Shown: positions 1 to 64,000 of the stretch, piece by piece
How positions within the stretch are numbered: the stretch's first letter is position 1
How the letters are laid out: each line of letters begins with the position of its first letter
Origin: Mya arenaria
Lineage: Eukaryota > Mollusca > Bivalvia > Myida > Myidae
Direction: 5' to 3'
DNA: 64,000 nt
NCBI RefSeq assembly: GCF_026914265.1
Contig: NC_069132.1
Location: 36,202,932 to 36,266,931 of the forward strand
The notes under the pieces: model-generated
What the model saw: the letters and a program-made list of their open reading frames with translations, nothing else
The model's database searches: none
Told to the model about the DNA's origin: nothing
Translations under genes and position numbers: made by a program

Positions 1-273
1 GAATATATTCGGTAAAACCGGAAGCAAGATTTCAAAGGAACATTCACTTGCTGTTATAAAAACATAATTTATATGGAGATATAAATTGATTTATATTGTG
101 CAGTTGTATATTTTGGGTTCTGTTTATGATCATCTCCATTGAACGATTATTAAAATAGCATGGCAAAAATGGGAACCATTACTTCAGTTACAATCTTCAT
201 ATAGCTCACAGACATACCATAACTGCAATGGTTTTTCGATTGTACTTTCAGGTCCAGCTTTGTTATACAGCTT
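1..273. other. No recognisable feature
   Basis: AT-rich sequence. I see no ORF, repeat or RNA gene that I can support. It ends where homology to the repeat at 9456 begins. Confidence 0.5.
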
Positions 274-540
274 TCTTGCGGATCTCTTCCTTGCTCGGTT
301 CGTTTTTATTCCCTGTCGGCAGTGAACTTACAGTGATAATGCAATGGCAATTATTATGACAATCTTTCGGAGCTGTAACAGCTAGTTTGAAATTTTATTG
401 TGTTTATAAATGTTACATCATCATAGCATGAAAAACTTTCAAAAGATTCAAGAATTGCTTTAGATGGCAGGATAACTTGATAACTTAACATGTATTTTGA
501 TATATACAATTCACTGATTGTAATGGCCTTGTTGTTTTTT

Positions 541-570
541 ATAGAACAGAACAGAACAGAACATTTATTG
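541..570 (-). mobile_element. Non-LTR retrotransposon 3' tail (short repeat tail)
   Basis: Three tandem ACAGA-type units are followed by acatttattg. On the minus strand this reads AATAAA followed by repeated TTCTG, a simple-repeat 3' tail typical of poly(A)-less non-LTR elements. The same tail occurs near 9728-9752 in the other direct-repeat copy, and a shorter one near 38180-38200. Confidence 0.5.
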
Positions 571-1310
571 TTAACTGGAACATATACAGTTCATCGTCAT
601 TACATAACACACGGCATGGCAATAATTGATAAATGCGAGAGTGCATATACATATATACATATATAAATTATCAATGATTTCAAAATGTTAAAAGCAATAG
701 TTAAGCATAATTATTCAAAGCATTATATCGTAGCTTAAAAGCATGTTTGCAATAAAAAGCTAGTTTTCGTTGACATGTAGTATTTTCCGAGTTTAATGAT
801 TGAATAAATTTAAACATGCTTGGTCTTGCATAGTAAAATTTATTGTTTTTATATTAAGCTGTACTACAAGAATAAAATGTAAATACTTTGCGAATCTTTT
901 ATTTATTCTTGAGGGGGTATGTGGTCATATGAACTATCATTCGGAGATTTGTTTTATAACAAGCCAAGCTGGTGAGACATTTAAGCGACTACAATTAATA
1001 AAGATTACCTTCTATTCAAACCTTATAAAAATGATAATTGATGAGTTTAGTTTAATTTCGGTTTTCACTCGAGCTTGGAGTATGATAATTATTAATGTTC
1101 CCAGGTGTAAGTAATTATGATTGATTGAAGTCGATTCGTGTCCGCTTTTACAAAAAGGTGCGAATACAAATTCTTTATTGTTGTTTACTGACATAATCGT
1201 AACCAAGAATTAATTATAAGGAATGAAAACAAAACCTTCAAATTCAACATTTAATCAAACGAAAACAACATTCTTTATCCTTCAAATCATTCATTTCGTG
1301 AAGATGTTTC

Positions 1311-1867
1311 TTGACAGCTTTTGACACTGTCTGGCAGGATGTGTTTGGTGTGAAACTTTCCAACTCCAATAAAAACGGCAAATGTTTAACTTGTTTTAGA
1401 AATATGCACAACACTATTAAATCCTATGTTACAGTTAACTCAAATTGTCATATTATAAGTAATATAGGTGTCAGACAGGGGGGTAATCTGTCTCCACGTT
1501 TCTGGACGATTTGCACGCGTATTTTACAAGTAACACTATAGACAGCAGTGTACAATTACCATATCCGGACCATATTCAAAATTTCATAAACATTATCCAT
1601 CCTTCTATGTGCTGATGATACAATTAAAGTCTGAGGCACCGACAGGTTTACAAAATGTTCTCGATGCATATGCACAATACTGTGATTCGTAAACAACTAG
1701 CAGTAAATATATCAAAGTCTTAAATACTAGTATTATGGAAAGGAATGCCGGTTACATTTAATTTCTCTTTTCAGACAAGCCAAATCGAGGTTACTAGAGC
1801 AATATACAGTTTCTTACGGAACACTTATCGCCTTTTCCTTACAAATTGAAATATTTAATAAAAATGT
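1311..1867 (+). pseudogene. Degenerate LINE reverse-transcriptase fragment
   Basis: Broken plus-strand reading frames keep RT landmarks in order: AFDTVWQDVF (a degraded AFD motif), IGVRQGGNLSP, then a frame-shifted ADDT motif near 1612-1625 followed by PTGLQNVLDAYAQYCD, and finally a piece resembling the RT C-terminal region (LQIEIFNKNV). Several frameshifts and stops rule out function. The frame is cut at 1867 by the foldback element starting at 1868. The continuation after that insertion survives at 13449-14089 in the second copy. Confidence 0.75.
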
Positions 1868-3440
1868 CAGAGGCGGTAATCACGTACTACATTGTTTTGA
1901 TACCAGGCACTAAGAATGTCAGCAGCCAGTCAGACGGTATGTAATTTTGTCACTTTTCTCTCCATTTTTTAAAATTAAATTTCCTAACATTGACCATGTT
2001 TCAGCGCCCAATTTTTCCTATAATTTGGTACCTTCATTATGCCGAACAGTTCTGTAGTTTACTCGGAATGTGTGTCACAAGTTTTGAATCGAGGTGAAAT
2101 GTGGGTTGTAATGATTGAACCAAGCAGGAACTGTCCATTTTATTTTAATTTTGTTATTAATATACGCAATTTCGTTTACATAACTATTCAAAAACATGGT
2201 TTGTACACCTAATGATATCCCCTTAGTTATGTTTCCATGGCAATCTACGTCCTTGAAGAAATGATGCTTTAATCATTTTGTAAAACAAGCATCAACGAAA
2301 TATTATCCGAAACAAGCACTTCACAATTGTATATTTTCTATATGTGGGTTTTTTTTCTCAGACTGATAAACAAGCCCTCCAACAGCCACATACGTCCAAA
2401 GACAAAGTCTACGATGTAGTTAATAGAACCTTTGACGTTAGTCCACTTCGTGAAAAGTTATGCAGAGTATGCAAAGATGCATTTCTCTCTTTTTCTAGAA
2501 TCATACGTACACATTTTGGTTATTTAAAATTGTTTAAGTTACCAGGAAGAACCATGCACATTGTCTCAACAAACCAAAAGGCAACGCTGAATGGCACTAT
2601 ATGCGTTAGATAGGAGGAGGTCTGTCAAAATGATTCTAAGATTCTGACTTTAAAACTGATGGACTTGAAATAATACATTGTATTTATATAAAATCCAACA
2701 TTTTTCTCATGTTTAGTCTTAAACGAAACAAGAGCATATATGTTGCTTTACATTTTTTGCGTCTTACATTGTATTCGATGGTCGTATTTTTTCATGTTCA
2801 TCTGTTTTCCATTTAAACGTATGACATTGTATTACATTAACGGTACATTTATTCACATTACGCTTTCAATATTTCTTACTTTTAAAGTCTTAGTTTCTGG
2901 AGGTGGCTGAGAAACAAATTATATCGAACATATATGTATCCCCAGCTTTGTCAAAACAAACATACTGAAAGAGATCATTGAAACCATGAGATTATTAGCT
3001 ATAAACTGCAGTTGCGGTGCCGAACAAGACAATAATGTATAATAGGACATAAACAGTATAACTAACATTAATACAAAAGAAACATTACAAGTAATCACAT
3101 ATGGTTGGAAAATGGTTATTTTTACTACTGATTTCCGTAAACAAAATTATAAAAAAGTATATTAAATTTCAAGTAATTCTAAATATTTGACTAAGCAATT
3201 TGTAACAGGGTCTAAACGCGCATACTTGGTATTACATTTTAACTATGTCTTTTATCATGATGAAAGTGTCTCATTTAAAGGCCTAGCCTTTGTCAGATGT
3301 ATAAAGTAAATAAACAACAAAATAATATATAAATAACAATTCATTTAATCACTGTTTGCCGCACTTTCGGAGCTTTCTATGATAGGACAGGCTTAACGGA
3401 AGCCTTTACCACAGCTACATTTGTACTTCTTCTCCGCACA
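1868..3440. mobile_element. Foldback (long-TIR) DNA transposon, left part
   Basis: This begins CAGAGGCGGTAATCACG after the pentamer AATGT, exactly as the complete copy does at 10956. It carries the long left TIR and an ORF at 2344-2613 containing SQTDKQALQQPHTSKDK and CRVCKDAF. The corresponding ORF at 11368-11721 is nearly identical. I do not recognise the ORF product. The right TIR is missing here, so this copy is truncated or rearranged near the end of the direct repeat. Confidence 0.65.
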
Positions 3441-5436
3441 AAAAGTGCAAACACCAACAAGAAAGAGTTTATTTATGCGTTCTACAAAAACATGGTTACA
3501 GTTTTTTAGGCTGCGGCCTCGCTGCACTCGCCCCATTTTCGGTAGATCACCAAAATGAACTTTAACATATACGTTAAGACTGGATGTGTGGTAGTTTGCT
3601 AACATGTAAAAGTTGAGGGAGAGAAAAGAGAAAATGAACCAAAACTAATATTGCAAACGAGCGGTTTTTGTCGCGAAAGATTGCTAAACAGTGTGTTCCA
3701 GTTGAAATAAATAACAAAAGTACATATCTCCAAAAGTACAAATCTCCAGACAACATTCAAGCAAACCAGAAATATCCAGACAACTTAAGCAATGTTTATA
3801 TTAAAAACTACAGAAACAAGCTCAGTAGCCAAAAGTTTAAACATAAACCCCGTTTAACGGCACAGGGTAAACGCCAAAGACATAGAACACAAAAAACACC
3901 ACAAACTAGAAACATAAAACAACAGCACATAATTCCACAAAACACGGGGCATATATACTTTATAAAAAACTAGGTGCGTTTATCAAGGATTGTTAGGTAC
4001 CGCATTGGAACTGTCAGTAAAATTTAAGTAATGTACTGGGGGTTTAAACCCGTTTGCGTGCACAACCTTACTCTTATCAAAACACAAATCTCCAAAAAAC
4101 ATTAAAGCATAATCTATATTAAAGCCGGACAACATTAAAGCGCACGAATGTCCAGGCAACATTAGAGCAAAAGAACCCAGACAACATTAGAGGCACATTA
4201 GGTATTTATGGACCCTGAGCCATTAAATCTTATAACATTACGATGCTTATTTTATATGTATAAATATTTTATACGTAGTTATAAGAAATAATTAACATAC
4301 ACACGATAATACTATTAGTAATAATGACATTGGAAAACATGATAAAAAAGGGGCAAAAACATTATAATAAATTAGTGTCTGCAACCTCTAAAGTAATTAG
4401 ACAAATTAGGTTGTTTTTGTGTCCCTGGGTTACAATGAACAAAAGACACAAATAAAGCTATTTGTTTTCAGATGGATCTTAGTCTAGGAACAAAGACTCA
4501 AGTCGTTTTATCTTCATATACGCATGAATTCATGGTGAAAACCACCGTTGTTAACAGCCAATTAGCTTCGAGTTATGTAATTAAATATAAAAAAGCTTCT
4601 TTTATTAAATTTCAAAACTTAATAGCATGCACTTTTATGTTCACCGATTTCAGGCAATTTGGTTGAAAGTCAGAGCTAAGCCAGTTTTTATCATATATTT
4701 TAGGATAATGCAACACTAGAACAAATCAGACCAATTCAGGGACATACGGAAAATGTCCAGTTTGTTGGATTCCGACACACAAATGAGCGCGCTATATTAA
4801 CCAAAATGTTAAATAGTGAAGCCTGGTAATGCATGTGTCATTTAAAAGGATATCGCTTTTTGATAACAAGTTAATAAGTTAAATAAATGACCAGAGACAA
4901 CAATATACGTGAATATAATGTAGTTTGTATTTTTGCTAGTTATTTGAATTAAAAACGCCGTGAAATTACATTACTTATTATTTTCGTATTTCAAAGACCA
5001 ACAAGCTTGTTTGTTATATCACTTTCTGTCTAAACACTTTTTCTTCTTCTTCTGTACATCAAGCCCTTTCAAATAATAACAGACATATATTTTTATAACA
5101 CTATCACTGTTAACTATCATAACAGTTTGGCCTCCTCCTTGTTCAAACTCAAACCAGAACACTTATACAATCAAGTCGTATGCGGTGAACAACGGGCAAC
5201 GTGACTTTTGTGGTTTGGGACCACAATGAATAGATGAGCTTCACTTTCTTTTGAAATTTACCACTTAAAGTTATTTAAACGCATAAAAACTTAACAACTG
5301 CTTAACGTGCAAAATGCTAATGATTACGATGTAAAGAAAAAGCATACATCATTAGTAATACGTCTTAAATAACATTCCATATATTTTTTTTCTTTTCACA
5401 CATGTCTGTACAGATAATTATGTCAATACTTTCTCA
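3441..5436. other. No gene seen; degenerate short repeat
   Basis: From about 3740 to 4190 a diverged motif around CCAGACAACATTAAAGCA recurs several times with variable spacing. At 3808-3893 there is an ~85 bp interspersed repeat also found at 46013-46095. The rest is AT-rich with no convincing coding signal. It may include the 3' UTR of the adjacent minus-strand LINE. Confidence 0.45.
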
Positions 5437-8378
5437 TTAGTTTTTCAACATCAGTACATTAAATTTCTCACTCTTGACATAAAAAATATTACATGTTCGT
5501 TTATTGAGCCGTGACAAACCAAGGTTGGAAAGGCGAGACCAGTAGGTACATATAGATTTCCACTGTCGGACTTCTAATGGCAACCACCCCATTTCCCCTA
5601 TAACTGCAGCATTGGTAGTATATTTACCCACACCAAGGAAAAACCGCATGGCTCTGTTAAATACAGCATTTATACAGGAAAAGGACTTATTACCATATAT
5701 AGCTATCCCATAATTAATAACAGGCCACACAACAGAATCAAAAAGCTTAGTGAAGACATCAAAGGGACCCCCCCCCCCCCAATTAACTTGCACTTGGCAA
5801 TAACCAGGCCCAATGCCCGGCTTGCACTCTGAGCTACTGCCTTGGCGGTAATATTCCAGTCTAAGAACACATGCAGAACTAAACCAGGATATGTGTATCT
5901 CTCAACAACACCAATAGTATTTTGACCACATTTGAAAATTGTACTTGTTCTTTCATGAGCCTTTGGTCTAAAATGAACAACACTGCTTTTACTACAGTTA
6001 ATCTCCATGTCATTCATACAACACCAGTCATATAAGGCACTTAATAAAAACTGCAAATCAGCTGAATTTTCAGTTAACAAAACAATATCATCTGCGTATA
6101 ACATAATACATATACGTTCGTTGTCGATTGTTACACCTTTACCAAATGATTTCAAATATACAGCAAGATCATTGATGTTCATGTTAAACAACAGTGGAGA
6201 CAAAATACAACCTTGACGAAGACCGCAGTGTGTCTCAAACCAATCAGTTTTATAACCGTTAATTCTTACACAAGATAGAACAGATGAATAAATTGACTTA
6301 ATAGCTATCAACATTTTACCTGACACGCCACAGTCGCTAAGCCGAGCCCAAAGTTTATCTCTGTTAATAAAATCGTACGCTTTACGAAAGTCAATAAAGG
6401 AGCAGAATGTACTTAATTTCTTTTTTCTCCTAGTATCAATGAGAGAGGTTAAAGATAAAATATGGTCAGTGGTGCTCCTATGTTTCCGAAAGCCGTTTTG
6501 TTCATCAACAAGCAGATTATTCGACTCCACCCAACCACTGAGGCGTGCATTTAAAATATTACAATACAGCTTGTATATGACGGAAGCAAGTGCAATGCCT
6601 CTGTAAGACATAGGATCTCTAGGATCAGTGGCTGAAGACTTTGGGATTGGGTTTATAATCGATTTACTCCAAATAGACGGAACAATTCCCTTATTATAAC
6701 AGATATTAAATAAAACATGTAAAAACATAACCGAAGTGTCATTTTTAATAATTTCTGCCGGGAGTTGATCTATACCACAAGATTTACCGGATTTCGCATT
6801 ATCAACTGCTTTCTTACCCTCCATTACACTTATACGATTGTTGAAAAAGGATATATGTTCATTGTTATTAATGTTATTGTTAACAACCGTTGGGGTATCA
6901 GTAAACCTCGAGTTATTAAACAAAGAGCTATAATCTGACTTCCATTTATCTAATACATCTGTCAAATGATTGGAAATGTTGCCATTATCCAACACCACTT
7001 CCATTGGAATCTGCTTATGCTTCGAGTGGCCGACACCCACTTTACCAATAGATTTCCAGAAACGACTTTGGTCTACATTGCAGTCATTTAAAAGTTCTTG
7101 TTGCATTGAAAACCAATATATACGTTTCGACCGCTGAACTTCTCTATCAAATATTTTACGACTCTGAACATAAACAGATTTCAATCGAAGTTTACCATTT
7201 CTGTCTGGACAGGCTAACCAACACTTCTCATTATCACATACATTGTACCATAACTCAGATAGCCGCTCATTCCACCACGGTTTACCATTACGGAACCTCT
7301 TCATGTTCCTGCGTGAACTAAAATGTACAGATCTATATGGAATGTGACTATACATATTCTGTTTAACTAACATACACCAATCTTGGTAAACAATGTCAAT
7401 ATCATTCTGGGTTTGCAAACCCTGTTCTAATTTATCGATAGCATAATTTATATTTGACAAAGTATTGGTATCAGACATAAAAGAACTATCAATGTTACAA
7501 AGATCAAATTTATCAAAAGAAAAGGTACCATCATTTCCATGTGTTTCATGTATAATAAAATTATGTTCAACGTCAATGTTCCAAGACAAAACAGAATGAT
7601 CAGGCACCGAAGTAGGCACAAAACTATGTGAAAGTGCAGCTGTATTAATAACATCACATGTTCTATAGACATTAAACTTTGTAAATCTGTGTAAACTTTC
7701 ATGACTAACTATACAATAATCTACTACAGCAGATCCTTTCATAGAGACAGAGGTAAAATCATTAATTTCAAAAATTCTACCATTTAACATGCACATATTT
7801 GTGTTGATTAGAAATTCAATTAAAAGTTCGCCATAAAAATTTGTCTTAAAATCAACAACGTCCCTTTCCTGGACTTGATCAACTCCAGAAATGTAATCGT
7901 CCAAATTTCCACATCTACTATTAAAGTCTCCACACACAAAAAGGAGACCATCATTTTGATATGAATAAATATCTGTTAACAAATTATCAAAGAAACTGTT
8001 AACATCAAAATACCTTGATGAATTTTCAGGAGGTAAATAGAACACACAGGGTAAAATGATATAGTATTTATCAACCAATTTTAGCCAGAGTATGCCTTCA
8101 ATGTTATTATTTAAAACATTTATATGGAAGCTATTAGATAAATCATTTTTGACAAAAAAGCCAACTCCTCCGGAACTCGTCCTAGCATTGCGATGGATGT
8201 CTCTTCGATTGTGACCAAACCACTGGTAACCATCAAGGTGAATTGTGTCGTCTTCTAAAAGATGAGTCTCAGCAGTGGCTAAAATGTCAAAGTCAAGGTA
8301 TTGAGCACATGATGATCTTAAAATAGAGTTATCAGTATTACTATTTACACTCCACCCCCTAATGTTCCAAAACCCCAC
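5437..8378 (-). pseudogene. LINE ORF2: AP-endonuclease and reverse transcriptase, frameshifted
   Basis: ORF2 of a non-LTR retrotransposon. The N-terminal endonuclease domain keeps its landmarks: FWNIRGW near the start, E37 in AETHLL, GDFN at 150-153, DYCIVSH, and D260-H261 in VPDHS. The RT domain follows with GIDQLPAEIIK, D663 in FIDFRKAYD, GLRQGCILSPLLFN and YADD at 761-764. After about residue 870 the frame is broken at a run of 13 C at 5768-5780. The expected C-terminal part continues in another frame at 5793-5437. The first in-frame start-like codon is GTG (8376-8378), not ATG. Endonuclease plus RT without an RNase H domain suggests a jockey/CR1/L2-type clade, not resolved further. The break may be real slippage or a homopolymer sequencing error. 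Confidence 0.9.
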
Positions 8379-8403
8379 TGATAACTAACGCCTGTTAAAA
8401 GAT

Positions 8404-9507
8404 CTACCCCCCCCCCCCTGTAATTATCTCCACGACCACGCCCCCAAAACGACTGCCACTTCCTCTGGAACGATCACCGGAACCACTATGCCCAGAATCC
8501 TGCGAACGCTCTCTTCCATTGTGGCTCAAACCAGAACTCCCATCCCTGCTGCCGTAGGAGCCACCATCGCTACGCCCACCTCTGTCCTGTGAGGAACTCT
8601 GCCGGGTACTGCCTGATTGACTGAATGGACGGTTACTCTCACAAACAACTCGTGACCCTTTGATGCACAAATTATTGTCTTTCATAGCATTTATCACTGT
8701 TCGAAAGTTGCTCATCATTTTCCTTTCTGCTAGTGGTTGATCATTAGCCAGATAGACATCCCGATACATAACACTGTCTTTCAGGATTTTCTTGTCCTTC
8801 ATAACCTGACTTTTCTCCTCCGTATTCTTGAAAGATGCTATAACCACTCCTGGTTTAGTAACATGTGGGGATTTCTTACGTTCTGCCTTAGCCACTGATA
8901 CACCCCGAATTTTTAGGCCATCACGAATTAAATTGTTAACTTTTGTAACAGTGCTTTCACTGCCATTTTCAGAAAGTTTCTAATCACCACATTCAATGCC
9001 ACATCGGACTGGCTATTCCCACTCACACGCACTTCAGACAGAGATTCTACCTTTGCATGCAGTTCATTCATATCTGCATCAATATCTGCTCATAAAGTTT
9101 CTCTGAAATCAACCAGCTGTTCATCAACTGAATTTCTTATACGGTTTAACTCAACACTGACACGTTTGTCTAACAGCTGGGCTACTTTATTAGCTACACG
9201 TTGCTCAAGGGAGGCTTCGAACTTGTCCATTCGGTCAGAGAATGCTTTAAACATAAACTGCAGGTCCCCAGAAAGTTTTGATATTTGTTCAGTTATACTG
9301 GGATTAGAGTCTGCATGAACTTCGGCCTCAATAACAATATGATCAGTACCATTCCCCTTGTTCAGACGGTACATCTTGCGCCGATCATTTACAACTTTTG
9401 GCTTTTTCATAGACTCGCTTTCGAATGCAGTAGGATCAGACAGATGACGTTTACGTCTTGCGGATCTCTTCCTTACTCGTTTCGTGTGTTTTTTCCCTGT
9501 CGGCAGT
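8404..9507 (-). pseudogene. LINE ORF1 (coiled coil, nucleic-acid-binding type), broken
   Basis: This lies upstream of ORF2 on the same strand. From 5' to 3' there is a basic stretch (RVRKRSARRKR), a Gln/Leu/Val-rich coiled-coil segment around 9090-9300, then the segment VTKPGVVIASFKN..., resembling the region N-terminal to ORF2 in jockey-like ORF1 proteins. It ends in a Ser/Gly/Arg-rich tail. The frame is interrupted by a TGA near 9090, a 1-nt shift near 8975 and a C-run near 8409. ORF1 proteins chaperone element RNA. This copy cannot encode an intact one. The true start is unclear. Confidence 0.75.
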
Positions 9508-12507
9508 GAACTTACAGTGATAATGCAATGGCAATTATTATGACAATCTTTCGGAGCTGTTACAGCTAGTTTGAAATTATATTTTGTTTATACATGTTAC
9601 ATCATCATAGCATGAAAAGTTTTCAAAAGGTTCAAGAATTGCTTTAGATGGCAGGATAACTTGATAACTTAACATGTATTTAAATATATACAATTCACTG
9701 ATTGTAATGGCCTTGTTGTTTTTTATAAAAGAGAACAGAACAGAACATTTATTGTTAACTTGAACATATACAGTTCATCGTTATTACAATAACATAACAC
9801 ATGGCATGGCAATAATTGATAAATGCGAGAGTGCATATACATATATACATATATAAATTATCAATGATTTCAACATGTTAAAAGCAATAGTTAAGCATAA
9901 TTATTCAAAGCATTATATCGTAGCTTAAAAGCATGTTTGCAATAAAAAGCTAGTTTTCGTAGACATGCAGTATTTTCCGAGTTTAATAATTGAATAAATT
10001 TAAACATGCTTGGTCTTGCATAGTAAAATGTATTGTTTCTATATTAAGCTGTACTACAAGAATAAAATGTAAATACTTTGCGAATCTTCATTTTATTTAT
10101 TCCTGAGGTGGTATATGGTCATATGAACTATCATTCGGAAATTTGTTTTATAACAAGCCAAGCTGGTGAGACATTTAAGCGACTACAATTAATAAAGATT
10201 ACCGTTCTATTCAAACCTTATAAAAATGATAATTGATTCGTGTCCGCTTTTACAAAAAGGTGCGAATACAAATTCTTTATTGTTGTTTTCTGACATAATC
10301 GTAACCAAGAATTAATTATAAGGAATGAAAACAAAACATTTAATCAAACGAAACAACATTCTTTATCCTTCAAATCATTCATTTTTCGTGAAGATGTTTC
10401 TTGACAGCTTTTGACACTGTCTGGCAGGATGTGCTTTGGTGTGAAACTTTCCAACTCCAATAAAAACGGCAAATGTTTAACTCTTTTTAGAAATATACAC
10501 AACACTATTAAATCCTATGTTACATTTAACTCAAATTGTCATATTATAAGTAATATAGGTGTCAGACAGGGGGGAAATCTATCTCCACGTTTCTGGATTT
10601 GCACGCTTATTTTACAAGTAACACTATAGACAGCAGTGTACAATTACCATATCCTGACCATATTCAAAAATTCATAAACATTATCCATCCTTCTATGTGC
10701 TGATGATACAATTAAATGTCTGAGGCACCGACAGGTTTACAAAATGCTCTCGATGCATATGCACAATACTGTGATTCGTGAAAACTAGCAGTAAATATAT
10801 CAAAGTCTTAAATACTAGTATTGGGGAAAGGAATGCCGGTTACATTTGATTTCTCTTTTCAGACAAGCCAAATCGAGGTTACTAGAGCAATATACAGTTT
10901 CTTACGGAACACTTATCGCCTTTTCCTTACAAATTGAAATATTTAATAAAAATGTCAGAGGCGGTAATCACGTGCTACATTGTTTTGATACCAGGCACTA
11001 AGAATGTCAGCAGCCAGACAGACGGTATGTAATTTTGTCACTTTTCTCTCCATTTTTTAAAATTAAATTTCCTAGTATTGACCATGTTTCAGCGCCCAAT
11101 TTTTCCTTTAATTTGGTACCTTCATTATGCCGAACAGTTCTGTAGTTTACTCGGAATGTGTGTCACAAGTTTTGAATCGAGGTGAAATGTGGGTGGTAAT
11201 GATTGAACCAAGCAGGAACTGTCCATTTTTTTTAAATTTTGTTATTAATATACGCAATTTCGTTTACAGAACTATTCAAAAACATGGTTTGTACACCTAA
11301 TGATATCCCCTTAGTTATGTTTCCATGGCAATCTACGTCCTTGAAGAAATGATGCTTTAATCATTTTGTGAAACAAGCATCAACGAAATATTATCCGAAA
11401 CAAGCACTTCACAATTGTATATTTTCTATATGTGGGGGGTTTTCTCAGACTGATAAACAAGCCCTCCAACAGCCACATACGTCCAAAGACAAAGTCTACG
11501 ATGTAGTTAATGGAACCTTTGACGTTAGTCCACTTCGTGAAAAGCTATGCAGAGTATGCAAAGATGCATTTCTCTCTTTTCCTAGAATCATACGTACACA
11601 TTTTGGTTATTTAAAATTGTTTAAGTTACCAGGAAGAACCATGCACATTGTCTCAACAAACCAAAAGGCAACGCTGAAGATAGATAGGAGGAGGTCTGTC
11701 AAAATGATTCTAAGATTCTGACTTTAAAACTGATGGACTTGAAATAATACATTGTATTTATATAAAATCCAACATTTTTCACATGTTTAGTCTTAAACGA
11801 AACAAGAGCATATATGTTGCTTTACATTTTTTGCGTCTTACATTGTATTTGATGGTCGTATTTTTTCATGTTCATCTGTTTTCCATTTAAACGTATGGCA
11901 TTGTATTACATTAACGGTACATTTATTCACATTAAGCTTTCAATATATCTTACTTTTAAAGTCTTAGTTTCTGGAGGTGGCTGAGAAACAAATAATTATA
12001 TCGAACATATATGTATCCCCGGCTTTGTCAAAACAAACATAATGAAAGAGATCATTGAAACCATGAGATTATTAGCTATAAACTGCAATTGCGGTGCCGA
12101 AAAGACAATAATGTATAACAGGACATAAACAGTATAACTAACATAAATACAAAAGAAACATTACAAGTAATCACATATGGTTGGAAAATGGTTATTTTTA
12201 CTACTGATTTCCGTAAACAAAATTATAAAAAAGTATATCAAATTTCAAGTAATTCTAATTATTTGACTAAGCAATTTGTAACAGGGTCTAAACGCGCATT
12301 CTTTTTAACTATGTCTTTTATCATGATGAAAGTGTCTCATTTAAAGGCCTAGCCTTTGTCAGATGTATAAAGTAAATAAACAACAAAATAATATGTAAAT
12401 AACAATTCATTTAATCACTGTTTGCCGCACTTTTGGAGCTTTCTATGATAGGACAGACCTTAACGGAAGCCTTTACCACAGCTTCATTTGTACTTCTTCT
12501 CCGTACA
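9456..12507. repeat. Right copy of ~3.1 kb direct repeat
   Basis: Homologous to 274-3440. Its left edge coincides with the N-terminal coding region of the minus-strand LINE ORF1, so either the repeat boundary falls inside that element or the open frame across the junction is fortuitous. The homology stops near 12507, after which the two copies differ completely. Confidence 0.85.
10411..10955 (+). pseudogene. Degenerate LINE RT fragment (second copy)
   Basis: This has the same landmarks as 1311-1867, including IGVRQGGNLSP and a shifted ADDT near 10685-10715. It stops at AATGT (10951-10955), the target site of the foldback element inserted at 10956. The remainder of the coding sequence resumes at 13449. 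Confidence 0.75.
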
Positions 12508-13448
12508 GTGGGGTGCCTAATAAAGCTAAAGATCTCGTCGAATGTGATTTTAAGCACCACAAATATCACATTCGATCAGGGCGTCTGTATGTACAACTCG
12601 CCGTTGGTTTAAAAAATCTTCATTGGCGGCACACGCTTTGTCGCAATCGGGGCATTTGAACTCTATTTCCTCACTTTGGTCACAGCCTCTGAAATATGAT
12701 TTGATAATTTCTTTAAAACTATTTTGTTCATTGTTTAGTGTAATTGAAAATGATAGAATATAAAATCTTAATTTACCTATAAGTTAATATTTCATATTCA
12801 TACATTATCTTATTTTAACGGCTTTGAAATACGGCATTCTTAATCGGATAGTTTACCTGTGAAGTTTTAATTGACTTTTGCTAAAAAAAAACATAAGTCC
12901 GCAGCATTTGTAATACTCAACAATAGCCTTTAGGCTTGTATGACTTTCCACAATGTCAGAATAACATCAACTGCAAAGAAAATAAATTATGTAGTGCTTG
13001 GTTTTTATAATATTCCGTTTGTGCTTGATTCGAAAAACAGTTGTAGCCTTGTTTCTGCAAACACGCATACATTTCCATGGACACATAAATTAAGTTATAT
13101 CAACAGATGTGCATGCAATGTTTATGAAAAGCTCTGTAAACGAAATTGTGTATATTAATGAAGAAATCTAGTAAAACATGGACAGATCCTGCTTGGTTCA
13201 AATATTTTTGCACCACATTTCGCCTCAACTCAACACTTGTGACACACATTCCGCGTAAACTACGGAACTATTCGGCATAATGAAAGCACCAAATTACAGG
13301 GAAAATTGGACGCTGGAACTAGGTCGATGCTAGGATTTTTTTTTTCAATAACGGAGAGAAAAATAACAACAATACATACCGTTTCACTGGGCGCTGACAT
13401 TTTTAGTGCCTGGTATCAAAACAATGTACCACGTGATTACCGCCTCTG
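10956..13448. mobile_element. Complete foldback DNA transposon with ~0.45 kb TIRs
   Basis: The left end CAGAGGCGGTAATCACG is mirrored by the right end CGTGATTACCGCCTCTG. The inverted similarity continues inward for roughly 400-470 bp (10956-11420 against about 12990-13448), with scattered mismatches. AATGT occurs directly on both sides (10951-10955 and 13449-13453), consistent with a 5-bp target-site duplication. The insertion splits a LINE coding frame that can be followed on both sides. The interior holds one unrecognised plus-strand ORF (11368-11721) and a minus-strand C2H2-like segment (12550-12688). No transposase motif was recognised, so the superfamily is left open. Confidence 0.75.
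12550..12688 (-). CDS. Possible zinc-finger-like terminal exon inside the foldback element
   Basis: On the minus strand a good acceptor (atttcag) at 12689-12695 opens a frame running to a TAA at 12550-12552. The peptide includes FKCPDCDKACAANEDF, a CxxC knuckle and hydrophobic spacing like a C2H2 finger. It also has RRVVH and CDICGA. The first zinc-binding His of a classical finger is not evident, so it may be degenerate. It could be a remnant of a host gene carried by, or part of, the element. No upstream exon was identified. Confidence 0.3.
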
Positions 13449-14089
13449 AATGTGAAACCTGAATAATGCTTTATGGGGCGGAAGTTTTGGGGCAACAATA
13501 CTTTTTTAGAAATAGTTCAACTACGATTACTTAAAAATATATTCTAAAACTAAAGCGATCTACTCCAAATTATATGCTCTGTGGTGATACCGGGGTAATG
13601 CCGCTTTCTGTTGATATTGAAGATAAAATGACTGCCTTCTGGACAAAATTATTGAAAAATACTGATAATAATATTAGGAAACTTTCGTCTATAATAATAT
13701 ATGCTATTATGTATAATTTATTTAGTCAACTATTGTGAGCATCTATTGAAAAGAAAAATCCCATGGGTCCATCATCTAAATGTGGGCTAAACAATATATG
13801 GGGAAGCCAATACTTCGTGAACCAAAACTTGCTGAATGCAACGATTAAGCAAAAGTTAAAAGATTGTTTTATAAATGAATGGTCTAGTCTAACTGAAACA
13901 TCCAATACAGCAACGTTTAACAGAATATTCAAAACGAAATTCGACATTGAGCCATACATCTTAAATCAACCGACTAAAAACTTGCATGTTGTAGTTAAAT
14001 TCAGAACAAGAACCCATATAGACTCCCAATTGAATCTGGAAGCTGGAATAGGACTAAATGAAAGAGTTTGTAGAAATTGCGATAAATAA
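13449..14089 (+). pseudogene. LINE ORF2 C-terminal region, degenerate
   Basis: This continues the RT fragment that ends at 10955. Frame-shifted pieces include YGSEVWG-like and LLKNI segments, then GDTGVMPLSVDIEDKM, an open stretch at 13763-14089 with WGSQYFVNQNLLNATIKQ, and a terminal CRNCD. That order matches the C-terminal domain of LINE RT proteins, which end in a Cys-rich knuckle. Stops and shifts, for example the TGA near 13736, make it non-functional. Confidence 0.7.
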
Positions 14090-15505
14090 GGCGATTAATT
14101 CCATTATATTTAGCGATAAATTCCATTATCTTTTTGAGCGTATTTTTTTCTGAAATACGAAAGAAATATTTGAAACCATACTTTTACAGATTTCCTAATA
14201 TTTTTAAACTAGAGAAACTATGAATACCCAGAATAAAAGACAGCTGTTTAACTTAATACTCTTTGTTAAAGCAATTTTATTGAAAACAATATAGATGTAT
14301 GACATGCCTGTTTACATATTCAGAACCTCTGTCTTTTTGTTTTTTAATTGTTATGATATTTAATTGACTCTCCATTTATTTAATTATGTACGTGACAAGA
14401 ATTTAACCAAATTGATTACACTAAAAATTTAGCATTTATAAAATATATTGACAAAAAACTGTAATGTAAGTAATCAAATTTATATGTGTGCATTTGACTC
14501 GTGCGCCTCTGTGATATTTATCATATGATATAATTATTTATACATGTTTGTAATGGAATGAGTGAAATAAAGGAAACTTGACGTGACTTGACTTGCAAAC
14601 CATGGATACGTTGGTAGTTTTTTACAAACAACACCGTCCGTGTTTTCCATCTGAATTTGTCTTTATACTCGAACCGTTTTTTATAACTCGCTGTATGTAA
14701 AATAAAGAAATTAGTTACCATATTCAAAGTGTAATCATACGAAACAATAGTGTCTTAACTTTCAGTCGATTTAAGTTAAGTAAACATATTAAGCAAGATG
14801 TTAACATTATCGATTTTTTAATAATGCTTATCGGCTTTGAATGCAGTCCGTAGATATGTTTTTTTCTTATACTTTAAACTCTCAAAGGAAATAATTGAAA
14901 TGCAATTCTCATGTTCAAATTTCGATTATTCGGCAGAGAATTCTCTAACCTTCATATCGGTATAAGTTTAGTGAAGATAATTTAAAAATGCTAATTAATT
15001 TTGCTCTTTTTATTAACCTGCACCGGCACTCTAATCGGTCCATTGTTGCCGATTCACACTGAACGTTTTGTTTTTAACTCGCTGCTACACTGCAAATCAG
15101 TTTTTGTCACGATCTAATTTTTATAAACTGGCAAAAAATGTTTCTAGCTTTATATCGGTGTATACACTGCAATAAAAACAATTTTAATTATCAAGTTATG
15201 ACGATTTTCTGAAGACCACTCCTGTTTTTAAACCCTGCACTTGTGGTCAAATAGTGACGATCTTATCCTCGCCGTTTCAATGCCATTGTTTTGTTCTGAT
15301 CATGTTTTATTTCAAATTAAAGGAAATTTCCTCTGCTTTATATCGGTGTATAAATTGTAAAAAATCCATTATTCATAGTTATGACGATTTTCGTGAAGGT
15401 GCACGTCGCTCGACACTGCACCGCTGTAAATCATTAAGAGCGCGGTGATATCGATAAAATCATTTTTATCAGTGATCAAATCAACCGACGACATCATATT
15501 CAGAC
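14090..15505. other. No gene seen; diverged tandem pair
   Basis: AT-rich. Two diverged copies of a segment containing CTTTATATCGGTGTATA followed by TTATGACGATTTTC lie at about 15145-15215 and 15330-15400, about 185 bp apart. Nothing else recognised. Confidence 0.4.
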
Positions 15506-15680
15506 CACTGGCACCGGATTTTCAAACTCAAATTTATTTATTTTTAAAAACAAAAACAATCTTATAATTCCAAACTCATGCCAAAAATGGGGGGGGGGGG
15601 GAATAAACGATATTTTTTTCATAAATATGCACTTTATACTATCTATATATTCTCTCATAGTTGAAAATCCGGTGCCAGTG
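15506..15680. mobile_element. MITE with perfect 20-bp TIRs, hAT-like
   Basis: The left end starts CACTGGCACCGGATTTTC (15506) and the right end (15661-15680) is its exact reverse complement over 20 bp. ATTCAGAC precedes and ATTCAGAT follows, a 7-of-8 match suggesting an 8-bp target duplication as in hAT elements. The interior of 135 bp includes a G-run at 15591-15601 and no ORF. Confidence 0.75.
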
Positions 15681-17836
15681 ATTCAGATTAGCTTATGAGG
15701 TATTGCAAGCAGGTATCATCTCCCTTTCATCCTACCTCTAGGTGCGGGCCCAATAAAGTACTTTTTTTGTTTTGGGAAAAAGAAGTGCGGTAAATCCGAT
15801 GAATTGATCAATGTGTTGTGGCCTAATATACAAGCATATACATTTTGTGGTATATTGAGAATAAGCGGTGGCTATCATTTGCCTGGAGTATTCTCGGATG
15901 TCATGGGATTGCAAACTTAATGTTCTTTTGCATTTGAGTACCCATGCTCTAAGCATATTGGGCAGCTCGTAAGTAATCTTTTCATTCCTCAACAATTCGA
16001 GGCAAAAAATAACTACTCAGGTAAAGTCTAGTGGTAATTTCCTTCACATTTTAAATGACTCATTTAATGGTTTCTTCCAAAAAAACTCGTCTCGTTTTAG
16101 ATTTCAAGCAACCCTCGTAAAGGGGCATATAACGGTTTGCACTTGATATATGTAAAACATAATTCAATGCATTGATATGTCCATTTGACTTTTATGATGA
16201 ACACAAAACAAAAACTATCATTTCTGTACAATTTAAAAAGTGTTCAATGAACAACTACGTAGCCATAAATTATCCCAGCAATAAGTGCCAAAATGTCGCT
16301 TACATTTTTACCTTTTCTTTCGATCCCTTCTACAAATGCTTTCCCATTTTTTACATTTCATTGAATGAAATCAACAAAAGTTTGTACACAACCAGTTTCG
16401 TCGCTTTCATTTTGCACTTTATTGATTGATTTTTTGGCAAAATAAACGTATTATTTACTGCTAATGCATTTTTTCCAAATGAGGCACAATGCCGTTTTCC
16501 GTGTTGGTCGTTGCATTTCGCGCATATGTCGTCATTGAATCTCGCTCATCCCGTTTCGGTTGTGGTCCCTTTGCGGTTACCTTAGGCTTTGCGTTCTTTG
16601 TTCATCGTCTCGATGTGAACATACCCGTGTTGCCCGTTGCCCCTTGCAATCTTACAGCTAGCATTCACTCACGTTTCATTTCTATCTATTGATTTGAGCT
16701 GCGTTTGTGCATATTCAATTGCTTGGCATATTTGTACTGCTTTGTCAATGTAAGTTTTTCGCCCTGTTATTTAATTTGATCAATTTTGAGATTCACACCA
16801 AATATATTTTGGTCTCTTATCATTTTGTCTTATAAAGCATCATCGAATGCTTAGTCTCTTGCCAACATTTTCAACTTCATATACGAACTGTTACCTTGAA
16901 TTCTCCCTGAGCTTCATTTTGAAACTTGTATCTACAAAAGACAGGGCATAGTTTCGGTTGTGCATGAGCTACAGAACTGTCCTCTACATGCTTAAGACCT
17001 TTCCTTATTATCGCTCTAAAGAGTTCAAGATTTCGATCACGTCCTTTTTTCTCCAATCCACAAAAGCATATATGTCACTTTCATTTTTTTGCTTTCTTGT
17101 TGCAATAATTCCGCAAAATTAGATCACAAAGTTGACGAAACTTTCAATTGATTCCAGGAGATTGTCTCTTCTCCAGATCATAGATGGTAATGGTACGCCA
17201 GGTATCCTTCCCGTTATGGATATGGATTAATTTGTCACTATAATATTAATCTTTGTCTAGTATTTTATACTTCCGACACTATGTTTTAATGTTTGGTGTT
17301 TATGAAAGATACATAATAACTTAATTTTGTATTCGATTTAATCATCTACATATGTGCATCAATCCTTTATCTTGTCCCATTCCTACTCTGCCTGTAAACC
17401 TGGTCGGAATATATCAGTTCCCCACCGCCTGTTGGATGTGTCGTAGTTTCATAAATCATTGTATCTTACATGCACAGAGTACTTTCCTGTTCCATATTTT
17501 GTGCATAATAAATAATTGAAAATGGGTGGGGACATTTTTACAATCGTTGGGAATGCGCTTTACCTTTGAATTGGGGCATTTTGACCAATTGGGGACGTTT
17601 TGACTTGGATACATTTTGCCCTGCCTCTATTTTACTAATAATAAGCGACGCATTTGAATCAATATGTACAATGGAGGCAAATGGACATGAATTGTTGACA
17701 ATTGTGATTTTGCAAGGGAGGAACTCGAAATGTAGAGCTCACTTATTACAACGCCTCACCAGCTATACCGATTTATGTATGGACGATTAGACTATATTTT
17801 GTCAGAGTTGCTCCCCATTGTTGTAAAGTTTTCAGC
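15681..17836. other. No gene seen; upstream region of FCF1
   Basis: No convincing coding exon, RNA gene or clear repeat. It presumably includes the FCF1 promoter and 5' UTR near its right end. No obvious TATA box was seen close to 17837. Confidence 0.4.
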
Positions 17837-20800
17837 ATGGTAAGTTACCATATTAGATACTAGTTTAATGACATCTGTTAAGATAATTTCAATAAAATGA
17901 GTACACAATATATCGATTAACTCAAATACTTATGACAATTTTTTATTGTGTGTATCAATGACTTTAGATGAGGTATTTGTTTTTGTATGTAATATGTTTT
18001 CGCGACATTTATTTTTTTCAGAATTTGGTAAGATTTGGACACGTTCGTTTTCCGTCGTTTTCTCAAGGTTAAGACATTCGAATTTAATTTCCAAAGGAAC
18101 AGACATAATAACGAAACTTTTTTTTAGGCTTTAGTCTTTGAGTAGTCTAAAATAATAGATTTGTTATATGGGATTCTTCTAATCCCAAGGGATGATGTGT
18201 CACAGACATTGAATAGTCTTCAATCCCCGCTATATTAGCACCTACAGCACTCTGATTGAACTCGAACATAAGCAAAAATAGTCATTCATCTCGCAGAAAA
18301 AAAACTATATTTCATTGGTGCTCTTTAACTGTTTCTGTAAAGAAGATCATGTAAACTGGTTGCACATTTTGGAATTTCCTAATAATAACATCAACATTGA
18401 ATGGCAAAGATTACCGCAAATTTTTCATGCTTTTCGACACTTTATCTGGAGCTCCTGACTTAGAAATCCATTTATTCATACAGAAATAGATATGTGTAGA
18501 ATTTTTAAATGCGTGTTATGATATTGGTAAAAGCTATTCTTGTCTATACACATAGAATAGAATCATTGAACTTAGTTAAACCTTGATAAATATTTACCTT
18601 ATCAAAGGGCTTCGGACTCTTCCCCCAAAATTGAGTGAGGGCTCTGACTTTTCAGTGACTACAAACTGTGCAAGACTTTGACTTTTATCTGCACACACCT
18701 GTGTAGCAAATACCCACCACATCCACTCATTTGAAATAGTTTTGTAGTCATGCCCCTTTGCAAACAGACAAAAAGGACTGAAATATAATGTTATCTTTTG
18801 CTTACGTTATTTACAAGCATTTTTTGTCCTTTTTTATGGTGAGGCCTAAAAAAAAAAATTGTTTGGTTAGGGTTACATCCTTTTCAAAAATAGGTAGGGT
18901 AGGTAGGCTTTTTTTTATTTTTTTATTAGGCTTTATATAAGAATATCATTTTCATCATTGGAGAATGGTGTTAAAGCTATCTTCTGTATAAGCGTTTAAG
19001 GTTTAAACTACATATTGAAAAGCAATTAAAAAAAAAACGAAATTTTTTTTTTTTTTAGTTTTTTTTTTAGTTTTTCATTTTTTTTCAAACTGACTATAAA
19101 AACGGTAGGGTCGGCGCCTATTCCGTAGGTAGGGTCGGGTAACCCGAACCAAATGTATTTTTTTTTTAGGCCTGAGAGTCTTACTTAGAGAGGTAAAAGT
19201 TATCTGTTTATTTTTTTGTCATACTTAGCATTTTGCTTTAATTTCAGTGCATTTAAAAAACAAAGAATATAGCTCATATTATTAGTCTTGTTTCCTTTTC
19301 TAATTTCAGGGTAAAACAAAGCGCACAAAGCAATATGCAGTTGTTAAAAGGGTTCTTAGTTTGAAGGATTCAAGAATGTAAGTACATTGTATTGATTGTT
19401 AGAATGAATCAATGTTTTAACTGTATAGATGAATCAATGTGGTAACTGTATAGATGAATCAATGTGTTAACTGTATAAATGAATCGATGTGTAAACTATC
19501 TAGATGAATCTATGTATTAACTGTATAGATAAATCAATGTGTTAACTATCTAGATAAACAATATGTTAACTATCTAGATGAATCAATGTGTTTACTGTGT
19601 AGATGAATCAATGTTTTAACTATCTAGATGAATCAATGTGTTTACTGTAATGAATCTGATTTGTCAGCTTAAAAGACTCACAGTTGGATACCCTGATCAA
19701 GTTTATAAGTATCTTCCATTTCTGAGTGATAGCTGTGTTTTAAATAAAATTTGCTTCAGTATAAATACTATTTTTACTTTGGGTTACAAAATCTAAGAAG
19801 TGATCATATGATATAATTGTTGTTCTGATGATCCCACAATATTAACCAAATTTTTTTCGATGCATTATTGAGCTTATTGCTTATGTTGGAAGTTTGGAAG
19901 AATGTGGATTTAACAGAGATTTGATGTTTCTTTTAGCAAAACCAAAGACCGAGATACGAGAAAAAAGGAAAAGAAGAAGAAGAAGAACTTACTGAACATG
20001 TCAGAGAGACATCTGTATGTACTTTGTATATGAATTTCATGGTCTTGTGTAGAAATAACAATATTATTATAATTGATAATGCTATTGTTGAAAAGATATT
20101 CCTTTAATGCCATTGATTTGTATAAGTTAGTAAGAAAACGTTATAAGACAGATTTTGGACACTGTCTCAGACTTGAATAGGCATAGTTGAGCCTGGTTTT
20201 ACCATGCAATAACCTTAAAATAATAATAGTTCAGTTTATGCTAGGGAGTTATGTTCCTAACATTATCTCATTATTGCTTAACCTTATTTCTAAATTAAGT
20301 ATTACATCATCATAATGTGTCCTTACCAGTAAATACTAAATACCTTATCTTTAGACCCCCAGGGGCCATATTACAGAAGCATCTTAAGTTAAAACTGCAC
20401 CTTAAAATTCAACATTTCCTTGACTGTTTTATTCCGCAGGTAGAAAGTATTATGCTTAGTGTAGATTCTGCAATTACAATATTGATACTGAAAGGTTTTT
20501 TTTAAAATGAAAGCTCCATTTAAAAGAATAAGGAAATACATTTATAACAATGCAAAATTTTACACTTGAGTTGAAGTATGTTACCGTAAACAAATCTTAA
20601 GATGCCTCTGTTATAAGATACCCAGAACACATTAATCTGCACAAATATATTTATGCCCCCTTTTGAAAAAAGTGGGGTATATTGTTTTGCACATGTCGGT
20701 CGGTCGGTTGGTCGGTCGGTCTGTCTGTCTGTCGGTCGGTCGGAATACCAAATGGTTTCCGATCAATAACTTGAGAACGCTTTGACCGAGGGACCTCATA

Positions 20801-23800
20801 CTTGGTATGTGTATTGGTCATCACCAGCAGATGAACCCTATTGATTTTGAGGTCAGTGGGTCAAAGGTCAAGGTCAGTGTGACCTTTACATGAAAAACGG
20901 TTTCCGATCAATAACTTGAGAACGCTTTGACCCAGGAACCTCATACTTGGTAGGTGTATTGGTCATGACCAGCAGATGAACCCTATTGATTTTGAGGTCA
21001 GTGGGTCAAAGGTCAAGGTCAGTGTGACCTTAACATGAAAAACGGTTTCCGATCAATAACTTGAGAACGCTTTGACCCAGGGACCTCATACTAGGTAGGC
21101 TTATTGGTCATGACCAGCAGATGAACCCTATTGATTTTGAGGTCAGTGGGTCAAAGGTCAAGGTCAGTGTGACTGTAAGCTGAAAAAAGGTTTTCTGATT
21201 GTCCATATTTTATTTAAGTGTCCAAATCCTACTAACAATTTGGCTCCCAAGGGGGCATAAATGTTTCACTAACATCTCTTGTTCTAATTACCAATACTGT
21301 TTTGTACAGGCCACAGGCATCCACGGCCCTCTACTTCAAATACAACACACAGCTCGGCCCACCATATCATGTTCTGGTGGACACTAACTTTGTCAACTTC
21401 TCCATCAAGAATAAGATTGATGTAATCCAGGGAATGATGGACTGTCTTTATGCCAAATGTAAGTTCAAGTTGATGTGGGAGTCAACTCAAGTCTTAGTGT
21501 GAGAGTGATCTACTAGTATAGGTGTCTGCCTCGCACACAAGAGGTCAATGGTTCGATCCCAACCAGTGGAATGTTTCTTGACCTCTAAAAAAGGAGGACT
21601 TTACTGGTTTCTACCCAGGAAACGGACTTGAGGGTGATTCATTTCAGCTTTCAGCTGTCTTCACAATAGAATTAAAATAAATAAGCATACAGTCATGTAA
21701 ACTCACTCAAATTTAGTAATATTGAATGTCACAGATGATTTTTTGAAACACATTTTCGAGTAGTAATTATTTTTATTGTTAAATGATGGATAGACTGGTT
21801 TTGTTTGTATCAAGTGGAATATCTGATTATTCTGATGTACTGATGATTCCTAGCTTGAAATGTATGTACCCGGTAGTTAAAAGTTCTAATCAAATTCTGC
21901 AAACTATTTGCTCATTTCTGCCACTAGTTTACAGTAAGTAAATTTTACCTTTCCCTTTGCCAATGGTTTAAAAAAAAAGTTTTATAATCTTTTTTGATGT
22001 CTGAACATCAAAGGAGTGTTGTCAGTGTGTGTATACCACGTGATAAGTTACGTCATAAATGTTACAAAATATTGCCTTCCAATGTAGCTTTCTGACGTAA
22101 TATATCACGTGGTATACACACACTGGTTGATTATAGTACCTTTTTTTTCCACTTTTGTTATTGATGGTAGTTTGTCTTGCTTTTGAGGTTAGTCAACCAA
22201 AGCCTTTTGTGTTTGTAAGAGCCCCTTTTGTCAACTGAAACAGATAAACCTGAACCACTTCTTACTGTTCTCTTATGGTGATCAAAATAAGCACAAGCGT
22301 GCATGCCCGAATCCAGTCCAGTCTTGTGAAAAAATCAGGATTTGTTTAGATTTATATATTTGCGCTTCTTTGGTGTAGTTTGAAATAACCTTCCACTTGT
22401 ATAACTTGATACATGTGTTTTGTTTGGTTCCCCAGGTATTCCGTATATCACTGACTGTGTAATGGCTGAGCTGGAAAAACTAGGGTCCAAATACCAGGTG
22501 GCAAGAAGGTAGGGTTTCAATTATATACATAAAACAGTCAGAAATTGTAAGGCAATGGGCTATTAGCAGATGTATGTATTTGTAAGACATAAATAGGCAG
22601 ATGTATGTTTTTGTAAGACATAAATAGGCAGATGTATGTATATGTTAGACATAAATAGGCAGACGTATGTTTTTGTAAGACATAAATAGGCAGACGTATG
22701 TTTTTGTAAGACATAAATAGGCAGACGTATGTTTTTGTAAGACATAAATAGGCAGACGTATGTTTTTGTAAGACATAAATAGGCAGACAAATGTATATGT
22801 AAGACATAAATAGGCAGACGTATGTATATGTAAGACATAAATAGGCAGATGTATGTTTTTGTAAGACATAAATAGGCAGATATATGTATTTGTAAGACAT
22901 AAATAGGCAGACGTATGTTTTTTGTAAGACATAAATAGGCAGACGTATGTTTTTGTAAGACATAATTAGGCAGATGTATGTTTTTGTAAGACATAAATAG
23001 GCAGACGTATTTATATGTTAGACATAAATAGGCAGACGTATGTTTTTGTAAGACATAAATAGGCAGACGTATGTTTTTGTAAGACAAAAATAGGCAGACG
23101 TATGTTTTTGTAAGACATAAATAGGCAGACGTATGTTTTTGTAAGACATAAATAGGCAGATGTATGTTTTTGTAAGACATAAATAGGCAGACGTATTTAT
23201 ATGTTAGACATAAATAGGCAGACGTATGTTTTTGTAAGACATAAATAGGCAGACGTATGTTTTTGTAAGACATAAATAGGCAGACAAATGTATATGTAAG
23301 ACATAAATAGGCAGACGTATGTTTTTGTAAGACATAAATAGGCAGACTTATGTATATGTAAGACATAAATAGGCAGACGTATGTATTTGTAAGACATGAA
23401 TAAGCAGATGTATGTATTTGTAAGACATAAATAAGCAGACGTATGTATTTGTAAGACATAAATAAGCAGATTAATGTATTTGTAAGACATAACAAAACTT
23501 GCTGGCTTGCCTGAATAAAACTGTGAATGAGTGTGTGGACTTTGTGGCTTCAATTGACCACATTCTAACAAATGTTTCTGTTCCTGAACACAAAAAGTAA
23601 TTTACTCAAGAGTCCAAATACCTGACAGGGTTCGAATTTAACTTTGAGGAGCACTCGCAAAATTTTGCGAGTGCTTTTTGAGGCAACTCGCAAAATGAAA
23701 AATCAACTTGCAATTTTATTATTTGCTTTATTCCCTTATAATATTGTCTAATTAAAGTAGATGTATATTTACACCTAAGACATATTATGAATATTAAAAA

Positions 23801-26800
23801 TATCAATCTTGAGTGACTCAACTACTAGAACTTGTTGATGGCTTATTCTTTTTGGGGGGTACAAATGACTCATCGGATGCTGGCCGCTTTTTTGATAACA
23901 AATTGTTCACTTTGAAGGGGGGGGGGGGTATATTTACCCTCGCCATCAGGCAATACTCATACGGCAAGCACGCTGCAGATTTCATTAAGTCTATAGATAA
24001 GTATTAAAAACAATAACATTATAAATTTAAAATGAATAAAAGCAACAGTAAATGTAGCGTGGATGCTTTGGACTATAAAATTTATCTATTTGTCTATTCA
24101 CTTTGACAGTTGGGCGGATATTCAAAGGTTGATGGGTTTTACTTATAGTGCGCGAAAGCGCTAAATTTAGCCAATGATTGAGCTAGGTGATTACGTCATT
24201 TGTATTCACTTTGTATAATGCACGCCTCGGAGCATCCCAGAAAGATTCGAGTATTGCCTTTTCTGTATTTGTTCTATTTTTGAAAACTTACTAGAGCGTG
24301 ACTCCGTACTGACTTCTCTGGTAGAGTAAACATTCCACTGATATAGGCTGTTTACACTCGACTACGTAGCGGAGTTAAGTTCATGTTTACTCTACTTTCC
24401 TTGTAACATTTTGTTGTCTAGAAAAAGCCACTCTCAGAATTTTGCGAGCTTGAATAAAAGTCACTCGCAATTTCCAAATGTCGCTCGCATTTTGCGAGCA
24501 TGCGAGTCTAAATTCGAACCCTGCCTGACTATTTATAAATTATTATTAAATTAAATCTATTAAATTAGTACAGTGAAAACAGGGCTTCCATTAAGAATTT
24601 GAAACTCCCTGTCCATTAATATTGGAAGTTTTTCACTGAAATGTGGAAGTTAAAGTCTCCCGAATACAATATTCTTTTCCACTACTTGTAGTATGTTAAA
24701 AATCAAATAACTTACAACTAAAACTTGCCAAGTTCACAGATTTATATCATAATACTTCATTTTACATAAAGACTGATCAAAATTGTGACTATAAAAGTAA
24801 TAATGACAACAGGTTTTGATACTCTGAACTTCCAAATATTCAACTTTGAACAATTTCTTCGAAATTATGGAAGTTTTTGTACTTTCAAGGAATCAATTTT
24901 GAAGTTTTAACTAATTTCAGGGAGTAATACACTTCCTTTAACGGAAGCCTTGTGAGCATAGATGCTTCTTGGGTGCATGCATAGGCTAAGGGAGTTCCAC
25001 AATGAGTGCTATTTAGCTAAGCAATGTCGCAATATTACATGTATATAGTGCTATCCAGTTAAAAATTAATAAGTTAACAATAAAAATAGAACAGAAAAAT
25101 TTATGAACTGCTGTGAGAAGGTGTATGTAGTTTTCACTGTTTGTTTTATGCAGATATTCTATTCAACATTCTGTATCGAAATAGCATTATCTGCAATGCC
25201 GCAATATTTTAGCCACAGTGACCTAGGTGGTGCTCTATGCTAACGTACCATCGCATAGGATTTAGTTGTACAGTGCTCGATAGATAGCATAGCTCTCCAG
25301 GTCTTTATGCTTTATGTTTGCATCATTGTGTTATCGTGTTTTACTATAATCAAAATATTTGATTTCAGTATTGTGAAATGTGATTGAAATATTTGATTTC
25401 AGTATTGTAAAATATGATCGAAATATTTGATTTCAGGATCGTGAAAGATGATAGGTTTATCCGGCTTCCATGCCTTCATAAAGGAACATACGCTGATGAC
25501 TGCATCGTGCAAAGAGTGACACAGGTAATTAATAACAAAAGCGGTCAATAAATCTGTCTATCAAAATTGAGTTGCAATCTATGCACCTGTATAAGTATTA
25601 CCTGGCTTTTTCCAACAACACAAACCCTGACGAGAAACATTTGACAAAAGAAAAAAAATAATTCTCCAATGGCAATACTGGCTACTTAGTACATGCTTGA
25701 AGGTCTAAATTGAATATAACTAAATAGGAGTGCTGCAACTTTCAGAGGCCAAAACACATAAATAGATTCTGACTTATTGTTCATGGTGCTCAATATTCTA
25801 ATTTTCATAACTGCTTGTTCATGACTTGTGTTTGTAATTTAAAACAACCATTTTTTGGACAAGATCTCTATTCTAGCTCATGTTTTATAGAGAAAAAATG
25901 TCGAGGTATTGTGAAAGCATTGGTGTCAGTGACAGCCGCGTTGTGGAATAACTTTTACCTTGATCATAACTAAATAACCGTTCAAGATATTCAAATGAAA
26001 CTTGGTATACGCTTTGCTCGAGACAATACGCACGTATAGTGGAAGGCTGATTACTCTGGGTTTAACGACGTTTATACCCCTTGTTTGACTGTGAGAAAGG
26101 GAAAACAAATAAGCGTTGTTGTTCGCTCTGTGATCTCTTGTTGATTTCTGGAGACAAATGATGTGAATGCCACATGTTCTTCTATTCTACCGGGGTAATT
26201 GGCTGATAAATGTTCATGTATAACTTGTTTACCCATATTAAATGACTTTATGATGATGTCAGACACACTTACTTGAATGACCAACTTAAACATAGAATTA
26301 TTACGCTTCACTTGTTTTACAAAATATAATCAGACTACAATAGGCAAAGTGTATTATCCGGTGCAAACTATATTTTAAAGGCTTTTGGTATTAGGGATGA
26401 ATTCATTCGTGATTGTTAGTTTTCTATCATAGCTATATTTGTCTGATATATTTTGTATTATAAAAATTAAAATTTATACTACTTATATATGCATAACTTT
26501 TTCACCACTATTTTGTACTTCTCTGATATTTGTATTTTGGGCCGGAGGCCTTGTACTACAATAAATATTATGTTATGTTATGTTACGTTATGTTACAGCA
26601 CAAGTGTTATATCGCAGCCACATGTGATAAGGACTTGAAAAGACGTATACGGAAAATCCCAGGAGTTCCCATCATGTATCTCCAACAACACAGGTATATT
26701 TAATTAAGTCCAGTGTCCATATTTACTTTGGTGATGAGTCTGGATTTGTAACTCAAGACTGCAAATTTTCATTTTATTGTGCAACTTTTTTAGAAGAACA

Positions 26801-27687
26801 ATAATTGGATAAACTTGTGAGATATGTAGCAACAAAAATGTCTATGATTTATTCACTGATACACATTTTCCTTCCAAAATGACTAGATTAAAGATAATTT
26901 ATGACATTTAAGAATTCACTGTTCTGCTTCGCAGACTCAAGAAGTTAATGAATATGGACCAGGCTAGTTTTAAAAATCCGGGATATGTAATATTCTACAC
27001 ATGAAAGGAATGAACAAAACTTTAATGATATGTAGCTCACGCAGATCAGATGGGGGAAGCGCACATACTTATCTTCTTGATTTTGTCTATAAACTTGTCT
27101 AACTTAATGAGTTTATTATTGGAAAAAAATATATTAAAGAAATTTTCGGTGATGTTGACACATAATGATAAAACTTTGAATAACTCGAAAATTAGCTATC
27201 GGAAAATACATATTTTTATATTACCAGTAGTTGTACAGGTATATATGATGTTTGGGTAGGAGTGTCTGGGACGATAGTTAGGAACAAGCCGGAATCATAG
27301 CCAATTTTTAGGTTTTCTTATGCATTGAACTCCAAAACTCGGACTCTGTTGTACTAACAACACTAATGACTATTGATCATCACTTTGTGGCTATACTGTT
27401 ATAAAAAATTCAAATGTAATTTTTGATTTTTACATAATCTTCTAAAAATAATTGAACCTTCAAAGTACTGTATACAAATTGGCTCATTTTAGCAACATAA
27501 TATCGCTTTTTTTAAATGATATATTTAAGAAGTGATACTATCTTTTTAGAATATCAGTTTAGAAATTATTGTTCTGCGATATTTTGTCGAACGCTCATTG
27601 AAGACTTTGATCTGACAGTATAAAATGTTATGTTTCAGGTACTCCATAGAAAGAATGCCAGATGCATATGGTGCTCCAAAAACTTGA
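17837..27687 (+). CDS. FCF1: FCF1 rRNA-processing protein (PIN domain), 8 exons, 200 aa
   Basis: Coding exons: 17837-17839 (ATG only), 19310-19377, 19937-20014, 21310-21458, 22436-22508, 25437-25524, 26599-26693, 27639-27687 (stop TGA). All introns are GT-AG and phases match throughout. FCF1/UTP24 is a nucleolar small-subunit processome protein needed for early 18S rRNA cleavages (family knowledge). The basic N-terminus ([18 protein letters not shown], then a Lys-rich run at 33-43) leads into the PIN domain from about residue 65. Candidate metal-binding acidic residues are D74 (LVDTNF), E111 (VMAELEKL), D144 (GTYADDC) and D163 (TCDKDLKRR). Length agrees with the human protein, recalled as about 198 aa. 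The C-terminal motif [12 protein letters not shown] and the end MPDAYGAP are family hallmarks. Exon 1 is the least certain because it rests on a single ATG before GTAAGT. Confidence 0.95.
18842..19173. mobile_element. MITE with AGGCCTAAAA termini in FCF1 intron 1
   Basis: The termini AGGCCT plus an A-run, followed by TTTGGTTAGGGTTA-like sequence, are mirrored at the right end by the complementary sequence (GTAACCCGAACCAAA then a T-run and AGGCCT). TIRs are about 35 bp with mismatches. The interior is T/A-rich with repeated GGTAGGGT. No ORF. Confidence 0.65.
19401..19657. repeat. 25-bp minisatellite in FCF1 intron 2
   Basis: About ten diverged units built on ATGAATCAATGTGTTAACTG plus TATAG or TCTAG. 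The array begins about 24 bp downstream of the exon 2 donor. Confidence 0.85.
20649..21262. mobile_element. TIR element with (GGTC)n tract and three 145-bp repeats, FCF1 intron 3
   Basis: ATTTATGCCCCCTT at 20649-20662 is mirrored by AAGGGGGCATAAAT at 21249-21262. Inside are a GGTC/GTCT microsatellite (20696-20742), then three tandem units of 145 bp, each containing GGGTCAAAGGTCAAGGTCA. No transposase ORF. It is probably a non-autonomous bivalve repeat. Confidence 0.7.
21499..21686 (+). mobile_element. tRNA-derived SINE in FCF1 intron 4
   Basis: A pol III B-box-like GGTTCGATCCC lies near 21551-21561 with an A-box-like region upstream. The body ends with TTTCAGCTTTCAGCTGTC and an A-rich tail (attaaaataaataag). 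The same tail module occurs at 44683-44812, indicating one family. Confidence 0.6.
22023..22125. mobile_element. Short foldback element, CAGTGTGTGTATACCAC family
   Basis: CAGTGTGTGTATACCACG at the left end is mirrored by the right end (CGTGGTATACACACACTG). The inverted match extends about 36 bp with mismatches (GTGATA...ACGTCA). A longer relative lies at 30614-31055. Confidence 0.75.
22558..23490. repeat. 31-bp minisatellite, ~30 copies, FCF1 intron 5
   Basis: The unit is GACATAAATAGGCAGACGTA plus TGTTTTTGTAA with point variants (TGTATATGTTA and others). Because 31 is not a multiple of three, all minus-strand frames cycle through one 31-residue pattern and stay open for hundreds of codons. 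Those ORFs are by-products of the repeat, not genes. Confidence 0.95.
23626..24523. mobile_element. hAT-like foldback element in FCF1 intron 5
   Basis: Perfect 15-bp TIRs (CAGGGTTCGAATTTA at 23626-23640 and its complement at 24509-24523) are followed inward by imperfect palindromes rich in CTCGCAAAAT. CCTGA occurs directly outside both ends. CAGGG termini are hAT-like, although only five flanking bases match instead of the usual eight. The interior has no transposase. Confidence 0.7.
25353..25454 (+). repeat. Triplicated 34-bp splice-acceptor region of FCF1 exon 6
   Basis: Three exact-length 34-bp units (starting at 25353, 25387 and 25421) each contain ATATTTGATTTCAG followed by an exon-start-like sequence. 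AG dinucleotides fall at 25367-25368, 25401-25402 and 25435-25436. Only the third leads into the conserved reading frame. Use of either upstream AG would put an in-frame TGA shortly after the junction. Confidence 0.85.
26530..26596 (+). mobile_element. LINE 3' end with (TTATG)n tail abutting FCF1 exon 7
   Basis: TTGGGCCGGAGGCCTTGTAC followed by AATAAA and TTATG/TTACG pentamers runs straight into the acceptor of exon 7 (AG at 26597-26598). This looks like the 3' end of a truncated non-LTR element. Its left boundary is not resolved. Confidence 0.55.
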
Positions 27688-27719
27688 AACTGAAATGGGA
27701 TTTAAGACTGAACTTTAAA

Positions 27720-27725
27720 ATTAAA
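27720..27725 (+). promoter_or_regulatory. Possible FCF1 poly(A) signal ATTAAA
   Basis: This common variant hexamer lies 33 nt after the FCF1 stop codon. Other A/T-rich hexamers are nearby, so usage is inferred. Confidence 0.4.
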
Positions 27726-27817
27726 ATAATATGAGAAATTACACTGGACAACTGATCATAAGTGTGATTCATTATCAACTCATTTGAATGCAATCTGACT
27801 GGTTAATATCTGGTTAT

Positions 27818-27818
<1 letters not shown>

Positions 27819-27864
<46 letters not shown>
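27819..27864. repeat. (AT)n microsatellite
   Basis: About 22 uninterrupted TA units just downstream of FCF1. Confidence 0.95.
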
Positions 27865-27867
<3 letters not shown>

Positions 27868-28146
27868 ATGTATATATAACATACATATATTTGATTTCTT
27901 TTTAGTTACAAGGGTTGTTTTTTAACAACAATCTGCATTGTCAAGTCTTGTTGGAATTACATGAATGTTCTGTGAATTAACAAAATGAGAATGTTTTAGT
28001 AATTTACTGAGGGTTGTAACTTTACTTCTGTATTTGACCTCCAAGATGGTGGCATTGATACTAGATTCATATATCTGTTCTGCAATAAATTGTTGATCAT
28101 TAATTTTTGAATTTATGAATTGTTCATTAAAACATGACTTAATAGG

Positions 28147-28585
28147 ATAAGAGTTGTCTTGTGGTGAAGGTGTCCACCTTTTACCCAAGAGGTTGTGGGT
28201 TTGAACCCAACCATGATGAGAGTGGCCTATTGGTATAGTTTTTTTTTCTTTTCATCCAAGAGGTTTGTGTTGTGAACCCCACCAGGAATGTTATCTCGGC
28301 CTTTCAAAAATTTCCTCCAGTACTGATCTAGTTTTGAATAAGATTGGTTGTCTGGTAAGCAGAGTGGTTAGTGTATTCCCTTCTCACCAAGGCGACCCGG
28401 GTTGGATTCCCGGCCTGGGTGCATGTGAGTTTGGTAAGTGGTCACTAAGCCAGACAAATGAGTTTACTCCGGTACTCCAGTTTCCCCCACAACCGAAACC
28501 CACACACTCTCGCGCAACATCGTGCCAACGAGAGTGATTTAGTATAAGTTAGCATAGCTTTCTTCACAATCGTTGTAAAATAGAT
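28147..28585 (+). mobile_element. Cluster of tRNA-derived SINE sequences
   Basis: Two B-box-like heads (GGTTTGAACCC near 28198-28208 and a related one near 28262-28285) precede a fuller copy at about 28350-28585. The fuller copy has an A-box-like TGGTAAGCAGAGTGG, a B-box-like GGGTTGGATTCCCGG and a downstream domain containing CTCCAGTTTCCCCCAC. No functional tRNA fold with intact arms was recognised, so these are called SINEs and not tRNA genes. Confidence 0.6.
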
Positions 28586-29040
28586 CATGTTTAAACTTAA
28601 CTAATAAGATTCAAGAGTTATTCAAATCATATTATAATTGCCTAATTTTCTTACCAGATCTCTGATCTGAATATGCGGTGCAGTTTGGGAGGTTTTATTA
28701 TAGAAATGGACCTTAAAGGCCCAGATCCAATAAACAAACAGGAAATTAGCCCCTACTGTGACATCAGTGCAATTAGCAGGAGATGCACAGCAGGGGATTG
28801 TCATGCCAAACATTTCTTCAACTAGGCCTTTAACCCTGACTTGATACATGGGGCAGCTTTCAGCTTCAAATATTAGAAACTAATTATTATTTAATATTAT
28901 AACTATAATATTATGAATATATTAACACATATTGACTGTAACCAACTAGTATGCTCTTGTGAAGCAAATCATATAGTCATGGTTAAATGTTTGAGTTTTG
29001 CTCCTTGATTAATTTAGAAAAATAGACTTCCAGCGTTTGT

Positions 29041-29375
29041 CATTCGGAACTCCTCGGCCATTTTTTTCAAAAACAACCTCGGATGTATTTGGACGGTTTA
29101 CATACTCAAAAAGAGGTACGTTTAAGTCCGCTGCAAGTAGATCGCGTAGTAATTTTATTTAGCAGTTAAACTTTATGTCTTTACTCTTGAAAATCTTAAT
29201 TAGGTTTGCATTAATACACTTCACTGGTAATCAATTTAAACTTAGATCAATTTATACAACTCTAAAACACTAAAATTAATCAACGATATAATTTAAAAAA
29301 TGCGAACTACTTCAGCTGATGTACCGGCATAATCCGAGGTTGTTTTTGAAAAAAATGGCCGAGGAGCTCCGAATG
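29041..29375. mobile_element. Mutator-like MITE with 44-bp TIRs and 9-bp TSD
   Basis: The TIRs start CATTCGGAACTCCTCGGCCA and are mirrored at the right end with one mismatch over about 44 bp. AGCGTTTGT occurs on both sides (29032-29040 and 29376-29384), a perfect 9-bp target duplication typical of Mutator-type elements. The paralogous site in unit 2 (near 45431) has a single target copy and no insertion, an empty site. Confidence 0.9.
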
Positions 29376-29598
29376 AGCGTTTGTAAGTTGTCGCTATTTT
29401 TGAAACACTGTTTGATTCCAGGTTAGAGAATTTTGCATATATTTGCTGTGCGTATCACGATAATAATTCGTAAATAATTGAAGAGCAAAAATGTCAGTGT
29501 TTAAGTGTATTACAAGCAAGAGGTATAGAACTGAAAAACATAATACAACGAAACAATTAAAAACAAATGTCTTGGTCTTGTCTTGGCATTATTAATCA

Positions 29599-29653
29599 GA
29601 GGCAATTCATTCTGCCCCAAGATCTGTCCATTCCAAGACGTCATTGACTCGTG
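29599..29653. other. 55-bp element conserved 3' of Rab A
   Basis: This differs from 45668-45722 at only 4 of 55 positions, while the flanks are clearly more diverged. It contains TTCTGCCCCAAGATCTGTCC and ends in ACGTCATT. On the minus strand both copies can encode NDV(L/M)EWTDLGAE then TGA, so it may be coding or regulatory. It lies 0.62 kb past the stop codon. Confidence 0.6.
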
Positions 29654-29955
29654 TTTTTTGTGTCAATTATTTCAGAGCAGAATCTTAGAACAATTCCTTA
29701 TTTCTACATTTTTGATCCACGCACTAGCTGTTCTTGTACTGTTATAAGTGATAAATCATATTCATGTAAGTACATGTATAAGTTTGCACATACGTCCCAT
29801 ATTCAATACATTTCCATTAAATATGCACTCTTACTCCCAAATTAAGATTTATCAAAATTAATACAGTTGTTTTAATATACTGAAAAGGATGAATAAATGT
29901 CGAAAACAACTGTTCTTATGAAGGATACCGAGTTGAAGTTGAAAGAATGTTCCAG

Positions 29956-30130
29956 AAAACACGGTATTTCTACCTTATGAGACGAAAGTAGATCACAGTT
30001 AATCTTTTAGCACTCACCAATCATTTAATATTTTTGCGTTAATAATTAAAAAATAGTTAAAGGTCACTCAACATTTATGTTTGTAAAACATGTGTATGTA
30101 TTGCTTTTGAATAAGAGTGTCACTTTAAAA
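29956..30130 (+). repeat. Interspersed repeat, inverted partner of 37564-37798
   Basis: The end sequence AAAACACGGTATTTCTACC and following GTCTC/CTTATGAGACG region through AGTGTCACTTTAAA recur in reverse orientation at 37564-37798. The pair spans most of Rab gene A. Confidence 0.6.
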
Positions 30131-30271
30131 GCAGTTTTCACCAGCGCAAGGTAAAAAAAAAACGATCCAGCGATCGGAAGATTATTATTAAAAGCACATA
30201 TTATGTTCAAATTTAATCATCATATACATGTAGTCTGGTATGGCTGGGAAAACTTGATGTAGGTGTCCGAC

Positions 30272-33200
30272 TCAGCAGCCGCAGTCCCAAACATTCCCGG
30301 ACATAGGTTTCTCATCTGAGAGCCTAAAGGAATCGGTCAACTGGGTGAAGCCGCCCTTCTCAAACACCTGCTTTATCTTGGCCGTCAAGATCATAAAGAC
30401 CGGCTTCACGTGGGTAGAGGCCAAAGCGCTTGTTTCGAAATATGGTGCGCCAAGCCGGTCTGCCAGTTCCTGAAGTCGCCATCAAATGTCGGTTAAATAA
30501 TTATGTTGGTTAAATTAACGGGGAAACACTGTCAATATACACTGTATTAAGAGTAGTGAACGCTACTGGTATAGGTATAAACAACGCTACATTATTACAC
30601 TCCCAGCCAGTCCCAGTGTGTGTATAGCACATGATAAATTATGTCATATATGCTACGTCGGTAGGCAACATTTTGCTTACAATGAAGACTTAAAACAAAG
30701 AATTTCTTTTCTTTTACTGCACCATTTTGAATGAAACAAAGTGCAGTCTATGCCGCTTAAAGAGCCCCGCCTTCGTTTTATAACCGTAGTTTGAGAAATT
30801 GATTATTTTCATCGAACACTTCGATAAAACTCTTTACCAAAATAATGTTTTGACAGTGCTCCGTCAGACGGCCGTATTGTGAAAAGGTTTGTCGAAGTGC
30901 TTTAAGAAACTAAACCCTCAATCAAACTCTAGTAAAAGACCGTACAAGCGGCGTAGACTGCGCTATGTTTCATTTAAAATGGCGAAGAAAACGCAAAATG
31001 TTGCCTTTCGACGTAGCACTTATGACGCAATTTATAACGTGGTATACACACACTGAGTCCACTATCTCCTAAAGTAATATTCACATTTTGTTTGCATTTT
31101 AGTACACCGGTGCAACTCCGGTCTTCCGTTTGTTCATATAGCATGATTATATATATGTCGGCAATGGGAATGCTTATTACTGGACTAAAAGTGAACAAAT
31201 GACATTTATATAGTCCGAAAATACAACTAACATATTGGTTATTGATTGTTTTTAATCGTCTATATTTCAAACATGTGTGTGGGAAGACCGCGTAACCATA
31301 GTAACCTGGGCACGAGAGGACGACGTACAACATTTCACCTAGTATACAACCAACATTAGACAAGGGGGAGGACGTAATTTCTATTCATGCAAACATTAAG
31401 TGAGAAAAATGTTTAATGGCAAACAAAATGGCGGATTTAGACTGAAAAGTACCGATTCATGTACCAACTTTTGCCTGGTTTTTCTTTACATTTTGAAAAA
31501 TGTATGCGTCAAGTATGTGGCGAAAAATATATTCTTCCATCGACATCTTAGTTTGGTATCATAACTTTAAAGATAAAAAGGTTATTGAACAGATTGTGGC
31601 TAAAGAGGCAATGTTTACATGTTAAACGTGTTGAATTTATCCACATTTTTTCATATTTTCTCGGCAAATATGGCATATCTGTGTATGTTGTAACTGTGCT
31701 TTCATGTATATATTCCTATTTTCCAAACCTCATGGTTATTACTCGACTGTACACGTTTCATGACCGATGTTTTGTTCCTTAACCCCCAATTTTGTTTATT
31801 GCAAGCACATTACCCACATTATTTTTGAAATGCAAACCAATTTCTGCATACTTGTTTAGCCTTGAGAGGATACGTTTTCTTTAATTCTGGGAATCGCTAA
31901 TGATCACGAGTCTTTCAGTTTGGTATGTGATGTGTATCATTTATAAAGTCAACAACTTTTTCACTTCAGGAACGGACTTTATTATGGCCCGATTTAGAAG
32001 GCGAACGAGCCTCATCATATACAGGAAATCACACAAGACCGCAGTGACAAGGAAATTCAAGAACAGAAAATGCTAGCCTGTCGCCGATGAAAAACGCTCA
32101 TTTTCTGTTATTGTAGTACCTTGTCGGGTTTTAAAACATGCGTACATGCCCATATTAACCAGAACCATTAACAAGGTCCGTCTATACTCTGGTGGCCATT
32201 TTTCACTTAACCGGAACCATACTTTAACAATATTGGTTCAGAAGATTCAGACCAAGTTTCAAAGAAATTGGATCATTACTTACTTTTCCCATCTCGAAGG
32301 TGACCACGCGCTTGTCCTTGAGATCCAACTTGTTGCCCACGATGAGTTTGACCACGTGACTTTCGCCATATTCCTCCACTTCCTTCGTCCAGCGTTCCAC
32401 GTTCTGGAACGTCTCCTGTAAAAGCAATGTGAATGATTCCTGTACCAAAGTGATCGAGTATTCTAAGTGCTACCAAGGATAACGTTCAAAAAATGAGATG
32501 CTGACTAACGAATAAAACGTTGTAAGAGTTCCCTAAAAGAATTGCGGGTGTCCTATATAATAATCACTTAACACCCTGCCTGTCCGCCTGCCGTCTATAC
32601 TTATCATGTGAAGGTTTTTGCCTCCGTTGACATTGGTTTCTTTTAAGGGTGTGCGTGTACGCACATTCACGTTTTTCATGCGGAATGAATATAATATACA
32701 ACCAACAATGGGCCGATTGCTCAGAATTTTGTTAAAGTTAACAACGTTATTAACGTCATCGTTGTTAAATTTCAAGTCAACATTGCTCTGTAAGTTTCAC
32801 ATATACACAGATGATTTGCAGTATTCCTAACAAAAGGTGAGACAACTGTTTCAGCTGTACTTGTTTTGTTTAAATATATGAGCACATCATAAATAGTTCA
32901 CCTTTAAAAGTTAACAATGATGTCGTTTAACAGGTTGTTAACTTTAACGAAGTTCTGAACAATCGGGCCAATGTCTACAAATTGGGCCCCATGCGTTGTG
33001 TTTTTAAAGCATGTACAAAGTAGTTTACGTACCAGGTCAATGCAGTTGAAGACGATTATGTTTCTGTTGAGTTCCCTGATCGAAGACCATCGTAGCACAA
33101 AATCATATATTTGTATATAAAAAAACTAACTACGTCAGTGAGGTCGAATACGACGATGACTACATGGATACTCCGACAGAAGGTTTTGGTGACTTTGTTG

Positions 33201-36200
33201 AGGGTACGAGGTATTTACGTACCTGGTCAATGAAGTTGAAGACGATCATGACTCGGTTGAGTCCCCTGATAGAAGGCCGCTGCGACACAAAATCATATAT
33301 CTATCGTACCATGTCAGTGAGGTCGAATACGGTGATTACTCCATGGGTACCACGATAGAAAGCCTTGGTGATCGTGTTGGCTACGGGGTTGTTTACGAAC
33401 CAGTTCAATAAAGTTAAAGACGATTATGTGTCTGTTGGGTCCCCTGATAGAACGGCATTGCGGCACACAATCATATATATATATATATTTTCTTGGCGGT
33501 TTTTCCACCCAGATATGTATTTCGGGAAATGTTATTATACACATGCTATTGACACTTATGTTTTATTTTACGATATTTCGTAAAAACACTTTTATGGCAT
33601 TAATAAATGCCCTATTTTCATTCAAAGCTTGTGTTACGTTTTCCCTTCATCCATACGAGTTCGACCCGGCCTGTGACTTAGTACCTTGACGTTGAGCAAT
33701 ACATAAATATATATATATCGTACCATGTCAGTGAGGTCGAATACGATGATTACTCCATGGGTACCTCTGTAGAAGGGCCTCCTGAGTGTGTGGAAGTGTT
33801 CTTGGCCCGCAGTGTCCCACTGTAGGGGTAATAAGAAGGACTTTGTAAAAAGGAACACAGTGTCAATAGTTGTTCAAAATTTGAGGAATTGTGTGACATA
33901 AGTCAGATGAGAATCGACGCACATTTGTTTAACAATCACTTGAATGTTCATCATTGAACCGGAATGATAAGTACTATGGATAGTATATTTCCGTGTTTTT
34001 CCTTATTTGAACCTCCGTATTTTTCCTTCATTTCATCTCCCTTGTCTACGATTTTAGAAAAGGTATTTTAAAGTAACTCGCTCATGGTTTATAAAATGCA
34101 CTTTTTTATTACATGTACGAAATAAAGTGTGGCAAATCATAAGGAGTGTTAAAATAAAATTTCAAAAGCTGAAACCTTTCAGCAAATGTTGATAATTGCT
34201 CAAATATCGTCTTTGAAGACCACAATTTTCGTTAGCGTTTATAACGCGATTGAAAATTAATAAGGGCTGTGGTGTTGCGTGATTGGTTTATTGACATTAT
34301 CACGTGATGTTATCAATGTATCGTTAAGGGGTCAAAATATCCACCACTTATGTTAAAGTCCCCGTGGCCTTGTGGACTAGCCTGCTGTTTTCTCAAAAAA
34401 AATCTTGACTTTATCAGCGTGGTATCGAACCCCATCGTATACCAAAATACTTTTTTAAGCTATAACTGTATTTCTTCTGCAATTTCGATATCATAGAGTA
34501 AAAGAATGCTAAAATAAGTGTTTTCAGAGAAAACTAATTTTTGGTCCAAAAACATGAGCAAGTCATTTAAACTGTAATTACCTGCATCACTTAGAATGCA
34601 ACTAATTTTCATGTGCATTATCAAGATTCAAACATTTTATTTTTAATTATGTTTCATTAAATTGCGTATACTTTTGCCACGTACTATTTGGAGTTTTATC
34701 ATCTTCCCATTCATTGTTACTGTTTTGTATCTCTGAAAAAATTCAAAAACACAGGTGATGATACATGCATATCAATAAACTCCTCCACCTGGCCGCAACA
34801 TCACAAAATACTCAAGTCAAATCTCAATCTCAGTCTCAACTCATTTTACCACATATAAGCATAGTATTTTTTTCCATAGAATGTGAAAACACGTTTTGTC
34901 ATATTTCGAAGAAAAGGCAAACTATATACTTCAGTAATTGTTTAAAAACAGTAAGTTGTACACAATTGCATTTTATGCTTAAGGATATTTCCTTTTTTTT
35001 CTTTGGAATTTTGACAAAATTTTAATCAACATATTCTATGAGAAAATGCGTTCTTAAAAGGTGTAAAAACATACGCTTTTTAATTTTTGCTGCAATATGC
35101 TATATGGTAAAATGAGTTTAAGATTGAAATTTGATATAAAGCTGCACTCTCACAGATTGAACATTTTGACAACTCTTTATTATTTTTGTCCTGGAGCGAG
35201 AACCATGAAAACCAGTTATATTAGTCTGCTGCCAAGATATAAGATCGCAGAGTTTGATATTTAAGTTCAAAAATTGATGTTTTATGCATTTTTAGCTCTA
35301 CTGGCCAAAGGCTTATGCGATGGTAATGTGTACGTAGTATGTGCGTCTGTGCGTCCGTGCGTTCGTGCGTCCGTGCGTCTGTAAACAATTGCAGTTTTGA
35401 TTGTATCTCGATGAAACTTGTACAGTATCTAGATATCCATTAGAGCTCGGTTCCTTTCGAAAACCAGCCAGATCCACCCATGCATGCCTAGATTATGGGC
35501 CTTGGTAGTATAAAAAATGCTATTGTGTAAACAATTGGTTGTGAACACGATACAGTTTTCAGTTTTGATTGTATCTCGATGAAACTTGTGCAATATTTAG
35601 AAAACCAGCCAGATCCACCCATGCATGCCTAGATTATGGCCCTTGATAGTATAAAAAATGTTATTGTGTAAACACTAGCTTGTGAACACGATACAGTCTT
35701 CAGTTTTGATTGTATCTCGATGAAACTTGTGCAGTATTTAGATATCCATTAGAGCTTGGTTACTTTCGAAAACCAGCCAGATTTGCCTATGCATGCCTAG
35801 ATTATGGGCATTGAAAGTATTAAAAAAAACGTTCGTCTGTAAACAATTGTTTGTAATCATGATACAGTCTTCAGTTTTGATTGTATCTCGATGAAACTTG
35901 TACAGTATTTAGATATCCATTAGAACTCGGTTTCTTTTGAAAACCAGACAGATCTGCCCATGCATGCCTGGATTATGGGTCTTGAAAGCTTTTTTAAGCT
36001 AAGTCTATTTTTAGCCAAGTCTACATGAGCGAAGTCTACTTTTAGCCAAGTTTACATGTAAAATCACAATTGCTTGTGAAGGTTTGTTCAAATTATGCCC
36101 CTGGCGTCATTACTGCTCCCTCCCCTCCCCCCTACGGAGATCATCCCGAAGGTACCAGTGCGGCAACGCAAACGACCTCGGCAACGTTGGCGGAGACCCC

Positions 36201-38822
36201 GGGAAGAGTTCTCTTTTCTTTGTAAGGGATGGACTCCCCCCCCCCCCCCCCCCCCCCTTTAAATTGGGAAATGTTAAAAACCTTGATGTCTGAAACCACT
36301 AGGCAAATCCTTGCTATTTTGAACAAGGCTTTATTTAGTGGTCCACTACCATGGTTGTTTAAATTATGTCCCTTGGGTCAAAACTGGCACTGCCCTGGGT
36401 GTTACAATTTTCCTAGAGACTTATTTAAGAAATATTTTCAAAATCTTCTTGTTTCAAACCATAAGGCCCATACCTTTGATATTTGTTGTGGAGCATCATA
36501 TGATGCATTTGAAAACATTTGAAATAATGCCCCTTGGGCAAAAGCTGGCCCCATCCTTTTTAATTTTTAAAGCTACAGTAATGAAATTTTGACCATGTGA
36601 ACAGTGTTGCAAACAAGCATTAATGTTGTCCTCGGATGTCCTTGACATTGACCTTTGACCGAATTTTTTTTAAAGCTACAGAAATGAAATTTTGACCATG
36701 AGTACAGTTTTGAAAGCAAATATTTTTTACTCTCAGATAACCTTTACTTGGCACATATTAAAATAGTTCATGCAACTTATCTGCTTACAACACTTCCTGT
36801 CCTCAGATGTTGAACGTGCAGCGTTTTCAGCTAACCCAAACACAAAAAGTGAACTATGTATTTGTTGCCTATTACTCAAACGTACATGCTCTGGATTGAA
36901 AATGACCACAAGAGCCATGCCAGTAGAGCATAGGCCCTTTTGGGCCTCTTGTTTTTAAATCGTTAGTAACGGTTTAAGCCATAAAACATTAATTTTCTAA
37001 CGAAAATATGAAAATATGCGATCTGATCTTTGGTCAGCAGTCTTATATCATTGGTTTGCAGATATTTACGGGAAAATTTGCTCTTTCCAAGACAAAAGAT
37101 AAAAAAAGTTGAAATGGTAAATCTGTGAGAGTGCAGCTTTAAGTATACTTGTGATACTGGAACCTGGAGTGGTGCACTTTCATTGAATTGACTTTAAAAG
37201 TATGTCATATCTATTACATTTGGTTAAAAAATAATTAACTAAAATTCATATTTTTGTTCATAAACTCACATAGTCAATAGCGAGCGAACAGGGGTGATAT
37301 TCTATGGTGTCGTTCTGGAACGAAAATGAGTTTGAGCGTTTAAAATATGTTTTTAGTTAAATCATCTTGGACATCTTCACTAGATCACGAAATAAAATGT
37401 ATACCATGTGTTTTAAATTATAAACTGACAATGTACATGAGGCAATGTATATAGTATAAAATAAACATATTCAACGAATACATGCTGTGTCAATTTATTA
37501 AAGGTCATCACTTTATTGATTTGAATCTTCAACTTGTTATATGTATTAAAATGTGACTGTTATATTTAAAGTGACACTCTTATTTAAAGTCAATACATAC
37601 AAATGTAATACAAACATCATTTTTGACTGATAAACCTTTAACTACTTACTAAATAATACATTTATGGAAAATATTAATTACTGATAACAAGATTGTAACC
37701 GTGTATTTAATAGCAGAAAGCCCAATTAAATGATTGGTGAAAGCTAGAAGATTTACTGCAGTATACTATCGTCTCATAAGGTAGAAATACCGTGTTTTGT
37801 GCTCATTTCTTTCCATTATCATGGAATTTGCTCGCGTTCCATACTGCGTTGATACAGCATAAACGCAAGAAAAAATGCGATCAATCCTGGAATAACCTGC
37901 ATAGCATGCTATGACAGTCATTGAAGCCACGACTGAATTTAATGGTGCTATAACTATTCATCCGGTTGAGGGTGAGGGAATGAGGCATGGTTGTTGCGGG
38001 TATCGTTTGTGGGGCGATAGGGTAGGGAAGTTTGGGTATGGGGGTACTTACACAGAATCTAAGCTGGAGACTGGTCTTACCCACACCCCTGTCCCCGATA
38101 ATCAGAAGCTTGAACGACAGTTTGCTGTAAAGTTAAGAGAGCTTTTTGAATCACTTAATCTAGTTATAACATTGATTGAAACAGAACAGAACATTTATTT
38201 ACCAAAAGGTCACAGAACCATGTGGCCGAATATAGTACGAAATGGCGTAATGAAAACACTCATTTATGTATAATAATCCTTTTTAAAGATCGAAAATACA
38301 CAAAATAAATGCAAATATTTTAAATTTATATATTGCATTAATGTAACGTCTATACATGTATATTGAAAAGAAAATGTCGATATAGTACATACTATTAATT
38401 TCAATTACTTTTAAATACCCTTTATAGGCTATTTCAATCAACTTTTTTCGGGTATAAAGAAGTCTTTAAAGAATGTTTAAAAAAATACGGAAATATTAAT
38501 ATGTGTTTATCTTGAACTATTTTCTATACCGCAGTTGGTACATATAGTATAGCCGCGTTATATCATGTATGAAAACTTCTTTGGAAACAAGTTTTATTTT
38601 ATGGTATTTTCTCACTTTTAAAGCAATGTACTATTGTTGCTGAATGACGTATGCATTATTGATTTCATTTTATCCTATAAGACATTTTATAAAGTTTAGT
38701 TCATCATCAGAAATTATTTAGTAAGTTTATTTATTTTTTAATATTATGAAAAATAAACATTTAAAAACTCACTTTTCCAATGGGCTTTTGACGTATTTTC
38801 CATTTTCAGTTTTGGACGTCAT
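30272..38822 (-). CDS. Rab1-like small GTPase, gene A (diverged paralogue), 7 exons, 213 aa
   Basis: Exons on the minus strand: 38773-38822, 38052-38124, 37270-37314, 34685-34732, 33724-33819, 32284-32415, 30272-30469 (stop TGA 30272-30274). All junctions are GT-AG and frame-consistent. Rab GTPases switch between GDP and GTP forms and recruit effectors for vesicle traffic (family knowledge). G1 GDRGVGKT (27-34), G3 WDTAGQE (73-79) and G4 NKLD (132-135) are intact. Switch I reads CSLAIDY where the family has STIGVDF, so the invariant Thr becomes Ser and the Gly becomes Ala, with one residue deleted. G5 is TSAL in place of TSAK. The end CGC fits dual geranylgeranylation. No frame breaks, so it is either specialised or early in decay. 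Alternative: an expressed pseudogene. Confidence 0.85.
30614..31055. mobile_element. Foldback element, CAGTGTGTGTATA family, in Rab A last intron
   Basis: CAGTGTGTGTATAGCACATG at the left is mirrored by the right end (CGTGGTATACACACACTG). The inverted similarity extends inward (GCTACGTC...GACGTAGC; GCAACATTTTG both ways). It is a longer relative of the copy at 22023-22125. Confidence 0.75.
31231..31360 (-). pseudogene. Relic of the membrane-anchor terminal exon in Rab A
   Basis: Minus-strand sequence aligns with the last ~45 codons of the alternative exon of gene B at 46833-47168. Shared residues include [20 protein letters not shown] and KYRRL. The first half of that exon, which carries the G5 motif, is absent and no acceptor is evident. 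Rab A therefore seems unable to make the anchored form. Confidence 0.7.
31984..32076 (+). CDS. Small basic ORF after a strong splice acceptor
   Basis: A good acceptor (cacttcag, ending at 31969) is followed by a 30-codon ORF starting MARFRRRTS and ending FKNRKC. It is Arg/Lys-rich. No family recognised, and no partner exon found. It lies antisense to Rab gene A. It could be chance. Confidence 0.15.
   Translation: MARFRRRTSLIIYRKSHKTAVTRKFKNRKC
33000..33430 (-). pseudogene. Tandem partial copies of Rab A exon 5 inside intron 5
   Basis: Two longer copies (about 33305-33430 and 33130-33255) and one short copy (about 33000-33060) of the switch II exon lie downstream of the real exon 5. Each contains VFDLTD-type and VFNFID-type segments next to donor-like GT. 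Proper acceptors are not evident. The same number of copies is present in gene B. Confidence 0.7.
35137..37141. mobile_element. Foldback MITE (AAGCTGCACTC termini) split by a nested insertion
   Basis: The left end TAAAGCTGCACTCTCACAG and right end (CTGTGAGAGTGCAGCTTTA) match the complete 0.32 kb element at 45047-45370. The two halves are separated by about 1.66 kb of unrelated repeat (35296-36957). The 5' TTAA target has decayed to ATAA. Confidence 0.8.
35296..36957. mobile_element. Nested repeat element with GCTCTACTGGC ends
   Basis: It begins AGCTCTACTGGCCAAAGGC and ends with inverted GCCAGTAGAGC followed by GGCCCTTTTGGGCC. Inside are a GTGCGTCC microsatellite (35340-35383), about four tandem units of 160-180 bp sharing TTGTATCTCGATGAAACTTG, and a C-run near 36238-36257. 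No transposase recognised. Confidence 0.6.
37564..37798 (-). repeat. Interspersed repeat, inverted partner of 29956-30130
   Basis: It contains TTTAAAGTGACACTC at one end and GGTAGAAATACCGTGTTTT at the other, complementary to the partner copy. Confidence 0.6.
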
Positions 38823-38915
38823 TTTTGCCAAATATAAATAGAGACTTGAATTATTGTTCTATGTTATAGCCGTGAGTTTTCTCGAACAACTATCAAAAAC
38901 CGACAGGTGATGCGG

Positions 38916-38927
38916 TATATATATATA
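38916..38927 (-). promoter_or_regulatory. TATA-like box of Rab A
   Basis: TATATATATATA lies about 95-105 bp upstream of the start codon at 38822. A matching run sits at the same place in gene B, within a shared context (GGTATATATAT then TTGTTT). Conservation after duplication supports a core promoter role. Confidence 0.5.
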
Positions 38928-39129
38928 ATTGTTTACGACATTGCCAAATCTTACGTTGCGAAATTTAAACGAACGTGAAAGTGTTAGTCAGAGGGTTTCA
39001 TCACCATTGTCTTGTTTGCATAACTCCGCAAGGAGTATGCTCGCAATTGGCTATTAAACCAGTGTATACACAGCATGAGCATGAGTTTACCGAACTAAAC
39101 ATAGCCATTACGGGATCAATTGTTTTATT

Positions 39130-40235
39130 TTGATTATTTTACGTATTTATCGTTTTTTATGTCTGACAACTTGTTTAAAATGTTTAAGCGTTTTTCGTTC
39201 TAAAATGAATACATTTGTGCTTATATCTGATATTTTTCGAGGAGTCTCTAAAGGGGTTGTGCATTCATCAAATAACCCCCTAGCTGTGTCCATTGCAGCC
39301 ATCCTTGAAGTAGATTACGCTATTGCGTTCTATTAGTTGATATACGAGTAATCATTGATATAAAATGAATACAATTCTGTTTAAGGGAAAACGTCAAATG
39401 TTTTCAGATGACACAGACAATCATTTTCAAACATTGCGACTCTCCCGATTTGTTTATACGTTCGTGTCAGCTGCGAATGCGTAGTTGCAACGTGGCGGAG
39501 AACCTTCCCTGGACAGATTGGAACATCATGACAACGTTAAAGATACGATCTCTTTCAATAAAAATGCTGGTCTACATCACCCCACACACCCCAACCTGAG
39601 TAGCTTCGCCCTCTTAATTCCGCTCGTAATCACAGTACCGGTGTCACGGGCCGTAGTTGTCACTGTTGTCGACATCGTGTAAAAAATTAAATGCTGGTGA
39701 AAACATACAAAAAGTCAATAATTTTGTCTTGAAACATGGTATTATGGCAATGATAATATGCATATGTGTTGAACGGTCAATAGCATGCCCATAAATAACT
39801 GAAAAAAAGACTGAACGCAGGTCCTAATATATAACAAGAACTTTGCCATTGTGTAGATGACCCAAATGCGGTGACGGTCAAAAGGTCAAAGGTCATTTTC
39901 ACAGTGCATTTAGCACATAAGCTTTCGGTCAAAGGTCAAAAGTCTAATAACGAGTACTCAAAATTATATCTCAACAATCAAAATTAATACCATTTATCAT
40001 GCAATTTCAACTTAGAAATGGCATGAAAATGCATCAACGTTGTGTAAGGATTCTCGAATTTGATTGACCTTTTTACCTAAATATTCTTCATAATTTTGTT
40101 GGCAAGGAATTTAAAAAGTACATTTTGAACTTACTTATGCATTTGAAAAGAAAAGAAAAAGACACTTATTATCCACATATTGTTAATCCTACTGAGTGTT
40201 GTTTCTATAAACGGAACATACAGTTAATAACGTGT
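39130..40235. other. Intergenic, no gene seen; contains a DR1 motif
   Basis: No exon recognised. AGGTCAAAGGTCA at 39883-39895 is a perfect direct repeat of nuclear-receptor half-sites with 1-bp spacing, about 1.06 kb upstream of Rab A. It may be only a piece of the GGTCAAAGGTC repeat family seen elsewhere in the window. Confidence 0.4.
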
Positions 40236-43200
40236 CCCTTTTTGTTCTGCTCACAGTATGCAGACTCAGTGTAACTATTTATATGTAATATGCATCACTG
40301 TTGGCCTACCTCACAATGTGCAAACTAAGTGTTACTATTTATATGTGATATATATATCACCGTCGGTCTGCTCACAAAGTGCAAATCCGGACTGACTTAT
40401 ATATGTAATATGCATCACTGTCGTTTGCCCCACAGCATGCAAACTAAGAATCACTTTATATACTGTAATACGTATGCATCACAGTCTGTCTGCCCCAAAA
40501 ATATACAGACCCAGAATTATAATTTATGTACATGTACTGTAATATGTATCACTGTCTGTCTGCCTCACAATAAACAGACCCAGAGTTACTATTTATATAC
40601 TGTAATATGCATCACTGTCTGTCTGCCTCACAATATACAGACCAAGAGTTACTATTTATATACTGTAATATGCATCACTATCTGTCTGCCTCACAATATA
40701 CAGACCCAGAGTTACTATTTATATACTGTAATATGCATCACTGTCTGTCTGCCTCACAATATACAGACCAAGAGTTACTATTTATATACTGTAATATGCA
40801 TCACTATCTGTCTGCCCCAAAATATACAGACCCAGAATTATTATTTATGTACATGTACTGTAATATGCATCACTGTCTATGTATCATTGTCTGCCTGCCT
40901 CACACTATACAGACCCAGCGTTACTATTTATATACTGTAATATGCATCACTGTCTGTCTGCCTCAAAATATACAGACCCAGAGTTACTATTTATATACTG
41001 TAATATGCATCACTGTCTGTCTGCCTCACACTATACAGACCCAGAGTTACTATTTATATACTGTAATATGCATCACTGTCTGTCTGCCTCACAATATACA
41101 GACCAAGAGTTACTATTTATATACTGTAAGATGCATCACTGTCTGTCTGCCTCACAATATACAGACCCAGAGTTACTATTTATGTACATGTACTGTAATA
41201 TGTATCACTGTATGTCTGCCTCAAAGTATACAGACCCAGAGTTACTATTATTTATATACTGTAATATGCATCACTGTCTGTCTGCCTCAAAGTATACAGA
41301 CCCAGAGTTACTATTTATATACTGTAATATGCATCACTGTCTGTCTGCCTCACAATATACAGACCCAGAGTTACTATTATTTATATACTGTAATATGCAT
41401 CACTGTAGGTCTGCCTCACAGTATACAGACCCAGAGTTACTATTATTTATATACTGTAATATGCATACTGTCTGTCTACCCAGAGTTACTATTATTTATA
41501 TACTGTAATATGCATCACTGTCTGTCTGCCTCACAGTATACAGACCCAGAGTTACTATTTATATACTGTAATATGCATCACTGTCTGTCTGCCTCACAAT
41601 ATACAGACCAAGAGTTACTATTATTTATATACTGTAATAAGCATCACTGTCTGTCTGCCTCACAGTATACAGACCAAGAGTTACTATTATTTATATACTG
41701 TAATATGCATCATTGTCTGTCTGTCTCACAATATACAGACCCAGAGTTACTATTTATATACTGTAATATGCATCACTGTCTGTCTGCCTCACAGTATACA
41801 AACCCAGAGTTACTATTATTTATATACTGTAATATGCATCACTGTCTGTCTGCCTTACAGACCAAGAGTTACTATTATTTATATACTTTTATATGCATCA
41901 CTCTCTGTCTGCCTCACAATATACAGACCCAGAGTTACTATTATTTGTATACTGTAATATGCATCACTGTCTGTCTGCCTCACAATATACAGACCCAGAG
42001 TTACTATTATTTATATACTGTAATATGCATCACTGTCTGTCTGCCTCACAATATACAGACCAAGAGTTACTATTATTTATATACTGTAATATGCATCACT
42101 GTCTGTCTGCCTCACAATATACAGACCCAGAGTTACTTTTTATATGCTGTAATATGCATCACTGTCTGTCTGCCTCACAATAAACAGACCAAGAGTTACT
42201 ATTATTTATATACTGTAATATGCATCACAGTCTGTCTGCCTCACAATATACAGACCCAGAGTTACTATTTATATACTGTAATATGCATCACTGTCTGTCT
42301 GCCTCACAATATACAGACCCAGAGTTACTTTTTATATACTGTAATATGCATCACTGTCTGTCTGCCTCACAGTATACAGACCAAGAGTTACTATTATTTA
42401 TATACTGTAATATGCATCACTGTCTGTCTGCCTCAAAGCATACAGACCCAGAGTTACTATTATTTATATACTGTAATATGCATCACTGTCTGTCTGCCTC
42501 ACAATATACAGACCCAGAGTTACTATTTATATACTGTAATATGCATCACTGTCTGTCTGCCTCACAGTATACAGACCAAGAGTTACTATTATTTATATAC
42601 TGTAATATGCATCACTGTCTGTCTGCCTCAAAATATACAGACCAAGAGTTACTATTTATATACTGTAATATGTATCACTGTCTGTCTGCCAGAGTTACTA
42701 TTTATATACTGTAATATGCATCACTGTCTGTCTGCCTCACAATATACAGACCCAGAATTACTATTTATATACTGTAATATGCATCACTGTCTGTCTGCCT
42801 CAAAGTATACAGACCCAGAGTTACTATTATTTATATACTGTAATATGCATCACTGTCTGTCTGCCTCAAAATATACAGACCAAGAGTTACTATTTATATA
42901 CTGTAATATGTATCACTGTCTGTCTGCCTCACAATATACAGACCAAGAGTTACTATTTATATACTGTAAGATGCATCACTGTCTGTCTGCCTCACAATAT
43001 ACAGACCCAGAGTTACTATTTATATGCTGTAAAATGCATCACTGTCTGTCTGCCTCAAAGTATACAGACCCAGAGTTACTATTTATATACTGTAATATGT
43101 ATCACTGTCTGTCTGCCTCACAATATACAGACCAAGAGTTACTATTTATATACTGTAATATGCATCACTGTCTGTCTGCCTCACAATATACAGACCCAGA

Positions 43201-44200
43201 ATTACTATTTATATACTGTAATATGCATCACTGTCTGTCTGCCTCACAGTATACAGACCCAGAATTACTATTTATATACTGTAATATGCATCACTGTCTG
43301 TCTGCCTCAAAGTATACAGAACCAGAGTTACTATTATTTATATACTGTAATATGCATCACTGTCTGTCTGCCTCACAGTATACAGACCCAGAGTTACTAT
43401 TATTTATATACTGTAATATGTATCACTGTCTGTCTGCCTCACAGTATACAGACCCAGAGTTACTATTTATATACTGTAATATGCATCACTGTCTGTCTGC
43501 CTCACAATATACAGACCCAGAGTTACTATTTATATACTGTAATATGCATCACTGTCTGTCTGCCTCAAAGTATACAGACCCAGAGTTACTATTATTTATA
43601 TACTGTAATATGCATCATTGTCTGCTTGCCTCACAATGTGAAGACACAGTCTCACTATTTATATGTAATATGCATCACTGTCCGTTTACCTCACACTTTG
43701 CAGACCCAGAGTTACTATTTGTAAGTGGTATGTATTACTGTCGGTCTGCTAACCTGGAGGCACCAATCATATGGAATATTCATCACTGTCGCTTTGCTTC
43801 ACAATATTGAGAGTTTCTATTTGTATGTGATATGCATCACTGTCTGTCTGCTCACACTGTGCACCAAGAGTTAATACCTATATGTTATATGCTTACTATT
43901 TATATGTAATATACATCACTGTCTGTTGGCCTCACAATGTGCAGACTCAATTTTAAAATTCATATGTAATATTCATCACCATTGGTCTGCTCACAATATG
44001 GATACTAAGAGTTACAAATTATATGTAATATATGCAGGCTAAGTTTTATTTTTTTATTTGAAATATGCGTCACTGTCATAGTATTAAGACTCAGTATTAC
44101 GTTTGCCTCACAATATGCACCCGAGAGTTTCTACGCATATATATATTTATCACTATTAGTCTGCTCACAATATGGAAAGTTTCTATCGATGTTTAGTATG
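40236..44200. repeat. Satellite 1: 63/66-bp tandem array, ~55 copies
   Basis: The core unit reads ATGCATCACTGTCTGTCTGC, CTCACAATATACAGACCCAG, AGTTACTATTTATATACTGT, AAT. A 66-bp variant has an extra TTA. GTCTG and CAGAC form a short hairpin in every unit. Units at both edges are diverged and closer to the satellite 2 unit. Because 63 and 66 are multiples of three, plus-strand frames stay open, including one of 1067 codons at 40607-43810 made of a 21/22-residue repeat. I regard that as a by-product of periodicity. Confidence 0.95.
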
Positions 44201-44682
44201 CAACACTGTCGTACGAATTGTACCTATAGTGCGCCGGACACGTGTTTCCCGGATATCAGCGGAATGCACTTGTCAAAAATGGAAATACGTGAACTCGATT
44301 GCTTAATTTGTTTATGCATTTTAAAATAAAATATATAGTGCACCAGAGCCGTGTTTCCTGACACTAGCAGAAGATTGTGTCCAAAACACAAATACATGGA
44401 CTTATTCGTTTCACAAAACAAATCTGATGCTGTGTACATCTCCAGAATGTTTGGAGTTCAACCAGAACTATAGGGCCTTGACCAGTATAACTAGCATTTG
44501 TTCAGTTCTTTGGCACCAAGATCACATGGCCATGGCTTTCGCTGTATGCTTAGTCGACAAAACAATTTAAGATGTATGTTAAAGCGCCGAGAAACGAACG
44601 CCAATGGTCATCTGTCGTTTTCTTAGTCGAAAAGGGTGATTTTTTTCTGTTTACCAATATGTTAACTTTTAAAAGCTAGGGT

Positions 44683-44812
44683 AAGAATGGTTTAGTGGTT
44701 TAGTTGTGCGCATTTTTCACCTAAAAGGTTTGGGTTTGAATTTCTTGGTTTCTACCGAGAGCGATTCATATCAGCTTTCAGCTGTCTGGACAGATAAACA
44801 AATAATAAAATG
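44683..44812 (+). mobile_element. tRNA-derived SINE copy
   Basis: An A-box-like TGGTTTAGTGGTTTAG and a B-box-like GGGTTTGAATTTC are followed by the same TTTCAGCTTTCAGCTGTC tail module as the SINE at 21499-21686. It sits at the junction between the two duplication units. Confidence 0.5.
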
Positions 44813-45046
44813 TGTGAATCTCGGCTAAAAAATATATTGGTATGTACCAACACTTTAATACTAAAAAGTGAGATTAATTCCTGATCTTAAGCAAGGGGAG
44901 ATGTCAGCTTCAAATATAAGAAATTTTATTTAAGATTATTTTTAATAGCATGTAGATGATACCACATATTCACTATGCCAATATGCTCTTGTGTACCAAG
45001 CTACATAGCTCTGGATAATTATTTGTTGAGTTTGCTTCCTGATTGT

Positions 45047-45370
45047 TTAAAGCTGCACTCCCACAGATTGACCATTTTAACAACTTTTTTATTTTTTGAC
45101 TTAGAAAAAGCAAATTTTTGCGTAAATATCTGCAAACCAATGATATAAGATTGCTGACAAAAAAACAACAGATTGTAGATTTTCATATTTCCGTTCGAAA
45201 AATGCATAAAACATTAATTTTTGAAGTTAAATATAAAAATCTACGATCTTGTTTTTTGTCAGCAGTCTTATATAACTGGTTTCCATAGATTTTCGCAAAA
45301 TTTGGCTCGTTCCAAGACAAAAAAATAATAAAGTTTTCAAAACGTTCAATCTGTGAGAGTGCAGCTTTAA
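45047..45370. mobile_element. Complete foldback MITE flanked by TTAA
   Basis: TTAA precedes AGCTGCACTC and follows GAGTGCAGCT. The two arms are inverted repeats over most of their ~150 bp length. TTAA targets are typical of piggyBac- and Kolobok-type elements. The paralogous position in unit 1 (about 29010-29016) lacks it. Confidence 0.85.
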
Positions 45371-45667
45371 GACTGCTATAGTGTTTTAAAACACGATGTT
45401 AGGTTACAGGTTTTAGAAAAATAGACAGCGTTTATAACCGCTTTTGCTATTCTTGAAACACTATGTATGGATCCAGGTCTGAGAATGCTGCGTATATTTG
45501 CAGCGCGTATCACGATAATAGTTCATTAATATTTGGAGAACAAAAATGTCAGTGTTAAAACATATTTATTACCAGCAAAGGGTATACGACAGTATAACAA
45601 TATATTATAACGAAATTAATTAATAAACAACTAATAACATATGTGTCGGTCCTGGTCTTCTTGATTC

Positions 45668-45722
45668 AAGGCAAATCATTCTGCCCCAAGATCTGTCCAT
45701 TCCATGACGTCATTCACTCGTG
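45668..45722. other. 55-bp element conserved 3' of Rab B
   Basis: Partner of 29599-29653. This copy contains the palindrome TGACGTCA, a CRE-type site, changed by one base in the other copy. See the ORF at 45676-45828. Confidence 0.6.
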
Positions 45723-45828
45723 CATTTCGTGCCAATTCAATTGAACATTGCACCGATGCATCAGTATGTTGTATAGAGGCGTGTCGGGTCTGTGGCGTTG
45801 ATACAATCACTGATTTATTATTACCAAG
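45676..45828 (-). CDS. Possible extra 3' exon downstream of Rab B
   Basis: A 50-codon open stretch begins after a weak acceptor-like AAAAG and ends NDVMEWTDLGAE then TGA. Its frame would be compatible with exon 6 (phase 0). It carries no G5 motif and no lipid or membrane anchor. Most of it is missing from unit 1, where only the last ~19 codons align and the frame is interrupted upstream. It could be a third terminal exon, part of another gene, or chance. Confidence 0.2.
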   Translation of the reverse strand, partial: LGNNKSVIVSTPQTRHASIQHTDASVQCSIELARNARVNDVMEWTDLGAE

Positions 45829-46012
45829 CTTTTAATGCAGACCGTCATTCACACAAAGTGGGTCTCGCTATTACTTGTTGTACATCTCACATTAAAATCT
45901 TAGCAGAGCATTTTTATATCTACATTTTGAGCCGCACATACTTACGTTTTGGTATAAGTAATAAATAGATTTATATCTGTAAGTCATATCACATATTATT
46001 TTTTTATGAAAA

Positions 46013-46095
46013 AGTACAGAAACAATTAAGCTCAGTAGCCAAAAGTTTAAACATAAGCCCTGTTTAATGGCAGAGGGTAAACGCCAAAGATAATC
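46013..46095. repeat. ~83-bp interspersed repeat shared with 3808-3893
   Basis: Both copies contain GCTCAGTAGCCAAAAGTTTA and GGGTAAACGCCAAAGA in the same order. It is absent from the paralogous place in unit 1, so it arrived after the duplication or was lost there. Confidence 0.65.
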
Positions 46096-46321
46096 AGATT
46101 GCACATACGTCCCATTCCAGATAGTTCAATCGATTTCCATTAATAACAGTTTTCTAATGCCTTCTTTTCCAACGCAAGGTAACAAAACACATTTTAGATC
46201 CAGCCATTGACGGGTTGTTATTATTAACATAAACTGTTGTCAAATTACTTTCCAACGTTATCATTTGACATGCATCCATATAGCCATGTATTGGCGGAGA
46301 AACCTAACGGTGATCTCCGAC

Positions 46322-46522
46322 TCAGCAGCTGCACTCCCAAAATGTCCCGGTGGACATCGGTTTCCCATCCGAGAGTTTTACAGGATCAGTCCTCCTGGTG
46401 AAGCCGCCCTTGTCAAACGCCTGCTTCATATCAGCCGTCATAGTAAGGAATGCCTGTTCCACGTTGGTCGAGGTACGAGCGCTTGTCTCTAGATACGGGG
46501 CGCAAAGCCGGTCTGCCAGACC
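46322..46522 (-). CDS. Rab B terminal exon a: prenylation-type CSC tail
   Basis: Acceptor gacttcag is followed by 66 codons: G5 motif ETSAR, the Rab1-like [11 protein letters not shown], a linker and the end FWECSC. A terminal CXC is the usual double-geranylgeranyl signal of Rabs. The homologous exon of gene A ends CGC. This is the distal of the two terminal exons. Confidence 0.9.
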   Translation of the reverse strand, partial: GLADRLCAPYLETSARTSTNVEQAFLTMTADMKQAFDKGGFTRRTDPVKLSDGKPMSTGTFWECSC

Positions 46523-49500
46523 CTGAAGTCACCATCACTTGTTAGTTAAATCATACGTGTTACTGGTTCTTTTATTAACAATAAAACACGTTTACACACC
46601 AAGCCAGTCCACCAGCTCCTAAAGTCGCCATAACATATTGTTTAAATTTTAATATATGTGAAACATAATCATTTTCGGGGTGTTCGGAGTATGTGTAGTA
46701 GCTGTTGGTATGGTTATCCGTTCGTTTGCATAACATGATTAAATACATTCCGGCAATGGGAATGCTAATAAATGCACGATAACTTAAAAGTGAATATGAC
46801 CAAACAGTTCTAAATTACAACTAATGCTTTGGTCATTGATCTGTATGCAATCGTCGATACTTCGGCGTTCTGGAACATGTTTGTGGGAAGACATCGTATC
46901 CACAGCAACCTAGGCACGAGAGGACAAAGAACAATATCCCACCTAGTATACAACTACCGACATTAGAACAGCACTGCCTAGCCGACCACTTTTCGGAAAT
47001 CGATCTCCTTTTTATTCTGTCCGGTGTGGGAGTAATTGGAGGATCGTGTAAAATAGTGTCATTAAAATGCTTTATGTCTTTTACTAAAGTGTTAAATACA
47101 TAAGAAATGTTGTGGGTATCTTTGGCGCTGCTTTCGATGTAAACAATCCCAAGACGGTCTGCAAGATCCTTAATGAAACCAAAAAGATATTACAATGGTA
47201 AAACAATGCAAATATCGTTTGCAGACTGAATATCTATAAATTATATTCAAGAAGGTACATAATTATATATAACATATGAGTATTCGTGCATAATTATTAA
47301 CCAGCAGCATTCTTTTTGAGTGGCCATTTTTTACTAACCGGAACCTTGATTCAGAAGAATAAGGTCAAGTTTCAAAGAAATTTGATAATTACTTACTTTT
47401 CCCATCTCGAAGGTGACCACGCGCTTATCCTTGAGATCCGACTTGTTGCCCACGAGGAGTTTCACCACGTGACTTCCGCCATATTGGTCCACGTCCTTCA
47501 TCCAGCGCGCCACGTTCTGGAACGTCTCCTGGAAAAAGCAATGTGAATAATTCCCGTACCAAAAGAGTTGAATATTACAAGTGCTACCAGGGATGACGTT
47601 CAGCAACGATATGTTTTAAGAGTAACGGTTAAAAATGTTGTAAGTGGCCGGCAAAGGAATTGTCGACGCTCTAAAGTTATAACTTATCACGATTTGTGCC
47701 AGTCTGTCTAATCGTATGACGGTTTTTACATTTGTTAGTTTCAATGGTATTTCATAATTTCATACGGAATGAATGCAACCAGCAGTCAATGTATATAAAT
47801 TGGGCGTGGCTTTTTAAAAGCGGGTACGAGGTAGTTTACGTACCAGGTCAATAAAGTTGAAGATGATCATGACTTCGTTGAACACCAATAAAAGGCCATG
47901 GTGGCACAAAATTATATAAATATATATAAGAAAACCTACCATTTCAGTGGGGTCGAATACGATGATTACTCCATGGGTACCCCGACAGAAGGTTTTGGTG
48001 ATTTTGTTAAGGGAACGAGGTAGTTTACGAACCATGTCAATGAAGTTGAAGACGATCATGACTTTGATGACCACCAATAAAATGCCATGTCGGCACAAAA
48101 TTATATAAGTGTATACAAGAAAACCTAACATGTCAGTGAGGTCGAATACGATGATGACTCCATGGGTACCCCGACAGAAGGTTTTGGTGATTTTGTTAAG
48201 GATACGAGATAGTTTACGAACCATGTCAATGAAGTTGAAGACGATCATGACTTTGTTGACCAACAATAAAAGGCCATGGTGGTTCAAAATTATATATGTG
48301 TATATAAGAAAACTAACCATGTCAGTGAGGTCGAATACGATGATAACTCCATGGGTACCCCTGTAGAAGGCCTTGGTGATCGTGTTGAAGCGCTCTTGGC
48401 CCGCAGTGTCCCACTGGAGGAGCAAGAAGACAAACGTTGGAAAAATAATATTTGTTCAATGTTTGAGAAATTATGCAACAGACATCAGTTCAGAATTGAC
48501 GCACATCTGCTTTAACAATCTTTAAAATGTTCATCATTCGCCGAATTGATATGTTATATGGGTATTAAATTTCCGTGTCTTTTTATTCAAACTAACGTGC
48601 TTCCCTTTATTTTAATTTCCGTGTGTAAGATTTATGACATAATTTACCTGCATGAGTTTCATTACCTGCATATATATATAAGAATGCAATGATGTTTGAT
48701 GTACATTATTAAAATTTAAAAAAAAACAGATTCTTTTTTATTTACCATATTGAGTTTTATGATTTTCCCATCCATGTCTAATGTTCTGATTTTCTGAAAG
48801 CAAAAACGCATGTGGTCATAAATAGGAAGTAACCCATGATTTAACAAGCATGCACTGCACTAAACTTGTCCACCTTTTCTTTAACGTTGATTGTTTATTG
48901 GTGTACTAACATTGAAATGTCTTTTACAAGTATGTGCTGTAATAATAATGATTTTTATGATATTTCAAAAATAGTTTTAATTAAAGTGCTTGTTTTAATA
49001 CCAAATGTAAGGTTCATTTACTCACAAAGTCCACTCCGATCGTGCTGATGTGATGTTCCGTGAACGTATCATCCTGAAATAAATGAGTTTGAGCGTTTAA
49101 TGATTTTTAATAAAACAACCTAACACAAGAAATACAATTTATAAAATGTGTTTTAAGTTCATAAACTCATTTTCATGAAATATATGTATATTATAAAATA
49201 AACGTATTCTACAATTTATTGAAAGTCATCTCTTTATTGGTGTGAATGTTTCATCTAGTATCCCCTAATAATATTATGCTCCCTGGGAAGTCCATATGTC
49301 CTGTTTATAACCTGCCATGCTCCCTGTGAGTTGTTTATAACCTGCCATGCTCCGTCTGAGTTGTATATAACCTGCCATGCTCCCTGTGAGTTGTTTATAA
49401 CATGTCTTGCTCCCTGGGAGTTATATATAACCTGCCATGCTCCCTTGGAGTTGTATATAACCTGCCATGCTCCCTGTGAGTTGTTTATAACATGTCTTGC

Positions 49501-52449
49501 TCCCTGGGAGTTATATATAACCTGCCATGCTCCCTGTGAAGTGTATATAACCTGCCTGAACTCCCTGGGAGTTGTGTATAATAACCTGTCTTTCTCTATG
49601 GGAGTTGTATATAGCCTGGCATGCTCTATGGGAATTGTATATAGCCTGGCATGCTCTCTGGGAGTTGTATATAACCTGGCATGCTCTCTGGGAGTTGTAT
49701 ATAGCCTGGCATGCTCTCTGGGAGTTGTATATAACCTGGCATGCTCCCTGTGAGTTGTTTATAACATGTCTTGCTCCCTGGGAGTTATATATAACCTGCC
49801 ATGCTCTCTTGGAGTTGTATATAACCTGGCATGCTCTCTGGGAATTGTATATAACATGTCTTGCTCCCTGGGAGTTATATATAACCTGCCATGCTCTCTG
49901 GGAATTGTTTATAACATGTCTTGCTCCCTGGGAGTTATATATAACCTGCCATGCTCTCTGGGAATTGTTTATAACATGTCTTGCTCCCTGGGAGTTATAT
50001 ATAACCTGCCATGCTCTCTTGGAGTTGTATATAACCTGGCATGCTCCCTGTGAGTTGTTTATAACATGTCTTGCTCCCTGGGAGTTATATATAACCTGCC
50101 ATGCTCTCTTGGAGTTGTATATAACCTGGCATGCTCTCTGGGAATTGTATATAACCTGGCATGCTCTCTGGGAATTGTATATAACCTGCCTTAACTCCCT
50201 GGGAGTTGTGTATAACCTAGCATGCTCTCTGGGAATTGTATATAACCTAGCATGCTCTCTGGGAATTGTATATAACCTAGCATGCTCTCTGGGAGTTGTA
50301 TATAACCTAGCATGCTCTCTGGGAGTTGTATATAACGTAGCATGCTCTCTGGGAGTTGTATATAACCTAGCATGCTCTCTGGGAATTGTATATAACCTAG
50401 CAAGCTCTCTGTGAGTTTTATATAGCCTGGCATGCTCTCTGGGAATTGTATATAACCTAGCAAGCTCTCTGGGAGTTTTATATAGCCTGGCATGCTCTCT
50501 GGGAATTGTATATAACCTAGCATGCTCTCTGGGAATTATATATAACCTAGCAAGCTCTCTGGGAGTTTTATATAGCCTGGCATGCTCTCTGGGAATTGTA
50601 TATGACCTAGCAAGCTCTCTGTGAGTTTTATATAGCCTGGCATGCTCTCTGGGAATTGTATATAACATAGCAAGCTCTCTGGGAGTTGTATATAACCTGG
50701 CATGCTCTCTGGGAATTGTATATAACCTGGCATGCTCTCTGGGAATTGTATATAGCCTGGCATGCTCTCTGTGAATTGTATATAACCTGGCATGCTCTCT
50801 GGGAATTGTATATAGCCTGGCATGCTATCTGGGAATTGTATATAACCTGCCTTAACTCCCTGGGAGTTGTGTATAACCTAGCATGCTCTCTGGGAGCTGT
50901 ATATAGCCTGCCATGCTCCATGGGTGTTGTATATAACCTTTTTTTCTCCAAGGGAGCTGTATATAACCTGTGTATTACCTGTCGTGCTCACAGGGAGCTG
51001 TATATAACCTGTGTATTACCTGTCGTGCTCACAGGGAGCTGTATATAACCTGTGTATTACCTGTCGTGCTCACAGGGAGCTGTATATAACCTGTGTATTA
51101 CCTGTCGTGCTCACAGGGAGCTGTATATAACCTGTGTACTACCTGTCGTGCTCACAGGGAGCTGTATATAACCTGTGTATTACCTGTCGTGCTCACAGGG
51201 AGCTGTATATAACCTGTGTATTACCTGTCGTGCTCACAGGGAGCTGTATATGACCTGTGTATTACCTGTCGTGCTCACAGGGAGCTGTATATAACCTGTG
51301 TATTACATGTCGTGCTTACAGGGAGCTGTATATAACCTGTGTATTACCTGTCGTGCTTACAGGGAGCTGTATATAACCTGTGTATTACCTGTCGTGCTCA
51401 CAGGGAGCTGTATATAACCTGTGTATTACCTGTCGTGCTCACAGGGAGCTGTATATAACCTGTGTATTACCTGTCGTGCTCACAGGGAGCTGTATATAAC
51501 CTGTTTTGCTCCCAGGAAATAATAACAGTCATGGAAGTCAAAGGTGAGATTCATGGCGCTATAACTCTTCTCCTCCGTAGAGGTGAGGTTGAGGGAAGAA
51601 GGCGTGGTTGGGGCGGGAATCGTTTGAGGCGTTTGGGTATGGGTACTTACGGCGTATCTTAGCAGGAGGTTGGACTTGCCCACACCCGAGTCACCGATAA
51701 TCAGAAGCTTGAATAACAGGTCACTGCAAAGTAATAAGAGTTTTGAGAAATGCTAAATCTAGTTAGAACATAAATTGGAACACAATAGAACAGATAATCT
51801 ATTAACCAGAATGTCATATATAGACCCATGTTGCTGAATATACGACCAATACAAACTTTCATTCGTCTATGATTATCATTTTTAAAGATCGAAATTACAA
51901 TCAAAATAAAAACAAATACGTCTAAAATTTAAAAAAGAAAATGTCGATATATTGCATACTTAAGTTTAAATGTCTTTTAAGTACCTTTTGAATGCTGTTT
52001 TAACAACTTCTTTCAGGTAAGAAGTCCTTGAATAGACTTAAAAGCGTCACTATCAATATGTGTTAATCTTAACCCATAATACTGTATAACAGTTGGTATA
52101 TATTATGGCCGCGTGATGTCATGTCTGATAACCTCTTTTGAAACAGGTTTTAGTGTACAACATAATATTTTGTCGTATACTCATACATTAATAATTTCTT
52201 ACCTATTATCCCAAAGGGTATTTCATTATAAATAACCTTAATCCATCATCGGATATTAAGTTGTTTTTAAATTCTTTGAACAATAAACATAGAAAAAAAA
52301 CATTTATATAAACTAAACTCTTACCCATCAATAAATAACTATCAAATTATAAGAACCCATCAATAAATAACTATCAGATTAAAAGATATAATAACTCACT
52401 TTTCCAATAGCCTATTGTCGTATGTTCCATTTTCAGTTTTGGTAGTCAT
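46322..52449 (-). CDS. Rab1-like small GTPase, gene B, with two alternative terminal exons
   Basis: Shared minus-strand exons: 52400-52449 (start ATG), 51651-51723, 49026-49073, 48746-48793, 48318-48413, 47397-47528. They join in phase 0 either to 46322-46522 (215 aa, CSC tail) or to 46833-47168 (260 aa, hydrophobic tail). All G motifs are intact: GDSGVGKS (27-34), switch I Thr52 in [15 protein letters not shown] (74-80), NKSD (133-136), and G5 at 162-165 (TSAR or SSAK). Neighbouring residues such as [14 protein letters not shown] and [10 protein letters not shown] place it near Rab1. Rab1-type proteins act in ER-Golgi traffic (family knowledge); the role of this paralogue is not known. Intron 2 is swollen by minisatellites, and intron 5 carries partial copies of exon 5. 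Confidence 0.93.
46571..46576 (-). promoter_or_regulatory. Candidate poly(A) signal between the two Rab B terminal exons
   Basis: The minus strand reads AATAAA, 257 nt beyond the stop of the hydrophobic-tail exon and upstream of the CSC exon. This is the position needed for an alternative last exon ended by its own polyadenylation site. Confidence 0.4.
46833..47168 (-). CDS. Rab B terminal exon b: G5 motif plus C-terminal membrane anchor
   Basis: An acceptor ending ATTAAG opens 111 codons. The first part completes the GTPase fold (DLADRLG, then G5 ESSAK). A linker with basic residues DRIKRRS leads to a dicysteine QCC, then one hydrophobic segment of about 20 residues (221-240 of the full protein, [20 protein letters not shown]) and a 20-residue polar tail ending HTDQ. 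There is no CXC or CC at the C-terminus. The predicted product would be anchored by a transmembrane helix in place of prenyl groups, with possible palmitoylation at the cysteines (inference). Confidence 0.75.
   Translation of the reverse strand, partial: DLADRLGIVYIESSAKDTHNISYVFNTLVKDIKHFNDTILHDPPITPTPDRIKRRSISEKWSARQCCSNVGSCILGGILFFVLSCLGCCGYDVFPQTCSRTPKYRRLHTDQ
47820..48252 (-). pseudogene. Tandem partial copies of Rab B exon 5 inside intron 5
   Basis: Units of ~185 bp repeat the second half of exon 5 and part of its intron: about 48127-48252, 47938-48062 and a short 47820-47872. They read on in one frame with exon 5 through 47814. Each has [17 protein letters not shown] and IVFNFID-like pieces and donor-like GT sites (one is GTAGGT), but no clear acceptor. 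Confidence 0.75.
49290..50940. repeat. 30-bp minisatellite in Rab B intron 2, ~55 copies
   Basis: The unit is CATGCTCTCTGGGAATTGTA plus TATAACCTAG with variants. The period is a multiple of three, so frames on both strands stay open (for example 385 codons on the minus strand, a 10-residue repeat such as [10 protein letters not shown]). The array is absent from intron 2 of Rab A. Confidence 0.95.
50941..51510. repeat. 41-bp minisatellite adjoining the 30-bp array
   Basis: About 13 highly uniform units with GGGAGCTGTATATAACCTGT, GTATTACCTGTCGTGCTCAC, A. It shares GGGAG-TGTATATAACCTG with the 30-bp unit, so it probably arose from that array by enlarging the unit. Confidence 0.95.
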
Positions 52450-52551
52450 GGTTATTTTCTTAATATAAATAAGTAAAGGCTTGACTCTTGTTCGATCCTA
52501 TACCAACGATTTTTCTAATATTAATATTAAAAAACACTGACATCTGATCGG

Positions 52552-52560
52552 TATATATAT
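52552..52560 (-). promoter_or_regulatory. TATA-like box of Rab B
   Basis: TATATATAT lies about 103 bp upstream of the start codon at 52449, in the same context as the one upstream of Rab A. Confidence 0.5.
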
Positions 52561-52689
52561 TTGTTTGCGGTATTGCTCAACTTGACGTTGCGAAGTTTAA
52601 ACACTCGTATTTACTGTACGTGGTCGATATGACTTGGCGGTGTTAGTCAGAGGGTTTACCAAAACTAAACATAGCCATTACGGGTAAAT

Positions 52690-54260
52690 ATCCTTATATC
52701 GATTGTTTGTACATTTACTAGTCCCAAATAATGAAGGTAAACCAAAATGCTTAAATTTTATTTTTGAAAGTAAAATTATGGAATACACGAAGGAAAATTT
52801 ATGACATATTCTTACTAAGATATAAAAGAAGTTACTTCTGAATATAGTTTTCATAGCATAGTTCGATTCATAGTACTGATTCAATGAACTTTTTATATCT
52901 TTAGCCAGCTTTTAAAAAGGACCGGGTCGCGCAGAAAAAGGGCAGTGTTCTAAGGGATAAGAGGCCACATTGTATTGGGATGTAAAGAACGTAAATATTA
53001 TAAAATTGACAAAAAAATAGAAATGTGTTTATTATTTTAGTTTTTTTTAGTTTTGAACAACTGCCAGATAAATTAGATTTGTTTTTTTTTAAATTTATGA
53101 CCACATATTTTTTTTAAACAAAACAGGAAATTGTTTTCATTATCTAACGCAATCAGGTCTGAGAAAGGAAAAGGCTGCATTAGGGCCGAGGGTGCTACCA
53201 AAAGAAAAAAGAACAGGGTGCAGCACCGCTGCCAACTTAAACCCTATTTTAGGTCCGCACGTAAGTATTTACGAAAAAGTAAGAACTTAAATTAAAGTCG
53301 CAATAACTATTACTACATGTAATGATATAATTATAGACTTTTGAAACATGATCCAACGTGCATCAAATGTACAATGCACATACATGCATTCTATATTCAC
53401 TAGAGATTTAAATGAGTTAAATGGGGAAAGATAATATTGCTAAACCGTGTTTATTTATAGTTTAGAAAACTTAACTTATATGAAAAATGACTAACATGAC
53501 CATAAACAAACAAAAATGACTTCATTTACTTAAATCTTCGGTCAGATTCTTTATGTTTAAAGTTATTCGGAACATTCACTTTTGTACTCTGCTTTCCATG
53601 AAATCGCATTAATAATGTATTTCAAAAGCTACAAAAATGGCAATACTTGTGAACTATGGGTCGATTTTTCAGAACTTTGTTAAGGTTATCAACGTGATTA
53701 ATAGCATCGCTGTTAACTTTAAAAGGTGAAATAGGCTATGATGAGCTCCTATATTTCAATAAAAAGTAAAGCTAAAACTTTGTCCCTTATCTAGTTAGGA
53801 ACACTGCACAGCAAAAGTGTATTCATGAAACTTCCAGGACAACACAAATTTGACAGTTAACGACGATGATTTTTAACAACGTTGTTAACTTTAACAAGTG
53901 AACGGTTCTGAGGGTTGTATTTTTATGTCAATATCGGAGAATAGGATACGCTCAAAATGCGACATACCGGACTTGGATTGCTTTAATATTTTTGAGGGAG
54001 ACCCCCCCCCCCCCCCCCCCACGCCAACTGTTTAAACCATTTTATTTTTTGTTTTGATGGAGTGGCGCATGCCAAACTGGAGCGTCCCTAAGTTACGCCC
54101 CTTTCCAACGTCGTCAATATCTGGATCCGCCTCTTTCAACCTTCTGTGGATTGTCAAGTAGTTATGCATTTGAAAGGAAAAAATATCCACTGAGCATCTA
54201 CATGTAGCTAATTCTTCTGCGTGTTGGTGTTAAAAAAAGGGTACACGCATTTAGTAGCGT
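52690..54260. other. Intergenic, no gene seen
   Basis: AT-rich. It includes a C-run at 54003-54020 and a GTTAACAACGTTGTTAACTT-like palindromic stretch near 53870-53890. The last ~100 bp match the sequence before satellite 1. No exon recognised. Confidence 0.4.
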
Positions 54261-57200
54261 GCCCCTATATTGGTCTGCTCACAATATGCAGACTAGAGTT
54301 TCTACGTATATGTAATATGTATCGATGTAGGTTTGCCCACAATAGGCAGACCACAGTTTCTACGTACATGTATATGTAATATGTATCGTTGTAGGTCTGC
54401 TCACAATATGCAGACCACAGTTTCTACGTATACAGTATGTATCGATGTCGGTTCGCACACAATATGCAGACCACAGTTTCTACGTATACAGTATGTATCG
54501 ATGTAGGTCTGCTCACAATATGCAGACCACAGTTTCTACGTATACGGTATGTATCGATGTAGGTCTGCCCACAATATGCAGGCCACAGTTTCTACGTGTA
54601 CAGTATGTATTGATGTAGGTCTGCCCACAATATGCAGGCCACAGTTTCTACGTATACGGTATGTATCGATGTAGGTCTGCCCACAATATGCAGACCACAG
54701 TTTCTACGTATACAGTATGTATCGATGTCGGTCTGTCCACAATATGCCGACCACAGTTTCTACGTATACGGTATGTATCGATGTAGGTCTGCCCACAATA
54801 TGCAGACCACAGTTTCTACGTATACAGTATGTATCGATGTAGGTCTGCCCACAATATGCAGACCACAGTTTCTACGTATACAGTATGTATCGATGTAGGT
54901 CTGCCCACAATATGCAGGCCACAGTTTCTACGTATACAGTATGTATCGATGTCGGTCTGTCCACAATATGCCGACCACAGTTTCTACGTATACGGTATGT
55001 ATCGATGTAGGTCTGCCCACAATATGCAGGCCACAGTTTATACGTGTACAGTATGTATTGATGTAGGTCTGCCCACAATATGCAGGCCACAGTTTCTACG
55101 TATACGGTATGTATCGATGTAGGTCTGCCCACAATATGCAGACCACAGTTTCTACGTATACAGTATGTATCGATGTCGGTCTGTCCACAATATGCCGACC
55201 ACAGTTTCTACGTATACGGTATGTATCGATGTAGGTCTGCCCACAATATGCAGGCCACAGTTTCTACGTATACAGTATGTATCGATGTCGGTCTGCCCAC
55301 AATATGCAGGCCACAGTTTCTACGTATACAGTATGTATCGATGTAGGTCTGCCCACAATATGCAGGCCACAGTTTCTACGTATACAGTATGTATCGATGT
55401 CGGTCTGCCCACAATATGCAGGCCACAGTTTCTACGTATACAGTATGTATCGATGTAGGTCTGCCCACAATATGCAGACCACAGTTTCTACGTATACGGT
55501 ATGTATCGATGTCGGTCTGCCCACAATATGCAGGCCACAGTTTCTACGTATACGGTATGTATCGATGTAGGTCTGCCCACAATATGCAGGCCACAGTTTC
55601 TAAGTATACAGTATGTATCAATGTCGGTCTGTCCACAATATGCAGGCCACAGTTTCTACGTATACGGTATGTATCGATGTAGGTCTGCCCACAATATGCA
55701 GACCACAGTTTCTACGTATACAGTATGTATCGATGTCGGTCTGTCCACAATATGCCGACCACAGTTTCTACGTATACAGCATTTATCGTTGTTGGTCTGC
55801 TCACAATATGCAGACCAATGTTTCTAAGTATACAGTATGTATCAATGTCGGTCTGTCCACAATATGCAGATCACAGTTTCTACGAATACAGTATGTATCG
55901 ATGTCGGTCTGTCCACAATATGCCGACCACAGTTTCTACGTATACAGCATTTATCGTTGTTGGTCTGCTCACAATATGCAGACCAATGTTTCTAAGTATA
56001 CAGTATGTATCAATGTCGGTCTGTCCACAATATGCAGGCCACAGTTTCTACGTATACAGTATGTATCGATGTAGGTCTACCCACAATATGCAGACCACAG
56101 TTTCTACGTATACAGTATGTATCAATGTCGGTCTGTCCACAATATGCAGACCACAGTTTCTACGTATATGTAATATGTATCGATGTAGGTCTGCTCACAA
56201 TATGCAGACCACAGTTTCTACGTATACAGTATGTATTGATGTAGGTCTGCCCACAATAGGCAGATTAGAGTTTCTACGTGTATGTAACATGTATCGATGT
56301 AGGTCTGCTCACAATATGCAGACCACAGTTTCTACGTATACAGTATGTATTGATGTAGGTCTGCCCACAATATGCAGACCAGAGTTTCTACGTATATGTA
56401 ATATGTATCGATGTAGGTCTGCTCACAATATGCAGACCACAGTTTCTACGTATACAGTATGTATTGATGTAGGTCTGCCCACAATATGCAGATTAGAGTT
56501 TCTACGTATATGTAATATGTATCGATGTAGGTCTGCTCACAATATGCAGACCACAGTTTCTACGTATACAGTATGTATTGATGTAGGTCTGCCCACAATA
56601 TGCAGACCAGAGTTTCTACGTATATGTAATATGTATCGATGTAGGTCTGCTCACAATATGCAGACCACAGTTTCTACGTATACAGTATGTATTGATGTAG
56701 GTCTGTCCACAATATGCAGATCACAGTTTCTACGTATACAGTATGTATCGATGTAGGTCTACCCACAATATGCAGACCACAGTTTCTACGTATACAGTAT
56801 GTATCAATGTCGGTCTGTCCACAATATGCAGACCACAGTTTCTACGTATACAGTATGTATCGATGTAGGTCTACCCACAATATGCAGACCACAGTTTCTA
56901 CGTATATGTAATATGTATCGATGTAGGTCTGCTCACAATATGCAGACCACAGTTTCTACGTATACAGTATGTATTGATGTAGGTCTGCCCACAATAGGCA
57001 GATTAGAGTTTCTACGTGTATGTAACATGTATCATTGTAGGTCTGCTCACAATATGCAGTTCACAGTTTCTACGTATACAGTATGTATCGATGTCGGTCC
57101 GCACACAATATGCAGACCACAGTTTCTACGTATACAGTATGTATCGATGTCGGTCCGCACACAATATACAGACCACAGTTTCTACGTATACAGCATGTAT

Positions 57201-60200
57201 CGATGTAGGTCTACTCACAATATGCAGATCACAGTTTCTACGTATACAGTATGTATCGATGTCGGTTCGCACACAATATGCAGACCACAGTTTCTACGTA
57301 TACAGTATGTATCGATGTAGGTCTACCCACAATATGCAGACCACAGTTTCTACGTATACAGTATGTATCGATGTAGGTCTTCCCACAATATGCAGACCAC
57401 AGTTTCTACGTATATGTAATATGTATCGATGTAGGTCTGTCCACAATATGCAGACCACAGTTTCTACGTATATGTAATATGTATCGATGTAGGTCTGTCC
57501 ACAATATGCAGTTCACAGTTTCTACGTGTATGTAATATGTATCGATGTAGGTCTGTCCACAATATGCAGACCACAGTTTCTACGTGTATGTAATATGTAT
57601 CGATGTAGGTCTGTCCACAATATGCAGACCACAGTTTCTACGTGTATGTAACATGTATCGATGTAGGTCTGTCCACAATATGCAGACCACAGTTTCTACG
57701 TGTATGTAATATGTATCGATGTAGGTCTGTCCACAATATGCAGACCACAGTTTCTACGTGTATGTAATATGTATCGATGTAGGTCTGTCCACAATATGCA
57801 GACCACAGTTTCTACGTGTATGTAATATGTATCGATGTAGGTCTGTCCACAATATGCAGACCACAGTTTCTACGTGTATGTAATATGTATCGATGTAGGT
57901 CTGTCCACAATATGCAGACCACAGTTTCTACGTGTATGTAATATGTATCGATGTAGGTCTGTCCACAATATGCAGACCACAGTTTCTACGTGTATGTAAT
58001 ATGTATCGATGTAGGTCTGTCCACAATATGCAGACCACAGTTTCTACGTGTATGTAATATGTATCGATGTAGGTCTGTCCACAATATGCAGACCACAGTT
58101 TCTACGTGTATGTAATATGTATCGATGTAGGTCTGTCCACAATATGCAGTTCACAGTTTCTACGTGTATGTAATATGTATCGATGCAGGTCTGTCCACAA
58201 TATGCAGACCACAGTTTCTACGTGTATGTAATATGTATCGATGTAGGTCTGTCCACAATATGCAGACCACAGTTTCTACGTGTATGTAATATGTATCGAT
58301 GTAGGTCTGTCCACAATATGCAGACCACAGTTTCTACGTGTATGTAATATGTATCGATGTAGGTCTGTCCACAATATGCAGACCACAGTTTCTACGTGTA
58401 TGTAATATGTATCGATGTAGGTCTGTCCACAATATGCAGACCACAGTTTCTACGTGTATGTAACATGTATCGATGTAGGTCTGTCCACAATATGCAGACC
58501 ACAGTTTCTACGTGTATGTAATATGTATCGATGTAGGTCTGTCCACAATATGCAGACCACAGTTTCTACGTATATGTAATATGTATCGATGTAGGTCTAC
58601 TCACAATATGCAGGTCATAGTTTCTACGTATACAGTATGTATCGATGTAGGTCTACCCACAATATGCAGACCACAGTTTCTACGTATACAGTATGTATCG
58701 ATGTCGGTTCGCACACAATATGCAGACCACAGTTTCTACGTATACAGTATGTATCGATGTAGGTCTACCCACAATATGCAGGTCATAGTTTCTACGTATA
58801 CAGTATGTATCGATGTAGGTCTACCCACAATATGCAGGTCATAGTTTCTACGTATACAGTATGTATCGATGTAGGTCTACCCACAATATGCAAACCACAG
58901 TTTCTACGTATACAGTATGTATCGATGTCGGTTCGCACACAATATGCAGACCACAGTTTCTACGTATACAGTATGTATCGATGTAGGTCTTCCCACAATA
59001 TGCAGACCACAGTTTCTACGTATACAGTATGTATCGATGTCGGTCTGCCCACAATATGCAGACCACAGTTTCTACGTATATGTAATATGTATCGATGTAG
59101 GTCTGCTCACAATATGCCGACCACAGTTTCTACGTATATGTAATATGTATCGATGTAGGTCTACTCACAATATGCAGGTCATAGTTTCTACGTATACAGT
59201 ATGTATCGATGTAGGTCTGCCCACAATATGCCGACCACAGTTTCTACGTATACAGCATGTATCGTTGTAGGTCTGCCCACAATATGCCGACCACAGTTTC
59301 TACGTATACAGTATGCTTCGATGTAGGTCTGCTCACAATATGCAGACCACAGTTTCTACGTATACAGTATGTATCGATGTAGGTCTGCCCACAATATGCA
59401 GACCACAGTTTCTACGTATACAGTATGTATTGATGTAGGTCTGCCCACAATATGCAGACCAGTTTCTACGTATATGTTAAATGTATCGTTGTCGGTCTGC
59501 TCACGATTTGCAGGCCACAGTTTCTACGTTTACAGTATATCGATGTAGGTCTACCCACAATATGCAGACCACAGTTTCTACGTTTACAGTATATTGATGT
59601 AGGTCTGCCCACAATATGCAGACCACAGTTTCTACATATACGGTATGTATCGATGTAGGTCTACGCACAATATGCAGACCACAGTTTCTACGTATACAGT
59701 ATGTATTGATGTAGGTCTGCCCACAATATGCAGACCAGTTTCTACGTATATGTTAAATGTATCGTTGTCGGTCTGCTCACGATTTGCAGGCCACAGTTTC
59801 TACGTATACAGCATGTATTGTAGTCGATCTGCCCACAATATGCAGATCAGAATTTCTACGTATACAGCATTTATTGTATGCAGACCACAGTTTCTACGTA
59901 TAAAGCACGTATTGTAGTCGGTCTGTTCACAATATGCAGACAAGAGTTTCTACGTATACAGCATTTATTATCTCGGTCTGTTCACAACATGCAGACCTGA
60001 GTTTCTACGTATATGTAATATGTATCGTTGTTGGTCTGCTCACAATATGCGGACCAAAGTTTCTACGTATACAGCATGTATCGTTGTTAGTCTGCGTAAA
60101 ATATGCGGACCAAAGTTTCTACGTATACAGTATGTATTGATGTAGGTCTGCCCACAATATGCAGACCAGTTTCTACGTATATGTTAAATGTATCGTTGTC

Positions 60201-61960
60201 GGTCTGCTCACAATTTGCAGGCCACAGTTTCTACGTATACAGCATGTATTGTAGTCGATCTACCCACAATATGCAGATCAGAATTTCTACGTATACAGCA
60301 TTTATTGTATGCAGACCACAGTTTCTACGTATAAAGCACGTATTGTAGTCGGTCTGTTCACAATATGCAGACAAGAGTTTCTACGTATACAGCATGTATT
60401 ATCTCGGTCTGTTCACAACATGCAGACCTGAGTTTCTACGTATATGTAATATGTTTCGTTGTTGGTCTGCTCACAATATGCGGACCAAAGTTTCTACGTA
60501 TACAGCATGTATCGTTGTTAGTCTGCGTAGAGTATGCGGACCAAACTTTCTACGTATACAGTATGTATCGTTGTCGGTCTGCTCACAATATGCAGGCCAC
60601 AGTTTCTATGTACAAATGTAATATGTAATGTTGTTGGTCTGCTCACAATATGCGGACCAAAGTTTCTACGTATACAGCATGTATCGTTGTTAGTCTGCTC
60701 ACAATATGCAGACCACAGTTTCTACGTATACAGCATGTATCGTTGTTAGTCTGCATAGAACATACACAGTTCCTACGTATATAGCATTTATCGTTGTTAG
60801 TCTGCTCAGAATATGCAGGCCACAGTTTCTACGTATACAGCATGTATCGTTGTAGGTCTGCCCACAATATGCAGACCACAGTTTCTACGTATACAGTATG
60901 TATCGTTGTAGGTCTGACCACAATATGCAGACCACAGTTTTTACGTATACGTAACATGTATCGTGCTAGGTCTGCCCACAATATGCCGACCACAGTTTCT
61001 ACGTATACAGCATGTATCGTTGTAGGTCTGCCCACAATATGCCGACCACAGTTTCTACGTATACAGTATGTATCGATGTAGGTCTGCCCACAATATGCCG
61101 ACCACAGTTTCTACGTATACGGTATGTATCGATGTAGGTCTGCCCACAATATGCAGACCAGTTTCTACGTATACAGTATGTATCGATGTAGGTCTGCCCA
61201 CAATATGCCGACCACAGTTTCTACGTATACAGTATGTATCGATGTAGGTCTGCCCACAATATGCAGACCAGAGTTTCTACGTTTATAACATGTATTGTTG
61301 TCGGTTTGCCCACAATATGCAGACCTGAGTTTTTACGTACATATATATGTAATATGTATCGTTGTTAGTCTGCTTACAATATGCAGACCTGAGTTTCTAC
61401 GTACATGTATATGTAATATGTATCGTTGTTGGTCTGCTTACAATATGCAGACCTGAGTTTCTACGTACATGTATATGTAATATGTAGCGATGTAGGTCTG
61501 CCCACAATATGCAGACCCGAGTTTCTACGTATATAACATGTATTGTTGTCGGTTTGCCCACAATATGCAGACCTGAGTTTCTACGTACATGTATATGTAA
61601 TATGTATCGTTGTTGGTCTGCTTACAATATGAAGACCTGAGTTTCTACGTACATGTATATGTAATATGTATCGTTGTTGGTCTGCTTACAATATGAAGAC
61701 CTGAGTTTCTACGTACATGTATATGTAATATGTATCGCTGTTGGTCTGCTTACAATATGAAGACCCGAGTTTCTACGTACATATATATGTAATATGTATC
61801 GTTGTTGGTCTGCTTACAATATGAAGACCTGAGTTTCTACGTACATGTATATGTAATATGTATAGTTGTTGGTCTGCTTTCAATATGCAGACCACATTTT
61901 CTACGTATACAACATGTATTGATGTAGGTCTGCTTATAATATTCGGACCCAGATTTTTTA
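54261..61960. repeat. Satellite 2: 56/58/64-bp tandem array, ~135 copies
   Basis: The basic unit is GTAGGTCTGCCCACAATATG, CAGACCACAGTTTCTACGTA, TACAGTATGTATCGAT (56 bp). A 58-bp form with TATGTAATATG is nearly uniform at about 57480-58560 (~18 copies). A 64-bp form with CATGTATATG lies at about 61320-61880. GGTCTGC and GCAGACC make a 7-bp stem with a 9-nt loop in most units. A ~431-bp block at 59731 is repeated at 60162. Open frames of up to 343 codons are a consequence of the period and are not genes. Confidence 0.95.
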
Positions 61961-62260
61961 ATCAATATATTTGTATCACAGTCGCAAGGATGCTACTAAA
62001 AGTGCTCTCGGGCAGTGCTTCCATTGGCAAAATCGTTTGACTTAATATAATACCTGTTCATAGTTTCGGAGTCCTATACACTTTATTCAACGAACAGGGA
62101 CGTGACCGGTAGATAATTTCTAGTAGTTTGTCCAGCTCGGTGGCATCAAGATCACATGGCAATGGATATCACTGTATGATGAGCTGACATACTAGTAAAC
62201 GATATCAATGAAAACGGCCGTCTGTTGTCTTCAGTCGAAAAGGATTATTACTCATTCATT

Positions 62261-63025
62261 ATATGAGGAGTCGTGGGCTTTGGTGGACATAATTAGATGT
62301 ATTTACATAAATTATTGACTTTGGCAACATTGTACCATTTTAAATTTGAACAAGTTGAACGGATTTGGACTTATGGCCACGGTTAACAGTCATGCATGTC
62401 GACAATCATTAAAACCAACTGCATGGCAATGCACAACTCGTTATTGCGTGTCAACGGCAGTTCAGTGATATTCTTTAAGGATCAATACCATCTCGTGTAG
62501 CTGCGCTTTCAGAAAGAGCCCAAAGGGTTTAATTTAACCGGATTTTTGAGCATCAAAATTTTTGTGTAACATTTGCCAAAAGATTCACTGATATTTATCA
62601 ACATTTACTCGCATTATATATATATCTCATATTGGTCCCAGGTTCTATAAAGGATTCTCTTTTTTTTTGACAGCAACTTCAAAATTGCCTAATATTCTAC
62701 AATATACATTATGATCACTAGTAACAGAAAACAACAATATCTTGGCTTGTTATGCACATTTTAATGATAATCTGAAGTATAATTTCATAAAAATTCTCAA
62801 ATAAGTCTTACAAAGCACTGTTTCATTACCAATAACACCAAATACCACTGTGACAAAATTACAAAAGCCAATGAAATTTGTTCCCAAACACAAAATATTA
62901 TCTTCTAGTAAACGATCATTTGAATGAGCAAAGTAAGAAAGAAAATTAATATAATTTATGTTGTACCCCCACTATATAATAATTCACATGTTTTTTCCAA
63001 GGTATTTATTGTACAAGTAAAAATG
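62261..63025. other. No feature recognised
   Basis: AT-rich sequence beyond the right edge of duplication unit 2. No exon, RNA gene or clear repeat. Confidence 0.4.
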
Positions 63026-63300
63026 TGTTACAGTCTGTCGAGTGCTTTAACAGATGTTATCTATGGTACAGTTTGAACACGTGTACCAGTCAGTCGAGTG
63101 TTTTAAGTTTTAACCTATGTTATTCATTGTAGAACTTGCACATAAGTACCAGTCAGTTGAGTGCTTTAACCAATTTGATTAATGGTTTGAATTGAACATG
63201 TGTACCAGTCAGTCGAGTGCTTTAGCCAATGTGGTTTATCATACAACTTCAACAACTGTACCAGTCAGTCCAGTTCTTGAATCAATATTAATATTTTATG
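63026..63300. repeat. Diverged ~60-bp minisatellite, five copies
   Basis: Five units share GTACCAGTCAGTCGAGTGCT followed by TTAACC and a variable spacer of about 35 bp. Confidence 0.75.
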
Positions 63301-64000
63301 GTAAAACTTGCCCAGAGTGAAGCTTAAATGCTTGATGGAATGCCATATTTACTAAATGTACATGACTGGAACCCTACTACTGATAGGGTTACTTCAGAAA
63401 AATAGTTTTATGACAAGAGATCTTACTAACAACAAGGAAGTCCAACAGTAGTCAAAAAATAATTACACCAATACTTCTGAACATCCTGATGTGGAAATTA
63501 AGTGTGCAGTAAAGTTTTAGTTAAAGAACATTGTGAAGAGCAGGATATGTCGATTTGTAGGTCATTTGTTTATAAAAGATTTATTATCACAGATGTGATT
63601 TTTCCGTTCATTAATACCCTAATAATTGAAAACTGTGTTGTGTTCACTGAATTCATACAATGTAACTCAGGATATAAAATATATCTTCAAACTGCTAACT
63701 GTACTGTTTAGCTTTATTTATGGATATGTCACATGCGTACCATTATTAACAGTTAAATCATTACAAAACTACACCAACTCTAAGCAGTAATGCAGTGTCT
63801 GTTTGTCTGAACGTCCACAACATGCGAAACAATTATACACAAATGTCAGTATTTACAGTGTGGTATTTTAACAGAATAATTATGATGGTACAATTTGTAA
63901 TATGGATAACATGTGAAGAATGGCAATAAATCTTAGTAAAATAAACAACACTCATTCATTAACATTAAAACAACATATAAACCTCATCAGCAAGAAATAT
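63301..64000. other. No feature recognised
   Basis: AT-rich, with a 69-codon ORF at 63502-63711 that matches no family I know and has no coding bias I can support. Confidence 0.4.

Follow-up and report, generated by a model that had tools for sequence, protein, structure and literature searches.

The stretch of Mya arenaria DNA analysed here, a window of 64,000 nucleotides, carries on its minus strand, at 52449-46322, a Rab1-like GTPase gene (gene B) in which six shared exons are followed by two alternative terminal exons, both in frame and both preceded by an acceptor of their own. Use of one terminal exon, here called the CSC exon, gives a product of 215 residues, and use of the other, the transmembrane exon, gives a product of 260 residues. 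Rabs in general are prenylated and are cycled by GDI. We consider it likely that, through its alternative last exon, gene B can yield an integral and probably tail-anchored form of a Rab1-like GTPase that is otherwise prenylated.

A preliminary description of this DNA had proposed that the two terminal exons compete for a phase-0 exon 6, and its coordinates prove to be exact (Table 1), with both open frames and both acceptors in place. The transmembrane exon comprises 111 codons and a TGA (acceptor TTTCATTAAG), and the CSC exon 66 codons and a TGA (acceptor TGACTTCAG). Each had also been said to restore the G5 motif at the same positions and so to complete the GTPase. Counting on the joined products bears this out, with SSAK in the 260-residue product and TSAR in the 215-residue product, each at residues 162-165; motifs G1 to G5 are all present, and both products are of the Ras type by Pfam (PF00071, 199.5 and 200.5 bits for the two). 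NCBIfam adds just a general small-GTPase domain, and an Rfam scan gave no matches. The ends, too, are as they had been described, CSC on one product and QCC, a hydrophobic helix and a short polar tail on the other. As judged from these motifs and profiles, gene B is a Rab gene and its transmembrane isoform is a Rab G domain with a different anchor.

Table 1. Coordinates of the exons and associated features of gene B and paralogue A in the window
Feature	Position	Strand	Basis
Gene B exon 1	52400..52449	-	Start codon ATG, donor GTGAGT
Gene B exon 2, G1/P-loop GDSGVGKS	51651..51723	-	Splice sites CAG/GTAAGT; Pfam Ras on joined product
Gene B exon 3, switch I STIGVDF	49026..49073	-	Splice sites CAG/GTGAGT
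Gene B exon 4, encoding 16 residues, missing from Mya P0008	48746..48793	-	Splice sites; alignment to P0008 and relatives
Gene B exon 5, G3 WDTAGQE	48318..48413	-	Splice sites
Gene B exon 6, G4 NKSD, phase 0 end, donor GTAAGT common to both terminal exons	47397..47528	-	Splice sites
Transmembrane alternative last exon: SSAK, linker, RQCC, hydrophobic segment, 21-residue tail	46833..47168	-	Open frame, acceptor, Dreissena P0006 tail
AATAAA, candidate poly(A) signal for the transmembrane isoform	46571..46576	-	Hexamer, 48 bases from the CSC exon
CSC (prenylation-end) alternative last exon	46322..46522	-	Splice sites; matches deposited Mya P0008
Relic of the transmembrane exon in paralogue A, decayed, 3' half only	31239..31360	-	Alignment to gene B exon
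Terminal exon of paralogue A, with a CGC end, aligning with the CSC exon	30272..30469	-	Alignment

The 3' part of gene B presents one donor and then two terminal exons, each of which has an acceptor, a stop codon and a downstream poly(A) hexamer. The coding-strand AATAAA that had been reported between the two exons is present; it starts at 46576, 257 bases past the end of the transmembrane-exon stop codon. A second AATAAA starts at 47016, inside the transmembrane exon, and another is found at 45819, beyond the CSC stop. Over positions -25 to -4 the transmembrane acceptor tract is 68% pyrimidine and 59% U, compared with 59-77% and 36-50% for exons 2-6 of gene B, and so resembles the tracts of constitutive exons; the CSC acceptor tract, with 41% pyrimidine and 27% U, is poor. 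The acceptor itself is AAG for the transmembrane exon and CAG for the remaining twelve listed for genes A and B, that of the CSC exon included. From this arrangement of signals we read the 3' end of gene B as a pair of alternative last exons, for which choice of the first acceptor would go with cutting at the first poly(A) site.

The C-terminus of the transmembrane isoform consists of QCC, a hydrophobic segment of about 21 residues (219-239 of 260) and a basic tail of 21 residues. Over 19 residues the Kyte-Doolittle mean peaks there at 2.24 (residues 219-237), compared with a peak of 1.12 in the CSC isoform, and 19-mers with a mean above 1.4 start only between residues 214 and 227. By Kyte-Doolittle hydropathy, the sole basis of the transmembrane call, there is therefore one predicted span near the C-terminus and none elsewhere, the pattern of a tail-anchored protein. 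Prenylation-type cysteines, that is CC or CXC at the very end, are found in the CSC isoform and not in the transmembrane isoform, where a CC at 215-216 is followed by 44 further residues.

Could such an exon be the product of chance? When the exon is shuffled 20,000 times at the dinucleotide level, only 27 of the versions keep an open frame. A hydrophobic stretch as strong occurs in 10 of the 232 stop-to-stop frames of at least 60 residues in the 64-kb window, the exon's own frame counted, and taken alone it does not exclude chance. Both a chance open frame and a chance hydrophobic stretch are ruled out by the match of the tail to a protein of Dreissena polymorpha, isoform X1 of LOC127874563 (P0006, 256 residues, entered as an 'uncharacterized protein'), which is 58% identical over 99% of the query and has the same architecture. 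The two tails share the pattern CCSN...GGxLFxVLS...VFPxxCSRTPxYRRxH. Aligned to Dreissena SAKECCSNLFLTCVGGLLFLVLSCCGITVFPAICSRTPAYRRFH, the Mya tail scores 149, against 27.0 +/- 5.0 for shuffles (maximum 60; 0 of 2000 reach 149), and the Dreissena span has a best 19-residue Kyte-Doolittle mean of 2.43. Because this match stands so far above the shuffles, and with Mya and Dreissena placed in different superfamilies of Myida, we conclude from the comparison that the transmembrane exon is real and is conserved across two Myida superfamilies.

The distribution of identities between the two proteins, computed with gapped columns left out, bears on what has been conserved. Identity is 104/149 over the shared exons, 15/37 over G5 and helix 5 of the transmembrane exon, 1/22 in the linker (4 gapped), 14/24 from the CC through the span (3 gapped) and 12/20 in the tail after the span (1 gapped). 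As these counts indicate, conservation falls in the linker and recovers from the CC onwards, through span and tail, and a drifting linker beside a conserved anchor and tail is the pattern expected from selection on the anchor. The G5/helix 5 part appears as the weaker point of the exon, being less conserved than the shared exons; over the same part the Mya CSC exon also has 15/37 identities with P0006. Conservation of the CC before the span suggests that the anchor was added beyond a former Rab CC terminus, and an extra CC pair is present upstream in Dreissena (FCCSAKECC). The basic, conserved tail after the span suggests a role in sorting or topology.

Among the protein matches listed, Dreissena is the only species besides Mya to have the tail. 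The main protein search scored 8000 candidates and listed the best 120; ten sequences were taken, nine of which were aligned with both gene B products, while the double-GTPase protein P0015 was kept out of the alignment and included in the tree. Of the protein searches directed at the tail, the first gave nine candidates, none at E <= 10, and the other returned P0006 only; since the method requires shared 5-residue words, distant tails would be missed. The Mya tail matched no known Pfam family and the Dreissena tail had one match (E 5.1), which is not credible. Comparison of the tail with solved structures gave four matches at E <= 10, none of them credible, the best (0.02) being with a designed protein over 15 residues. 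In Dreissena a splice switch may exist, with isoform X1 alone among the matches listed; by NCBI naming practice the label 'isoform X1' presumably implies at least one further isoform of LOC127874563.

Like canonical Rab1 and Ypt1, gene B has a G domain with G1-G5, and the best solved-structure (PDB) matches of its 260-residue product are Rab1A chains, at 228 bits, with Rab1A, Rab1B and Ypt1 on top and Rab8A at 191.6. Differences are seen, however, in the tree and at the C-terminus. A maximum-likelihood tree was calculated from 18 G-domain rows, made up of 16 of the best 120 matches and the two Mya genes, with other Rab subfamilies outside the sample. A split with support of 100/98 separates Mya A, Mya B, Dreissena X1, Mercenaria LOC123533652 and five further sequences from the canonical Rab1 sequences and from one protein each of Physella and Argopecten. 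Only 2 of the 15 inner branches are well supported, the order inside the group is weak, and the long branches flagged are those of MyaA, Physella and P0020. Gene B ends in CXC rather than CC and has a second, transmembrane end; within its group Mercenaria and four of the five further members also end in CXC, and the fifth in DSC. By these comparisons gene B is Rab1-like, in a group where every member with a species name is a bivalve; it may or may not fall within Rab1 proper.

A neighbouring paralogue, gene A (38822-30272), matches gene B in six exons and has a single terminal exon, with a CGC end. Between exon 6 and this terminal exon of gene A lies a relic of the transmembrane exon, 64% at the protein level over 31360-31247. 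Its G5 half is missing, E and P break the hydrophobic segment (best 19-mer 1.28), and one base has been lost immediately before the old stop. The relic implies that the transmembrane exon predates the A/B duplication and was then lost in A. The preliminary description had named frame breaks in related species as grounds for refutation. In Dreissena, the single relative identified, a full-length Rab carries the homologous tail intact, in favour of the description; the broken exon of paralogue A counts against it. Differences between gene B and the relic, by codon position, number 4/40, 8/41 and 9/41. With no third-position excess, coding constraint is unsupported by this comparison, as is expected if one copy is dead. 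Elsewhere in gene A, exon 3 (37314-37270) has CSLAIDY at switch I, compared with STIGVDF in gene B. The threonine normally found in switch I is therefore lacking, and gene A may represent a Rab that has degenerated or been altered. In the last intron of gene B, a stretch of 49 bases (46647-46599) matches the region around the acceptor of the gene A terminal exon at 80% identity, hinting at another decayed terminal-exon copy.

Is the transmembrane exon still used in Mya? A deposited Mya arenaria "YPTC1-like protein" (P0008, 199 residues) is identical to the CSC product at all aligned residues; it uses the CSC exon and is without both the transmembrane exon and the 16 residues of exon 4. Among the protein-search matches listed, the 260-residue protein is absent, and the Mya protein found there is this CSC form without exon 4. 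An exon that had a use in ancestral Myida and has one in Dreissena, and is now rarely or never spliced in Mya, like its counterpart in paralogue A, would agree with the exclusive use of the CSC exon in P0008, with the loss of half the exon from paralogue A, with the lower conservation of the G5 half and with the AAG acceptor. We nevertheless find such a fading of the exon quite improbable, given that gene B retains 111 open codons, an intact acceptor and the span, and that 12 of 20 residues of the C-terminal tail are kept with Dreissena. P0008, moreover, is a poor witness for exon use because exon 4 is also missing from it; exon 4 is present in eight other aligned rows (P0006, P0012, P0013, P0016, P0017, P0018, P0020 and P0044), and its absence from P0008 is probably an annotation error. 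It is scarcely credible that the gene model itself is in error, with the transmembrane exon taken from another gene or being chance sequence after exon 6. The exon is known here from genomic sequence only, but the tail recurs on a Rab G domain encoded by an independent genome, with no gap across the exon 6 junction and with conservation far above chance, and the exon itself encodes a Rab G5 motif.

The main rival to a membrane-spanning anchor concerns the way in which the hydrophobic segment is held. It could form a membrane hairpin, or a cysteine-rich anchor (QCC, SC, SC, CC) held by palmitoylation; neither would span the bilayer, and the C-terminal tail would stay in the cytosol. The protein would then be independent of GDI, with attachment partly reversible through depalmitoylation. 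In both Mya and Dreissena, cysteines occur within the segment and on its flanks, with the preceding CC conserved, and a GG pair breaks it; in Mya there are also basic residues on both sides of it. Against this, in both species the segment has the length (19-23 residues) and the hydropathy (a mean of about 1.9-2.4 over those 19-23 residues) of a single span, and a conserved polar tail is to be expected of a topogenic or sorting signal, although it leaves the side of the membrane undecided. On these grounds we regard a non-spanning anchor as rather unlikely.

In the model that we favour, in which an alternative last exon supplies a membrane-spanning anchor, both forms would be transcribed in Mya. 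Joining of exon 6 to the exon at 47168, with the transcript cut after the AATAAA at 46576, would give the 260-residue Rab. This would have a single C-terminal span, with the short basic tail on the far side of the membrane and the G domain in the cytosol, and would be inserted post-translationally, as for other tail-anchored proteins. Skipping of the transmembrane exon, with exon 6 joined to 46522, would give an ordinary 215-residue Rab ending in CSC, which would be geranylgeranylated and recycled by GDI. The transmembrane form would instead be fixed in the membrane, independent of GDI, and its switching would be limited to the action of GEFs and GAPs. Tail-anchored proteins with basic tails are often mitochondrial or peroxisomal, and by analogy a mitochondrial or peroxisomal destination for the 260-residue form may be offered as a guess. 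More tentatively than the anchor itself, we put forward as a possibility that gene B is a natural, conserved splice switch between a GDI-recycled, lipid-anchored Rab1-like GTPase and a permanently integral one, in which the basic tail after a moderately hydrophobic span could target the mitochondrial outer membrane or the peroxisome, with one gene marking two organelles.

The surrounding DNA is rich in repeats. Decayed partial copies of exon 5 stand in tandem in intron 5 of gene B (48197-48120 and 48008-47931) and in intron 5 of gene A (33378-33310 and 33199-33122), those of gene B forming a 189-base repeat that takes in the end of the real exon. Compared with exon 5 of gene B, the first intron 5 copy of gene A matches at 95.7% over 23 residues, and gene A's own exon 5 at 81.3% over 32. 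Large minisatellite and satellite arrays occupy 49302-51504, 40246-43720, 54272-61933 and 22566-23492; two of these arrays, with units of 30 and 41 bases, make up most of gene B intron 2, and an array of 63/66-base units underlies a stop-free frame of 1078 codons at 40574-43810. At about 9500-5450 on the minus strand, inspection by eye suggests a LINE-type element; it seems to include parts for an endonuclease and a reverse transcriptase, and it contains G runs.

How does gene B compare with other membrane-held GTPases? Miro/Gem1 is a small GTPase with a C-terminal transmembrane segment, and is not a Rab. In work attributed to Ossig et al. 1995, yeast Ypt1 and Sec4 carrying synaptobrevin-like C-terminal anchors were reportedly functional. 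These, like the predicted 260-residue form, are Rab1-type GTPases fixed in the membrane by a C-terminal span in place of prenyl groups, but they are laboratory fusions, whereas the anchor of gene B is natural and optional. Engineered fusions have been used to address whether Rabs require GDI cycling or merely the correct membrane location. A limited search of the open-access literature revealed no natural transmembrane Rab among the listed titles and openings of abstracts, and the word Rab does not occur in PMC9210306. SR-beta and Arl10, described in the available passages of PMC8358228 as ARF-family GTPases with N-terminal spans, resemble the 260-residue form in being small GTPases with a transmembrane segment as their membrane anchor; they differ in the N-terminal position of the span, and those passages contain no switch with a prenylated isoform.

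The closest precedent appears to be Rheb-TM of the SAR clade. According to the available part of PMC5869587, its prenylation motif is replaced by a C-terminal extension with four predicted transmembrane segments, and most Rheb-TM proteins keep the old prenylation cysteine internally. Both Rheb-TM and gene B would thus be Ras-superfamily GTPases with an anchor beyond a retained cysteine, gene B keeping CC before the span. Rheb-TM, in contrast, belongs to the Ras family, has four spans, occurs in protists and is a separate paralogue, whereas gene B is a Rab with one span, encoded by an optional last exon. Extension past a former CC end in gene B, if it took place, would parallel the presumed route to Rheb-TM.

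If our reading is true, a Rab has gained a transmembrane anchor through one added exon with the prenylated form retained, and gene B would be a step intermediate to the finished replacement seen in Rheb-TM. A natural gene that makes both forms would let the need for GDI cycling be tested on the same G domain.
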